Source: an uncultured Bacillota bacterium | GTDB lineage: Bacteria; Bacillota_I; Bacilli_A; Erysipelotrichales; Erysipelotrichaceae | DNA length: 42,315 nucleotides | NCBI GenBank assembly: GCA_900319675.1 | Contig: ONPK01000003.1 | Coordinates: 1 to 42,315, forward strand | Direction of reading: 5' to 3' | In this document: in pieces, positions 1-42,315 of the stretch | How the letters are laid out: each line of letters begins with the position of its first letter | Position numbering within the stretch: the first letter of the stretch is position 1 | Position numbers and translations under genes: made by a program | Notes under the pieces: generated by a model | Databases searched by the model: none | What the model was told of the DNA's origin: nothing | Seen by the model: the letters and a program-made list of their open reading frames with translations, nothing else

Positions 1-172
1 GGGGTGACGCTCGATCACCATTTGGGAGTGTGAGCTGAAGTCTGCCAAACGTGAAGTAACTCTTCAATCGCTAGCCTTTACGCTGAATGAGATATTTCTT
101 AATAATCATAAAGTAAAGGCTTATGATGAACAAGTAGTTGAAACTTCACTTGCTGCTGAAGAAATGAGTTGA
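1..172 (+). pseudogene. C-terminal remnant of a Vsr-type DNA mismatch endonuclease
   Basis: The reading frame ending in TGA at 170-172 has no usable start inside the window. It encodes ITIWECELK followed by a helix-rich tail (TLQSLAFTLNEIF, then a lysine-rich and acidic end). Vsr endonucleases carry the closing block LGWRVxxxWECxL in this position, followed by a similar tail in the Bacteroides/Firmicutes subgroup. In the same frame the codon before RSITIWEC is TGA (5-7), where the family has the Trp of GW; TGG to TGA would be a single-base change. I therefore read this as a gene interrupted by an in-frame stop, with the rest lying before the window. In the family, Vsr nicks T:G mismatches produced by deamination at cytosine-methylation sites, so a Dcm-like methyltransferase may lie upstream. 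Recognition rests on a short motif. Confidence 0.6.
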
Positions 173-196
173 CAACATAGCTTGCATAAATAGTAA
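169..196 (+). promoter_or_regulatory. Possible weak promoter between the vsr remnant and the M19 gene
   Basis: A perfect TTGACA at 169-174, overlapping the remnant's stop codon, is followed after 16 bp by TAGTAA (191-196), a poor -10 box. It could drive the dipeptidase gene that starts 57 bp further on. Only the -35 box is convincing. Confidence 0.25.
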
Positions 197-253
197 GCTC
201 AGAATAATGATGGGGGATGGAATTAGTATCAAAATAATTTATGAGGACTGACT

Positions 254-1021
254 ATGGATTTCTTCGATAAGGTAATGAAGGAAAACAGTGACAGGATCGC
301 TCAGGTCACAACCGTACAAGAGATTCTGGACAATTATGCCAGGGGAAAGACCTCTGCAATGCTGACGATCGAAGAAGGTGGTGTTCTGGAAGGCAGTTTA
401 GAGAAACTCCAACACTTCTATGATCGCGGTGTCAGGATGATCACTCTGACCTGGAACTTTGAAAATGAGATTGCCTATCCGAATTATGTATATGAAGAAG
501 TGCCAAGACCTGATACGGAAAGAGGCCTTAAGCCTTTTGGATTTGAGGCAATCAATAAGATGTGGGATCTGGGCATCATCGTAGATGTATCGCATCTTAA
601 TGATGCAGGAATATACGATGTCCTGGACAATGCCCGCAAGCCAATAGTAGCTTCACATTCAAATTCAAGAGCCGTAATGAATGTTCCCCGTAACATGACA
701 GATGACATGATCAGAAGGCTGTCCAGAAACGGCGGCATCATGGGCATGAACTACTGTCCTAACTTCGTCAGTAAGAACGACAAACAGAATCAGATTCCTG
801 ACATAGTTGAACACATTAAACATATCGCTGATATCGGCGGCATTGAGACTGTTGCCTTAGGCAGTGACTTTGACGGCATCCCGACACCTGTGGGAATGTC
901 AGACTGTACCAAGACACATGATCTGTATGAGGCACTGAGGGAGAATAACTTCAGCCAGGAAGACATTGACAGGATCTTCTACAAGAACTTTTTAAGAGTA
1001 CTGGAAGCTAATCAGAAATAA
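254..1021 (+). CDS. Membrane dipeptidase, peptidase family M19, N-terminally truncated
   Basis: The 255 residues match the C-terminal three quarters of family M19 (renal dipeptidase-like, binuclear zinc) proteins, which cleave dipeptides including D-amino-acid dipeptides. Visible family landmarks are the metal-bridging Glu in LTIEEGG, the His of DVSHLN, the His of ASHSN and the Asp of LGSDFDG. The first metal-binding HxD motif near the N-terminus is absent, and so are about 70 residues expected in full-length bacterial members (about 310 residues). An in-frame TGA at 242-244 prevents any upstream extension, so the truncation is real in this sequence. AGGA at 244-247 could still drive translation. 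A 1-bp gap to the next gene suggests co-transcription. The protein is probably inactive as a dipeptidase, and the break sits next to the vsr remnant. Confidence 0.85.
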   Translation: MDFFDKVMKENSDRIAQVTTVQEILDNYARGKTSAMLTIEEGGVLEGSLEKLQHFYDRGVRMITLTWNFENEIAYPNYVYEEVPRPDTERGLKPFGFEAINKMWDLGIIVDVSHLNDAGIYDVLDNARKPIVASHSNSRAVMNVPRNMTDDMIRRLSRNGGIMGMNYCPNFVSKNDKQNQIPDIVEHIKHIADIGGIETVALGSDFDGIPTPVGMSDCTKTHDLYEALRENNFSQEDIDRIFYKNFLRVLEANQK

Positions 1022-1022
1022 C

Positions 1023-1589
1023 ATGAGAGTACTGGCAATAGATTTTGAAACAGCCAACGGTAATTCAGCCTCCGCCTGTGCAATTGGTTATGCACTGATG
1101 GATAACGGGGAGATCATCAGAAGCGATGAGATCCTGATCAAGCCGCATCCAAGCGTAGGATACTTTAACTATGGAAATGTAAAGATACATGGCCTTACCC
1201 CTGACATGGTAAGATTTGCCGATGACTGGCCAATGGTCTACTGGCAGATAAAGGACTGTTTCAGAGACAGTGTAGTAGTAGCTCACAATGCCATGTTTGA
1301 CATTGCCGTATTACGCAGCATCAATGATCTGTATCATATTAGAATGCCGGATTTCACCTATGTTGATACAGTCAGTATATCCAGAGTGATCCATCCTCAG
1401 CTGATCAACCACAAGCTGAATACGGTATGTGAATATCTTGGATATGAACTTGATCATCATCATGCCGGCAGTGATGCTCTTGGCTGCATTGCCATCATAC
1501 TTGACGCAATGGAAATCTATGATACTTATGAAATAAATGAACTGCTTGATGTTATGTGCATGAAACAACATCATTACATTAACAAATAA
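1023..1589 (+). CDS. DEDDh-family 3'-5' exonuclease (DnaQ/epsilon-like)
   Basis: This is a 188-residue stand-alone exonuclease domain. ExoI is AIDFETA (Asp and Glu near residues 6-8), ExoII is VVAHNAMFD (about 84-92), and ExoIII is HHHAGSDA (about 147-154), whose His and Asp complete the DEDDh site binding two metal ions. The size matches the exonuclease-only proteins related to the Pol III epsilon subunit that trim DNA or RNA 3' ends. There is no polymerase, BRCT or UvrC domain. It starts one base after the dipeptidase stop, with only a distant GGAAG upstream, so translational coupling is likely. The exact substrate cannot be told from the sequence. Confidence 0.85.
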   Translation: MRVLAIDFETANGNSASACAIGYALMDNGEIIRSDEILIKPHPSVGYFNYGNVKIHGLTPDMVRFADDWPMVYWQIKDCFRDSVVVAHNAMFDIAVLRSINDLYHIRMPDFTYVDTVSISRVIHPQLINHKLNTVCEYLGYELDHHHAGSDALGCIAIILDAMEIYDTYEINELLDVMCMKQHHYINK

Positions 1590-1625
1590 TTTTCAGAAAA
1601 TTGTTTCAAAATTGGCGCTATTGAC

Positions 1626-1654
1626 TTGTTTAAAGGGATTTCATGCCGTATAAT
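1626..1654 (+). promoter_or_regulatory. Promoter of the pyrophosphatase-like gene
   Basis: TTGTTT (1626-1631), a 17-bp spacer and a perfect TATAAT (1649-1654). The predicted start site near 1661 leaves the TTG at 1667 with no ribosome-binding site, whereas GGAG at 1669-1672 serves the ATG at 1685. This fixes the downstream start. Confidence 0.7.
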
Positions 1655-1684
1655 GGTTAATATTGATTGGAGAATGAGATAATT

Positions 1685-2065
1685 ATGGAATTTGAAAATA
1701 ACGGATACTTCTGGCAGAAGCTTGATACTCTTTACCTTTCCAGCAATCTTGTCATTGATAAGCCCAAGGGAACGGTTCACAAGAGATTCGGCAGCCTGAT
1801 ATATCCGGTTAACTACGGCTACTTCAGAGACAGCACGGATGAAGAACACATCAGAGTATTCAGAGGATCTCTCGATTCATCAGCTGTTGAAGCATTAGTC
1901 GTATGCGTTGACATTCTCAAAAAGGACATTGAGGTCAAGCTGCTGGTCGGATGCACTGAAGAAGAAGAACTCAGCATACTTGAATTCCTTAATCAGACAG
2001 ACTTCCAGAAATCAGTGATTCTGAGAAGGGGAAATGATTTGCCTGACTGGGCGGTGAATAATTAA
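1685..2065 (+). CDS. Inorganic-pyrophosphatase-like protein
   Basis: This is a short protein of 126 residues from the ATG at 1685. The segment GTVHKRFGSLIYPVNYGYFRD resembles the family I soluble pyrophosphatase block around HPxFxxxYPxNYGYxxGT. A C-terminal half of alternating hydrophobic strands follows (ALVVCVDILKKDIEVKLLVG). The usual acidic cluster for magnesium binding (DxDxxD of family I) is not obvious, so catalysis is uncertain; comparable small Firmicutes proteins are annotated as inorganic pyrophosphatase. It has its own promoter and a terminator overlapping the stop codon, making it monocistronic. The TTG six codons upstream is rejected because the predicted transcript leaves it no binding site. 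Confidence 0.6.
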   Translation: MEFENNGYFWQKLDTLYLSSNLVIDKPKGTVHKRFGSLIYPVNYGYFRDSTDEEHIRVFRGSLDSSAVEALVVCVDILKKDIEVKLLVGCTEEEELSILEFLNQTDFQKSVILRRGNDLPDWAVNN

Positions 2066-2080
2066 TCATCGCCTTTTTTT
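2050..2080 (+). terminator. Rho-independent terminator overlapping the stop codon
   Basis: GGCGGTGA (2050-2057) pairs with TCATCGCC (2066-2073) with one G-T wobble. The 8-base loop holds the TAA stop, and seven T follow (2074-2080). Confidence 0.85.
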
Positions 2081-2082
2081 GT

Positions 2083-2090
2083 GCTAGAAT
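2083..2090 (+). promoter_or_regulatory. Extended -10 promoter giving a probably leaderless rlmD transcript
   Basis: TGCTAGAAT is an extended -10 box (TAGAAT at 2085-2090). It lies only six bases before the ATG at 2097, so transcription should begin at or within a base or two of the start codon. No Shine-Dalgarno sequence lies between them, and no good -35 is visible; that region is the preceding terminator. Confidence 0.5.
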
Positions 2091-2096
2091 TGTCTT

Positions 2097-3404
2097 ATGA
2101 TACTGACAGTGAAGAAAACCGGCATAAACGGTGAGGGAATTGCCTATTTTGAAAGAAAGCCTGTATTCATAGAAGGCTGTTTTATTGGTGAGACGGTAAA
2201 GTGCAGCCTGGATGACAGGGGCCGTTATTATGTCGGAAATCTGGAAAAGGTCATAAAAAAGAGCAATGCAAGAATAAGACAGAAGTGTCCGTATGCCGGT
2301 AAGTGCGGAGGATGCTCGCTGATTGAACTTAGATATGAGAATCAACTGGAAGTCAAGAAGGAACTGCTGAGGGAAGCTTTGCATAAATATGCAGGATACA
2401 GAGGAAGCATAGAGGGCATAGTTCCTTCAGACAAGATCTTCGGGTACAGGAACAAGTGCAATCTTCCGGTGGTTATGGATGAAAACGGAAAGCTGGCCAC
2501 TGCTCTGTACAGAACAGGGTCCAATAAACCAGTGTTTTTCGACAGATGTCTTCTTCATGAAGAAGGACTTGAAGACATAAGAACAAAGATAATGGACGTC
2601 CTGAATTCACATGGACTCAGAACATACTCCAATAAGGAAAAGAAGGGGATCAGGCAGCTGGTCATGAGGGAATTGGACGGTCAGTGTCAGGTCGTGCTGA
2701 TCACCGGTAATGACAGGATCGATAACGAGGTCATAAATGAAATATCTGAAATTAAAGGCGTTGTGTCGCTTTATCAGGGCATTAATACCCAGAAAAATCC
2801 TGTTAAGCTGATGACTGACAGACTGACGCTTCTGAAAGGCTGTGAATCAATTGAACTCAAACTTGGCAGCCATGTGCTCAAGCTTGATCCTCAGGCTTTC
2901 TTCCAGCTTAATTACGGTCAGGCAAAGGCCATTTACGAAGAAGTTGATTCACTTATCACCGATAAAGTTTCAAGGATAATAGAAGCATATTGCGGCATAG
3001 GGGCTATTTCTCTTTATCTGAACAACAGGACAGATGAAATAATCGGAATAGACATTGAAAAGAAGGCGATTGAGAACGCGGAAGAAAACGCCAGAATGAA
3101 TGGCATTACGAATGCAAGATTCATTGCGGAAGATGCGTCAAGCGCAGTCAGAAAACTCGTCAGAGAGAAGAGAGCAGATGTTCTTGTCGTTGACCCGCCA
3201 AGAAGCGGACTGGATGAGAAACTTCTGGAATGCCTGAGAGATTCAGACATAGCTACTATAATATACGTTTCCTGCAATCCGGCAACATTGGCCAAGGATC
3301 TCAGTATTCTCAAAAAGTCGTACAGAATCGAAAAGGTAAAGGGCTTTGACATGTTCCCGAATACCGCCCTGGTTGAGACGGTATGCTGCTTGTACCACAA
3401 ATAG
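2097..3404 (+). CDS. rlmD: 23S rRNA (uracil-5-)-methyltransferase, RlmD/RlmCD type
   Basis: This 435-residue protein has the RumA/TrmA architecture. Residues 1-55 form a TRAM-like beta domain. The iron-sulfur cysteines CPYAGKCGGC (Cys64, Cys70, Cys73) are followed by a later Cys in DRCLLHEEG. The Rossmann methyltransferase half has IIEAYCGIGAISLYL (SAM binding), VVDPPRSGL and the catalytic Cys in YVSCNPATLAKDL. The enzyme places m5U in 23S rRNA (U1939, and in Firmicutes single-enzyme versions also U747, E. coli numbering). It is not TrmFO, which is folate-dependent. The gene has its own TGnTAGAAT promoter so close to the ATG that the mRNA is probably leaderless. The symbol rlmCD would serve equally; the sequence alone does not separate the two. 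Confidence 0.9.
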   Translation: MILTVKKTGINGEGIAYFERKPVFIEGCFIGETVKCSLDDRGRYYVGNLEKVIKKSNARIRQKCPYAGKCGGCSLIELRYENQLEVKKELLREALHKYAGYRGSIEGIVPSDKIFGYRNKCNLPVVMDENGKLATALYRTGSNKPVFFDRCLLHEEGLEDIRTKIMDVLNSHGLRTYSNKEKKGIRQLVMRELDGQCQVVLITGNDRIDNEVINEISEIKGVVSLYQGINTQKNPVKLMTDRLTLLKGCESIELKLGSHVLKLDPQAFFQLNYGQAKAIYEEVDSLITDKVSRIIEAYCGIGAISLYLNNRTDEIIGIDIEKKAIENAEENARMNGITNARFIAEDASSAVRKLVREKRADVLVVDPPRSGLDEKLLECLRDSDIATIIYVSCNPATLAKDLSILKKSYRIEKVKGFDMFPNTALVETVCCLYHK

Positions 3405-3490
3405 AAAGAATTTATCTCTTTTCCTTATGAACCAGGAGAAGCTGATTATCTGGAATCAGGAATGGAAGACAAATATGAAAGGAAGTCCTC

Positions 3491-4255
3491 ATGATTATTG
3501 ACACATTTGATAAAGAATCACCTGCTAAGATCAATGTAGCTAAGAATGAGAATGCTGTTAGGGTAGATGCGGTCATCTATACCTTTTCCCATGAGATAGA
3601 AGAGCATGTATTGGAAAAATATGACTGTGAAAAGATAGGTGAGTATAAAATGGCGACAGGTTCTCATTCAGCTTATGTTTTCAATTATCATGGCAAGAAA
3701 TTCGGCTTCTTCAAGACATGGGTAGGAGCTCCCGCATGTATTGCGCCAATTGAAGAACTGACTACTGTCATGAGTGCAGATAAGTTCATACATTTCGGAG
3801 GCGCAGGATGTCTTGACAAGGAGATAGCAAGGGGAAGGGTGATGATACCGACGGAAGCCTACAGAGATGAAGGTACATCATATCATTATGCTCCTGCATC
3901 CGATTACATCCGGATCAAAAACTGGAAGATAGTAAGAAATTTCATGGAAGATAATAAGATACCCTACGTCCTGGGCAAGACATGGACAACGGATGCGTAC
4001 TATAGAGAAACCGTCAGTAACTTCCAGAAACGTAAGGCTGACGGCTGCATATCCGTAGAAATGGAAGGATCAGCAGTACAGGCGGTATGTGACTTCAGAG
4101 GATATGAAGTATACATGTTCTTCACGGGTGGAGATCTGCTGGATGCACCTGAATGGACGATGAGGAAGGAGAAAGGACAGAAAGTACATACTCAGCACGA
4201 TACGGGACACTTTGACATAGCTCTGGCACTGGCTGAATATGTAGTTAACCTGTAA
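3491..4255 (+). CDS. Nucleoside phosphorylase (PNP/UDP phosphorylase superfamily)
   Basis: The 254-residue protein has the superfamily landmarks: VDAVIYTFS strand one, IHFGGAGCLD (the GxxG phosphate-binding segment), and CISVEMEGSAVQAVC, the EMEGSA motif whose Glu contacts the ribose hydroxyls. It should cleave a nucleoside with phosphate to base and ribose-1-phosphate in the cytoplasm. The sequence is closest in style to uridine-phosphorylase-like members, but the base specificity is not readable. The start is supported by GAAAGGA nine bases upstream. It lies 86 bp after rlmD and no terminator is seen between, so it may be partly co-transcribed. The tail TQHDTGHFDIALALAEYVV forms the final helix. 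Confidence 0.8.
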   Translation: MIIDTFDKESPAKINVAKNENAVRVDAVIYTFSHEIEEHVLEKYDCEKIGEYKMATGSHSAYVFNYHGKKFGFFKTWVGAPACIAPIEELTTVMSADKFIHFGGAGCLDKEIARGRVMIPTEAYRDEGTSYHYAPASDYIRIKNWKIVRNFMEDNKIPYVLGKTWTTDAYYRETVSNFQKRKADGCISVEMEGSAVQAVCDFRGYEVYMFFTGGDLLDAPEWTMRKEKGQKVHTQHDTGHFDIALALAEYVVNL

Positions 4256-4353
4256 CGTTAATTATCTTGTAGAAACAATTAAATTTCGTTAGGAAAGAAA
4301 CGAAAAGATAAAACTGGTTAACAGGCCTATATTTCAAAGAAAAGGGGTACCAT

Positions 4354-4680
4354 ATGGCAACGGGAAGGGATTTTCTTGAATACGTGCTTGAACAGCTGTC
4401 AGAACTAGAAGACGTAACGTATTATCCGATGATGGGAGAATATGTCATCTATTATCAGGAAAAGGTCATAGGGGGTATCTATGATTACCGCTTTCTGGTG
4501 AAGAATACCGTCTCAGCCAGAGCGTACATGGAAAGAAATGACATTTCGCTTCCTTTGGAAACCCCATATCAGGGAGCTAAACCAATGATAGCAGTCGATA
4601 TTGATGACAGGAGAACGACCTGTGAGCTGATTGAAGAAATATGGAAGGACCTACCGGAGAAGAAGAAAAGAAAGAAGTAA
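4354..4680 (+). CDS. TfoX/Sxy N-terminal domain protein
   Basis: This is a 108-residue single-domain protein. FLEYVLEQLSEL, then VTYYPMMGEYVIYYQEKVIGGIYDYRFLVK and the closing ETPYQGAKPMIAVDID are typical of TfoX_N proteins (the fold of the Sxy competence regulator's N-terminus), in which a beta sheet follows an N-terminal helix. Firmicutes members are short, lack the C-terminal Sxy domain and have no established role, so a competence function should not be assumed. It ends in a basic tail (KKKRKK). AAAGGGG seven bases before the ATG is a good binding site. The 98 bp upstream contains a TTTCGTT/AACGAAA hairpin (about 4286-4307) without a strong T-tract. Confidence 0.75.
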   Translation: MATGRDFLEYVLEQLSELEDVTYYPMMGEYVIYYQEKVIGGIYDYRFLVKNTVSARAYMERNDISLPLETPYQGAKPMIAVDIDDRRTTCELIEEIWKDLPEKKKRKK

Positions 4681-4834
4681 AGCGATACTGAGATCACAAG
4701 TAAAGTTATAAAAGAACGAATGAACGACTGCAGATTCATTGTTATTCTTGAAAAACACTGTAGATGTATATACTAAATTATTTAAATCCCTGAAACTATA
4801 CTGTAAAATTAATCTTAATAGAAAGCGGTTAATC

Positions 4835-6607
4835 ATGGAAAAAACTAGGAAAAGTGGTTTGATAGGTCAGGTTGCTATGTTGTTTTTCGTCTGTGCATTG
4901 CTCACGGCGCTTTTTACCTATGCCACGATGCTGCTCAGATCCGACCATGAAGTTAAGGAAAGAACTGAAAGCCTTGCCAGAATGATTGCCCTGGACGTCA
5001 AGCAGTCCATAGCAGAGTATCCAACCGCTGACTGGCTGTTAAGATACTGGCAGGATCACTGCGATGACATGGACATTGAATATGATGTCAAGTATTTCAA
5101 GGACAGCAGGACAATTGCCAAACTTGATACTCTTCTTTCCAGACATCCTCAACTGAAGATGAAGTATGCTACGGAAGAAGATATAACGGCATTGCCGCCT
5201 GAAGATCAGAGACTGTATGCCGAGATAATCTATAACTGGGTGACAAACAGAATCAACGACATAAAGAAAAGCCATGATGTGGACTATCTTTTCTGCGTCC
5301 TTACAGACGATACCTTTGAAGAACAGTATTTCCTGCTCAGCGCTGCAGATTCTTTTGCCCACAGAGGCAGGGAATATGAAGATGTATATGTCCTTGGAGT
5401 AACTGTCAAGGTGGCTGAAAACCAGAAACAGGCAATGAAGGATGCCGTAAATAATAACGTACACTTTACAAAGGCTGGCAATTATGCGGATTACTACGAA
5501 TACGTTGCTGATGTTGACGGTCAGCACATGCTGATTGGCCTTACCTATAACCTCAGTCAGATAATGAAGGATATAAATAAGGAGACAACTGTCGGCACCA
5601 GCTTTGCGACAGGATGGCAATTGGCGCTCATGCTGGTAACTCTGGCCATGACACTTGGGTTTGTCGTAAGCCCATTGAAGAGGATCCAGTCAGCCATCCG
5701 TGAGTACAGAACAACCAAGGAAAGTTCATTAGTCGTCAGCAAGCTGCAGAGCATGAGCAGGAATAATGAAATCGGTGAACTGTCAGAGGACGTTATTGAT
5801 CTTGCTCAGAGTATTGACCGTTACATTGCCCGAATCGAGAAGATTACTGAAGAGAAGAGCCGTATTGATTCTGAACTGAACCTTGCCAAGAGCATTCAGG
5901 CAAGCATGCTGCCACAGAATTTCCCGCCGTTTCCTGACAGAAATGAAGTTGACATCTATGCCCTGATGGAGCCTGCCAAGATGGTTGGCGGTGACTTCTA
6001 TGACTTCTTCTTCATTGATGATGATCATCTTGCACTGCTTATCGCAGACGTATCCGGAAAGGGAATTCCGGCTGCGTTGTTCATGATGATCTGCATAGTC
6101 ATTCTGAAAAACAGCTTAAGACTCAGTAAGTCCATCAGCAAGGCGCTGGCCAATACAAACGAAGCCATCTGCTCCAACAATACGAATGAAATGTTCGTTA
6201 CGGTATGGATGGGAATTCTCGAGATATCAACAGGCAAATTGACAGCTGCCAATGCCGGACATGAGTATCCTGCCATCAGAAGAAAAGACGGCAGTTATGA
6301 ACTCATTAAGGACAAGCACGGATTTGTGGTTGGTGGAATGAGACACATCAATTACGAAGAATATGAGATACAGATGGAACCCGGAGACAAGATCTATGTT
6401 TACTCAGATGGCGTACCTGAAGCCAATAACAAGGATAAGGAAATGTTCGGTACCGCCAGACTGCTGGATGCTTTGAATTCGGCTACTGAATCCACACCGA
6501 AGGAAGACATCAGTAATGTTAAATCCGCAATCGCTGAGTTCGTACAGGAAGAAGAACAGTTTGACGACGTTACGATGCTGTGCTTCGAATATAAGGGTAA
6601 AGAATAG
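4835..6607 (+). CDS. Membrane-anchored SpoIIE/RsbU-type PP2C serine phosphatase
   Basis: This is a 590-residue sensor phosphatase. TM1 is about 9-34, an extracytoplasmic sensing region spans about 35-255, TM2 about 257-279, a HAMP-like linker and coiled coil about 280-352, and a PP2C/SpoIIE catalytic domain about 355-590. Catalytic metal ligands are visible in VGGDFYDFF (Asp387), IADVSGKGIPAALF (Asp405), NAGHEYPAI, YSDGVPEA and FDDVTML. In the family such enzymes dephosphorylate an anti-sigma-factor antagonist (STAS protein), releasing a sigma factor through partner switching. No STAS protein, anti-sigma kinase or sigma factor lies nearby, so the partner is unknown. A longer frame runs back to TTG-type codons at 4739, but the ATG at 4835 places the hydrophobic segment normally. 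A -10-like TATACT (4797-4802) precedes it. It is followed by a terminator. Confidence 0.88.
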   Translation: MEKTRKSGLIGQVAMLFFVCALLTALFTYATMLLRSDHEVKERTESLARMIALDVKQSIAEYPTADWLLRYWQDHCDDMDIEYDVKYFKDSRTIAKLDTLLSRHPQLKMKYATEEDITALPPEDQRLYAEIIYNWVTNRINDIKKSHDVDYLFCVLTDDTFEEQYFLLSAADSFAHRGREYEDVYVLGVTVKVAENQKQAMKDAVNNNVHFTKAGNYADYYEYVADVDGQHMLIGLTYNLSQIMKDINKETTVGTSFATGWQLALMLVTLAMTLGFVVSPLKRIQSAIREYRTTKESSLVVSKLQSMSRNNEIGELSEDVIDLAQSIDRYIARIEKITEEKSRIDSELNLAKSIQASMLPQNFPPFPDRNEVDIYALMEPAKMVGGDFYDFFFIDDDHLALLIADVSGKGIPAALFMMICIVILKNSLRLSKSISKALANTNEAICSNNTNEMFVTVWMGILEISTGKLTAANAGHEYPAIRRKDGSYELIKDKHGFVVGGMRHINYEEYEIQMEPGDKIYVYSDGVPEANNKDKEMFGTARLLDALNSATESTPKEDISNVKSAIAEFVQEEEQFDDVTMLCFEYKGKE

Positions 6608-6639
6608 AGCATCTGGGAAGAAACTCATAACGATAAGAA

Positions 6640-6672
6640 ACAGGCATGACCATTGCGGTCACGCCTGTTTTT
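6640..6672. terminator. Terminator between convergent genes, probably bidirectional
   Basis: ACAGGCATGACC (6640-6651) pairs with GGTCACGCCTGT (6657-6668) with one mismatch around a 5-base loop, and T-tracts follow on the plus strand. It separates the phosphatase gene from the convergent kinase gene. Confidence 0.75.
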
Positions 6673-6697
6673 CTCATGTCCTTTGAAGAGCAAGGTA

Positions 6698-7249
6698 TTA
6701 TAAATCAAAAGTTTCCTTAATCAGTCTTGCTACTTCGTCAGGTTCTTTGTCAGAATTATCTATTCTAAGATAGTTATCAAAAGTTATCTCGCCTTCATAA
6801 CTGACACATCTGTGGTTTTTATCATCATCGATCAGACGCTGGTTTGAAGTCTCTATGTCTCTCTTGGAAGCCTTGTTTTTCAGCCTGTTTTCAGATACGT
6901 TTCTCTTCAGTCTGATATCTTGTGGAGCTATCAGCTCTACATAATAGAATTCTGTTCCGTATGGTTCAAATAAGCTCTTGACGTGTTCAAGATACTCCCA
7001 TTCTGAAGGCAGATCAAAGTCCATCATCAAAGTAAAAATCATACCATAGTTACTGGAAGCCGCATAGTTCCTGAAAATAACGTCCCGTATTTCTGAGATT
7101 GTTTTTCCATCATATCTGCCGAATATTTCTATTACGGGTTCGATGGTCATGTGATTGTGAAAGAGTCTTAATTCAGTTATCTTCATCAGCTCCTGGCCAA
7201 CGGTCATTTTTCCGACAGCAGCATCACCAATTATGAATAATAGTTTCAT
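6698..7249 (-). CDS. Small P-loop kinase-like ATPase (AAA_33/shikimate-kinase-like)
   Basis: The 183-residue protein opens with a beta strand and the Walker A loop GDAAVGKMT (residues 8-16). A lid-like basic stretch (RLKRNVSENRLKNKASKRDI) and the final strand-helix LRIDNSDKEPDEVARLIKETF are the pattern of nucleotide, shikimate or gluconate kinase-fold proteins. Walker A ends in K-M-T rather than K-S/T-T, a minor deviation. The substrate cannot be deduced; proteins of this size are usually annotated as AAA family ATPase or hypothetical kinase. A strong minus-strand promoter lies upstream. It is convergent with the phosphatase gene. Confidence 0.65.
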   Translation of the reverse strand: MKLLFIIGDAAVGKMTVGQELMKITELRLFHNHMTIEPVIEIFGRYDGKTISEIRDVIFRNYAASSNYGMIFTLMMDFDLPSEWEYLEHVKSLFEPYGTEFYYVELIAPQDIRLKRNVSENRLKNKASKRDIETSNQRLIDDDKNHRCVSYEGEITFDNYLRIDNSDKEPDEVARLIKETFDL

Positions 7250-7283
7250 AGATTACCTCAACAGATCCTGATATATTGCAAAT

Positions 7284-7312
7284 ATTGTACCATCGGTGTC
7301 TGACACGGTCAA
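7284..7312 (-). promoter_or_regulatory. Promoter of the P-loop kinase gene
   Basis: Read on the minus strand: TTGACC (7307-7312), a 17-bp spacer and TACAAT (7284-7289). It lies 35-60 bp before the ATG. Confidence 0.75.
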
Positions 7313-7331
7313 TTTCTCCTGTCAGATGTAA

Positions 7332-7359
7332 AGGAGGTACTTTCTAAAAGTACCTCCTC
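7332..7359 (-). terminator. Terminator of the small membrane protein gene
   Basis: A perfect 12-bp stem, AGGAGGTACTTT (7332-7343) with AAAGTACCTCCT (7347-7358) and a 3-base loop, lies 9 bp beyond the stop codon. The minus-strand T-tract is only three bases, so termination may be partial and may leak towards the kinase gene. Confidence 0.6.
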
Positions 7360-7367
7360 TGGGATTC

Positions 7368-7595
7368 TTATTGTCTTTGCTTCAGATAAAGCACAATATA
7401 GAGAGTCATCACCATGAGCATGATGAACAGCATCGTCATTATGATGATGTAAAGTCTCATCGTACGTTCTATTTTTGCGTTCTGATCTGCCGTATAAGCC
7501 TTCTGCAAAGAGCGGAATCTGAAGAAGCAGAACAAGGAAACCAGCAATATCGTAAGCAGTATTCCAAGTAACATAATTTTGATTTCTCTGCTCAT
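7368..7595 (-). CDS. Small two-helix membrane protein of unknown function
   Basis: The 75-residue protein has two predicted transmembrane helices, about 7-26 (IMLLGILLTILLVSLFCFF) and about 47-69 (a Met/Leu/Ile-rich stretch), joined by a basic loop (RFRSLQKAY...KIERTMR). It ends in KQRQ. I do not recognise a family. It is very likely a real gene: on the minus strand a perfect TATAAT (7616-7621) and a GAGGTGG ribosome-binding site eight bases before the ATG stand in front of it, and a stable hairpin follows it. Its promoter is back to back with that of phnD, and the two control regions share about 30 bp, so the genes might respond together. Confidence 0.7.
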   Translation of the reverse strand: MSREIKIMLLGILLTILLVSLFCFFRFRSLQKAYTADQNAKIERTMRLYIIIMTMLFIMLMVMTLYIVLYLKQRQ

Positions 7596-7639
7596 AATTT
7601 GACCACCTCAGAAAAATTATAACATTTAATCTAAAAGGC

Positions 7640-7668
7640 TGGACATCTAAATTAACCGAAGGTAAAAT
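7640..7668 (+). promoter_or_regulatory. Promoter of the phnDCEE operon
   Basis: TGGACA (7640-7645), a 17-bp spacer and TAAAAT (7663-7668), followed by the binding site AAGGGAG before the ATG at 7693. No recognisable Pho box was seen. Confidence 0.6.
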
Positions 7669-7692
7669 AGACGGGTAAGAAGGGAGAAACTT

Positions 7693-8781
7693 ATGAAAAA
7701 ATTATTAGTAGTTTTATTAAGCTTACTGATGGTCTTCTCATTCTCTGGTTGCGGTAAGAAGGAAACAGTTGATGACAAGACAATCGACAAGCTGACAGTA
7801 GCATTCGTTCCATCAAAGGATGCTGACGTTATCTTAACAGCTGCAGAACCTCTGAAGGACCTGTTAAAGAACAAGTTAAAAGAGAAGGGTTACACAGTTA
7901 ACAACGTTGAAATTTCAGTTGGTACTGACTACTCAGCAGTAGGCGAAGGCATGATCGCTGGTTCTATCGATATCGGCTTGATTCCTGCTTCAACTTACGT
8001 TCTGTATCAGCCAGATGGCGTCAAGTTATTACTTGAAGCTCTGCGTTTCGGTGTTGCCGGTGAAGATGGCAATGTCATCGATCCAAAAGACGGAATCGCT
8101 CCATGGAATGCTGGTAAGACACAGGATGCTACAGGCACAGCTACAGGTTATGCTTCTCTGATCTATGTCAACATCGACACAGAAAAGGGCGCAGACTTAT
8201 ATGCTAAGGCTCAGGCTGGCACACTGACATGGGATGATGTCAACAGTGCTAAGTGGTATGTATGTTCTTCAACATCATCAGCTGGTTATGTTTACCCATC
8301 AGTATGGCTGAACAAGAACTTCGGTGAAGGCGTTGGCAACAGCAAGGTTACTATCGCTAACCTGTCAAACGTTACACCTGACGGTTCATATGCTAACATG
8401 ATGCGTGACCTGATCACTGGACAGGTTGATATCACTGTTGGTTATGCAGACGTTCGTAAGGATGCTGCTTCAACAACAAACTTCGAGGCTGCTTATGCTA
8501 CAGAAATCGCTGCTGGCAAGTACAGCAACGTTTGGGACATCATCAAGGTCATCGCTGTTTCAGACTACATCATGAACGATACCATTTCAGTAGCTTCACA
8601 GGAAGTTGATGCCAAGATGACTCCAGAGTTCACAAAGGCTCTGCAGGAAGCATTCATTGAAATCGCATCAACACCAGAAGGCTTAGCATGTGTTGAACCT
8701 TATGCTCATAAGGGTTATCAGGTAGGTCAGGATTCTGACTACGATTCAACAAGAGCTGCTAACGCTTTATTCGCACAGTAA
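7693..8781 (+). CDS. phnD: Phosphonate/phosphate-type ABC transporter substrate-binding lipoprotein PhnD
   Basis: This 362-residue lipoprotein has a signal peptide with lipobox FSGC (lipidated Cys20). The mature protein begins with the PhnD-family strand LTVAFVPSKDADVIL. IDIGLIPASTYVL and ITVGYADVRKD follow, and CSSTSSAGYVYPSVWL is the anion-binding serine/threonine loop typical of phosphonate, phosphite and phosphate binders. It is the first gene of a four-gene operon and delivers substrate to PhnE/PhnE/PhnC. No C-P lyase, phosphonatase or phosphite dehydrogenase gene is in the window, so the true ligand (phosphonate, phosphite or phosphate) is open. Its codons are strongly biased to GCT, GTT and TCA compared with the neighbouring permeases, suggesting high expression, in line with the hairpin that follows it. 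Confidence 0.85.
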   Translation: MKKLLVVLLSLLMVFSFSGCGKKETVDDKTIDKLTVAFVPSKDADVILTAAEPLKDLLKNKLKEKGYTVNNVEISVGTDYSAVGEGMIAGSIDIGLIPASTYVLYQPDGVKLLLEALRFGVAGEDGNVIDPKDGIAPWNAGKTQDATGTATGYASLIYVNIDTEKGADLYAKAQAGTLTWDDVNSAKWYVCSSTSSAGYVYPSVWLNKNFGEGVGNSKVTIANLSNVTPDGSYANMMRDLITGQVDITVGYADVRKDAASTTNFEAAYATEIAAGKYSNVWDIIKVIAVSDYIMNDTISVASQEVDAKMTPEFTKALQEAFIEIASTPEGLACVEPYAHKGYQVGQDSDYDSTRAANALFAQ

Positions 8782-8798
8782 TAGTTTTCATGAAGGTG

Positions 8799-8835
8799 AG
8801 AGATGCATGGTCATTGTGTCATGCATCTCTTTATT
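8799..8835 (+). terminator. Intergenic hairpin/attenuator between phnD and phnC
   Basis: A perfect 11-bp stem, AGAGATGCATG (8799-8809) with CATGCATCTCT (8820-8830), is followed by TTTATTA. No promoter is evident after it, so partial termination or 3'-end protection would raise phnD over phnCEE. Confidence 0.7.
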
Positions 8836-8868
8836 AGTATTTTCTGACATTTATTGGGAGGAACCGAT

Positions 8869-9645
8869 ATGATTAAGTTTGATCATGTTGATAAAGTCTA
8901 TAACAACGGCGTTAAGGCCCTTGACGACGTTAATCTTGAAATAGAACAGGGCGAATTCGTAGCGGTAATCGGCTTATCAGGCGCTGGTAAGAGTACGCTG
9001 ATCAGAACGGTCAACAAGATGATTGACGTTACAAGCGGAACAGTTACCGTCAACGGAACAGATGTTTCCAAGCTGCAGGGCAAAGAACTTCGTAAGTTCA
9101 GAAGAAAGATCGGCATGGTATTCCAGCAGTTTAACCTGGTAAACAGAACCAGTGTCATTAATAACGTACTGGTAGCCAGAGTAGCCGACATGTCACTGTT
9201 CAGAACATTATTCGGATTATACTCTAAGGAAGACAAATTAGCTGCACTGGAGGCCCTTGACAAGGTAGGCATCCTTGACAAGGCATACATCAGAGCTGAC
9301 CAGCTGTCAGGCGGCCAGCAGCAGCGTGTTGCTTTGGCAAGAACACTGGCTCAGAACCCGGAGATCATTCTGGCTGACGAACCTGTAGCTGCTCTTGACC
9401 CGGTCATGGCCGATGTTGTCATGAGCGACTTCTTAAGAATCAACAAAGAAATGAAAATAACCGTTATTATCAACATTCACCATGTTGACTTAGCGTTGCA
9501 ATATGCTGACAGAGTCATAGGCATTCAGGCCGGTAAGGTCGTATTCGACGGTCCTACCAGCAAGGTTACCAATGACATTCTGAAGCAGATCTATGGTCGT
9601 GAACTGAATGATGATGACATGATGAAGGGTAAGAAAAATGATTGA
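8869..9645 (+). CDS. phnC: Phosphonate-type ABC transporter ATP-binding protein PhnC
   Basis: This is a 258-residue ABC ATPase. Walker A is GLSGAGKST, the Q-loop is GMVFQQFNLV, the signature is LSGGQQQRVALAR, Walker B with D-loop is IILADEPVAALDP and the H-loop is NIHHVDLA. The insertion between Q-loop and signature (RVADMSLFRTLFGLYSKEDK) is characteristic of PhnC. It powers uptake through the two PhnE permeases. The ATG at 8869 is preferred over the TTG at 8854 because GGGAGG (8856-8861) sits just upstream of it. Its last eight bases overlap phnE, an arrangement that couples translation. Confidence 0.92.
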   Translation: MIKFDHVDKVYNNGVKALDDVNLEIEQGEFVAVIGLSGAGKSTLIRTVNKMIDVTSGTVTVNGTDVSKLQGKELRKFRRKIGMVFQQFNLVNRTSVINNVLVARVADMSLFRTLFGLYSKEDKLAALEALDKVGILDKAYIRADQLSGGQQQRVALARTLAQNPEIILADEPVAALDPVMADVVMSDFLRINKEMKITVIINIHHVDLALQYADRVIGIQAGKVVFDGPTSKVTNDILKQIYGRELNDDDMMKGKKND

Positions 9646-10468
9646 TGATCTTCTTCACATTTTCTATCCAAGATCATATACGTTAAGCAATGGCAAGGTC
9701 GTAAAGGAGAAGTTCAACTGGGCTCCTTATATCACCATTATTGTCATCATCTTCTCCTTGCTATGTGCTAAGATCACCGGAGTCAAGCTGTCTGTTCTGA
9801 GAGACAGAGGATATCAGTTCTTCGTAATGCTCAAGCAGATGATTCCGCCTAACTGGTCATTCTGGGCTGACGTGAAGAAGCCGATGCTGGACACCATCAT
9901 AATGTCTGTCCTTGGTACCGTCTTCGGCTGTCTGCTTGGATTGCCAATCAGTTTCTATCTGTCAAACAACTTCAAGCTGAACAAGTATTACATGGCTGTT
10001 CACAGAGGTCTGTTAAGTGTTCTGAGAACACTGCCGACAATGATTTATGCTTCACTGATTTCACTGGTCATCGGTACCGGTACCTTAGCAGGTACGATAT
10101 CAATTGCCATCTTCACATATACCATCTGCGTAAAGATGCTGTATGAACAGATCGAGACAATAGACATGGGTCCTTATGAGGCTATGGAGTCTACAGGAGC
10201 ATCAAGAGTACAGTGTATGATCAATGCCGCATATCCTCAGGTCAGAGGTTACTTCTGGAGCACGGTTCTGTATTGCTTCGAGACCAATGTCAGAAGTGCA
10301 GCCATTCTCGGTTACGTAGGAGCCGGCGGTATCGGTGTTCAGATCAATACTCAGTTAAGATGGAGAGCATACGCCAACACAGGACTTATCCTGTTCGTAT
10401 TGGTTATCACGGTAGTCGTTATTGAGACGGTTTCCCGTGAAATTAGAAAGAAGCTGGTTCAGGGATGA
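9638..10468 (+). CDS. phnE: Phosphonate-type ABC transporter permease PhnE (first copy)
   Basis: This is a 276-residue BPD_transp_1 permease. A cytoplasmic N-terminus is followed by a helix at about 29-46 and a bundle of further helices. The ATPase-contacting EAA loop is YEAMESTGASRVQCMINAAYPQVRG, with the conserved Gly and the final VGAGGIGVQI motif typical of PhnE. It forms a heterodimer with the following paralogue. Its start overlaps phnC by 8 bp and its stop overlaps the next start by 4 bp. Confidence 0.9.
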   Translation: MIDDLLHIFYPRSYTLSNGKVVKEKFNWAPYITIIVIIFSLLCAKITGVKLSVLRDRGYQFFVMLKQMIPPNWSFWADVKKPMLDTIIMSVLGTVFGCLLGLPISFYLSNNFKLNKYYMAVHRGLLSVLRTLPTMIYASLISLVIGTGTLAGTISIAIFTYTICVKMLYEQIETIDMGPYEAMESTGASRVQCMINAAYPQVRGYFWSTVLYCFETNVRSAAILGYVGAGGIGVQINTQLRWRAYANTGLILFVLVITVVVIETVSREIRKKLVQG

Positions 10469-11286
10469 CAGAGAAGACTTATACAGTAGACGGTCAGTTA
10501 AGAAAATTCCCGTCACCGCTTCCAAAGTTCCTGATCGAACTTGCAGCCATAGTTGTCATTTATTTCCTGGCTAACTATACGCTGGACTTTTCATCAATCA
10601 ATGACAAGGGACTGAAAATAGCTGTAGCAGCCTTGAAAGGTCTGCTGCATCCGTCAATTGAACTCATTACCAGAATGGACTCATCAGGTCTGTTATACAT
10701 GCTGATGGAAACTCTGGCCATTGCCTTCCTTGGTACCATCATCGGTATCGTACTGGCATTGCCGCTGGCGTTCCTGTCAAGCCGTAACATTGCTCCAAGA
10801 TGGGTAAACTACATCTGTCTGACGATCATTTCAATCATCAGAGCATTCCCGGCCTTCATGTACGGCATCATGTTCGTACGTGTAACTTCATTAGGTGCTT
10901 ATGCGGGTGTGCTTACGATGGCAGTCAGCTCCATAGGCATGCTGGCCAAATTGCTGATAGAAGCCATTGAGGACATGAATCCTGGCATCAATGAAGCTTT
11001 GGATGCTTCGGGATGTTCAGCATTTGAAAAGATCAGATATGGAATCATTCCTCAGTTAAGTTCAAATATCATTTCAATCGTCATTTACCGTCTTGACATC
11101 AACGTCAAGAATGCTTCAATCCTCGGTGTTGTAGGTGCCGGCGGTATCGGTGCATCACTGATATTCTCAATCGGCAAGCAGGCCTGGGACGAAGTCGGAG
11201 CCATGCTGTTCGGCCTTGTAGTACTGGTACTCGTACTGGAATACTTCTCAACAAGGATCAGAAAGAAACTGGCTGTAGGCGAGTAA
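10465..11286 (+). CDS. phnE: Phosphonate-type ABC transporter permease PhnE (second copy)
   Basis: This 273-residue paralogue of the preceding permease has about six transmembrane helices, an EAA loop (NEALDASGCSAFEKIRYGIIPQL) and the ending VGAGGIGASLIFSIG. Two PhnE genes in tandem are the usual Firmicutes arrangement, where the pore is a heterodimer. The start codon overlaps the preceding stop as ATGA. It is the last gene of the operon, with a GAAA-loop terminator 9 bp after the stop. Confidence 0.9.
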   Translation: MTEKTYTVDGQLRKFPSPLPKFLIELAAIVVIYFLANYTLDFSSINDKGLKIAVAALKGLLHPSIELITRMDSSGLLYMLMETLAIAFLGTIIGIVLALPLAFLSSRNIAPRWVNYICLTIISIIRAFPAFMYGIMFVRVTSLGAYAGVLTMAVSSIGMLAKLLIEAIEDMNPGINEALDASGCSAFEKIRYGIIPQLSSNIISIVIYRLDINVKNASILGVVGAGGIGASLIFSIGKQAWDEVGAMLFGLVVLVLVLEYFSTRIRKKLAVGE

Positions 11287-11294
11287 AAGAAAAC

Positions 11295-11321
11295 AGGAGT
11301 GAGAAATCACTCCTTTCTTTT
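11295..11321 (+). terminator. Terminator of the phn operon
   Basis: AGGAGTGA (11295-11302), a GAAA tetraloop and TCACTCCT (11307-11314) form a perfect 8-bp stem followed by TTCTTTT. Confidence 0.9.
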
Positions 11322-11357
11322 GGCTCCAATTCCACTATAATTAAATCAGGTGATATT

Positions 11358-11936
11358 ATGGCAAAACTATACTTCAAATTCGGCGCAATGGGATCATCAA
11401 AGACAGCTAATGCCCTGATGACCAGATTTAACTATCAGGAAAAGGGAAAAAAGGTCTGGCTGATTAAGCCGGCTATTGATAACAGAGATGGGGAGACGGT
11501 GCTTCGCAGCCGCGTAGGTCTGGAGGCAAATGCCCAGGTGATCAAGAGTACTGACAGGATACTGGATATCTGTCCGATAGATGACATCGATGTCATCATC
11601 TGTGATGAGAGCCAGTTTCTTACACCGCAGCAGGTTGACGATCTCAGACTGATCGTCTCAGAACACGACATACCCGTACTGTGCTTTGGCCTGAGATCCG
11701 ACTTCCTGACACATCTTTTCCCGGGTTCTCAGCGTCTGTTTGAACTCGCTGACAGCATTACCGAAATAAAGTCGATATGCAGATGCGGGGCAAAGGCAAC
11801 CGTAAATGCGAGATTTGACGGTGAAGGTAACATACAGACCTCCGGTGAACAGGTTTTCATTGGCGGCAATGAAAGCTATGAAAGCATGTGCTGGAGCTGT
11901 TACCACAAGATGATAATGGAAAAGGGCAGAAGATAG
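11358..11936 (+). CDS. tdk: Thymidine kinase, type II
   Basis: This 192-residue enzyme phosphorylates thymidine with ATP in pyrimidine salvage. Landmarks are P-loop GAMGSSKT (residues 8-15), Walker B-like VIICDESQFL with the catalytic Glu, and a structural zinc site formed by CRCGAK and a later CWSCYHK, with the lasso-loop ending ESYESMCW. The length is normal for the family. AGGTGAT provides the ribosome-binding site and a TATAAT (11336-11341) lies just upstream. Terminators on both sides make it monocistronic. Confidence 0.95.
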   Translation: MAKLYFKFGAMGSSKTANALMTRFNYQEKGKKVWLIKPAIDNRDGETVLRSRVGLEANAQVIKSTDRILDICPIDDIDVIICDESQFLTPQQVDDLRLIVSEHDIPVLCFGLRSDFLTHLFPGSQRLFELADSITEIKSICRCGAKATVNARFDGEGNIQTSGEQVFIGGNESYESMCWSCYHKMIMEKGRR

Positions 11937-11938
11937 AT

Positions 11939-11967
11939 AAAAAAGGAACCACATGGTTCCTTTTTTA
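11939..11967 (+). terminator. Terminator of tdk
   Basis: GGAACC (11945-11950) and GGTTCC (11955-11960) around the loop ACAT, extended by an A-run on the left and six T on the right, so it could act in both directions. Confidence 0.9.
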
Positions 11968-11977
11968 TGTTTTCTTT

Positions 11978-12091
11978 GGGATTAAATAAATAGAAAGGAG
12001 AATTATTCTCACAAATCTCTTCTGATTTGCAAGTATATGATAACAGTATTGTTTCATTAAATTATATTGTCAGTGTGTGAAATAATGTGAT
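11978..12091. repeat. Structured element, copy A of a tandem duplication
   Basis: This is the first copy of a roughly 115-bp element. It opens GGGAT-TAAAT, carries a 28-bp block (11991-12018) identical to copy B, and ends GTGAAATAATGTGAT, again identical. Internal symmetry: GAGAAT-T-ATTCTC (11998-12010), CAAATC/GATTTG (12012-12029) and AACA/TGTT (about 12042-12053). The end block contains TGTGA-AATAA-TGTGA, a direct repeat with a 10-bp period. No credible open reading frame follows the AAAGGAG in it. A terminator follows directly. It could be a small RNA gene, an RNA control element or a protein-binding array; strand unknown. Confidence 0.7.
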
Positions 12092-12111
12092 TAATTTAAC
12101 AACCGGATAAA

Positions 12112-12147
12112 AAAATAAAGAAGCTAGGCACACTTCTTTATTTTCTT
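12112..12147. terminator. Terminator between the two element copies
   Basis: AAAATAAAGAAG (12112-12123) pairs with CTTCTTTATTTT (12133-12144), a perfect 12-bp AT-rich stem with a 9-base loop. A-run and T-run lie outside, so it can work on either strand. Confidence 0.75.
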
Positions 12148-12155
12148 GTTAAGGG

Positions 12156-12272
12156 GGGATAAATCTTAAATAGAAAGGAGAATTATTCTCACAAATCTTT
12201 TCCTGATTTGCAACTATATACTAACAATAATGTTTATGCAAAATATATCAGTTGTATGTGAAATAATGTGAT
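12156..12272. repeat. Structured element, copy B of a tandem duplication
   Basis: This second copy lies 180 bp downstream of copy A. The blocks 12171-12198 and 12258-12272 are identical to copy A, and the middle differs at scattered positions. Differences fall mainly in the loops: CAAATC-TTTTCCT-GATTTG against copy A's six-base loop, and AACA-ATAA-TGTT against AACA-GTAT-TGTT, so the stems are kept. On the minus strand both copies show a -10-like box 17 bp after a weak -35 (copy B TTGCAT 12236-12241 and TATAGT 12213-12218; copy A TTAATG and TATACT), so a short minus-strand RNA is one option. It stands immediately before the HAD-IB gene's promoter. Confidence 0.7.
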
Positions 12273-12280
12273 AATGAGAT

Positions 12281-12310
12281 TTGCCAACAGGGGCCTGTTT
12301 AACATACAAT
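12281..12310 (+). promoter_or_regulatory. Promoter with internal inverted repeat, HAD-IB gene
   Basis: TTGCCA (12281-12286), an 18-bp spacer and TACAAT (12305-12310). The spacer holds the inverted repeat AACAGG-GG-CCTGTT (12286-12299), placed as a repressor operator would be. The transcript start near 12317 falls just before GGTGA and the ATG, and excludes the duplicated elements from the leader. Confidence 0.55.
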
Positions 12311-12327
12311 ATTAATGGTGAAATGGC

Positions 12328-12888
12328 ATGAATGTTTACGATTTTGACAGGACGATTTACCGCAGGGATTCTGAAGTTGATTTCTTTTTCTATGAGTTGA
12401 GAAAGCATCCGGGATTGCTGCGCTACCTGCCCAGGCAGTGCGTCGGATTCATCAAGTACTTTCTGAAGATCATTGACAAGACAGCGATGAAATCCAACTT
12501 TTACTGTTACCTTAAGGGAGTCCGGGACATCGATTCTGAAGTTTCCAGATTCTGGGATGAGTATCAGAACAACATACACTCATGGTATCCATCAAGACAC
12601 CGTGATGATGACATCGTCATAACCGCTTCTCCAGAGTTTCTGGTTGCTGAGGGATGCCGCAGACTTAACATACCGACCTGCCTTGGAACACCGGTTGTAA
12701 AGGAGAAGGGATACATTGACGGCCTGAACTGTCATGATACGGAAAAGGTAAGAAGGTTTGTTGAAGCCGGATTTGATCCGGACAGCATAGATGAGTTCTA
12801 TTCTGATTCATACAGCGATCAGCCGTTAAGGGACATCGCCAGAAAGGGATATCTCGTCAAGGGCGAAAAGCTTGTTGACTGGCAATAG
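12328..12888 (+). CDS. HAD-IB family phosphatase (SerB-like subfamily)
   Basis: This 186-residue protein has the HAD motifs: MNVYDFDRTIYRRDS (motif I, nucleophile Asp5 and acid/base Asp7), IVITASPEFLV (motif II Ser/Thr) and DEFYSDSYSDQPLRDIA (motif IV Asp pair), with a helical cap in between. This places it in subfamily IB with phosphoserine phosphatase-like enzymes acting on small phosphate esters. The physiological substrate is not evident. It is followed 8 bp later by recX, probably in one transcript with yhaM. Its promoter contains a candidate operator and stands just after the tandem structured elements. Confidence 0.82.
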   Translation: MNVYDFDRTIYRRDSEVDFFFYELRKHPGLLRYLPRQCVGFIKYFLKIIDKTAMKSNFYCYLKGVRDIDSEVSRFWDEYQNNIHSWYPSRHRDDDIVITASPEFLVAEGCRRLNIPTCLGTPVVKEKGYIDGLNCHDTEKVRRFVEAGFDPDSIDEFYSDSYSDQPLRDIARKGYLVKGEKLVDWQ

Positions 12889-12896
12889 GGTGGCAT

Positions 12897-13559
12897 ATGA
12901 AGATAGAAAAGAATGCCTCCCTCATAGGTGAACTAAAGGAGAGGAGTAATGATGCTTCTCAGGAATTTCCCTATGTGATTGACAAGGTTTCTCTGGATGG
13001 AGATTACGTAAAGGTCATCATCAACGATAAGGATACGGAAACGGTATTCATATTATCCGCACTCGAATACTTTGATCTGGGATACAGAATTTCACAGAGA
13101 ATTACCCAGGAAGACTATGAAAAACTGCGCAGGCTTCATGCCTACAGTTATGCCTATCGCCGCTGCATTAACAAAATTGCCGGACATGATCAGTCAGTTC
13201 AGGAGATAAGGGAGTTTCTGGAAAAGTCAGCATCAGTTGATGAAGATGATCAGAATAAGATCGTGGAAAATCTCATTCGACAAGGACTGCTTGATGATGA
13301 GAGACTTGTTACAACCCAGTTTGAATACGATCAGTTGAAACTACACGGACGCAGAAAGATTGCCTATGACCTCAAGAAAAGAGGAATAGATCCGGTAATG
13401 GTTGATGAATATGCTGATAAAGTAGATTTTGATGAAGAAGTGGAAAGAGGACTTCAGAAAGCAGAAAGTCTGTTGAAAAGCATGATCATGAGATCGTACC
13501 GTGAAGTTCAGCAGCGTCTCAGAAGCAAGCTTGCCGAACCAATGAAGATGAAGAAATAA
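12897..13559 (+). CDS. recX: Regulatory protein RecX, truncated by a frameshift
   Basis: This is a 220-residue RecX, modulator of RecA filaments. The helical repeats are visible: LHAYSYAYRRCINKIA...EIREFLEKSA, then IVENLIRQGLLDDERLVTTQFEYDQL and GRRKIAYDLKKRGIDP, then SYREVQQRLRSKLAE. Just after SKLAE the frame ends with PMKMKK and a TAA. The missing C-terminal repeat continues in the -1 frame (see 13541-13741), so a deletion of 1 (or 3n+1) bases near 13539 best explains the break. Whether the shortened protein still binds RecA is unknown. It sits 8 bp after the HAD-IB gene; GGTGGC precedes the ATG. Confidence 0.85.
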   Translation: MKIEKNASLIGELKERSNDASQEFPYVIDKVSLDGDYVKVIINDKDTETVFILSALEYFDLGYRISQRITQEDYEKLRRLHAYSYAYRRCINKIAGHDQSVQEIREFLEKSASVDEDDQNKIVENLIRQGLLDDERLVTTQFEYDQLKLHGRRKIAYDLKKRGIDPVMVDEYADKVDFDEEVERGLQKAESLLKSMIMRSYREVQQRLRSKLAEPMKMKK

Positions 13560-13741
13560 ACAGTCTTAGGCACCAGCTGGAAAGAGCTGCCGCAAGATAT
13601 GGAAGAAAATATAAAGGCATCCAGCTCAGACAGAAGCTGTATGCTTATCTGGTTTCCAGAGGATTCAGCGGAGAAGACATAAAGACGGAATTAAGCAGAT
13701 ATCTGCAGGAGAGTGACGAAAATGAAAATCAGGGAATTTGA
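13541..13741 (+). pseudogene. recX: Out-of-frame C-terminal repeat of RecX
   Basis: In the -1 frame relative to recX the sequence reads NEDEEINSLRHQLERA, then YGRKYKG and QKLYAYLVSRGFSGEDIKTEL, and ends at TGA 13739-13741. The block KLYAYLVSRGFSxEDI is the canonical last RecX helix repeat (KxxxYLxxRGFxxdxI). There is no start codon or binding site of its own. Joined to the upstream part it would give about 280 residues, normal for a Firmicutes RecX. The segment also holds the AGGAG used by yhaM. Confidence 0.75.
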
Positions 13742-14651
13742 AGCCAACAGCAGAATCCAGACACTTTTGCTGGTAGGACAGGTGACGTCAGGAGTGACCA
13801 ACTCTGGTTCACCTTATCTTTCAGTAACCTTCAGAGACAATACCGGTACTATTGACGGCAAGCTCTGGGATGTAAAGCCAGCCCAGCAGGATATCATCAA
13901 GAGCGGTACGGTCATTGAGGTATACGCAGACGTCATAATGTACCGCAATAATCTGCAGCTTAAGATAATGGATGTCAGAGAGGTAGATAACAGCGAACTG
14001 AACATGGGTGACTTCATTCTCGGTTCACCGGTTCCTGTTGAGAAGCTTCGCCAGACGATACAGGATGCCATTGATAACATTGACAATTTTGAAATAAAGG
14101 CCATAGTATCAGCCATCTATCAGAAATACGACAAGGAGATCTATTCTTCACCCGCTGCAGCCAAGAACCATCATGAATTCTATGGCGGACTGGCTACGCA
14201 CATTGCCGGCATGCTCAACCTGGCAAATACGGTATGTGATCTGTATCCTTATCTGGACAGAGATCTGCTGTGTGCCGGAGTACTTCTGCATGACATTGGA
14301 AAGATCAAGGAGCTTGGCGGTCTGAGCGTTACAGAATATACTCTCGAAGGAAAACTGTTAGGACACATTTCAATTTCACAGACGATGGTTCAGGAAACCG
14401 CTGATGAACTTGGCATTGAAGGTGAAACGGTAACATTGTTAAGGCATATGGTACTGGCTCATCATGGTCAGTATGAATACGGCTCACCGGTACTGCCGGC
14501 AACTCTGGAAGCAGAAGCCCTGCATTATATTGATGACTTCGATGCCAGAATGACCATGATCCAGAAGGAACTCGACAAGATCAGACCTGGTGAATTTACC
14601 AGCAGGATCTTCTCACTTGACAACAGGATCTTTTACAAACCCAAGAAGTAA
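13722..14651 (+). CDS. yhaM: 3'-5' exoribonuclease YhaM family (OB fold plus HD domain)
   Basis: This is a 309-residue protein from the ATG at 13722. An OB-fold nucleic-acid-binding domain (about 1-90, with GSPYLSVTFRDNTGTIDGKLWD) is followed by an HD metal-dependent domain: HHEFYGGLATHIAGM, LLHDIGKIKEL (the HD pair) and HHGQYEYGSP. This architecture is that of B. subtilis YhaM and staphylococcal CbfI, which trim RNA and DNA 3' ends. The GTG nine bases upstream is less likely because AGGAG at 13707-13711 is too close to it. It overlaps the recX remnant and is followed by a terminator covering its stop codon. Confidence 0.92.
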   Translation: MKIREFEANSRIQTLLLVGQVTSGVTNSGSPYLSVTFRDNTGTIDGKLWDVKPAQQDIIKSGTVIEVYADVIMYRNNLQLKIMDVREVDNSELNMGDFILGSPVPVEKLRQTIQDAIDNIDNFEIKAIVSAIYQKYDKEIYSSPAAAKNHHEFYGGLATHIAGMLNLANTVCDLYPYLDRDLLCAGVLLHDIGKIKELGGLSVTEYTLEGKLLGHISISQTMVQETADELGIEGETVTLLRHMVLAHHGQYEYGSPVLPATLEAEALHYIDDFDARMTMIQKELDKIRPGEFTSRIFSLDNRIFYKPKK

Positions 14652-14671
14652 GCTCGGCTTACTTCTTTTTT
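14645..14671 (+). terminator. Terminator of yhaM
   Basis: GAAGTAAGC (14645-14653), loop TCG and GCTTACTTC (14657-14665), a perfect 9-bp stem containing the TAA stop, followed by six T. Confidence 0.92.
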
Positions 14672-14699
14672 GATACTACACATCTTCATGGTGTATAAT
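14670..14699 (+). promoter_or_regulatory. Promoter of the nnr-nagA operon
   Basis: TTGATA (14670-14675), an 18-bp spacer and TATAAT (14694-14699) with an upstream TG (extended -10). The -35 box overlaps the end of the yhaM terminator. Confidence 0.7.
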
Positions 14700-14724
14700 T
14701 AAGAGGAAATTTCAAGGTGAACAT

Positions 14725-16197
14725 ATGAAGACAGTAACAGCCAGACAGATGCGTGAAATTGAATCTGCAGAATTTGATCTGCATCATTTCAGTGACGATG
14801 TTTTCATCAGTGCTGCTGCAAGAAAACTGAAGGAAAGTATCAATGAACTGCCGCAGGGGAAGGTTCTTTTCCTGTGCGGTAACAATCGTAACGGGGACTG
14901 CGGTCTATTAGCCGCCAGTCTTTTACTGCGTGATTCTGACAGAAAGATCCAGGCAGCAATCAGCGAAAATGACAGCGTTTACCATGAACACGCCCTAGGG
15001 CAGAACCTTGAGATACTTAGCGTTCAGAGACTTGTCAGACAGGCTGTTAATGATGCTGACATCATTGTAGACTGCATTTATGGCTATGATCTGGACGAGG
15101 AAGTTTCTTATCCGTACAGTTACTGGATCGAATGGGTCAATTCATCAAAAGCTCATGTTGTCAGTCTGGATGTTCCAAGCGGTCTTAACAGCGATAACGG
15201 ATCAGTCATGGGCAGCTGCATACGGGCTGATGAAACACTGGCGATTCAGTTACCAAAGATCGGCTGTTATCTCTATCCGGGAAGCAGCCTGTGCGGAAAA
15301 CTGTCAGTAGCAGACATTGGCATTTCTTCTGAGGCGATATCTGAGTCAGATTGTGAATGCAGGATCAGCACTTACGAGGAAATGAAGACGGCACTGCCAT
15401 CAAGATTCAAGCATTCTCATAAGGGAACATATGGAAAGGTACTGCTGATTGCAGGAAGTCAGGGCAAGTCCGGTGCCTGCCTGTTATCTGCCAAAGCCCT
15501 GATGAAGTGCGGTGCTGGTCTTCTGACGGTAATGTCTGTTAAGGATGTAACTGACGTAGTCAAGAACAATCTCTTTGAGGCCATGACGATAACCATTGAA
15601 GAAGGAAATGCTGAAGGATATCTGAATGGCATAGACTTCAACGACTATACGCTGATCGTATTGGGACCCGGTCTGGGCAGAGGACTGCAGACAGAAGGAA
15701 TCCTTAAGAAGGTTCTGAACAGTGATCTGCCGGTAGTAATAGATGCCGATGGCTTGTACTATCTTAAGAATAATCTTGAGATGGTCAGAAACAGAAAGAC
15801 CCTTACGGTTATAACTCCGCATATCGTTGAGTATCAGCGCATTTTTGAATACAGAGAAAACACGATAATCGAAGATCTTAAGAAGATAAGTCTGGAATAT
15901 CCGGGACTTATAACAGTGCTTAAGAGTGAACATACCATCATAGCTCATGAGGGAAAGATCTGCATTAACGTTACCGGCAATAATGCCCTGGCCAAAGGCG
16001 GAAGCGGTGACGTACTGTGCGGTGTCATTGGCGGGCTGTTTGCCCAGAGAAGTGATGCGGCAGCCGTAGAAGCAGCAGTTTATGTTCATTCACTGGCTGC
16101 TGACAGATGGTGCGAGGCCCACAGCAGTTACTCGCTGCTTGCCAGCGATCTCATTGAGATGATCGATGAAATATTATTTGAAATGACCAGAGGTTAG
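14725..16197 (+). CDS. nnr: Bifunctional NAD(P)H-hydrate repair enzyme Nnr (epimerase and ADP/ATP-dependent dehydratase)
   Basis: This is a 490-residue fusion that repairs hydrated NADH and NADPH. Residues about 1-215 are the YjeF_N epimerase: TARQMREIE, CGNNRNGDCG (family GNNGGDG, so one Gly is replaced), IIVDCIYGYDL and SLDVPSGLNSDNG. Residues about 225-490 are the ribokinase-like dehydratase: HKGTYGKVLLIAGSQGKSGA, VLGPGLGRG, VVIDADGLYYL, TPHIVEYQRI (family TPHPGE, diverged) and GNNALAKGGSGDVLCGVIGGLFAQ with the catalytic Asp in GSGD. It heads a six-gene operon with gaps of 12 bp or less. Substitutions in two motifs suggest a diverged but probably functional enzyme. Confidence 0.92.
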   Translation: MKTVTARQMREIESAEFDLHHFSDDVFISAAARKLKESINELPQGKVLFLCGNNRNGDCGLLAASLLLRDSDRKIQAAISENDSVYHEHALGQNLEILSVQRLVRQAVNDADIIVDCIYGYDLDEEVSYPYSYWIEWVNSSKAHVVSLDVPSGLNSDNGSVMGSCIRADETLAIQLPKIGCYLYPGSSLCGKLSVADIGISSEAISESDCECRISTYEEMKTALPSRFKHSHKGTYGKVLLIAGSQGKSGACLLSAKALMKCGAGLLTVMSVKDVTDVVKNNLFEAMTITIEEGNAEGYLNGIDFNDYTLIVLGPGLGRGLQTEGILKKVLNSDLPVVIDADGLYYLKNNLEMVRNRKTLTVITPHIVEYQRIFEYRENTIIEDLKKISLEYPGLITVLKSEHTIIAHEGKICINVTGNNALAKGGSGDVLCGVIGGLFAQRSDAAAVEAAVYVHSLAADRWCEAHSSYSLLASDLIEMIDEILFEMTRG

Positions 16198-16199
16198 AA

Positions 16200-17081
16200 A
16201 TGAAAGATCTTTTCATATATCTTAGAGATCCTGAAAACATCCCCAGGGTTACGGTAGACAGCGTAACCGGCATCATCATTGCCGATTATGCACATTCTTC
16301 AAGTGACCATGATCTTAGCAGGGATGCTATCAGAAAGGCAGTTAATGTCATTCATGCCTGCGGCAGAAAGGCGGTTGTCAAGACAGACCGTCTGTTTTCT
16401 GAAGGCGAAATGGCTGAACTGCATGAATACCTTGAATATCTGCAGCAGATCGGAACAGATGCGATCATATATACGGATCTGGGCATAAAGATGATCCTTG
16501 ACGAGGAAATCTTTACCATGAAGGGAATATATGCACCTGAAACACTGCTGACGGATTACTACGACATTAACGTACTGAGAAATGATGGATTTGACGGATG
16601 CGTCATCTCCAAGGACATTCCTTTAGGAGATGTTTATGAAATAATCAATGAGTGTCCAGATTACTGCTATCTCAGAATTCACGGACCTATTCTGATCGCC
16701 TATTCAAGAAGAAGATATATCAGCAGTTATCTGGAAAAGAAGAATACCTATCTTGATTCCTACTATCTGCAGGAAGAATCACGTCAGGAGAGGCTGCCGA
16801 TCATTGAGAAAGAATGCGGCAGCTGGCTTTATGATGCCTGTCTGCAGAGCTTAAGTGAAGTCAACAGGCTTCTTGACACACCTGTCAGAGGTTTTATCAT
16901 AGACAACGTCTACATGGACGATGAATATACGATGAAGACGGCAGACCTTTATGATGCCGTCATGAATGAAGAAATATCATCTGATGAAGCTGTGATGACC
17001 CTGAAGTCTTTTGACAGTGACATAAGATATACCGACATAAACGATCTGAGAGAAACTCAGCTGGATAAGGAGAGCCAATGA
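16200..17081 (+). CDS. Short U32-family protein, TrhP1/YrrN-like (tRNA uridine 5-hydroxylation)
   Basis: This is a 293-residue U32 'peptidase' homologue lacking the C-terminal half of the next protein. A TIM-barrel-like series of strands is visible (GIIIADYAH, KAVVKTD, DAIIYTDLGIKMIL, KGIYAPETLLT, GCVISKDI, YCYLRIHGPILIAYSRRRY). The order short U32 then long U32 matches B. subtilis yrrN-yrrO, whose products (TrhP1, TrhP2) take part in forming 5-hydroxyuridine at the tRNA wobble position from prephenate-linked chemistry. The cysteine-rich U32 signature is missing, as in YrrN-type proteins. It starts two bases after nnr and overlaps the next gene by 4 bp. Confidence 0.72.
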   Translation: MKDLFIYLRDPENIPRVTVDSVTGIIIADYAHSSSDHDLSRDAIRKAVNVIHACGRKAVVKTDRLFSEGEMAELHEYLEYLQQIGTDAIIYTDLGIKMILDEEIFTMKGIYAPETLLTDYYDINVLRNDGFDGCVISKDIPLGDVYEIINECPDYCYLRIHGPILIAYSRRRYISSYLEKKNTYLDSYYLQEESRQERLPIIEKECGSWLYDACLQSLSEVNRLLDTPVRGFIIDNVYMDDEYTMKTADLYDAVMNEEISSDEAVMTLKSFDSDIRYTDINDLRETQLDKESQ

Positions 17082-18268
17082 GAACGGAATTACTGGCACC
17101 GGCAGGTGATCTGGAAAGATTGAAGGTAGCGGTAATGTATGGTGCTGATGCCGTGTATTTCGGCGGCAAGCAGTTTTCATTGCGCGCCAGAGCCAGCAAC
17201 TTCACCCTTGATGACATTAAGGAAGCCGTAAGCTTTGCTCATGAACATGGCAGCAAGGTTTACGTTACGGTCAACATAATCCCTCATAACAGCGATTTTG
17301 CCGGACTCGAAGACTATCTCATGAAACTGCAGGAATACGGCGTAGACGCGATTATTTGCGCTTCTCAGGCGATTGGTTCCATCTGTAAGAAGGTAGCTCC
17401 GGCCTTGGAGGTCCACATATCTACCCAGCAGACAACCATCAATTCTTCGGCAGTAAACTACTGGCAGTCCAGAGGAGCAGACAGGATCGTACTGGGCAGA
17501 GAAGTGACCTATGATGAAATGCTGGAAATAATGAAGAAGGTAACGCTCCCGGTTGAAGTATTCATCCATGGTGGAATGTGCGCCAACTATTCCGGAAGAT
17601 GCACGATATCAAATGTGCTGACCAACAGAGATGCCAACAGAGGCGGCTGTGCGCAGTCATGCCGGTGGAACTACCATCTGTGGCATGAAGATGAGCTTCT
17701 GGACAGAAAAGAGTGCATGATGTCACTGGGCTCAAAGGACATGTGTACGATCGACTACATTCAGAAGCTTCTGGAAGCGCAGGTCTGTTCAATGAAAATT
17801 GAAGGACGCATGAAGACAGCATATTACATCGCCAGCATCGTAAAGGGATACCGTCTTCTGATCGATTCATATTACAATAATGGCATGATCAGTGAAGAAG
17901 ATCTCAAAAAGGCCGGGTATTACATGACCCTGGCTTCCAACCGTGATACTTTCAATGGATTCTATCCGGGTGTTCCTGACAGAGAGGGGCAACTGTATAA
18001 CTTCATCACTACCGCATCTCAGAGTTTCATTGCCAATGTACGAAGCTACGATGAACAGACTGAAGAGGCCGTAATTGAGGTAAGAAACCATTTTGAGGTC
18101 AATGATGAACTGGTCATCATGAATCCAAATGGTGATGATGTCAGATTCATGGTTGAAAGAATGCTTGATGAAAACGGCAATGAGGTTGAGATAGCCAACA
18201 AGCCGATGCAGTTATTGAAGATAAAGGTACCTGTAAGGGTCGATGAATATACATTCATTCATAAATAG
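17078..18268 (+). CDS. U32-family tRNA 5-hydroxyuridine synthesis protein, TrhP2/YrrO-like
   Basis: This is a 396-residue protein opening with the classic U32 block ELLAPAGDLERLKVAVMYGADAVYFGG. The signature EVFIHGGMCANYSGRC, followed by TISN and then GGCAQSCRW, supplies the cysteines (with SLGSKDMCTID) expected to hold an iron-sulfur cluster in the TrhP/RlhA group. Historically annotated as collagenase-like protease; characterised homologues hydroxylate tRNA U34 or 23S rRNA C2501. The C-terminal domain, about 310-396, is a beta barrel. It is the second member of the yrrN-yrrO-like pair; a trmR/yrrM methyltransferase gene does not accompany it here. Confidence 0.85.
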   Translation: MRTELLAPAGDLERLKVAVMYGADAVYFGGKQFSLRARASNFTLDDIKEAVSFAHEHGSKVYVTVNIIPHNSDFAGLEDYLMKLQEYGVDAIICASQAIGSICKKVAPALEVHISTQQTTINSSAVNYWQSRGADRIVLGREVTYDEMLEIMKKVTLPVEVFIHGGMCANYSGRCTISNVLTNRDANRGGCAQSCRWNYHLWHEDELLDRKECMMSLGSKDMCTIDYIQKLLEAQVCSMKIEGRMKTAYYIASIVKGYRLLIDSYYNNGMISEEDLKKAGYYMTLASNRDTFNGFYPGVPDREGQLYNFITTASQSFIANVRSYDEQTEEAVIEVRNHFEVNDELVIMNPNGDDVRFMVERMLDENGNEVEIANKPMQLLKIKVPVRVDEYTFIHK

Positions 18269-18279
18269 GAGGACGCAGA

Positions 18280-19011
18280 ATGATTATTGAAGGAGCCATA
18301 GCCGTAAAGGCCGCACTTAACAGCAAGTATCGTAAGATTATCCGCATTTACATCGATGAAGCCAAGCATACAAGCGACGTATCCTACATTACACAGCAGG
18401 CATATACCAACAGATTACCTGTTGAGAGATGCTCTAAGGAGAAAATTGATGAGCTGGCAATCGGCAAAACACATGGCGGAATCATTGCGGATGTTGAGCC
18501 AAGAAAGTTCCAGTCTGTCGTTTCTCTTATCAGCAAGGAAAAACCGTTTCTGGCTCTGATTGAAGGCATAGAGGACTCGTACAATCTCGGCTACATATTA
18601 AGAAGCCTGTTTGCCTTTGGCTGTGACGGTGTAATTCTGCCAAAGAGAGAGTGGAACTTTGAGGATGCCACAATGATCAAGAGCAGTGCCGGAGCCAGTG
18701 AATTCATTCCGATCCATCTTACCGAAGACATCAATGAACTGATGAGCGTTCTGCATGAAAATGGGTTTGAGATTATCAGTGCCTACAGAGGCAGCAATGC
18801 CAAGAACCTCTACAATACCAAACTGGCTGACAAGCCTCTGCTCATTTGCATTGGTGGACCGTTAAGAGGGCTGTCCAGAGAAGTTCTTGATAATTCAGAC
18901 AAGTTTGTCTACATTCCATATGCGAATAACTTCAAGAACGCACTTAACGCTGCCAGCGCTACGGTCGTAATGGCCTCAGAGGTATTCAGACAGAATCACA
19001 GAGGAGATTAA
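18280..19011 (+). CDS. SpoU/TrmH-family RNA 2'-O-methyltransferase
   Basis: This is a 243-residue SPOUT-class protein. An N-terminal L30e-like substrate-binding domain (about 1-85) precedes the knotted catalytic domain, with motif 1 IEGIEDSYNLGYILRSLFAFGCDGVILP, motif 2 LLICIGGPLRGLSREVL and motif 3 IPYANNFKNALNAASATVVMA. Family motif 2 is usually GxExxGL and motif 3 SLNxxxA; here Glu is replaced by Pro and the Ser before LN by Ala, so activity may differ from RlmB or TrmH. The substrate (rRNA or tRNA) is not readable. AGGAGG before the ATG; 11 bp from the preceding gene and 2 bp before the next. Confidence 0.82.
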   Translation: MIIEGAIAVKAALNSKYRKIIRIYIDEAKHTSDVSYITQQAYTNRLPVERCSKEKIDELAIGKTHGGIIADVEPRKFQSVVSLISKEKPFLALIEGIEDSYNLGYILRSLFAFGCDGVILPKREWNFEDATMIKSSAGASEFIPIHLTEDINELMSVLHENGFEIISAYRGSNAKNLYNTKLADKPLLICIGGPLRGLSREVLDNSDKFVYIPYANNFKNALNAASATVVMASEVFRQNHRGD

Positions 19012-19013
19012 TA

Positions 19014-20663
19014 ATGCGAAAATCTTTTTACATGAATGACAGGACCGTCATCATAAACTTTTCCGCAGGTTATTGCGAAAGCTGTGAGGACATTCTGTCT
19101 TCAGAAGGATTTGGAATATTTTTGGGCAGATATCTTAAGGATCTGGCCGTAAGAGAAATCAACATATATTCCTGGCTGACCAAGGGGCGTGACCTTGATG
19201 TCATCGTCTCAGAGCTGACCAGGCTTTTCAAGCAGCTGCTTGTTCTCAAACTTGATGAAATGCTAGATCCAATGGTTGATGAACTGAACAGATTAAAGCT
19301 GCTTTTCATTGTGCACGATGCCTACAATTTCTGGATGAGCAAGGAGAGATTCTCGGTTCTCAATGCCAACGCTCCATCATCCCCGGCTAAAAACTTCATG
19401 GATGAGGATAACAGGTTCAATCAGCTTGTTCTTAAGCTTTACAGAAGCTGTGAAGGTAAGCTGCAGGACAGGGAAAACAGGATATATCATCAGCCTCAGG
19501 CCGGAACAAATGCCAGTGCCCTGATCAGAAACTACCGTGGTCAGAAACTTAGCGGTTATGGAGTTCTCAAGAACATTCCTTTTGTCAATACGCTCATTCT
19601 GAGAACACCGATGCTGCTTCATTCCGGAATCAGCAGAAAGGAAGTTCTGTTTGAGGAAGCTGAAACCAATCCGGTAAGATCGGCAGAAATCAATCAGCAG
19701 GAGTGGTACTGCTACCCGGCCAAAGTCGGCAATCTTCTTGGATTCGTTTATTTTCACAGAGACTGCATGAGTTACGGGCTTTCACTGGGAAATCTGTACG
19801 AACTGGCAACGGAAGAGGAATGCATCAGCAGGAAACCTGATTTCATCTGCCTTTTCGGAAACAAGGACGAACAAGAATGCCGGTATTTCTATGACGCTGA
19901 AAACGACATCTGGACCGGAAGCGTATCTCTTAATGATAAGACTGATAACATGGGCTGCCTGAGAAAGATGATCATGACCCTTCATAATGCAAGGTACATG
20001 CAGAAGAAATGGCTGCCTGTTCATGGTACGATGCTTGAAATCATCTTCAGGGATGGACTAAGAAGGTCAATGATAATGATCGGTGATTCAGATATCGGCA
20101 AATCAGAGACCATAGAGATGCTTAAGAAGATCTCCCTGGAAGAAAAGGTGGCAATGCGCATTGCGAGTATGGAAACCGTATTTGACGACATGGGAACACT
20201 GCACATTGAAAACGGACATGTCTATGCTCAGGGAAGTGAAACGGGAGTACTCGTCAAGCTTGAGGACATGTACAGGAACTCAGCATACCGCGACATGGGC
20301 AGAAGTGTGTTTTTCAATGCGGAAACTGATAACGCCAGAGTCGTTTCACCGCTCAGTCCATACGATCTGATAGGAATCAATCATTCAATAGATCTGATAA
20401 TCTATGCCAATAACTTTGATGACAGAACAGGTGTTTACCGCTTTGAAGATGATGAGGAAGGCAGAAGGGCATTTGATGACTGCATCAGTACCATGCATGG
20501 CTATGATGTATGTTCCGAGCTGATGGATGAAATATATGAAGTCCTGCGCAGAGATGACGTTTTCATCGGTGAAGTATATACGAACATGGCAACAGGCCAC
20601 AGAGAAGCTCTGTCTGAATCGGCACGTCAATTGTTAAAGACGATCAGAGAGGTGAAGCGATGA
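19014..20663 (+). CDS. HprK/PEP-carboxykinase-fold P-loop protein of unknown function
   Basis: This is a 549-residue protein. Its C-terminal half has a kinase core: HGTMLEIIF (about 337-345), Walker A GDSDIGKSET (357-366), FDDMG (390-394) and GHVYAQGSETG (about 401-411). Walker A resembles HPr kinase (GDSGxGKSE) more than ATP-PEPCK (GLSGTGKT), whereas the DD...G...YA-K/Q-order recalls PEPCK's metal and phosphate site. The N-terminal 330 residues have no domain I recognise. Proteins of this type are sometimes labelled 'phosphoenolpyruvate carboxykinase', but the substrate-binding motifs of true PEPCK are not visible. It overlaps nagA by 4 bp and follows the methyltransferase by 2 bp. A link to amino sugar or PTS control is possible but unproven. 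Confidence 0.55.
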   Translation: MRKSFYMNDRTVIINFSAGYCESCEDILSSEGFGIFLGRYLKDLAVREINIYSWLTKGRDLDVIVSELTRLFKQLLVLKLDEMLDPMVDELNRLKLLFIVHDAYNFWMSKERFSVLNANAPSSPAKNFMDEDNRFNQLVLKLYRSCEGKLQDRENRIYHQPQAGTNASALIRNYRGQKLSGYGVLKNIPFVNTLILRTPMLLHSGISRKEVLFEEAETNPVRSAEINQQEWYCYPAKVGNLLGFVYFHRDCMSYGLSLGNLYELATEEECISRKPDFICLFGNKDEQECRYFYDAENDIWTGSVSLNDKTDNMGCLRKMIMTLHNARYMQKKWLPVHGTMLEIIFRDGLRRSMIMIGDSDIGKSETIEMLKKISLEEKVAMRIASMETVFDDMGTLHIENGHVYAQGSETGVLVKLEDMYRNSAYRDMGRSVFFNAETDNARVVSPLSPYDLIGINHSIDLIIYANNFDDRTGVYRFEDDEEGRRAFDDCISTMHGYDVCSELMDEIYEVLRRDDVFIGEVYTNMATGHREALSESARQLLKTIREVKR

Positions 20664-21820
20664 AGCTGATACATAACGTTAACGTTTATTACGATGAAAT
20701 ACATTCGGTACGTAACGGTGCCATTGCCTTTGATGAAAAGGTCATTAAGATCATAAAACCTGAAGAAGTTGAAGAATGGAAAAAAAGAGCAGATGAGCTG
20801 ATAGACGGCCTTGGATATGATTTACTGCCGGGATATATAGATGTTCATGTACATGGCGGTTACGGGTATGATTTCCTGGAAGAACCGGAGAAGTGTCTGG
20901 AAGCATTCTCGGAGAATGCCCTAAAAGAAGGCTGTACGGCCTATCTGGCGTCACTTGTATGTGCATCCAGAGAAAAACTGATCAATGCAATGAAGAAGTA
21001 CGCTGACATTGATCAGCAGGGCGCAAGGTGTCTGGGAATTCACATGGAAGGACCTTTCATCAATCCTGAACAGAAGGCTGTGATGGATCCCGAAAACATC
21101 AGACTGCCAGATCTTGAAGAGTTCAGGGAAATGATAAGCGCTAGTAGTGGAAACGTCAGAACCATGACCATAGCTCCGGAAATGAAGGGGGCCATGGAAC
21201 TGATAGAGTATGGAACTAACAATGGCGTTAACATGATGCTGGGCCACAGCAATGCCACCAGTCAGCAGGCTCTCAAGGCAAAGGAAATCGGTGCATTTGG
21301 CTTAACGCATTTCTACAATGCCATGAGTCAGCACAGTCACCGTAATCCGGGTCTGGTAACTGCTGCATTGTTAGATGATGACCTGCTGTGTGAACTAATC
21401 TGTGACGGCTTCCATGTTCATCCGGATGTCATTAGAGCAACTATCAAGCATATTGGAAAGCGGATTGCTCTTATAACTGACGCATCCTTAATGAGAGGAT
21501 TACCGGATGGTGACTATGTGTTTTCCACCTATGAGGTTCATAAGGAAGGAATCAGGGCACAGGTAAAGACGACGGGAAGGATAGCCGGCAGCGTCGTGGG
21601 AATGGATGATGTTACCAGAAACGTACATCAGTTTACAGGCTGCAGCCTTAATGAAATTGTACGGATGGCATCTGTAAATCCTGCCAGAATAGCAGGATGT
21701 TCAAGGCAGAAGGGAAGATTAAGAAAAGGGTATGATGCAGACATGATACTGCTGGATGAAAACATGAATGTCATGAGCACTTATGTTTCAGGAAAATGTC
21801 TGTTCCAGAAAAAATCATAA
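20660..21820 (+). CDS. nagA: N-acetylglucosamine-6-phosphate deacetylase
   Basis: This is a 386-residue amidohydrolase that converts GlcNAc-6-P to GlcN-6-P in amino sugar and cell-wall recycling. Motifs: GYIDVHVHGGYG (metal HxH), GIHMEGPFI (metal Glu), GHSNAT, THFYNAMS, CDGFHVHP, ALITDAS (catalytic Asp) and AGSVVGMDD. In many NagA proteins GPF(I/L) is followed by a GAH segment; here it reads NPEQKAVMDP, a small divergence. NagB is not in the window. It is the last gene of the operon; the start codon overlaps the preceding stop. Confidence 0.93.
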   Translation: MKLIHNVNVYYDEIHSVRNGAIAFDEKVIKIIKPEEVEEWKKRADELIDGLGYDLLPGYIDVHVHGGYGYDFLEEPEKCLEAFSENALKEGCTAYLASLVCASREKLINAMKKYADIDQQGARCLGIHMEGPFINPEQKAVMDPENIRLPDLEEFREMISASSGNVRTMTIAPEMKGAMELIEYGTNNGVNMMLGHSNATSQQALKAKEIGAFGLTHFYNAMSQHSHRNPGLVTAALLDDDLLCELICDGFHVHPDVIRATIKHIGKRIALITDASLMRGLPDGDYVFSTYEVHKEGIRAQVKTTGRIAGSVVGMDDVTRNVHQFTGCSLNEIVRMASVNPARIAGCSRQKGRLRKGYDADMILLDENMNVMSTYVSGKCLFQKKS

Positions 21821-21828
21821 AAATTTTT

Positions 21829-21850
21829 GGCTGTCATATTGACAGCCTTT
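21829..21850 (+). terminator. Terminator of the nnr-nagA operon
   Basis: GGCTGTCA (21829-21836), loop TAT and TGACAGCC (21840-21847), then TTT. The T-tract is short; the AAATTTTT on the left could serve the other strand. Confidence 0.75.
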
Positions 21851-21881
21851 ATGTTGCAAAAAAGCCTTTGTTTGTGGGATA

Positions 21882-21906
21882 TATAAGCATTATAAGGGTC
21901 TATAAG
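21882..21906 (+). repeat. Three phased TATAAG direct repeats
   Basis: TATAAG occurs at 21882-21887, 21891-21896 and 21901-21906, at spacings of 9 and 10 bp, 37 bp before the next -35 box. It could be an activator or repressor site on one DNA face. Confidence 0.4.
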
Positions 21907-21942
21907 TATGCAGATATTGTGAAATCTGTGTGAATTCCTTTA

Positions 21943-21971
21943 TTGACACTACCTGTAATCGGAACTACAAT
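21943..21971 (+). promoter_or_regulatory. Strong promoter of the second ABC transporter operon
   Basis: Perfect TTGACA (21943-21948), a 17-bp spacer and TACAAT (21966-21971). The transcript starts near 21978 and has the binding site AAAGGAA before the ATG at 22006. Confidence 0.85.
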
Positions 21972-22005
21972 GAAATAGCTTACATAGTAAAGAAAGGAAC
22001 TCATA

Positions 22006-23337
22006 ATGAAGAAATTTATTTGTATGCTAATGAGCGTACTGCTGGCACTCTCTTTGACTGCTTGTGGCGGCGGTAACGGCGGCAAGGAAGCTTCAGAAAA
22101 ATCAGAAGTACAGAAGATAATTGCCGAAGCTCAGAAAATGTCTTTGGAAGAATTAGCAAAGAAGGCAATTGAAGAGTCAAATGGAAAGACACTGAATGCC
22201 GTAGGTAACTCATCACGTGGTAAGAGTGCTTGGCCGCTCTTCGTTGAATACCTGAAGACAATCGATTCAAGTTACAGTGCAGAAATGAACTGGCAGCAGC
22301 CAAAGAATAATAAGATCTTTGACCAGCTGACAGCCGATGGATTAAAGGAAACCGGTACATTCTTCATGACCCTGATCCAGGATGGTGCCCAGATTGAATC
22401 AAAGATGGTTCAGACAGGTTTACTGGACACTTTCGTACCTATGGAATGGGCTGAAGCTAACAATATTACTCCTGAACAGTGGACTGGTTATCTGCCATTA
22501 CAGACACTTAACAAGATCTTCGAATATAACAACGTATCAGGCAAGAAGTATGAAAACTGCTGGGATTTCGTTGCTGAAGGCGAACACGGCTTATTCATGG
22601 GCCTTGATTCAGAACCAGTTGGAAAGAACTTCTTACTGATGCTGACAAAGGACGAATACGCTGCTTACTTAAAGGATGCTTTTGATAAGCTGCCGGCTGC
22701 AAAGCAGGGTTATTTCAAGTCAGTCATTGATGCAATGGAATCAGAGGCAAAGGACCTGAACCTTGGCGAAAACGGCAAGTATGCTCTTGCCTGGATCAAG
22801 TTATGGGTCAACAGCTTCAATGAGCAGACAGACGACGGCCCAATCTGTAACACTCTCGTTAAGAAGTCAGCTGCCAACCAGTTCGGTCTGCTGGTATACT
22901 CAAAGGTTCGTTCAGTTGAGGAAACAGAAGACACATCAGTTACAAATCTGAGTGTTGCTGCTTACCAGGATGGCTATGAGGGCATCGGCGGATACGGCTA
23001 CTGCCACTATCTGTTTGTAACTGACAACTCACCATTGCCATGGACAGCATGTGCATTCATCGCCTACATGACAGAAACCGTTGATGGTTTCAGTGCCTGG
23101 GGCAAGGACTTAGGCGGTTATTCATCTAACCCATTAGTTGCCAAGGGAACAGAAGAAAAGTTCCATCATTCAGAAGGCTCTTCTGCCAAGGTTCAGTGCG
23201 ATACCACAAAGGACAGAGGCTTAGACTGGTGGGAGAAGCAGGGCAAGTTAGTTGTTGAAGATCCTGTATACTGCGCAAGCGTAGCATTCACAGTAGGTTC
23301 ATGGATCGAAACCCTTGATAAGTACAAACCAGAATAA
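22006..23337 (+). CDS. ABC transporter substrate-binding lipoprotein, substrate unknown
   Basis: This is a 443-residue lipoprotein with signal peptide and lipobox LTAC (Cys20) followed by a glycine-rich spacer. A charged helix (about 30-60) precedes the periplasmic-binding fold (TLNAVGNSSRGKSAWPLFVEYLKTID, FFMTLIQDGAQIESKMVQTGLLDTFVP). The fold and gene order are those of type II binders serving iron(III), polyamine, phosphonate or sugar-phosphate systems. No Tyr-pair iron site or other diagnostic ligand motif is apparent. Codon use is biased towards frequently used codons, suggesting abundance. A hairpin separates it from the permease gene. Confidence 0.75.
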   Translation: MKKFICMLMSVLLALSLTACGGGNGGKEASEKSEVQKIIAEAQKMSLEELAKKAIEESNGKTLNAVGNSSRGKSAWPLFVEYLKTIDSSYSAEMNWQQPKNNKIFDQLTADGLKETGTFFMTLIQDGAQIESKMVQTGLLDTFVPMEWAEANNITPEQWTGYLPLQTLNKIFEYNNVSGKKYENCWDFVAEGEHGLFMGLDSEPVGKNFLLMLTKDEYAAYLKDAFDKLPAAKQGYFKSVIDAMESEAKDLNLGENGKYALAWIKLWVNSFNEQTDDGPICNTLVKKSAANQFGLLVYSKVRSVEETEDTSVTNLSVAAYQDGYEGIGGYGYCHYLFVTDNSPLPWTACAFIAYMTETVDGFSAWGKDLGGYSSNPLVAKGTEEKFHHSEGSSAKVQCDTTKDRGLDWWEKQGKLVVEDPVYCASVAFTVGSWIETLDKYKPE

Positions 23338-23376
23338 ACTGCCCGACAGTTTAAAAATCTAGTAATTAGTTGAGAT

Positions 23377-23412
23377 AGTGCCTTTTCAGTGATTATCTGC
23401 GAAGGCACTTTC
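23377..23412 (+). terminator. Hairpin/attenuator between binding-protein and permease genes
   Basis: AGTGCCTT (23377-23384) pairs with AAGGCACT (23402-23409), followed by TTCT, a weak T-tract. It is placed like the phnD-phnC hairpin. Confidence 0.5.
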
Positions 23413-23429
23413 TGTAAGAGAGGTAATCT

Positions 23430-25238
23430 ATGTCAAAATCAATGAGAATAAAGATTAACAGCATTAAGACATATCTCAGCAAGCCTCAGAACGTCATTCT
23501 GATACTGACCGGCATTCTGGTTACCATAACTACGATCGCACCTATCGTTGCCATCGTAAAGGATACCTTCCAGATCCATCCGGGGACAATTGACCAGTAT
23601 CTTTCTGGCAAAGCGTCAGGGTATACGATAGTCAACTACACTGACCTGTTTACCAGCCGTCTGGCCAAGACAAATCTCTGGACTCCATTGATCAATACGA
23701 CCATTCTGGCGATTGGTTCCTGTGTGTTTGCAATTCTCTTTGGCGGTATCTTTGCCTATCTGGTGACCAGAACCAATATGGCTTTCAAGAAGTATCTGAG
23801 TTCAATTTTCATCTTCCCGTACATCATGCCGCAGTGGACGCTGGCTGTCGTATGGCAGAATCTGTTTAACTCAAATGCCGTTACCGGAACCTCTGATGGA
23901 CTGCTGGCTGCCGTATTCAACATACACATGCCGGCCTGGTGGTGTCTGGGCATGTTCCCGTGTATCATCGTATTAGGAATGCACTATGCACCGTTTGCAT
24001 ACATTCTGATCGGAGGCATCTTCAAGAACATGGATGCCAACCTGGAAGAGGCAGCAACCATCCTGGATACACCGCGTTGGAAGATATTTGCCAGAGTAAC
24101 CATACCGATGGTAAAACCTGCAATACTGTCAACGATACTTCTCGTCGCCGGAAGCACGATCGGTTCTTATCCCGTACCGCATTATCTTGGCTTGCCGACA
24201 CTGGCTACCAAGTATGTTTCCATGAACGTCAAGTATACCGGTGAGGCATCAGTAATTGCCATCATCATGATGATGTTTGGCGTTGCCATCATGTATCTGA
24301 ATCAGAGATCGCTGCATTCCCGTAAGTCATATACGACGGTTACCGGAAAGAGCGGTCAGATCACCAAGGTCAATCTCGGTGCCAGAGGCAGATATGTCGT
24401 TGCCATCGTATTCATATTCATTACATTCTTTACGTCAATTTATCCTATCATTTCATTTGCGTTTGAGACATTCCTGCCTAATCCGGGTGACTATTCATTC
24501 CTGTATACAGGTAATCCGAACAACCTGACAACGAAATGGTGGGTAACTGCTGAGAACATCTCAGAAAACGGCATGTATGGGCAGATGGGCATCCTGCATA
24601 ACAAGACGATCTGGAATGCCTTCAAGGGAACCATTCTCGTTGCTCTGATCTGCTGTCTTACAGCTGGTACGATTGGTACTCTGATCGGCTATGCCGTCAG
24701 CAAGAACAGACGTGGCAAGCTGGCAGGTTATGTCAACTCCATGGCTTTCCTGCCATATCTGATGCCGTCTGTAGCCGTAGGTGCTGCCTACTTCATCCTG
24801 TTCTCATCAGGAAACATCAATCTGTTTAACACGTACCTGGCACTGGTAATTGTCGGTACCGTAAAATACATTCCATTCGCCAGCCGTAGCGCTCTGAACT
24901 CAATGCTGCAGCTGTCCGGTGAGATCGAGGAATCAGCAATGATCCTTGATATCCCATGGAGAAAGAGAATGATGAACATCATAATTCCTATTCAGAAGTC
25001 ATCGATCATCAGCGGCTTCTTACTGCCGTTTATGACATGTTTAAGAGAATTAAGCCTGTTCATGCTTCTGTGTACACAGGGATTCATTCTTTCAACAACA
25101 CTGGACTACTTTGATGAAATGGGACTTTATGCCTTCTCAAGCGGCATCAACCTGATACTTATCATAACCATTCTCATCAGCAATGCATTGGTAAACAAGA
25201 TCACGGGCGCAAGCCTGGATGAAGGAATCGGAGGTTAA
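23430..25238 (+). CDS. ABC transporter permease with two fused membrane domains (FbpB/AfuB-like)
   Basis: This is a 602-residue protein made of two BPD_transp_1 halves. The first EAA loop is LEEAATILDTPRWKIFARVTIPMVKP (about 207-232); the second is IEESAMILDIPWRKRMMNIIIPIQKS (about 508-533). Each half has about six helices; a long extracytoplasmic segment around residues 350-385 (NPGDYSFLYTGNPNNLTTKWW) lies between them. Fused double permeases are typical of ferric ion and related importers, so one gene supplies the whole pore. AGAGAGG stands before the ATG. Three bases separate it from the ATPase gene. Confidence 0.85.
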   Translation: MSKSMRIKINSIKTYLSKPQNVILILTGILVTITTIAPIVAIVKDTFQIHPGTIDQYLSGKASGYTIVNYTDLFTSRLAKTNLWTPLINTTILAIGSCVFAILFGGIFAYLVTRTNMAFKKYLSSIFIFPYIMPQWTLAVVWQNLFNSNAVTGTSDGLLAAVFNIHMPAWWCLGMFPCIIVLGMHYAPFAYILIGGIFKNMDANLEEAATILDTPRWKIFARVTIPMVKPAILSTILLVAGSTIGSYPVPHYLGLPTLATKYVSMNVKYTGEASVIAIIMMMFGVAIMYLNQRSLHSRKSYTTVTGKSGQITKVNLGARGRYVVAIVFIFITFFTSIYPIISFAFETFLPNPGDYSFLYTGNPNNLTTKWWVTAENISENGMYGQMGILHNKTIWNAFKGTILVALICCLTAGTIGTLIGYAVSKNRRGKLAGYVNSMAFLPYLMPSVAVGAAYFILFSSGNINLFNTYLALVIVGTVKYIPFASRSALNSMLQLSGEIEESAMILDIPWRKRMMNIIIPIQKSSIISGFLLPFMTCLRELSLFMLLCTQGFILSTTLDYFDEMGLYAFSSGINLILIITILISNALVNKITGASLDEGIGG

Positions 25239-25241
25239 ATC

Positions 25242-26888
25242 ATGCCAAAAATCGTATTAGAAAACATAACCAAGCGCTGGGATAAATTCTACGCCGTCGA
25301 GGACCTGAATCTGGTAATTGAAGATAATGCCTTCGTAACTCTCTTAGGCCCGTCAGGATGCGGCAAAACGACCACTCTGAGGATGATTGCCGGTCTGGAG
25401 ACTCCGACAAGCGGAAAGATCACCATCGGTGACAGAGTTGTCTATGATTCTTCAGAAGGCATTAACATTCCTGCCAACAAGCGTAAGGTCGGATTCCTGT
25501 TCCAGAACTATGCTCTGTGGCCGAACATGACCGTATATCAGAACATCTCATTCGGTCTTACCAACATCAAGGAGGAGATGGATGAGATTGACTTTACAGC
25601 CAGAACAAACAACCGTCTTGCCGAAATACTTGCAAAGCCGGAAGAGGTAGTAAAGATCGTTGAGGAGTGTTACGACAAGAACGGTAAGATCGACAATAAC
25701 AAGCTTAACATCAAGCTCATCGACCGTTTTGAGATCTCTACATATACAGCTAAGAAGCTGATAGATTACAAGCTTCAGGACGCATCTGATCTCAAGGGAA
25801 CTGCTAAGAAACTTGCCACTGAACTGAAGGAATCAGTGGAGCAGGCAAGAACCAAGGCTGCACAGTCAGGCTGCACATTGTCAGATGACTTCAGACTGAT
25901 GAAGGATGGTAAGCCGGTAAGAAAGATCAGAAAACTGACAAAGGAAGAGATAGACCTGAGCGTCAGAAGAGTATCAAGAATCGTCAAGATCGGAATGTTC
26001 ATGGACAGATATCCGGCAGAACTGTCAGGCGGACAGCAGCAGCGTGTTGCCATTGCCCGTACTCTGGCACCGGAGCCGACAGTATTATTCATGGATGAAC
26101 CTTTAAGTAACCTTGACGCCAAGCTGAGACTTGAGATGCGTTCAGAGTTACAGAGACTGCATCTGGAAACAGGGAGCACATTCGTATATGTAACCCATGA
26201 CCAGATGGAAGCCATGACACTGGCTACCAGGATATGTCTGATAGACAACGGTGTCCTGCAGCAGTATGATGCACCGTTGACGGTATATTCACATCCAAAT
26301 AATCTGTTCGTAGCTGATTTCGTTGGCAATCCTGCAATAAACTTCGTAGAAGCAAAGGGTACTCAGAAGGCTGATGGCAAGCTTGAACTGTCATTGTTTG
26401 ATGGCAAGAAAGCTGAATTTACATTCAATGAACCAACAGATATTGCTGAATGGTACAGTAAGGAAAGGGAAGCTGAAAAGGCTGCCAGGGAAGCTCATGA
26501 GCGCAGGGCTGCTCAGAAGGGCTATGTTGAAAAAGGTAATAAGGATACGGTATTCAAGTATCACCTTGCCCTGGTGAATGATGTGGAAGACTATGGAGAT
26601 GAGATTAAGCTTACTGATGAGGACTTCGTTCTCGGCATCAGACCTGAATCAATTTCCATTTCACCAAGCGGCAGACTTGAAGGCGAGATTTACTCATCAA
26701 TGCCGACAGGCATGGAAACGACCGTAAGAGTTGCGGTAGGAAACTACATTCTTACCGGAGTCATGTTCGGTGGTGTTGCCTATAAGCTTGGCGAGAAAAA
26801 GAATCTGGATTTCCTGGGGGATAGTATAATACTGTTCTCAAGAAGCAATGGAAAGATCATCGGAATCGGGTCATTGAAGGTTAAGTAA
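25242..26888 (+). CDS. ABC transporter ATP-binding protein with large internal insertions
   Basis: This is a 548-residue ATPase of the MalK/FbpC/PotA type, about 180 residues longer than usual. Walker A is GPSGCGKTT (36-44), the Q-loop FLFQNYALWPNMTVYQNISFGL (86-106), the signature LSGGQQQRVAIAR (261-273), Walker B VLFMDEPLSNLDAKLR (281-296) and the H-loop YVTHDQMEA (316-324). Between Q-loop and signature about 125 extra residues (about 111-236) form charged helices (NRLAEILAKPEEVVKIVEECY, KKLATELKESVEQARTKAAQ). The C-terminal TOBE region holds a second charged insertion (about 400-445, EREAEKAAREAHERRAAQ). All catalytic motifs are intact. Such helices could contact the permease or a regulator. 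It ends the operon. Confidence 0.85.
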   Translation: MPKIVLENITKRWDKFYAVEDLNLVIEDNAFVTLLGPSGCGKTTTLRMIAGLETPTSGKITIGDRVVYDSSEGINIPANKRKVGFLFQNYALWPNMTVYQNISFGLTNIKEEMDEIDFTARTNNRLAEILAKPEEVVKIVEECYDKNGKIDNNKLNIKLIDRFEISTYTAKKLIDYKLQDASDLKGTAKKLATELKESVEQARTKAAQSGCTLSDDFRLMKDGKPVRKIRKLTKEEIDLSVRRVSRIVKIGMFMDRYPAELSGGQQQRVAIARTLAPEPTVLFMDEPLSNLDAKLRLEMRSELQRLHLETGSTFVYVTHDQMEAMTLATRICLIDNGVLQQYDAPLTVYSHPNNLFVADFVGNPAINFVEAKGTQKADGKLELSLFDGKKAEFTFNEPTDIAEWYSKEREAEKAAREAHERRAAQKGYVEKGNKDTVFKYHLALVNDVEDYGDEIKLTDEDFVLGIRPESISISPSGRLEGEIYSSMPTGMETTVRVAVGNYILTGVMFGGVAYKLGEKKNLDFLGDSIILFSRSNGKIIGIGSLKVK

Positions 26889-26913
26889 ACGCATGTGAAA
26901 AACATGCGTTTTT
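26888..26913 (+). terminator. Terminator of the second ABC transporter operon
   Basis: AACGCATGT (26888-26896), loop GAAAA and ACATGCGTT (26902-26910), a perfect 9-bp stem overlapping the stop, followed by TTT. Confidence 0.9.
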
Positions 26914-26944
26914 CATTTATAATGATTTCGGAAGGTATGAGATA

Positions 26945-27286
26945 ATGAAAGTAATAGATGTCTACGAACAGTATTTTGAAGCAGATTATGAATTCAATGG
27001 AGTTCCCAGAAAAGGAGCTGTCGTAAAGCTTACGGCAACCAGCGACAGCGGGATGATAACCTATGCGCACAGCGTAAACTTCTTTCCGCACAGAGACGAA
27101 GAGGACTACGCAGTAAGTTATGATGCATATCATGAAAGAACACTTCATGAGGCAAAGGGAAGACGCAGCAGAAAACTTGATGAAGCATATTATTCTCAGA
27201 TCAGGGAACTGACTGACAGTCTCTGCAAGGAAATAGGCGCTGTTGTTTACTGGGACAGACCTTTAAGAGAAGCGAGAAGGGGTTAA
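26945..27286 (+). CDS. Hypothetical 113-residue protein
   Basis: I do not recognise the family. It is a soluble, charged alpha/beta protein: strands MKVIDVYEQYFEADYEF, KGAVVKLTATSDSGMITYAHSVNFFPH, a central region rich in Asp/Glu, Tyr and His (RDEEDYAVSYDAYHERTLHEA), and a final helix-strand (ELTDSLCKEIGAVVYWDRP). There is no signal peptide or membrane segment. It appears real: a TATAAT (26918-26923), a GGAAGG binding site and terminators on both sides make it an independent unit between the ABC operon and the convergent uxu genes. Confidence 0.6.
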   Translation: MKVIDVYEQYFEADYEFNGVPRKGAVVKLTATSDSGMITYAHSVNFFPHRDEEDYAVSYDAYHERTLHEAKGRRSRKLDEAYYSQIRELTDSLCKEIGAVVYWDRPLREARRG

Positions 27287-27318
27287 CTTCTCAGCTTATA
27301 AATGATTAAGTGCACAGA

Positions 27319-27348
27319 AAAACCCATGTATATACATGGGTTTTCATT
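27319..27348. terminator. Bidirectional terminator, 26-bp perfect palindrome
   Basis: AAAACCCATGTAT and its exact complement (27319-27344) serve both the hypothetical gene and the convergent uxuB, with A- and T-runs on both flanks. Confidence 0.92.
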
Positions 27349-27349
27349 T

Positions 27350-28969
27350 TTATAAGGCTTCCTGAAGAGTCTTTCTAACGGCACCCTTACCGGCAGTCAT
27401 TCTGCACAGGTAATTGATTACCAGCTTATCAAGACCAGCTTCAATGAGGTCAATGCCGAAGATCTTCTTGTTACGTAACAGACCTTCGAGCTTGTTTCTT
27501 AATGTTTCCTCGGTTTCTTCACCGATCTTCAGAGCACTGCTGTATTCTTCCAGTTCTTCCAGTAACGGGTCTGATGACAGTTCCATTGGATTGAGTTCAT
27601 CATCTAGTTTCATCAGATAACGGATCCATGCAGCCTGTACAAGTGGTATGAGCTTGAGATCATTGACGTCAAGTTCAGGACTTGCCTGGTAAGCCTTGAT
27701 CGTTTCGCCGAATCTGATTGCAAGCTTCTGTGATGTATCAGTAGCGATTCTCTGCGGTGTATCCGGCATGAACGGGTTAGGAATACGTACCTTGACAACG
27801 GTGTCAATGAACTCCTTTGGTGAAAGGATACCCGGGTCGGTAACGACCGGCAGTCCTTCCTTGTAACCAATTGTATTAACCAGTTTGACCAGATCTTCAT
27901 CCTTCATCTCATCAGAGATCTTCTGATAGCCTAACAAACATCCGAATACTGCCAGTGATGTATGTAATGGATTAAGACAGGTGCAGACCTTCATTCTTTC
28001 AACCTTGTTTACGGTTTCTCTGTCAGTAAAGTAAACGCCTGCTTTTTCCAGAGCTGGTCTGCCGTTAGGGAAGAGATCCTCAACTACCAGATATTCGCTC
28101 TCTTCGGCATTTACGAACGGAGCAATGAAAGTGTGTCTTGAAGTTTCAGCAGGTGTCAGGTCCAGGCCATCCTTTTCCAGAAGCTTTTCAACGCTTGAGT
28201 CCGGTCTTGGGGTGATCTTGTCGATCATTGTCCAAGGGAAGGCGACCTTCTTCGGATCTTCAATATATGCCAGGAATCCTTCTTCAGCCAGACCGTTTTC
28301 AACCCATGCCTTGGCATAGGCATCAACTGCCGCAAACAGCTTGTCGCCGTTGTGTGAACAGTTATCCATTGAAACCATGGAAACAGGCAGCTGTCCATTC
28401 AGATATCTTTCGTAAAGTAATGAAGATACCTTGCCGATGTATGATGAAGCCTGTGCAGGTCCCTTAAGGAAATCTGCGCTCACAGCCGGCAGGGTTTCGC
28501 CCTTGGCATCAGTCAGAGAATAACCCTTTTCCGTAATGGTGAAGCTTACCATCTGCAGACTTGGATTACGGAACATTGATTCCAGTATTCTGAAGTCTTC
28601 AGCATATTCACGGTCCATTATCAGTGACGCACCAATTGAACCGATGACAGTCTTTTCAATTGAGCCGTCTGCCTTCAGAGTAACCAGAATTGACAGGTTA
28701 TCATGAGGACGGTAGTTCTTCAGAATGATCTCAAAGTCAAATCCATCTACGGCTACTATGCCGGCTTTTTCATCGCCGTCATTGAGCAGCTTCTGCATCA
28801 GATTTGCCTGGAAGGCTCTGAAGATGTTGCCGGCACCGAAATGGATCCACTTTGGATTCCTTGCGGTTTCTCTGGCCATTTCAATACGGTCGTAATGTGG
28901 AAGGGCATATCCGGCTTCTTCCCATTCCTTACGGTTATTAACTAGACATTCCTGGGTAAGTGTCAGCAT
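27350..28969 (-). CDS. uxuB: Fructuronate reductase / mannonate oxidoreductase (mannitol dehydrogenase family)
   Basis: This is a 539-residue long-chain polyol dehydrogenase. WIHFGAGNIFRAFQANLM is the N-terminal NAD-binding Rossmann motif, SMDNCSHNGDKLF the conserved mid-segment, and KVCTCLNPLHTSLAVFGCLLGY the catalytic Lys-containing and C-terminal domain block. It interconverts D-fructuronate and D-mannonate. UxuB is favoured over UxaB or MtlD because it starts three bases after uxuA in one operon with uidA upstream. GAGGTG, at the end of uxuA, is its binding site. It ends at a perfect bidirectional terminator. Confidence 0.9.
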   Translation of the reverse strand: MLTLTQECLVNNRKEWEEAGYALPHYDRIEMARETARNPKWIHFGAGNIFRAFQANLMQKLLNDGDEKAGIVAVDGFDFEIILKNYRPHDNLSILVTLKADGSIEKTVIGSIGASLIMDREYAEDFRILESMFRNPSLQMVSFTITEKGYSLTDAKGETLPAVSADFLKGPAQASSYIGKVSSLLYERYLNGQLPVSMVSMDNCSHNGDKLFAAVDAYAKAWVENGLAEEGFLAYIEDPKKVAFPWTMIDKITPRPDSSVEKLLEKDGLDLTPAETSRHTFIAPFVNAEESEYLVVEDLFPNGRPALEKAGVYFTDRETVNKVERMKVCTCLNPLHTSLAVFGCLLGYQKISDEMKDEDLVKLVNTIGYKEGLPVVTDPGILSPKEFIDTVVKVRIPNPFMPDTPQRIATDTSQKLAIRFGETIKAYQASPELDVNDLKLIPLVQAAWIRYLMKLDDELNPMELSSDPLLEELEEYSSALKIGEETEETLRNKLEGLLRNKKIFGIDLIEAGLDKLVINYLCRMTAGKGAVRKTLQEAL

Positions 28970-28972
28970 GAT

Positions 28973-30049
28973 CTATACACCTCTTGTTTCTGCCTTATCG
29001 ATGGCTTCCCATAAGCCATTTATGTAGGCTGCGCCTAAGGCTCTGTCATACAGGCCATATCCCGGCATTGCGACTTCTCCCCAGATCATTCGGCCATGGT
29101 CAGGTCTGATAGGTCCGTCAAAGCCGATGTCATATAAAGCCTTGACTATTTCATACATGTCAAAGGTTCCATCTGAACTTAAATGAGCTGCTTCCTCAAA
29201 GTTTGTTGGGCTGTGGAACTTCAGGTTTCTGACATGGGCAAAGTGGATTCTGCCTTTTAATGAACGAATCATGTCTGGCAGATCATTCTCCAGATTTGTT
29301 CCATATGAACCAGAACAGAAGGTGACACCGTTATGAACATCATCTACGGCGTCCATCATTCTGTGGATGTTTTCCTTGTTGATGATGATGCGTGGCAGAC
29401 CGAATACGCTCCAGGCCGGATCATCAGGATGGATAGCCATCTTGATGTCATATTCATTACATACAGGCATGATTGCCTTCAGGAAGTAAACAAGGTTTTC
29501 AAATAACTTTTCATTGTCAATGTCCTTGTACAGTTCAAACAGCTGCTTGACCTTGGCCATTCTTTCAGGTTCCCAGCCAGGCATGACTGTTCCGTTCATG
29601 TCACCGGCAATGCTGTCGAACATTTTTTCCGGATCGAGGTTATCTACGGCTTCCTGAGTATATGCCAGTACTGTTGATCCGTCTTCTCTCTTTCTGGCGA
29701 GTTCAGTTCTTGTCCAGTCAAATACAGGCATGAAGTTGTAACAAACCAGATGAATGTCTTCCTCACCGAGGTTTCTCAGACACTCGATGTAAGTTGCGAT
29801 GTCCTTGTCTCTGTCAGCAGAACCTGTCTTGATGGCATCAGAAACGTTTACTGACTCAATGCCGGCAATGTGCATGCCAGCAGCTTCAACTTCATCCTTC
29901 AGGGCTCTGATCTCTTCTCTGGTCCATAATTCTCCAGGCTGCTTGTAGTAAAGGGTAGTGATAACACCCGTAACGCCTGGGATCTGTCTGATCTGTTCAA
30001 GGGTAACGGTATCATACTTTGATCCGTACCATCTGAGGGTCATTTCCAT
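28973..30049 (-). CDS. uxuA: Mannonate dehydratase
   Basis: This 358-residue TIM-barrel enzyme removes water from D-mannonate to give 2-keto-3-deoxygluconate. Visible family segments are MTLRWYGSKYDTVTLEQIRQIPGVTGVITTLY, AAGMHIAGIESVNVSDAIK, HLVCYNFMPVFDWTRT, KMAIHPDDPAWSVFGLPRI (metal His), VTFCSGSYGT (metal Cys), HFAHVRNLK (metal His) and IRPDHGRMIWGE (metal Asp/His). All metal ligands expected in the UxuA group are present. AAAGGA ten bases before the ATG. About 150 bp separate it from uidA, with uidA's terminator, so it probably also has its own promoter in 30050-30169, which I cannot place firmly. Confidence 0.93.
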   Translation of the reverse strand: MEMTLRWYGSKYDTVTLEQIRQIPGVTGVITTLYYKQPGELWTREEIRALKDEVEAAGMHIAGIESVNVSDAIKTGSADRDKDIATYIECLRNLGEEDIHLVCYNFMPVFDWTRTELARKREDGSTVLAYTQEAVDNLDPEKMFDSIAGDMNGTVMPGWEPERMAKVKQLFELYKDIDNEKLFENLVYFLKAIMPVCNEYDIKMAIHPDDPAWSVFGLPRIIINKENIHRMMDAVDDVHNGVTFCSGSYGTNLENDLPDMIRSLKGRIHFAHVRNLKFHSPTNFEEAAHLSSDGTFDMYEIVKALYDIGFDGPIRPDHGRMIWGEVAMPGYGLYDRALGAAYINGLWEAIDKAETRGV

Positions 30050-30169
30050 AATCTAATTATCCTTTCTCAGTCATGAATCTACTGATATACCTACATTTAT
30101 GGTAATACATTTGCGGCTTCAGTAGAATTCAAAAAGATGATATCTCTTTAAAAAATTACATTTTCTGAA

Positions 30170-30197
30170 AGGCATCAGACGGTTAAGCCTGATGCCT
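30170..30197 (-). terminator. Terminator after uidA
   Basis: AGGCATCAG (30170-30178) and CTGATGCCT (30189-30197) form a perfect 9-bp stem, a few bases beyond the uidA stop on the minus strand, with TTTC following. It would part uidA from uxuAB. Confidence 0.75.
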
Positions 30198-30202
30198 GTA
30201 CC

Positions 30203-31999
30203 TTATTTGTTTTCCCAACGCTTTTTGAAAGTGAATGCTGCATCCTTAGGCTGACGTTCTCTTGTGAAGACGCCTTTCTTGTTGCCGTTGACACGCATGA
30301 TGCCTTCAGTTGTCTGGAAGTCGGCAAAGTTCCATACCAGTTCACCCTGGATGAAGTCATAGGTATCAAATACCTTGAAGTTTTCTTCCAGATATTCATT
30401 CTGGTATTCCTGAGCCCACATAACGCTTGGCAGCTTGTGTTCAGTAGCCAGGGTATCCGTACCGAACTCGGTAAATACGAATGGAACGTTCAGTTCCTTG
30501 GCCTGCCATCTGTTCATTTCATCATGGAACTTGTAGATGGCATCTGAGATCTCAGGACCTCCGGAGATGTACCAGCCGTAGTAACGGTTCAGACACATGA
30601 AGTCTACCAGCATGTAGCACTGACACTTTTCAGGAGCACTGTTCTTTTCAAACGCTCCGGTCATTGGACGGTGCTGAGGATCAAGCTCTCTGGCTCTTTC
30701 GAATACCTTGCTGAAATAGTTATGAGCATAGGTGCTTGTTGTTTCAGGTTCATTGAACAGACTGAATGCAAATACTGATGCGTGGTTCTTGTCACGCTCG
30801 ATCATTTCCTCCACCTGCAGCAAATGATTCTTCAGCAGGGCAGGTACTGTAGGCGTTTCAAAGAAGTACGTATAGTTTCCGGTTCCGGCAACTGCAAAGT
30901 TCCTGGTGGAACGCATCATACCGACTGCAGCAACTTCATCAATGATAAGGAAGCCTTCCTCATCTGCAAACTGATACCATTCTTCAGCATATGGATAATG
31001 GCTTGTACGGAAGCAGTTTGCGTTTGTCCACTTCATGCACTCAAAGTCACGCTTGACTAACGGCCAGTTAAAGCCTCTGCCGATGATGTCGAAGTCTTCA
31101 TGCTTGCCAAAGCCCTTCAGATAGACAGGATTTCCATTGATCAGGATCTTAGTACCCTTGATCTCAACGGTACGGATTCCATAACGTTCCATGTATTCGT
31201 CTATGACTTTTTCGCCATCGACGATCTGGATGCAGAGGTTATACAGATAGGCCTTTCTGACATTCCATAAGTGGGCGTTTTCAACATGGAGTGAGCCTTT
31301 CTTTCCATTACTTTCAGCAACCTTATTGCCGTCTGCATCGTACAGACATACTCTGACTTCATGTTCACCATTTGTGATGACTTCATAGGCAACGTCAGCA
31401 TCGTTTCCACTTATTGAAGAAACAGCGCTGTAATCCTGAATGTGCTCGTCAGGTATCTGAATGAGATATACGGAACGCTGAATTCCGGAATAGTTGAAAA
31501 AGTCAAAGTAAGGGAAGGCGATCTTCGTTCCATTCTGCAGTGTCTTAACACTGCCGCATGGCAATGAGGATTCATTCAGCTCATTATTGGCCTTAACAGC
31601 CAGATGGTTGAATTCGCCTGGTTTGAAAACGTCGGTTATGTCACCGATGACAGGAAGGAATCCTCCTTCGTGTTCAGTGATCTTTACGCCATTGACATAT
31701 ACGGTTCCACGGTGGGTAATGCTGCCAAAGCGCAGCATTGTACGGCAGTTTTCCGTTTTCGGAACAAAGAAATCTGTTTCGTACCAAAAGTCTCCGCAGT
31801 AATTCTTGGAGTACTGATCCGTAAAGAGATCAGCGAAACTTGATGGTACAGGAATGGAAATGGATGAATCCATATGATCCATCCATTTCTCTTGTTCCCC
31901 AATTGATTCCGGGTCGAAACGGAAGTGCCACATACCATCCAGAGAAACTGATGTTCTTGTGTGAGTTATTCTGGGATATAAACTTAACTGATCAAGCAT
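30203..31999 (-). CDS. uidA: Beta-glucuronidase, glycoside hydrolase family 2
   Basis: This is a 598-residue GH2 enzyme: sugar-binding jelly roll (about 1-180), immunoglobulin-like domain (about 181-280) and TIM barrel (about 281-598). The acid/base is Glu417 (FSLFNEPE) and the nucleophile Glu511 (FVFTEFGTD). Glucuronide specificity is supported by the NxK motif, Asn573 and Lys575 in RVNGNKKGVFTR, which in E. coli GUS binds the C6 carboxylate. There is no signal peptide, so it acts in the cytoplasm. GGAGGTG precedes the ATG. It follows the PTS gene by 24 bp in one transcript. The loop after EVAAVG is as long as in E. coli (31 residues to the HL of the next helix), a Loop 1-type enzyme. Confidence 0.93.
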   Translation of the reverse strand: MLDQLSLYPRITHTRTSVSLDGMWHFRFDPESIGEQEKWMDHMDSSISIPVPSSFADLFTDQYSKNYCGDFWYETDFFVPKTENCRTMLRFGSITHRGTVYVNGVKITEHEGGFLPVIGDITDVFKPGEFNHLAVKANNELNESSLPCGSVKTLQNGTKIAFPYFDFFNYSGIQRSVYLIQIPDEHIQDYSAVSSISGNDADVAYEVITNGEHEVRVCLYDADGNKVAESNGKKGSLHVENAHLWNVRKAYLYNLCIQIVDGEKVIDEYMERYGIRTVEIKGTKILINGNPVYLKGFGKHEDFDIIGRGFNWPLVKRDFECMKWTNANCFRTSHYPYAEEWYQFADEEGFLIIDEVAAVGMMRSTRNFAVAGTGNYTYFFETPTVPALLKNHLLQVEEMIERDKNHASVFAFSLFNEPETTSTYAHNYFSKVFERARELDPQHRPMTGAFEKNSAPEKCQCYMLVDFMCLNRYYGWYISGGPEISDAIYKFHDEMNRWQAKELNVPFVFTEFGTDTLATEHKLPSVMWAQEYQNEYLEENFKVFDTYDFIQGELVWNFADFQTTEGIMRVNGNKKGVFTRERQPKDAAFTFKKRWENK

Positions 32000-32023
32000 G
32001 TTACACCTCCATAGTATAGATTA

Positions 32024-33406
32024 TTAGTTTTCCATCATTTCGTCTTTGAATAAGACGTAACCAGCTGCGAAGCCTGCGATCATTGAGATAACGATTGCAA
32101 CGATGCCCCACTTGCCGTAAACTGCTGCGATAGCCGGTAATGTCAAGCCGTTAACTGAGATCATTACGTCACGAGTTACATGCATGACACCGCAGATTGC
32201 GCCACCGATACCGTTTGCCAGACATACAGCACCGAAGATAGTCTTGCACTTCATTAAGATACCGTAGATAGCTGGTTCTGTAACGCCGCCGACGAATGCG
32301 CTGGCTGCTGCTGTGAAGGCCATTTCCTTTGTTTCAGCCTTCTTAGACTTTAATGAGATTGCGAATACTGCAGCTGCAATACCGAAGTTTGTACCAACTG
32401 TTAATGGCAGAATGTAGTCGTAACCTAATACTGCGTGGTTGTTCATGACGATTGGAACGATTCCCCAGTGAACACCGAAGATGATCATGATTGGCCATAA
32501 GGCAGCCATTAAGAATCCGCCTAATAATGGAACTGTATCCAAACCGGCCTTGATGATGTTAGCTAAGCCCTTACCAACGATATCGGTAACAGGACCAACA
32601 ACTAATACTACTAACGGGAATACTACTACCATAACGATCAGAGGTGTGAAGATTGAACGGATTACCTTTGGTAATACGCGGTTCAGGAACTTCTCCAGGA
32701 ATGCTTCTAACCAGGCAGCAACGATAATTGGTAATACTGTGCTTGAGTAGCTCATCATTACTACTGGGATACCGAAGAAGGTAACAGGATTTTCTGATGA
32801 ACTTAATGCTGCGAAGTTAGGATATAACATAGCTGCAGCAAGTGCCATAGTGATGAATGGGTTTCCACCGAACTTCTTACCGGCACAGTAAGCCAGGAAG
32901 AATGGCAGGAAGTAGAATGTGCCATCAGCGATAGCATACAGAATTGTGTATGTTGAGCTAGCCTTGTCTAAGATGCTCCATGTTGTTAACAATACGAGCA
33001 AGCCCTTCAGTAATCCAGCTCCCATGAAGGCGCCCATGAATGGCATGAAGATGCCTGATACCATGTCAGCTAAACCGCCGGCAATGTTACCTTTCTTTTC
33101 GCCCTTGTCAGCCTTTGTGTCAGCTGCGTCTGCGTCAACTTCTCCGCCAGCCTTGATCGTGTAATTGTTCAGAATTGCATCGTACGCATCAGTTACATCC
33201 TGACCGATGACTACCTGAAGCTGTCCGGCTGCTTCCATGACCTTTAAGACGCCAGGAACCTTTGCCAGAGCTTCCTTGTTAACCTTGCCAGCGTCTCTTA
33301 ATTTGAAACGAAGACGGGTAACACAATGTGCGAGTGACTCAACGTTTTCAACGCCACCAACATTTTCGATGACCTTATCAGCGAGTGCCTTGTAATCTTT
33401 TGCCAT
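32024..33406 (-). CDS. PTS transporter subunit EIIBC, glucose/beta-glucoside superfamily
   Basis: This is a 460-residue protein with an N-terminal EIIB domain (about 1-80, phosphocysteine Cys28 in AHCVTRLRF), a charged linker (about 88-105) and an EIIC membrane domain of about ten helices (FMPFMGAFMGAGLLKGLL, GVTEPAIYGI with the GxTE active-site loop). The BC order and size resemble SacP, TreB and MurP, which lack EIIA and borrow one encoded elsewhere. It should take up and phosphorylate a sugar, and its place before uidA and uxuAB suggests a glucuronic acid-containing one. The codon choice (GCT, GTT, GGT) implies strong expression. AAAAGGAGAG precedes the ATG. Confidence 0.85.
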   Translation of the reverse strand: MAKDYKALADKVIENVGGVENVESLAHCVTRLRFKLRDAGKVNKEALAKVPGVLKVMEAAGQLQVVIGQDVTDAYDAILNNYTIKAGGEVDADAADTKADKGEKKGNIAGGLADMVSGIFMPFMGAFMGAGLLKGLLVLLTTWSILDKASSTYTILYAIADGTFYFLPFFLAYCAGKKFGGNPFITMALAAAMLYPNFAALSSSENPVTFFGIPVVMMSYSSTVLPIIVAAWLEAFLEKFLNRVLPKVIRSIFTPLIVMVVVFPLVVLVVGPVTDIVGKGLANIIKAGLDTVPLLGGFLMAALWPIMIIFGVHWGIVPIVMNNHAVLGYDYILPLTVGTNFGIAAAVFAISLKSKKAETKEMAFTAAASAFVGGVTEPAIYGILMKCKTIFGAVCLANGIGGAICGVMHVTRDVMISVNGLTLPAIAAVYGKWGIVAIVISMIAGFAAGYVLFKDEMMEN

Positions 33407-33461
33407 AATCTTTTCTCTCCTTTTTCTATTTAATCCGATTCGGGGATTTCATACCACCCCA

Positions 33462-33483
33462 TTGGCAAGTATATACTAGCAAA
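33462..33483. promoter_or_regulatory. Candidate operator in the divergent PTS/AraC control region
   Basis: A 22-bp imperfect palindrome centred on AGTATATACT (33468-33477), flanked by TTGGCA on the left and AGCAAA on the right; nine of eleven half-site positions pair. It lies between the PTS start and the regulator's -10 box. Confidence 0.45.
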
Positions 33484-33498
33484 AGGATATTGAATTAT

Positions 33499-33506
33499 GA
33501 TAGAAT
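33499..33506 (+). promoter_or_regulatory. Extended -10 promoter of the AraC-type regulator
   Basis: TGATAGAAT, with TAGAAT at 33501-33506 and no clear -35 box. It excludes the TTG at 33490 as start. The same 14-base sequence TTATGATAGAATAA recurs before the nitroreductase gene. Confidence 0.5.
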
Positions 33507-33552
33507 AAAATTGTCTAAGTTAGAAATAAATAGTCCACTTTTGGAGGCAATT

Positions 33553-34743
33553 ATGAATATTTCAGAAGCTTGCAGCATAATTAACGATATTTCAAGCATT
33601 CCTTTCGAATATGTAACACAAAAGTCACAATTGAGACAGTTTTGTGAAGAAAATCATTTCCATAAAGTACAACGTGAATTTGATTATTCTTACATTGCTG
33701 CACAGATTGAAGCCATGCCGCTTAATTCCATAAACTACATAGAGGATGCGCTTCTGATGAGCATTACTATCATAAAACTATCAAATGGAACTGTCATTGT
33801 TGGCCCATACAAGACAAATGACCTTACTGAAGCTAACATAAAGATTCTTGCGGAACAGAATCATATTGACAATCTTGGCATAAAAGCTTTTCGTGGATAT
33901 CGTAGCAAGTACATTCTCGCCAGACAGGATGACATTCTTCATCAGTGCCATGTGCTTCTCAAGCATGTAGGTATGGATCCGGGAAAGTTCTCATACATTA
34001 AACTGCAGGAAATGGATAAGAAGGTCAGAACGGGATGGGAATACAGCAAGCGAAACTTTGAAAACATCGTCAATGAACGTTACCGCATTGAAAACGAGTT
34101 CATGGAGCAGGTTGCCGAAGGTGATACCGTTGGAGCCATAAACAGTTACCGTCAGCTTCATAACAATGTCAAGTTCATGGTAAACATCGGATCACAGCTG
34201 GAAGGCTCCCGAATAAGTGCCGGCATAACCAGAACCACTGTGCGTATCGCAGCTATGCATGCCGGTTTATCTCCTGTAACCATTGATGAAATATCAGGCG
34301 TAAGTACTCAGATCATTGGACGGTGCACGTCCAGAGAGGCAATGTACCGGGAAAACGAAAGAATGATAAGGGATTTTACTGATGCGATCAACAAATTCAG
34401 AGAAGAAAAATACAGTAATACGATACTTAGTGCAATTCATTATCTGGAGAATAATTATCCTAATCCAATATCAGTGGAAGAAACTGCTGACAAGCTTGGC
34501 CTGACCGTCAGTGCATACATAAAGCGTTTCAAGAAGGAAACAGGGAAGACTCCCAATCAGTATCTGCTTGAACTGAGAATGAGAAAGGCAAGAAGACTGC
34601 TGAGGACAACTTATCATACCGTTCAGAAAATTGCTGAGAGCGTAGGCATCCCTGATGGCAATTACTTCGTCAAATGTTTCAGAAAGATAAACAATACGAC
34701 ACCTACGAGCTATCGCAAGCAGTTCTTCAAGGGAACGAACTGA
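33553..34743 (+). CDS. AraC-family transcriptional regulator of the glucuronide locus
   Basis: This is a 396-residue protein. The C-terminal 100 residues contain the two helix-turn-helix units: ISVEETADKLGLTVSAYIKRFKKETG and VQKIAESVGIPDGNYFVKCFRKINNTTPTSYRK. The N-terminal 290 residues are a probable sensing region with a central helical segment; I do not recognise a named ligand domain. It is transcribed away from the PTS-uidA operon and so is likely its regulator, with glucuronate or a pathway intermediate as possible effector (inference). The ATG at 33553 is chosen for the TTTGGAGG eight bases ahead. It is followed by a terminator. Confidence 0.85.
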   Translation: MNISEACSIINDISSIPFEYVTQKSQLRQFCEENHFHKVQREFDYSYIAAQIEAMPLNSINYIEDALLMSITIIKLSNGTVIVGPYKTNDLTEANIKILAEQNHIDNLGIKAFRGYRSKYILARQDDILHQCHVLLKHVGMDPGKFSYIKLQEMDKKVRTGWEYSKRNFENIVNERYRIENEFMEQVAEGDTVGAINSYRQLHNNVKFMVNIGSQLEGSRISAGITRTTVRIAAMHAGLSPVTIDEISGVSTQIIGRCTSREAMYRENERMIRDFTDAINKFREEKYSNTILSAIHYLENNYPNPISVEETADKLGLTVSAYIKRFKKETGKTPNQYLLELRMRKARRLLRTTYHTVQKIAESVGIPDGNYFVKCFRKINNTTPTSYRKQFFKGTN

Positions 34744-34757
34744 ATTTTTATAAAAAC

Positions 34758-34785
34758 AGGGCTGATTCATCTCAGCCCTTGTATT
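34758..34785 (+). terminator. Terminator of the AraC-type regulator gene
   Basis: AGGGCTGA (34758-34765) and TCAGCCCT (34772-34779), a perfect 8-bp stem, then TGTATTTT. Its tail doubles as the -35 box of htpG. Confidence 0.85.
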
Positions 34786-34807
34786 TTGGGAATTATGGGT
34801 ATACAAT
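34779..34807 (+). promoter_or_regulatory. Promoter of htpG
   Basis: TTGTAT (34779-34784), a 17-bp spacer and TACAAT (34802-34807), a vegetative-type promoter placing the transcript start near 34813, inside the CIRCE element. Confidence 0.75.
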
Positions 34808-34808
34808 A

Positions 34809-34835
34809 TTAGCAGTCATACTATAAGAGTGCTAA
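34809..34835. promoter_or_regulatory. CIRCE element (HrcA operator) before htpG
   Basis: Left arm TTAGCAGTC (34809-34817), a 9-bp spacer and right arm GAGTGCTAA (34827-34835). The consensus is TTAGCACTC-N9-GAGTGCTAA, so 17 of 18 arm bases match. It covers the start point and leader, where HrcA would repress until heat shock. Confidence 0.92.
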
Positions 34836-34849
34836 AAGGAGATGTTAGA

Positions 34850-36739
34850 ATGGCTAAGAAGCAATTTAAGACAGAATCAAAAAAGCTGCTTGATCTGATG
34901 ATCAACTCTATTTATACAAACAGGGAAATATTCTTAAGAGAACTTGTATCCAACGCATCTGATGCCCTGGACAAGAGACATTATATGTCACTTACCGACA
35001 GTGCCTATACCCCAAGTGATCCACTGCACATTTTCCTGGAAATCGATAAGGATGCCCGCACGCTGTCAATAGAAGACAACGGTATCGGCATGAACAGAGA
35101 GGAACTTGAGCATAACCTTGGTACCATTGCTCACAGCGGCTCAACTGAATTCAAGCAGCAGCTGGAGAAGGCTGATGAGGTAGATATCATCGGTCAGTTC
35201 GGCGTTGGTTTCTATTCAGCGTTCATGGTATCCAGAAAGATCGTCGTAGAAACAAAGAAGGTTGGTGAAGATGCCTTCAGATGGATCTCAGAAGGACAGG
35301 ATGGCTACCAGATCGAACCGTGTGACAGAGAAAGAATCGGCACGAAGATCACTCTTTACATCAGAGAAGATACAAAGGATATCAATTACTCAGAATATCT
35401 GGACAGCTACAAGGTAGAACTTCTCATAAAGAAGTATTCCGACTACATTCGTTATCCGATTCAGATGTTCATTGAAAAGACACAGCCTAAGGAAGGCAGT
35501 GAGGATGAATACGAAACAGTAAAGGAGCTCAAGACCCTGAACTCCATGGTACCTTTATGGAGACGTAACAAGAAGGACATTGACGAAAAGGACTACAACA
35601 GTTTCTACAAGACAAAGTTCTTTGACTGGGAAGATCCGCTGAAGGTCATCCATTATTCACTGGAAGGCAATGTTTCCTACAAGGCATTGCTGTACATTCC
35701 TTCAAGGATACCATACAACTTCTATTCAAAGGATTATGAGGCAGGACTGCAGCTTTATTCAAAAGGCGTATTCGTAATGGACCACGCCAAGGATCTGCTG
35801 CCTGACTACTACTCATTCGTCAGAGGTCTGATCGATACGGACGATGTTTCACTTAACATTTCACGTGAGATCCTGCAGCAGGACCAGCAGTTACAGGCAT
35901 TAAGGAAATCAGTAACTAAGAAGATCAAGGGTGCACTGGTTGACATGCTTGTCAAGGAAAGAGAAAAATACGAGGATTTCTACAAGAACTTCGGCAACAG
36001 CCTGAAATACGGAGTATATCAGGATTACGGTGCAAACAAGGATGAACTCAAGGACTTGCTGATGTTCCATTCATCCTACAATGACGGTTATGTCACCTTG
36101 AAGGAATACAAGGAAAGAATGAAGGAAGATCAAAACGAGATCTTCTACTGCACAGGCAGTTCAATTGAGCAGATAAAGCGCCAGCCGCAGATTGAAAAGC
36201 TGCTTGACAAGGGATATGAAGTTCTTTACTTCACTAATGAGATAGATGAATTCTCCATCATGATGATGAGGGATTATGATGGCAAGCAGTTCAAGAGCGC
36301 TCAGCAGGCTGATTCCTCAATTGAGACAGATGAAGAAAAGCAGAAGAAGGAAGAACTACAGAAGGATAATTCCGACATGCTTGCTCAGATGAAGGAAGCG
36401 CTTGATGGAAAGGTAACGGATGTAAGGATCTCAAGTCGACTCAAGAGCAATCCTGTATGTCTGGTTGCTGATCAGGGCGGCATCTCAATGGAAATGGAAA
36501 AGTACCTGTCTCAGCTTCCGGAAGGAGAAAAGGCCAAGGCCAACAAGGTACTGGAGATCAATCCGGAACATGCCATCTTCAAGGTACTGCAGAAGATACA
36601 TGATAAGGATGCTGAAGACTTCAGCAAGTACACTGACATTCTCTACCAGCAGGCTCTGCTGATAGAAGGCTTCCCGGTTGATGATCCGGTGGATCTGGCC
36701 AACAAGATCTGCGACCTCATCAGCAAGGCAAATGATTAA
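34850..36739 (+). CDS. htpG: Molecular chaperone HtpG (Hsp90)
   Basis: This is a 629-residue Hsp90. The N-terminal GHKL ATPase domain has NSIYTNREIFLRELVSNASDALDK, LSIEDNGIGMNREEL and GQFGVGFYSAFMVS. The middle domain contains LWRRNKKDIDEKDYNSFYK and the catalytic Arg region ISREILQQ. The C-terminal dimerisation domain ends without the eukaryotic MEEVD. Its length is normal. AAAAGGAG before the ATG at 34850 favours this over the GTG at 34829, which lies within CIRCE. It is controlled by a CIRCE operator, unlike B. subtilis htpG, and ends at a terminator overlapping the stop. Confidence 0.97.
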   Translation: MAKKQFKTESKKLLDLMINSIYTNREIFLRELVSNASDALDKRHYMSLTDSAYTPSDPLHIFLEIDKDARTLSIEDNGIGMNREELEHNLGTIAHSGSTEFKQQLEKADEVDIIGQFGVGFYSAFMVSRKIVVETKKVGEDAFRWISEGQDGYQIEPCDRERIGTKITLYIREDTKDINYSEYLDSYKVELLIKKYSDYIRYPIQMFIEKTQPKEGSEDEYETVKELKTLNSMVPLWRRNKKDIDEKDYNSFYKTKFFDWEDPLKVIHYSLEGNVSYKALLYIPSRIPYNFYSKDYEAGLQLYSKGVFVMDHAKDLLPDYYSFVRGLIDTDDVSLNISREILQQDQQLQALRKSVTKKIKGALVDMLVKEREKYEDFYKNFGNSLKYGVYQDYGANKDELKDLLMFHSSYNDGYVTLKEYKERMKEDQNEIFYCTGSSIEQIKRQPQIEKLLDKGYEVLYFTNEIDEFSIMMMRDYDGKQFKSAQQADSSIETDEEKQKKEELQKDNSDMLAQMKEALDGKVTDVRISSRLKSNPVCLVADQGGISMEMEKYLSQLPEGEKAKANKVLEINPEHAIFKVLQKIHDKDAEDFSKYTDILYQQALLIEGFPVDDPVDLANKICDLISKAND

Positions 36740-36760
36740 ACGCATGCAAATGCGTTTTTT
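36738..36760 (+). terminator. Terminator of htpG
   Basis: AAACGCAT (36738-36745), loop GCAA and ATGCGTTT (36750-36757), overlapping the stop codon, with six T in all. Confidence 0.9.
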
Positions 36761-36803
36761 CTATGTCAAAATGATATATAATTGTCTTGCACTGGAGATA
36801 AGC

Positions 36804-38126
36804 ATGAACGAATACTTTCTGAATGAGATGAAGAATCTGTTAAAAGATGAATATGATGCCTTTATGAAGACACAGGATGACGAAATGTACAGAGGCATCA
36901 GGATCAATCCTGCCCGTACCAGCATTGATGAACTGAGGCAGTACTTTGACATTGGAGAAAAGACACCTTTTGACGAGAATACATACTATCTTACAAGTGA
37001 GGAAAAGCTGGGAACTCATCCGTTCCATCTGGGTGGACTATATTATCTTCAGGAACCAAGTGCCACGGCAGCCGTAAATGCCCTGAGCATACAGGAGAAT
37101 GACAAAGTACTTGATCTTTGTGCGGCGCCTGGAGGAAAGAGCACGCAGATACTGTCTGCACTGAATCAGACCGGTTTTCTGGTTTCAAATGAGATCAATG
37201 CCGGCAGAGCTGAAACACTGGCAGGTAATCTGGAAAGATGGGGCTATGACAACTATGTCGTGACATCGATGGAAACAGGTCAGCTGTGCAGCCAGTTTGA
37301 GGGATACTTCGACCGCATTCTCGTTGATGCACCATGTTCCGGGGCATCAATGTTCAAGAAATATCCTGAGTCAGTCTATGACTATACGGAACGTAATGTA
37401 CTGGCCTGCAGTTACAGACAGCTGGAGATCCTTGATAATGCCTACAAAGCTCTGAAGGAAGGCGGCACGCTGGTTTATTCAACATGTACATATAATCAGA
37501 CGGAAAATGAAAATGTAGTCCTGCAGTTCCTTAAAAACCATCTGGACTGCAGTCTTCTGGATACGGGATTGGAATGCGGAAGAAAGGGCATTGAATTCGA
37601 AGACCTTGACGTAAGTAAGCTTACACGCATTTTCCCGATGGATGGCGGTGAAGGGCACTTCATCTGTAAGATGGTAAAGAATAGCAGTTCAAACACATCC
37701 AAAGTAAGAAGCATTCCTTTCTCGCATGACAAAACAGTTGATGACTTCATTAAAAAGAACATGAAAACAGGGGTTAGATATACTCTAATCAATGACAGAA
37801 TATACGCTTCAACAGGCTATCTCATCGATTTCAAGGGCAGAATTCTAAGACAGGGCATTCCAATGGGGACAATTGTCAAAAACCGCGTTGAACCATACCA
37901 TGGATTCTTCACGGCAATCATGAATGAAAACAGCTTCATGAACAGACATGAAGCTGATGATAGTGAAATAAATAAGTTCCTGCTTGGCGAAAGCATTCCT
38001 TCAGGTGAAAAAGGCTATGTACAGATCTGTTACAAGGGCCATCCTGTCGGGTTCGGTAAGGGCGATGGCAGACAGATCAAGAACCATCTGCCAAAAGGCT
38101 TACGCCTCAAACAGCGATTTAACTAG
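36804..38126 (+). CDS. RsmF/NOL1-NOP2-Sun-family rRNA cytosine-C5 methyltransferase
   Basis: This is a 440-residue protein from the ATG at 36804. The methyltransferase core has motif I VLDLCAAPGGKST, motif IV DAPCSGASMFKK (one active Cys) and motif VI YSTCTYNQTENE (catalytic Cys). The C-terminal extension (about 290-440) is the RsmF-type PUA-like region (YTLINDRIYAST, FGKGDGRQIKNHLPKGLR). It methylates C5 of a cytidine in rRNA using SAM. A longer frame upstream is dismissed because a perfect TATAAT (36777-36782) and a GGAGAT lie just before this ATG. Its 3' end overlaps the convergent HAD gene by 27 bp. Confidence 0.88.
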   Translation: MNEYFLNEMKNLLKDEYDAFMKTQDDEMYRGIRINPARTSIDELRQYFDIGEKTPFDENTYYLTSEEKLGTHPFHLGGLYYLQEPSATAAVNALSIQENDKVLDLCAAPGGKSTQILSALNQTGFLVSNEINAGRAETLAGNLERWGYDNYVVTSMETGQLCSQFEGYFDRILVDAPCSGASMFKKYPESVYDYTERNVLACSYRQLEILDNAYKALKEGGTLVYSTCTYNQTENENVVLQFLKNHLDCSLLDTGLECGRKGIEFEDLDVSKLTRIFPMDGGEGHFICKMVKNSSSNTSKVRSIPFSHDKTVDDFIKKNMKTGVRYTLINDRIYASTGYLIDFKGRILRQGIPMGTIVKNRVEPYHGFFTAIMNENSFMNRHEADDSEINKFLLGESIPSGEKGYVQICYKGHPVGFGKGDGRQIKNHLPKGLRLKQRFN

Positions 38127-38762
38127 ATCCAGGACCTCATGAAGGTCCTTTTTTATGCAGTATACATTGTTCAGGATGTATTCATCAGGCTGAGCAATGT
38201 CTGGGATCATGAGCGCGTAGCCACCGGAATTAATGGCAGCCTTTATGCCGTTGATGGAATCCTCAACGATAAGGCAGTCACGCACGTCAAGACCAAGCAG
38301 CCCGGCTGCCTTGATGAAGATGTCAGGATGAGGCTTGCTGCGGACGTTGTCAGTCCCGTTTACGATGTGTTCAAACGGAACCTTGCCAAATGGACTTGCT
38401 TCGAAGGACTTCTGAATCCGGTATGGCTTGTTGGTCGTAGCCAGGGCACAGGGAATGTGATGTTCATTGATGTAGGTAATTAGTTCATAAGCGCCATCTT
38501 TAAGTGGAATCTCATGGTTTTCATAACCTCTGATCATCAAGTCGTTATGGATCTCATATACCTTATCAGCATTTTCCTTTCCCAGCCGCTCTGAGATGAC
38601 ATCCATGGAAGTACCGGCTATCCTGCCCATGATCATTGTAAAAAGATCAGTACCGAATGTCTTTCCGACACTTCTGGCCGCTTCCTCAAATTTCTGCAGG
38701 GAATAGTTTTCTGAATCTACCAGAACACCATCCATGTCAAACAGTATGCCCTTAATGCTCAT
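38100..38762 (-). CDS. HAD-IA phosphatase, beta-phosphoglucomutase-like
   Basis: This is a 220-residue HAD hydrolase. Motif I is LFDMDGVLVDSE (nucleophile and acid/base Asp), motif II ALATTNK, motif III Lys in VRSKPHPDIFIKAA and motif IV VEDSINGIKAA, with a four-helix C1 cap between. It likely acts on a sugar phosphate or other small phosphoester; true beta-PGM also needs specific cap residues that I cannot confirm. The ATG at 38762 has GGGTGAT in front; codons up to 38789 are unlikely to be translated. The 3' end contains the terminator of the opposite gene. Confidence 0.82.
   Translation of the reverse strand: MSIKGILFDMDGVLVDSENYSLQKFEEAARSVGKTFGTDLFTMIMGRIAGTSMDVISERLGKENADKVYEIHNDLMIRGYENHEIPLKDGAYELITYINEHHIPCALATTNKPYRIQKSFEASPFGKVPFEHIVNGTDNVRSKPHPDIFIKAAGLLGLDVRDCLIVEDSINGIKAAINSGGYALMIPDIAQPDEYILNNVYCIKKDLHEVLDLVKSLFEA
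38131..38154 (+). terminator. Terminator of the RsmF-like gene, inside the convergent coding region
   Basis: AGGACCT (38131-38137), loop CATGA and AGGTCCT (38143-38149), then six T. The hairpin encodes codons near the C-terminus of the HAD protein on the other strand. Confidence 0.85.
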
Positions 38763-38805
38763 GTTCATCACCCACTGATAATATAGCATGATAAATATCG
38801 CTTAT

Positions 38806-38813
38806 GATAGAAT
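38806..38813 (+). promoter_or_regulatory. Extended -10 promoter of the nitroreductase gene
   Basis: TGATAGAAT (TAGAAT at 38808-38813) without a recognisable -35 box, followed by CGGAGGA and the ATG at 38835. Confidence 0.5.
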
Positions 38814-38834
38814 AATGATGCGGAGGAATGATTT

Positions 38835-39362
38835 ATGAATGAGACAATTAACAGTATTCTGACACGCAGAAGCATCAGAAAGTTTACTGATCAAATGATT
38901 AGCAAAGAGGATCTTGACATCATACTTGAATGTGGCAAGTATGCCGCAAGCGGACAGGGCAAACAGTCTGGAATGATGATAGCCGTACAGGATCCAAATA
39001 TGATAGAAAAACTTGAAAGACTCAATGCTGAAGTGGTAGGAAGGGATCCTGATCTGGTTCATAACTTCTATGGCGCAAAGACGGTCATCGTCGTACTGGC
39101 CAGAAAGGATGTGGGAACACATGTCTATGACGGCGCACTGGTCATGGGAAATCTGATGCTGGCCGCTCATGCCCTGGGCATTGGATCATGCTGGATCCAC
39201 AGAGCAAAGCAGACCTTTGAAACTGAGGAAGGCAAGGCCATTCTTAAGGAACTGGGAGTTGAAGACGAATACGAGGGAATCGGTAATTGCATTCTCGGAT
39301 ATCCTGATGGTGAAGAACCTGTTGCCAGAGAAAGAAAGGAAAACTGGGTTTACAGAATCTGA
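38835..39362 (+). CDS. Nitroreductase-family flavoprotein
   Basis: This is a 175-residue FMN-dependent oxidoreductase. The N-terminal TRRSIRKFTDQMIS holds the phosphate-binding arginines, KYAASGQGKQSGMMIAV the FMN loop, and the stretch ALVMGNLMLAAHALGIGSCWIHRA the dimer-core helix and flavin contacts. It is at the short end of the family, using NAD(P)H to reduce nitro compounds, quinones or flavins; the natural substrate is unknown. It shares a TGATG stop-start with the following HAD gene, so the two are co-translated. Confidence 0.87.
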   Translation: MNETINSILTRRSIRKFTDQMISKEDLDIILECGKYAASGQGKQSGMMIAVQDPNMIEKLERLNAEVVGRDPDLVHNFYGAKTVIVVLARKDVGTHVYDGALVMGNLMLAAHALGIGSCWIHRAKQTFETEEGKAILKELGVEDEYEGIGNCILGYPDGEEPVARERKENWVYRI

Positions 39363-40162
39363 TGATAAAGGCACTGTTTTTAGACATTGATGATACGCTG
39401 ATTGCCAGAGGGGAAGATCTTGTACCTGACAGTGCCATGGCTGCCATCAACATCTGCAGAAACAAGGGCATAAAGATAATCGTTGCCACAGGCAGAGGAT
39501 ATTATCTGATGCAGCCAGATATCAAAAACAGGCTTAAAGCAGATTATCTGATAACGGTAAACGGAAGTTGTGTCAACAGAACTGATGGCTCGGTAGTAAT
39601 GAGCTATCCCATGAAGGAGGAAGATTATCTCAGAATAATTGACCTCTGCATGGAACGGGACTATGTCTTCGGATTCAAGTTTGACGATTCACTGCAGGTA
39701 TACAATCACTATGAAGAATTTGCCGGAAGGTATGCTTCAGGGACGATTCTGAAGGAATGGATCTCTGATAACACGGCTACCAGAGACTATCACATAACGC
39801 ATGGAGCACCGTTGGGCTGTTTTACATATTCGCCAAACTGCGAAATGATGGAAGAACAGAAGAACTTTCCAAATCTTAAGTTCGTTACGGCACAGCGCAA
39901 ATTCGGAAGCAGCGAATGCTTCGATGCCGGCGTAAACAAGGGCAAAACCATAAAGAGTCTGTGTGAACTGCTGGGAATAAGTCTGGATGAATGCATGGGG
40001 TTTGGTGACAGTGATAATGACATTGAGATGATCAGGATGTGCGGTATCGGTGTTGCCATGGGTAATGCCACGGATGAAGTAAAGGCAGCCAGCGACTATG
40101 TAACGACGCACATCAACGATGATGGCATCTGGAACGCTCTTAAGCATTTTGAACTGATTTAA
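39362..40162 (+). CDS. Cof-type HAD-IIB phosphatase
   Basis: This is a 266-residue HAD-IIB protein: motif I ALFLDIDDTLIARG, motif II IIVATGRGYYL, a C2B cap (about 85-195), motif III Lys in DAGVNKGKTIKSLCE and motif IV MGFGDSDNDIEMIRMCGIGVAMGNA. Relatives dephosphorylate sugar phosphates, FMN or pyridoxal phosphate. Its neighbour is a flavoprotein gene, so FMN-type activity would be conceivable but is only a guess. Its stop is followed within 10 bp by a long hairpin that carries the next gene's ribosome-binding site. Confidence 0.87.
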   Translation: MIKALFLDIDDTLIARGEDLVPDSAMAAINICRNKGIKIIVATGRGYYLMQPDIKNRLKADYLITVNGSCVNRTDGSVVMSYPMKEEDYLRIIDLCMERDYVFGFKFDDSLQVYNHYEEFAGRYASGTILKEWISDNTATRDYHITHGAPLGCFTYSPNCEMMEEQKNFPNLKFVTAQRKFGSSECFDAGVNKGKTIKSLCELLGISLDECMGFGDSDNDIEMIRMCGIGVAMGNATDEVKAASDYVTTHINDDGIWNALKHFELI

Positions 40163-40168
40163 CAAGGT

Positions 40169-40210
40169 GACCTCCTTGAAAGTGACAATAGTCAGATCGA
40201 GGAGGTTTTT
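40169..40210 (+). promoter_or_regulatory. Terminator-like hairpin that sequesters a Shine-Dalgarno site
   Basis: GACCTCCTTGA (40169-40179) pairs with TCGAGGAGGTT (40197-40207), including two G-U pairs; an inner stem TGAC/GTCA (40183-40186 and 40191-40194) caps it, and five T end directly at the ATG. The right arm contains the GGAGG of the next small gene. A competing short hairpin CAAGG/CCTTG (40163-40178) would free it. Confidence 0.65.
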
Positions 40211-40381
40211 ATGTTACTGACAGAAAAAGAATGCAGAAGCCTGGTTGGAAAAGGAATCACAGCTGGATCACTTATCGTTTACATGGGCATTACAGCCCTG
40301 GGAGCAGCCATACTTAAGATACTGTTTTCTTCAAGGGGAAAGGTATCAGTTGCCGGCATACAGTTATCATGGGGAAAATGA
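40211..40381 (+). CDS. Small 56-residue peptide with one hydrophobic helix
   Basis: The ATG at 40211 opens 56 codons ending in TGA. It begins MLLTEKECRSLVGKG, followed by a Gly/Ala-rich hydrophobic stretch (about residues 17-38, with GITALGAAI) and a basic tail with SSRGKVSVAG and a final SWGK. The opening resembles the acidic, ELxxxxGG-like leaders of class II bacteriocins and other exported peptides, although the double glycine is G-K-G. No exporter or immunity gene is next to it. GGAGG lies six bases ahead, a hairpin covers that site, and a terminator overlaps the stop, so it looks like a self-contained gene. The family is not recognised; a small membrane protein is the other option. Confidence 0.6.
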   Translation: MLLTEKECRSLVGKGITAGSLIVYMGITALGAAILKILFSSRGKVSVAGIQLSWGK

Positions 40382-40396
40382 TCCCCATTTTATTTG
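40369..40396 (+). terminator. Terminator of the small peptide gene
   Basis: ATGGGGA (40369-40375) and TCCCCAT (40382-40388), a perfect 7-bp stem whose loop contains the TGA stop, then TTTTATTT. Confidence 0.85.
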
Positions 40397-40400
40397 ATAC

Positions 40401-41075
40401 ATGTCGATTAAACAATTACCAAGCACTGTAAGGCCCAGGGAGAAAGCTCTTGAATACGGAATGGCAAGTCTGTCTGACAGTGAACTGCTGGCAATCATTT
40501 TAAGAAGCGGATACAAGGGAATAAGCAGTGTTGAACTGGCAAATGAGATACTCAGTCAATGCAGCGGCTTCAGCGGATTGTTGAGAAAGTCTCTGAAGGA
40601 GATAATGGATCTGAAAGGGATAAAGCTGGCAAAGGCTACGGAACTGATGGCATCTCTGGAAATTGTCCGCAGACTGAGCTATGAGAAGATGAAGCAGACA
40701 GATGTAATAAGCAATCCGTCTACTGTTGTCAACTGGCTGCGCCAGCAGTATGGCTTACTGGAACAGGAAGTAATGACTGCCGTATTTCTCGATGTCAAAA
40801 ACAGAGTAATAGGCAGCAGGGAGATATTCCGCGGCAGCATAGATAACGTACAGATTGATCCGAGAGAAATCTTTGCCCAAGCCATCAGATGTAATGCCAG
40901 AAAGCTCATAATTTCTCATAATCATCCCAGCGGATTCAGTGAGCCTTCAGGAGCTGATGTGATGATGACCGACACTCTGGTACAGTGTGGAAGAATGATG
41001 AACATACCGGTAATAGATCATGTGATAGTTACCCGTGGAAGTTATTACAGTTTTAAAGAAGATGGCAAGCTTTAG
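40401..41075 (+). CDS. radC: RadC-like JAB domain protein
   Basis: This is a 224-residue protein. The N-terminal helix-hairpin-helix part (LPSTVRPREKALEYGMASLSDSELLAIILRSGYKG, then SLKEIMDLKGIKLAKATEL) precedes a JAMM/MPN metalloprotease-like domain with REIFRGSIDNVQIDPREIF and the zinc motif HNHPSGFSEPSGAD. The old DNA-repair role is doubtful and the biochemical function is unknown. The start is certain from family alignment, yet no Shine-Dalgarno is visible in the 20 bases before it, which are the preceding terminator. Confidence 0.93.
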   Translation: MSIKQLPSTVRPREKALEYGMASLSDSELLAIILRSGYKGISSVELANEILSQCSGFSGLLRKSLKEIMDLKGIKLAKATELMASLEIVRRLSYEKMKQTDVISNPSTVVNWLRQQYGLLEQEVMTAVFLDVKNRVIGSREIFRGSIDNVQIDPREIFAQAIRCNARKLIISHNHPSGFSEPSGADVMMTDTLVQCGRMMNIPVIDHVIVTRGSYYSFKEDGKL

Positions 41076-41096
41076 TGTTACCGCCTGTTTAAATAT

Positions 41097-41104
41097 GTTA
41101 TAAT
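41097..41104 (+). promoter_or_regulatory. Extended -10 promoter of the ZnuA-like lipoprotein gene
   Basis: TGTTATAAT (TATAAT at 41099-41104) with a poor -35 region, followed by AGGAGGT and the ATG at 41124. Confidence 0.6.
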
Positions 41105-41123
41105 ACAACACAGGAGGTTAACT

Positions 41124-42080
41124 ATGAAAAAGAAGACAATCATAGCCCTTATCATAGCGATGTTAACATGTTGTCTTACCGGCTGCGTAAACCAGCGGGC
41201 TACTGTGACAACTACCATATATCCTGTTAAGTATTTAATTGAACAACTTGCCGGTGACAGAGTAGACGTTGAATATATCAGTACCGATGAATTCATTCAG
41301 CGTGCCGAAATGGTACCAAAGTATAAGGACATCCTGGAGAGAACAACTCTGTTCATCTATGTCGGGGAACTTGAACCGTACATGGATGTCTTTGAAAGCA
41401 AAATAATGTCCTATAAGTTTGAGATACTCAACCTGGCTAATCTTTCAGCCGTCAACAAGTTCAAAAGATACACGACAGTTACCGTAAACAATACTACTGT
41501 TACTACGGAGAGCGATTATTACAACAGCGATCTGTTTGACATGGTTGACATGTACGACAAGGATCCGTTCATCTGGCTGGATCCGATTGCCATGGCATCA
41601 ATGGCCTCAACGATCAAGGACTGGCTCCAGAGTTACTATCCAGAAGATTCTCTGATCTTTGAGAACAACTTCAAGACTATTCAGGCAAACATGGTAAGAA
41701 TGGATGCCGAATACCAGTCTCTGAAGAATCTCAATGTAAAACTGGTTACCGTAGGCTGTACCTTCGGCAACTGGCAGAAGCCATATAACGTTCAGGTTTT
41801 TCCGCTTATCATGTCCAAGTACGGAGTACTGCCAAGTGATGAGCAGCTGGCTTTCATAAAGAAGACCATAGTTGAGAATGACGTAAAGTTCATTGTCAAG
41901 GATGAAACACTGCCTGAGGACATGATGGCTCTGTATGAACAGGTAAGGGATGAGCTGAAACTTAAGGAAATATCACTGTCATCACTGTCAAAGCTGTCAG
42001 ATGAGGACAAGGATAAAAACAAGGATTACATGACGATCATGTACGATAATCTTATTTCATTGGAAGAAGCGTTTAAATAG
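41124..42080 (+). CDS. ZnuA/TroA-like substrate-binding lipoprotein without histidines
   Basis: This is a 318-residue lipoprotein with signal peptide and lipobox LTGC (Cys21). The mature part follows the cluster A-I metal-binding fold: VTTTIYPVKYLIEQLAGDRVDVEYIS, RTTLFIYVGELEPYMDVF, DPFIWLDPIAMASMASTIKDWL, then a second lobe with LPSDEQLAFIKKTIVENDVKFIV. In working zinc or manganese binders the ligands are His in GxxPHxYEPxP, HxWLDP and the HxAFGYF region. Here these read DEFIQRAEMVP, FIWLDP and TFGNWQ, and the protein contains no His at all. No cognate ATPase or permease is adjacent. It may bind another ligand or none. Confidence 0.78.
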   Translation: MKKKTIIALIIAMLTCCLTGCVNQRATVTTTIYPVKYLIEQLAGDRVDVEYISTDEFIQRAEMVPKYKDILERTTLFIYVGELEPYMDVFESKIMSYKFEILNLANLSAVNKFKRYTTVTVNNTTVTTESDYYNSDLFDMVDMYDKDPFIWLDPIAMASMASTIKDWLQSYYPEDSLIFENNFKTIQANMVRMDAEYQSLKNLNVKLVTVGCTFGNWQKPYNVQVFPLIMSKYGVLPSDEQLAFIKKTIVENDVKFIVKDETLPEDMMALYEQVRDELKLKEISLSSLSKLSDEDKDKNKDYMTIMYDNLISLEEAFK

Positions 42081-42101
42081 AAGTCCCACGACTTCTATTT
42101 T
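42075..42101 (+). terminator. Terminator of the ZnuA-like lipoprotein gene
   Basis: AAATAGAAGT (42075-42084), loop CCCACG and ACTTCTATTT (42091-42100), a perfect 10-bp stem covering the TAG stop; short T-tract. Confidence 0.75.
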
Positions 42102-42116
42102 ATGAAAGGAGAACTC

Positions 42117-42315
42117 ATGAGCAAACTGCTGTTAATAGATGGTAACTCAATGCTGTTCAGAGCATATTTTGCGACTGTATACGGCAGACCGATGTCAACA
42201 AGTGCCGGCATTCCGACGAATGCCGTTTTCGGTTTTGCGACGATGCTGCAGAAGGCAATTGAAGTAATCGAACCTGACAGTGTCATCATAGCCTTTGATC
42301 ATGACAAGCATAACT
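42117..42315 (+). CDS. polA: DNA polymerase I, N-terminal part (cut by the window end)
   Basis: The first 66 codons are present. KLLLIDGNSMLFRAYFA holds the first metal-binding Asp of the 5'-3' exonuclease domain, STSAGIPTNAVFGFATML is the helical-arch entry, and SVIIAFDHDKH carries the next acidic residue. This opening is diagnostic of bacterial PolA, which removes RNA primers and fills gaps. AAAGGAG stands seven bases before the ATG. The remainder lies beyond the window. Confidence 0.93.
   Translation, partial: MSKLLLIDGNSMLFRAYFATVYGRPMSTSAGIPTNAVFGFATMLQKAIEVIEPDSVIIAFDHDKHN

Follow-up and report, generated by a model that had tools for sequence, protein, structure and literature searches.

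A duplicated element between tdk and a HAD-family hydrolase gene

In an uncultured Erysipelotrichaceae genome (GCA_900319675.1), a gene-free stretch carries the same structured element twice, which raises the question of whether the element encodes RNA, binds a regulator, or both. We analysed it within a window of 42,315 nt (positions 1 to 42,315 of contig ONPK01000003.1). The first-pass annotation, made from the letters alone, had reported two copies 180 bp apart with identical blocks of 28 and 15 bp. A spacing of 180-181 bp was confirmed, and all genomes of the genus have kept the element; the identity of the blocks also held, although their lengths had been set slightly short, the actual blocks being 32 bp (11987-12018 and 12167-12198), 11 bp (12022-12032 and 12203-12213) and 16 bp (12076-12091 and 12257-12272). 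Since a 36-nt near-perfect repeat and an adjoining 70-nt repeat of 77% identity share one spacing within 0.9 kb, the similarity of the copies is not due to chance.

On the minus strand, each copy runs from TCACATTATTTCACA through 33 nt whose last three are TGT, then through TAnnnT, GCAAATC-loop-GATTTGT, GAGAATAATTCTCCTTTCTATTT and ATCCC, to a terminator. Judged from the sequence, the element consists of two paralogous small-RNA genes arranged in tandem and read from that strand, each predicted to be transcribed from its own promoter to its own terminator (Table 1). The AT-rich hairpin that had been placed between the copies does exist, and its predicted identity is that of the minus-strand intrinsic terminator of copy B. 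The functional unit reaches the terminator at 11937, past the interval 11978-12272 first marked. Tandem small RNAs had been proposed for either strand; it is on the minus strand that the order of promoter, +1, 5' hairpin and terminator is conserved in 24 close relatives. The element was said to hold no convincing ORF, and the aligned copies indeed have no conserved start or frame, so a peptide-coding transcript was rejected. Upstream of tdk lies a phosphonate/phosphate transporter of the phnD-phnC-phnE-phnE type (7693-11286), and a PhnD-like lipoprotein gene adjoins tdk in relatives too.

Table 1 Features of the duplicated locus and its neighbours in the window.
Feature	Position	Strand	Evidence or remark
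HAD-family hydrolase gene, divergent neighbour	12328..12888	+	Pfam HAD, synteny
Copy B activator box TCACATTATTTCACA (TCACA-N5-TCACA), -60 to -46	12257..12271	-	near-invariant in relatives; 33 nt before -10
Copy B -35-like ATATTT	12241..12246	-	ATAWTT conserved there over 97 sites
Copy B -10 TAGTAT	12218..12223	-	TGT before it: extended -10
Small RNA gene B, ~103 nt, predicted +1 at 12211	12109..12211	-	fold, homologues
5' hairpin of small RNA B	12191..12211	-	compensatory changes in relatives
Putative anti-Shine-Dalgarno seed UUCUCCUUUCUAUUU of B	12168..12182	-	most conserved RNA part
Second C-rich stretch AUUUAUCCCCCCUUAACA of B	12147..12164	-	conserved in most relatives
Intrinsic terminator of small RNA B (hairpin between copies)	12109..12147	-	inverted repeat, U tail, fold
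Copy A activator box	12076..12090	-	
Copy A -35-like ATAATT	12060..12065	-	
Copy A -10 TATCAT	12037..12042	-	TGT before it: extended -10
Small RNA gene A, ~94 nt, predicted +1 at 12030	11937..12030	-	fold
5' hairpin of small RNA A	12011..12030	-	compensatory changes in relatives
Putative anti-Shine-Dalgarno seed of A	11988..12002	-	
AUCCC stretch of A	11978..11982	-	shorter than that of B
Bidirectional terminator shared by small RNA A (-) and tdk (+)	11937..11968	-	
tdk, thymidine kinase gene, convergent neighbour	11358..11936	+	Pfam TK

Promoter architecture

The TGTGA-AATAA-TGTGA direct repeats noted in the first pass are real: the repeat is identical in copies A and B and in nearly all relatives, and it forms the predicted activator box before each small RNA. 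In all 18 aligned copies the RNA starts equally far from the box. Across the aligned promoters (97 sites), ATAWTT occupies -35 to -30 with a 17-nt spacer, and this element had played no part in choosing the sites. Another hexamer, similar to TATAAT and 5 nt downstream, was rejected as the -10, as other genera do not keep it. The proposed AACA/TGTT hairpin did not survive, because it lies outside the RNA and falls in the promoter spacer and the -10. We also built a promoter matrix from 74 small-RNA promoters, solely of types other than the window's; it scored the two copies' sites at 36.0 and 34.0, the next best in the window reaching -1.9.

Conservation and distribution of the small RNAs

Sixty relatives were searched. 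The element lies at the same tdk/HAD locus in all eight other genomes of the genus (in one of them at a contig end), with two tandem copies in six of the nine. The ortholog of the HAD gene flanks the small RNA in other genomes, and one outgroup genus retains a copy beside it. A pattern scan of named GTDB genomes returned 16 stretches, three of them unrelated chance matches; the rest came from MAGs titled Erysipelotrichaceae or Erysipelotrichia, plus one record titled 'uncultured Firmicutes'.

The pattern box-N33-TAnnnT occurs in 109 of 316 Erysipelotrichales genomes, against about four hits for the reversed-pattern control. Automatic classification of the unique sites examined (n = 109) gave 86 small-RNA-like sites (79%), 12 gene promoters and 11 others, where small-RNA-like means a terminator within 45-190 nt and no ORF, a test that random positions pass in 248 of 1090 cases (23%). 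By eye, several of the sites in the two smaller classes are small RNAs as well. Within the genus the box occurs at small RNAs only. Beyond the order, box hits are mostly at control level; in one family outside it, four box hits are small RNAs and one stands before a CssR-like regulator gene (L349).

Tandem pairs are also seen in other genera, and one locus (L214, G233 C28:3046-4683) has three tandem box-bearing promoter sites in 1.7 kb. In genome G002 (L048:1581-3350, C4), two near-identical extra small-RNA copies flank an AAA_14/DUF4143 ATPase gene, an arrangement that an insertion of the gene between copies, or a duplication of the RNA around it, would produce. Genus g3 of the order has almost no box sites, and the CssR ortholog is absent from G010, the one genome tested; a joint loss of regulator and small RNAs is possible there.

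Structure of the small RNAs

The CAAATC/GATTTG hairpin of the first pass proved real, and it covaries. The 24 close relatives have 10 distinct arm pairs of the 5' hairpin, in which 55 of 60 cells are paired, whereas arm shuffles gave a mean of 46 and reached 55 in 0 of 2000 cases; pairs 3 and 4 of the hairpin show A-T to G-C double changes in relatives. Homologues with compensatory changes, on which the annotation had made its small-RNA proposal depend, are thus present, and the proposal stands. Small RNA B folds at -23.0 kcal/mol (z -3.55) and small RNA A at -26.0 kcal/mol (z -4.96). Over all genera, a stem begins within the first four bases at 73 of 93 distinct small-RNA-type sites, compared with 19.5 in shuffles.

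Downstream of the hairpin, the seed is nearly constant across aligned copies, whereas the terminator sequences are wholly different, as expected if fold alone matters for a terminator. Seed and 16S tail CACCUCCUUUCU have the 9-mer CUCCUUUCU in common. The tail GGATCACCTCCTTTCT was taken from complete relatives because none was found in the genus drafts. In the window copies, a 5-bp GAGAA/UUCUC pairing would hide part of the seed. The exposed RNA parts are C-rich nearly everywhere, and their sequences vary (CUCCUUUCU, CCCUUUCUU, CUAUCCCC, CUCUCUCC, UUCCCAAA). At two sister-family loci (L101, L102) the small RNAs carry four repeats resembling UUCCCAA, including one within the loop of the terminator.

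These data bear on two readings that would do without minus-strand RNAs. An untranscribed regulator-binding array or mobile DNA repeat would account for the direct repeats and for the two extra near-identical copies around the G002 ATPase gene (L048), but it is very improbable given the RNA-level covariation, the terminators, a promoter geometry that is fixed across genera, and a single conserved locus, not dispersed copies, in nearly all genomes of the genus. The array that had been offered as an alternative to small RNAs is correct in another sense, since a box stands before each RNA and its regulator would be of the CssR type; both suggestions were right. We consider it just as remote that the element is a plus-strand leader or small RNA: a weak promoter-like match at 12040-12068 (9/12) and the bidirectional terminator would suit it, yet such matches are expected by chance (shuffle mean 2.5) and the conserved promoter parts all read on the minus strand. 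Moreover, a separate promoter-like site for the next gene lies at 12281-12310, which agrees with the earlier statement that the element is not that gene's leader.

CssR as the candidate regulator

A response-regulator gene of the OmpR family has the box in front of it, with unchanged spacing, in five sister-family genomes. The ortholog of this regulator in the window's genome (G000:C189:4283-4942) shares 66% identity with it, compared with 36-37% for paralogs, and a HAMP/HisKA kinase gene follows. The best solved match of its DNA-binding domain is CssR (7cx5) at 114.9 bits, the next being 58.2, a gap of 57 bits. No NCBIfam equivalog reached its cut-off for this regulator, and a search of a plasmid collection gave 43% matches at best.

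In the sister family, the matrix placed a site immediately before cssR at 21 of 24 loci (scores 14.5-33.8), with two further cssR loci marginal (8.2-8.3), and before htrA at 16 of 16 loci (10.3-28.0), against a shuffled maximum of 8.8. The htrA assignment is supported by the seed locus, which has Trypsin_2 and PDZ domains. In B. subtilis, the CssR box is given as TTTTCACA in PMC6749698, with CssR autoregulating and controlling htrA/htrB; the half-site ATTTCACA agrees at 7 of 8 positions with the canonical octamer quoted there. The link to CssR rests on relatives and orthology because, in the window's own genome, the box is absent at both the cssR and the htrA promoters. Two genus drafts, G003 and G007 (68% and 95% complete), have the small RNAs, and no CssR ortholog was found in them. 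PhoP/PhoB, a candidate in view of the nearby phnD, was rejected: phnD has no such box, and the box is found at cssR and htrA instead.

Proposed mechanism and targets

Gene structure, strand, promoter architecture, conservation, hairpin covariation, the CssR ortholog and the cssR/htrA promoters of relatives were computed; transcription, CssR binding and Shine-Dalgarno (SD) masking we infer. The RNAs are probably SD-masking small RNAs activated by CssR under secretion stress. Phosphorylated CssR, of the CssRS secretion-stress two-component system, would bind TCACA-N5-TCACA upstream of a weak promoter, one with a poor -35 and an extended -10, and recruit RNA polymerase to it. Each RNA of ~94-103 nt would comprise the 5' hairpin, an exposed CUCCUUUCU that copies the 16S anti-SD tail together with a C-run, and the intrinsic terminator. 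The exposed C-rich segments could then pair with the SD regions of target mRNAs and block translation, the presumed outcome being less synthesis of exported or membrane proteins during export stress. SD masking is supported by the CUCCUUUCU that the seed shares with the 16S tail and by the csRNA and RoxS precedents.

An 11-nt perfect SD complement near an ATG was found at no gene of the window's own draft. In relatives it occurs at scattered genes, namely livH (three genomes), PTS permeases, rpsL and others, which serve as leads only. When the motif of other genera was used for a target search, most hits were antisense strands of the small RNAs. An anti-start-codon (CAU) beside the anti-SD is absent in the window copies and present in G003, G005 and G008 (complement AGAAAGGAGAATTCTATG).

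Two variants of this reading keep the small RNAs and change what acts on them or what they do. That the activator is an OmpR-family regulator other than the CssR ortholog seems unlikely to us: the genus box occurs at small RNAs only, two or more further OmpR-family regulators are present in the genome and two drafts lack a CssR ortholog, but sister-family cssR and htrA have the same promoter, the DNA-binding domain is that of CssR by a wide margin, and the same promoter stands before a CssR-like gene in another lineage and, at near-same spacing, before the G032 cdaA operon, upstream of the regulator. It is unlikely too, if a little less so, that the RNAs are real and do not mask SD sequences, titrating a protein or another RNA instead, or carrying the anti-SD segment for another use. 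Such a role would fit the lack of a convincing conserved target in our searches and the C-rich segments that differ between genera; against it stand the exposed CUCCUUUCU, the most conserved part and a mimic of the 16S tail, and the CiaR csRNAs and RoxS/RsaE, which share this design and are considered to act on translation initiation regions (PMC3091779, PMC4409812).

With SD masking under CssR as the preferred reading, we give about even chances to a broader proposal: that a dedicated small-RNA arm belongs to the CssRS response across Erysipelotrichales and also in one or more further lineages of the class, and that in the window's family the regulon has moved from the protease htrA towards small RNAs that mimic the 16S tail and throttle the translation of exported or membrane proteins. 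Such RNAs would be a Gram-positive equivalent of the sigma-E small RNAs.

Relation to known small RNAs

The closest parallel is offered by the CiaR csRNAs of streptococci, predicted at 51-202 nt and driven by a two-component system through a direct repeat (PMC3091779, PMC8186281). Both systems combine several similar small RNAs with a response regulator and a direct repeat, both kinds of RNA have a 5' stem-loop, an unpaired anti-SD region and a terminator, and CiaRH also controls htrA. However, the csRNA regulator is CiaR and that of the window RNAs would be of the CssR type. The csRNA box, NTTAAG-N5-TTTAAG, lies ten bases from the -10 and is not found at the window copies, whose box TCACATTATTTCACA stands at -60 to -46, 33 nt from the -10, with an ATAWTT -35. 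The csRNAs have an anti-AUG that the window copies lack, and there is no recognisable sequence relation between the two. Because the regulator box and the anti-AUG both differ, the window RNAs fall outside the csRNA family; by analogy, the best explanation is that they function like csRNAs, with a regulator, a box and a promoter geometry that differ.

RoxS/RsaE, activated by ResDE/SrrAB (PMC4409812), is likewise a Gram-positive small RNA that a two-component system activates and whose C-rich regions pair with SD sequences; it differs in regulator, sequence and structure. With the B. subtilis CssRS regulon (PMC6749698, PMC6057675) the locus shares a CssR ortholog in the genome, a TTTTCACA-type box, and a promoter common to the sister-family cssR and htrA, cssRS and htrA being under this control in relatives. 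The regulon described in those two papers consists of protein genes, whereas here the main targets would be small RNAs.

The element had not been recognised as a known riboswitch, and Rfam 15 (RsaE included) agrees: no family reached its gathering score in the window, permissive thresholds gave chance hits only, and the loci of 20 relatives returned tRNAs only. The description that suits the RNAs best is a small-RNA family of the CssR type, two-component-activated and without an Rfam entry. No report of CssR-controlled small RNAs was found in the literature searched, a set with most subscription papers outside it, and priority is not proven. If the reading is true, the secretion-stress response gains a post-transcriptional arm and the csRNA design appears under a different regulator. 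With the promoter signature, dozens of gut-bacterial small RNAs missing from the public catalogue can be picked out.

Other genes with the box

Box sites were also met at protein genes of other genera. In G032 (L126, C15) the box lies at nearly the same spacing before cdaA, encoding c-di-AMP synthase; the same strand carries a CssR-like regulator gene about 4 kb further downstream. An apparent glmM immediately precedes the regulator in several other genera. A further exact box site lies before ftsH (L206 at 1500, minus strand, G127; G158:C1:126200), where the promoter overlaps a CIRCE-like repeat, TTAGCACTC...GAGTGTGCTAA, which suggests that ftsH may be under joint control of heat-shock and secretion-stress regulators.
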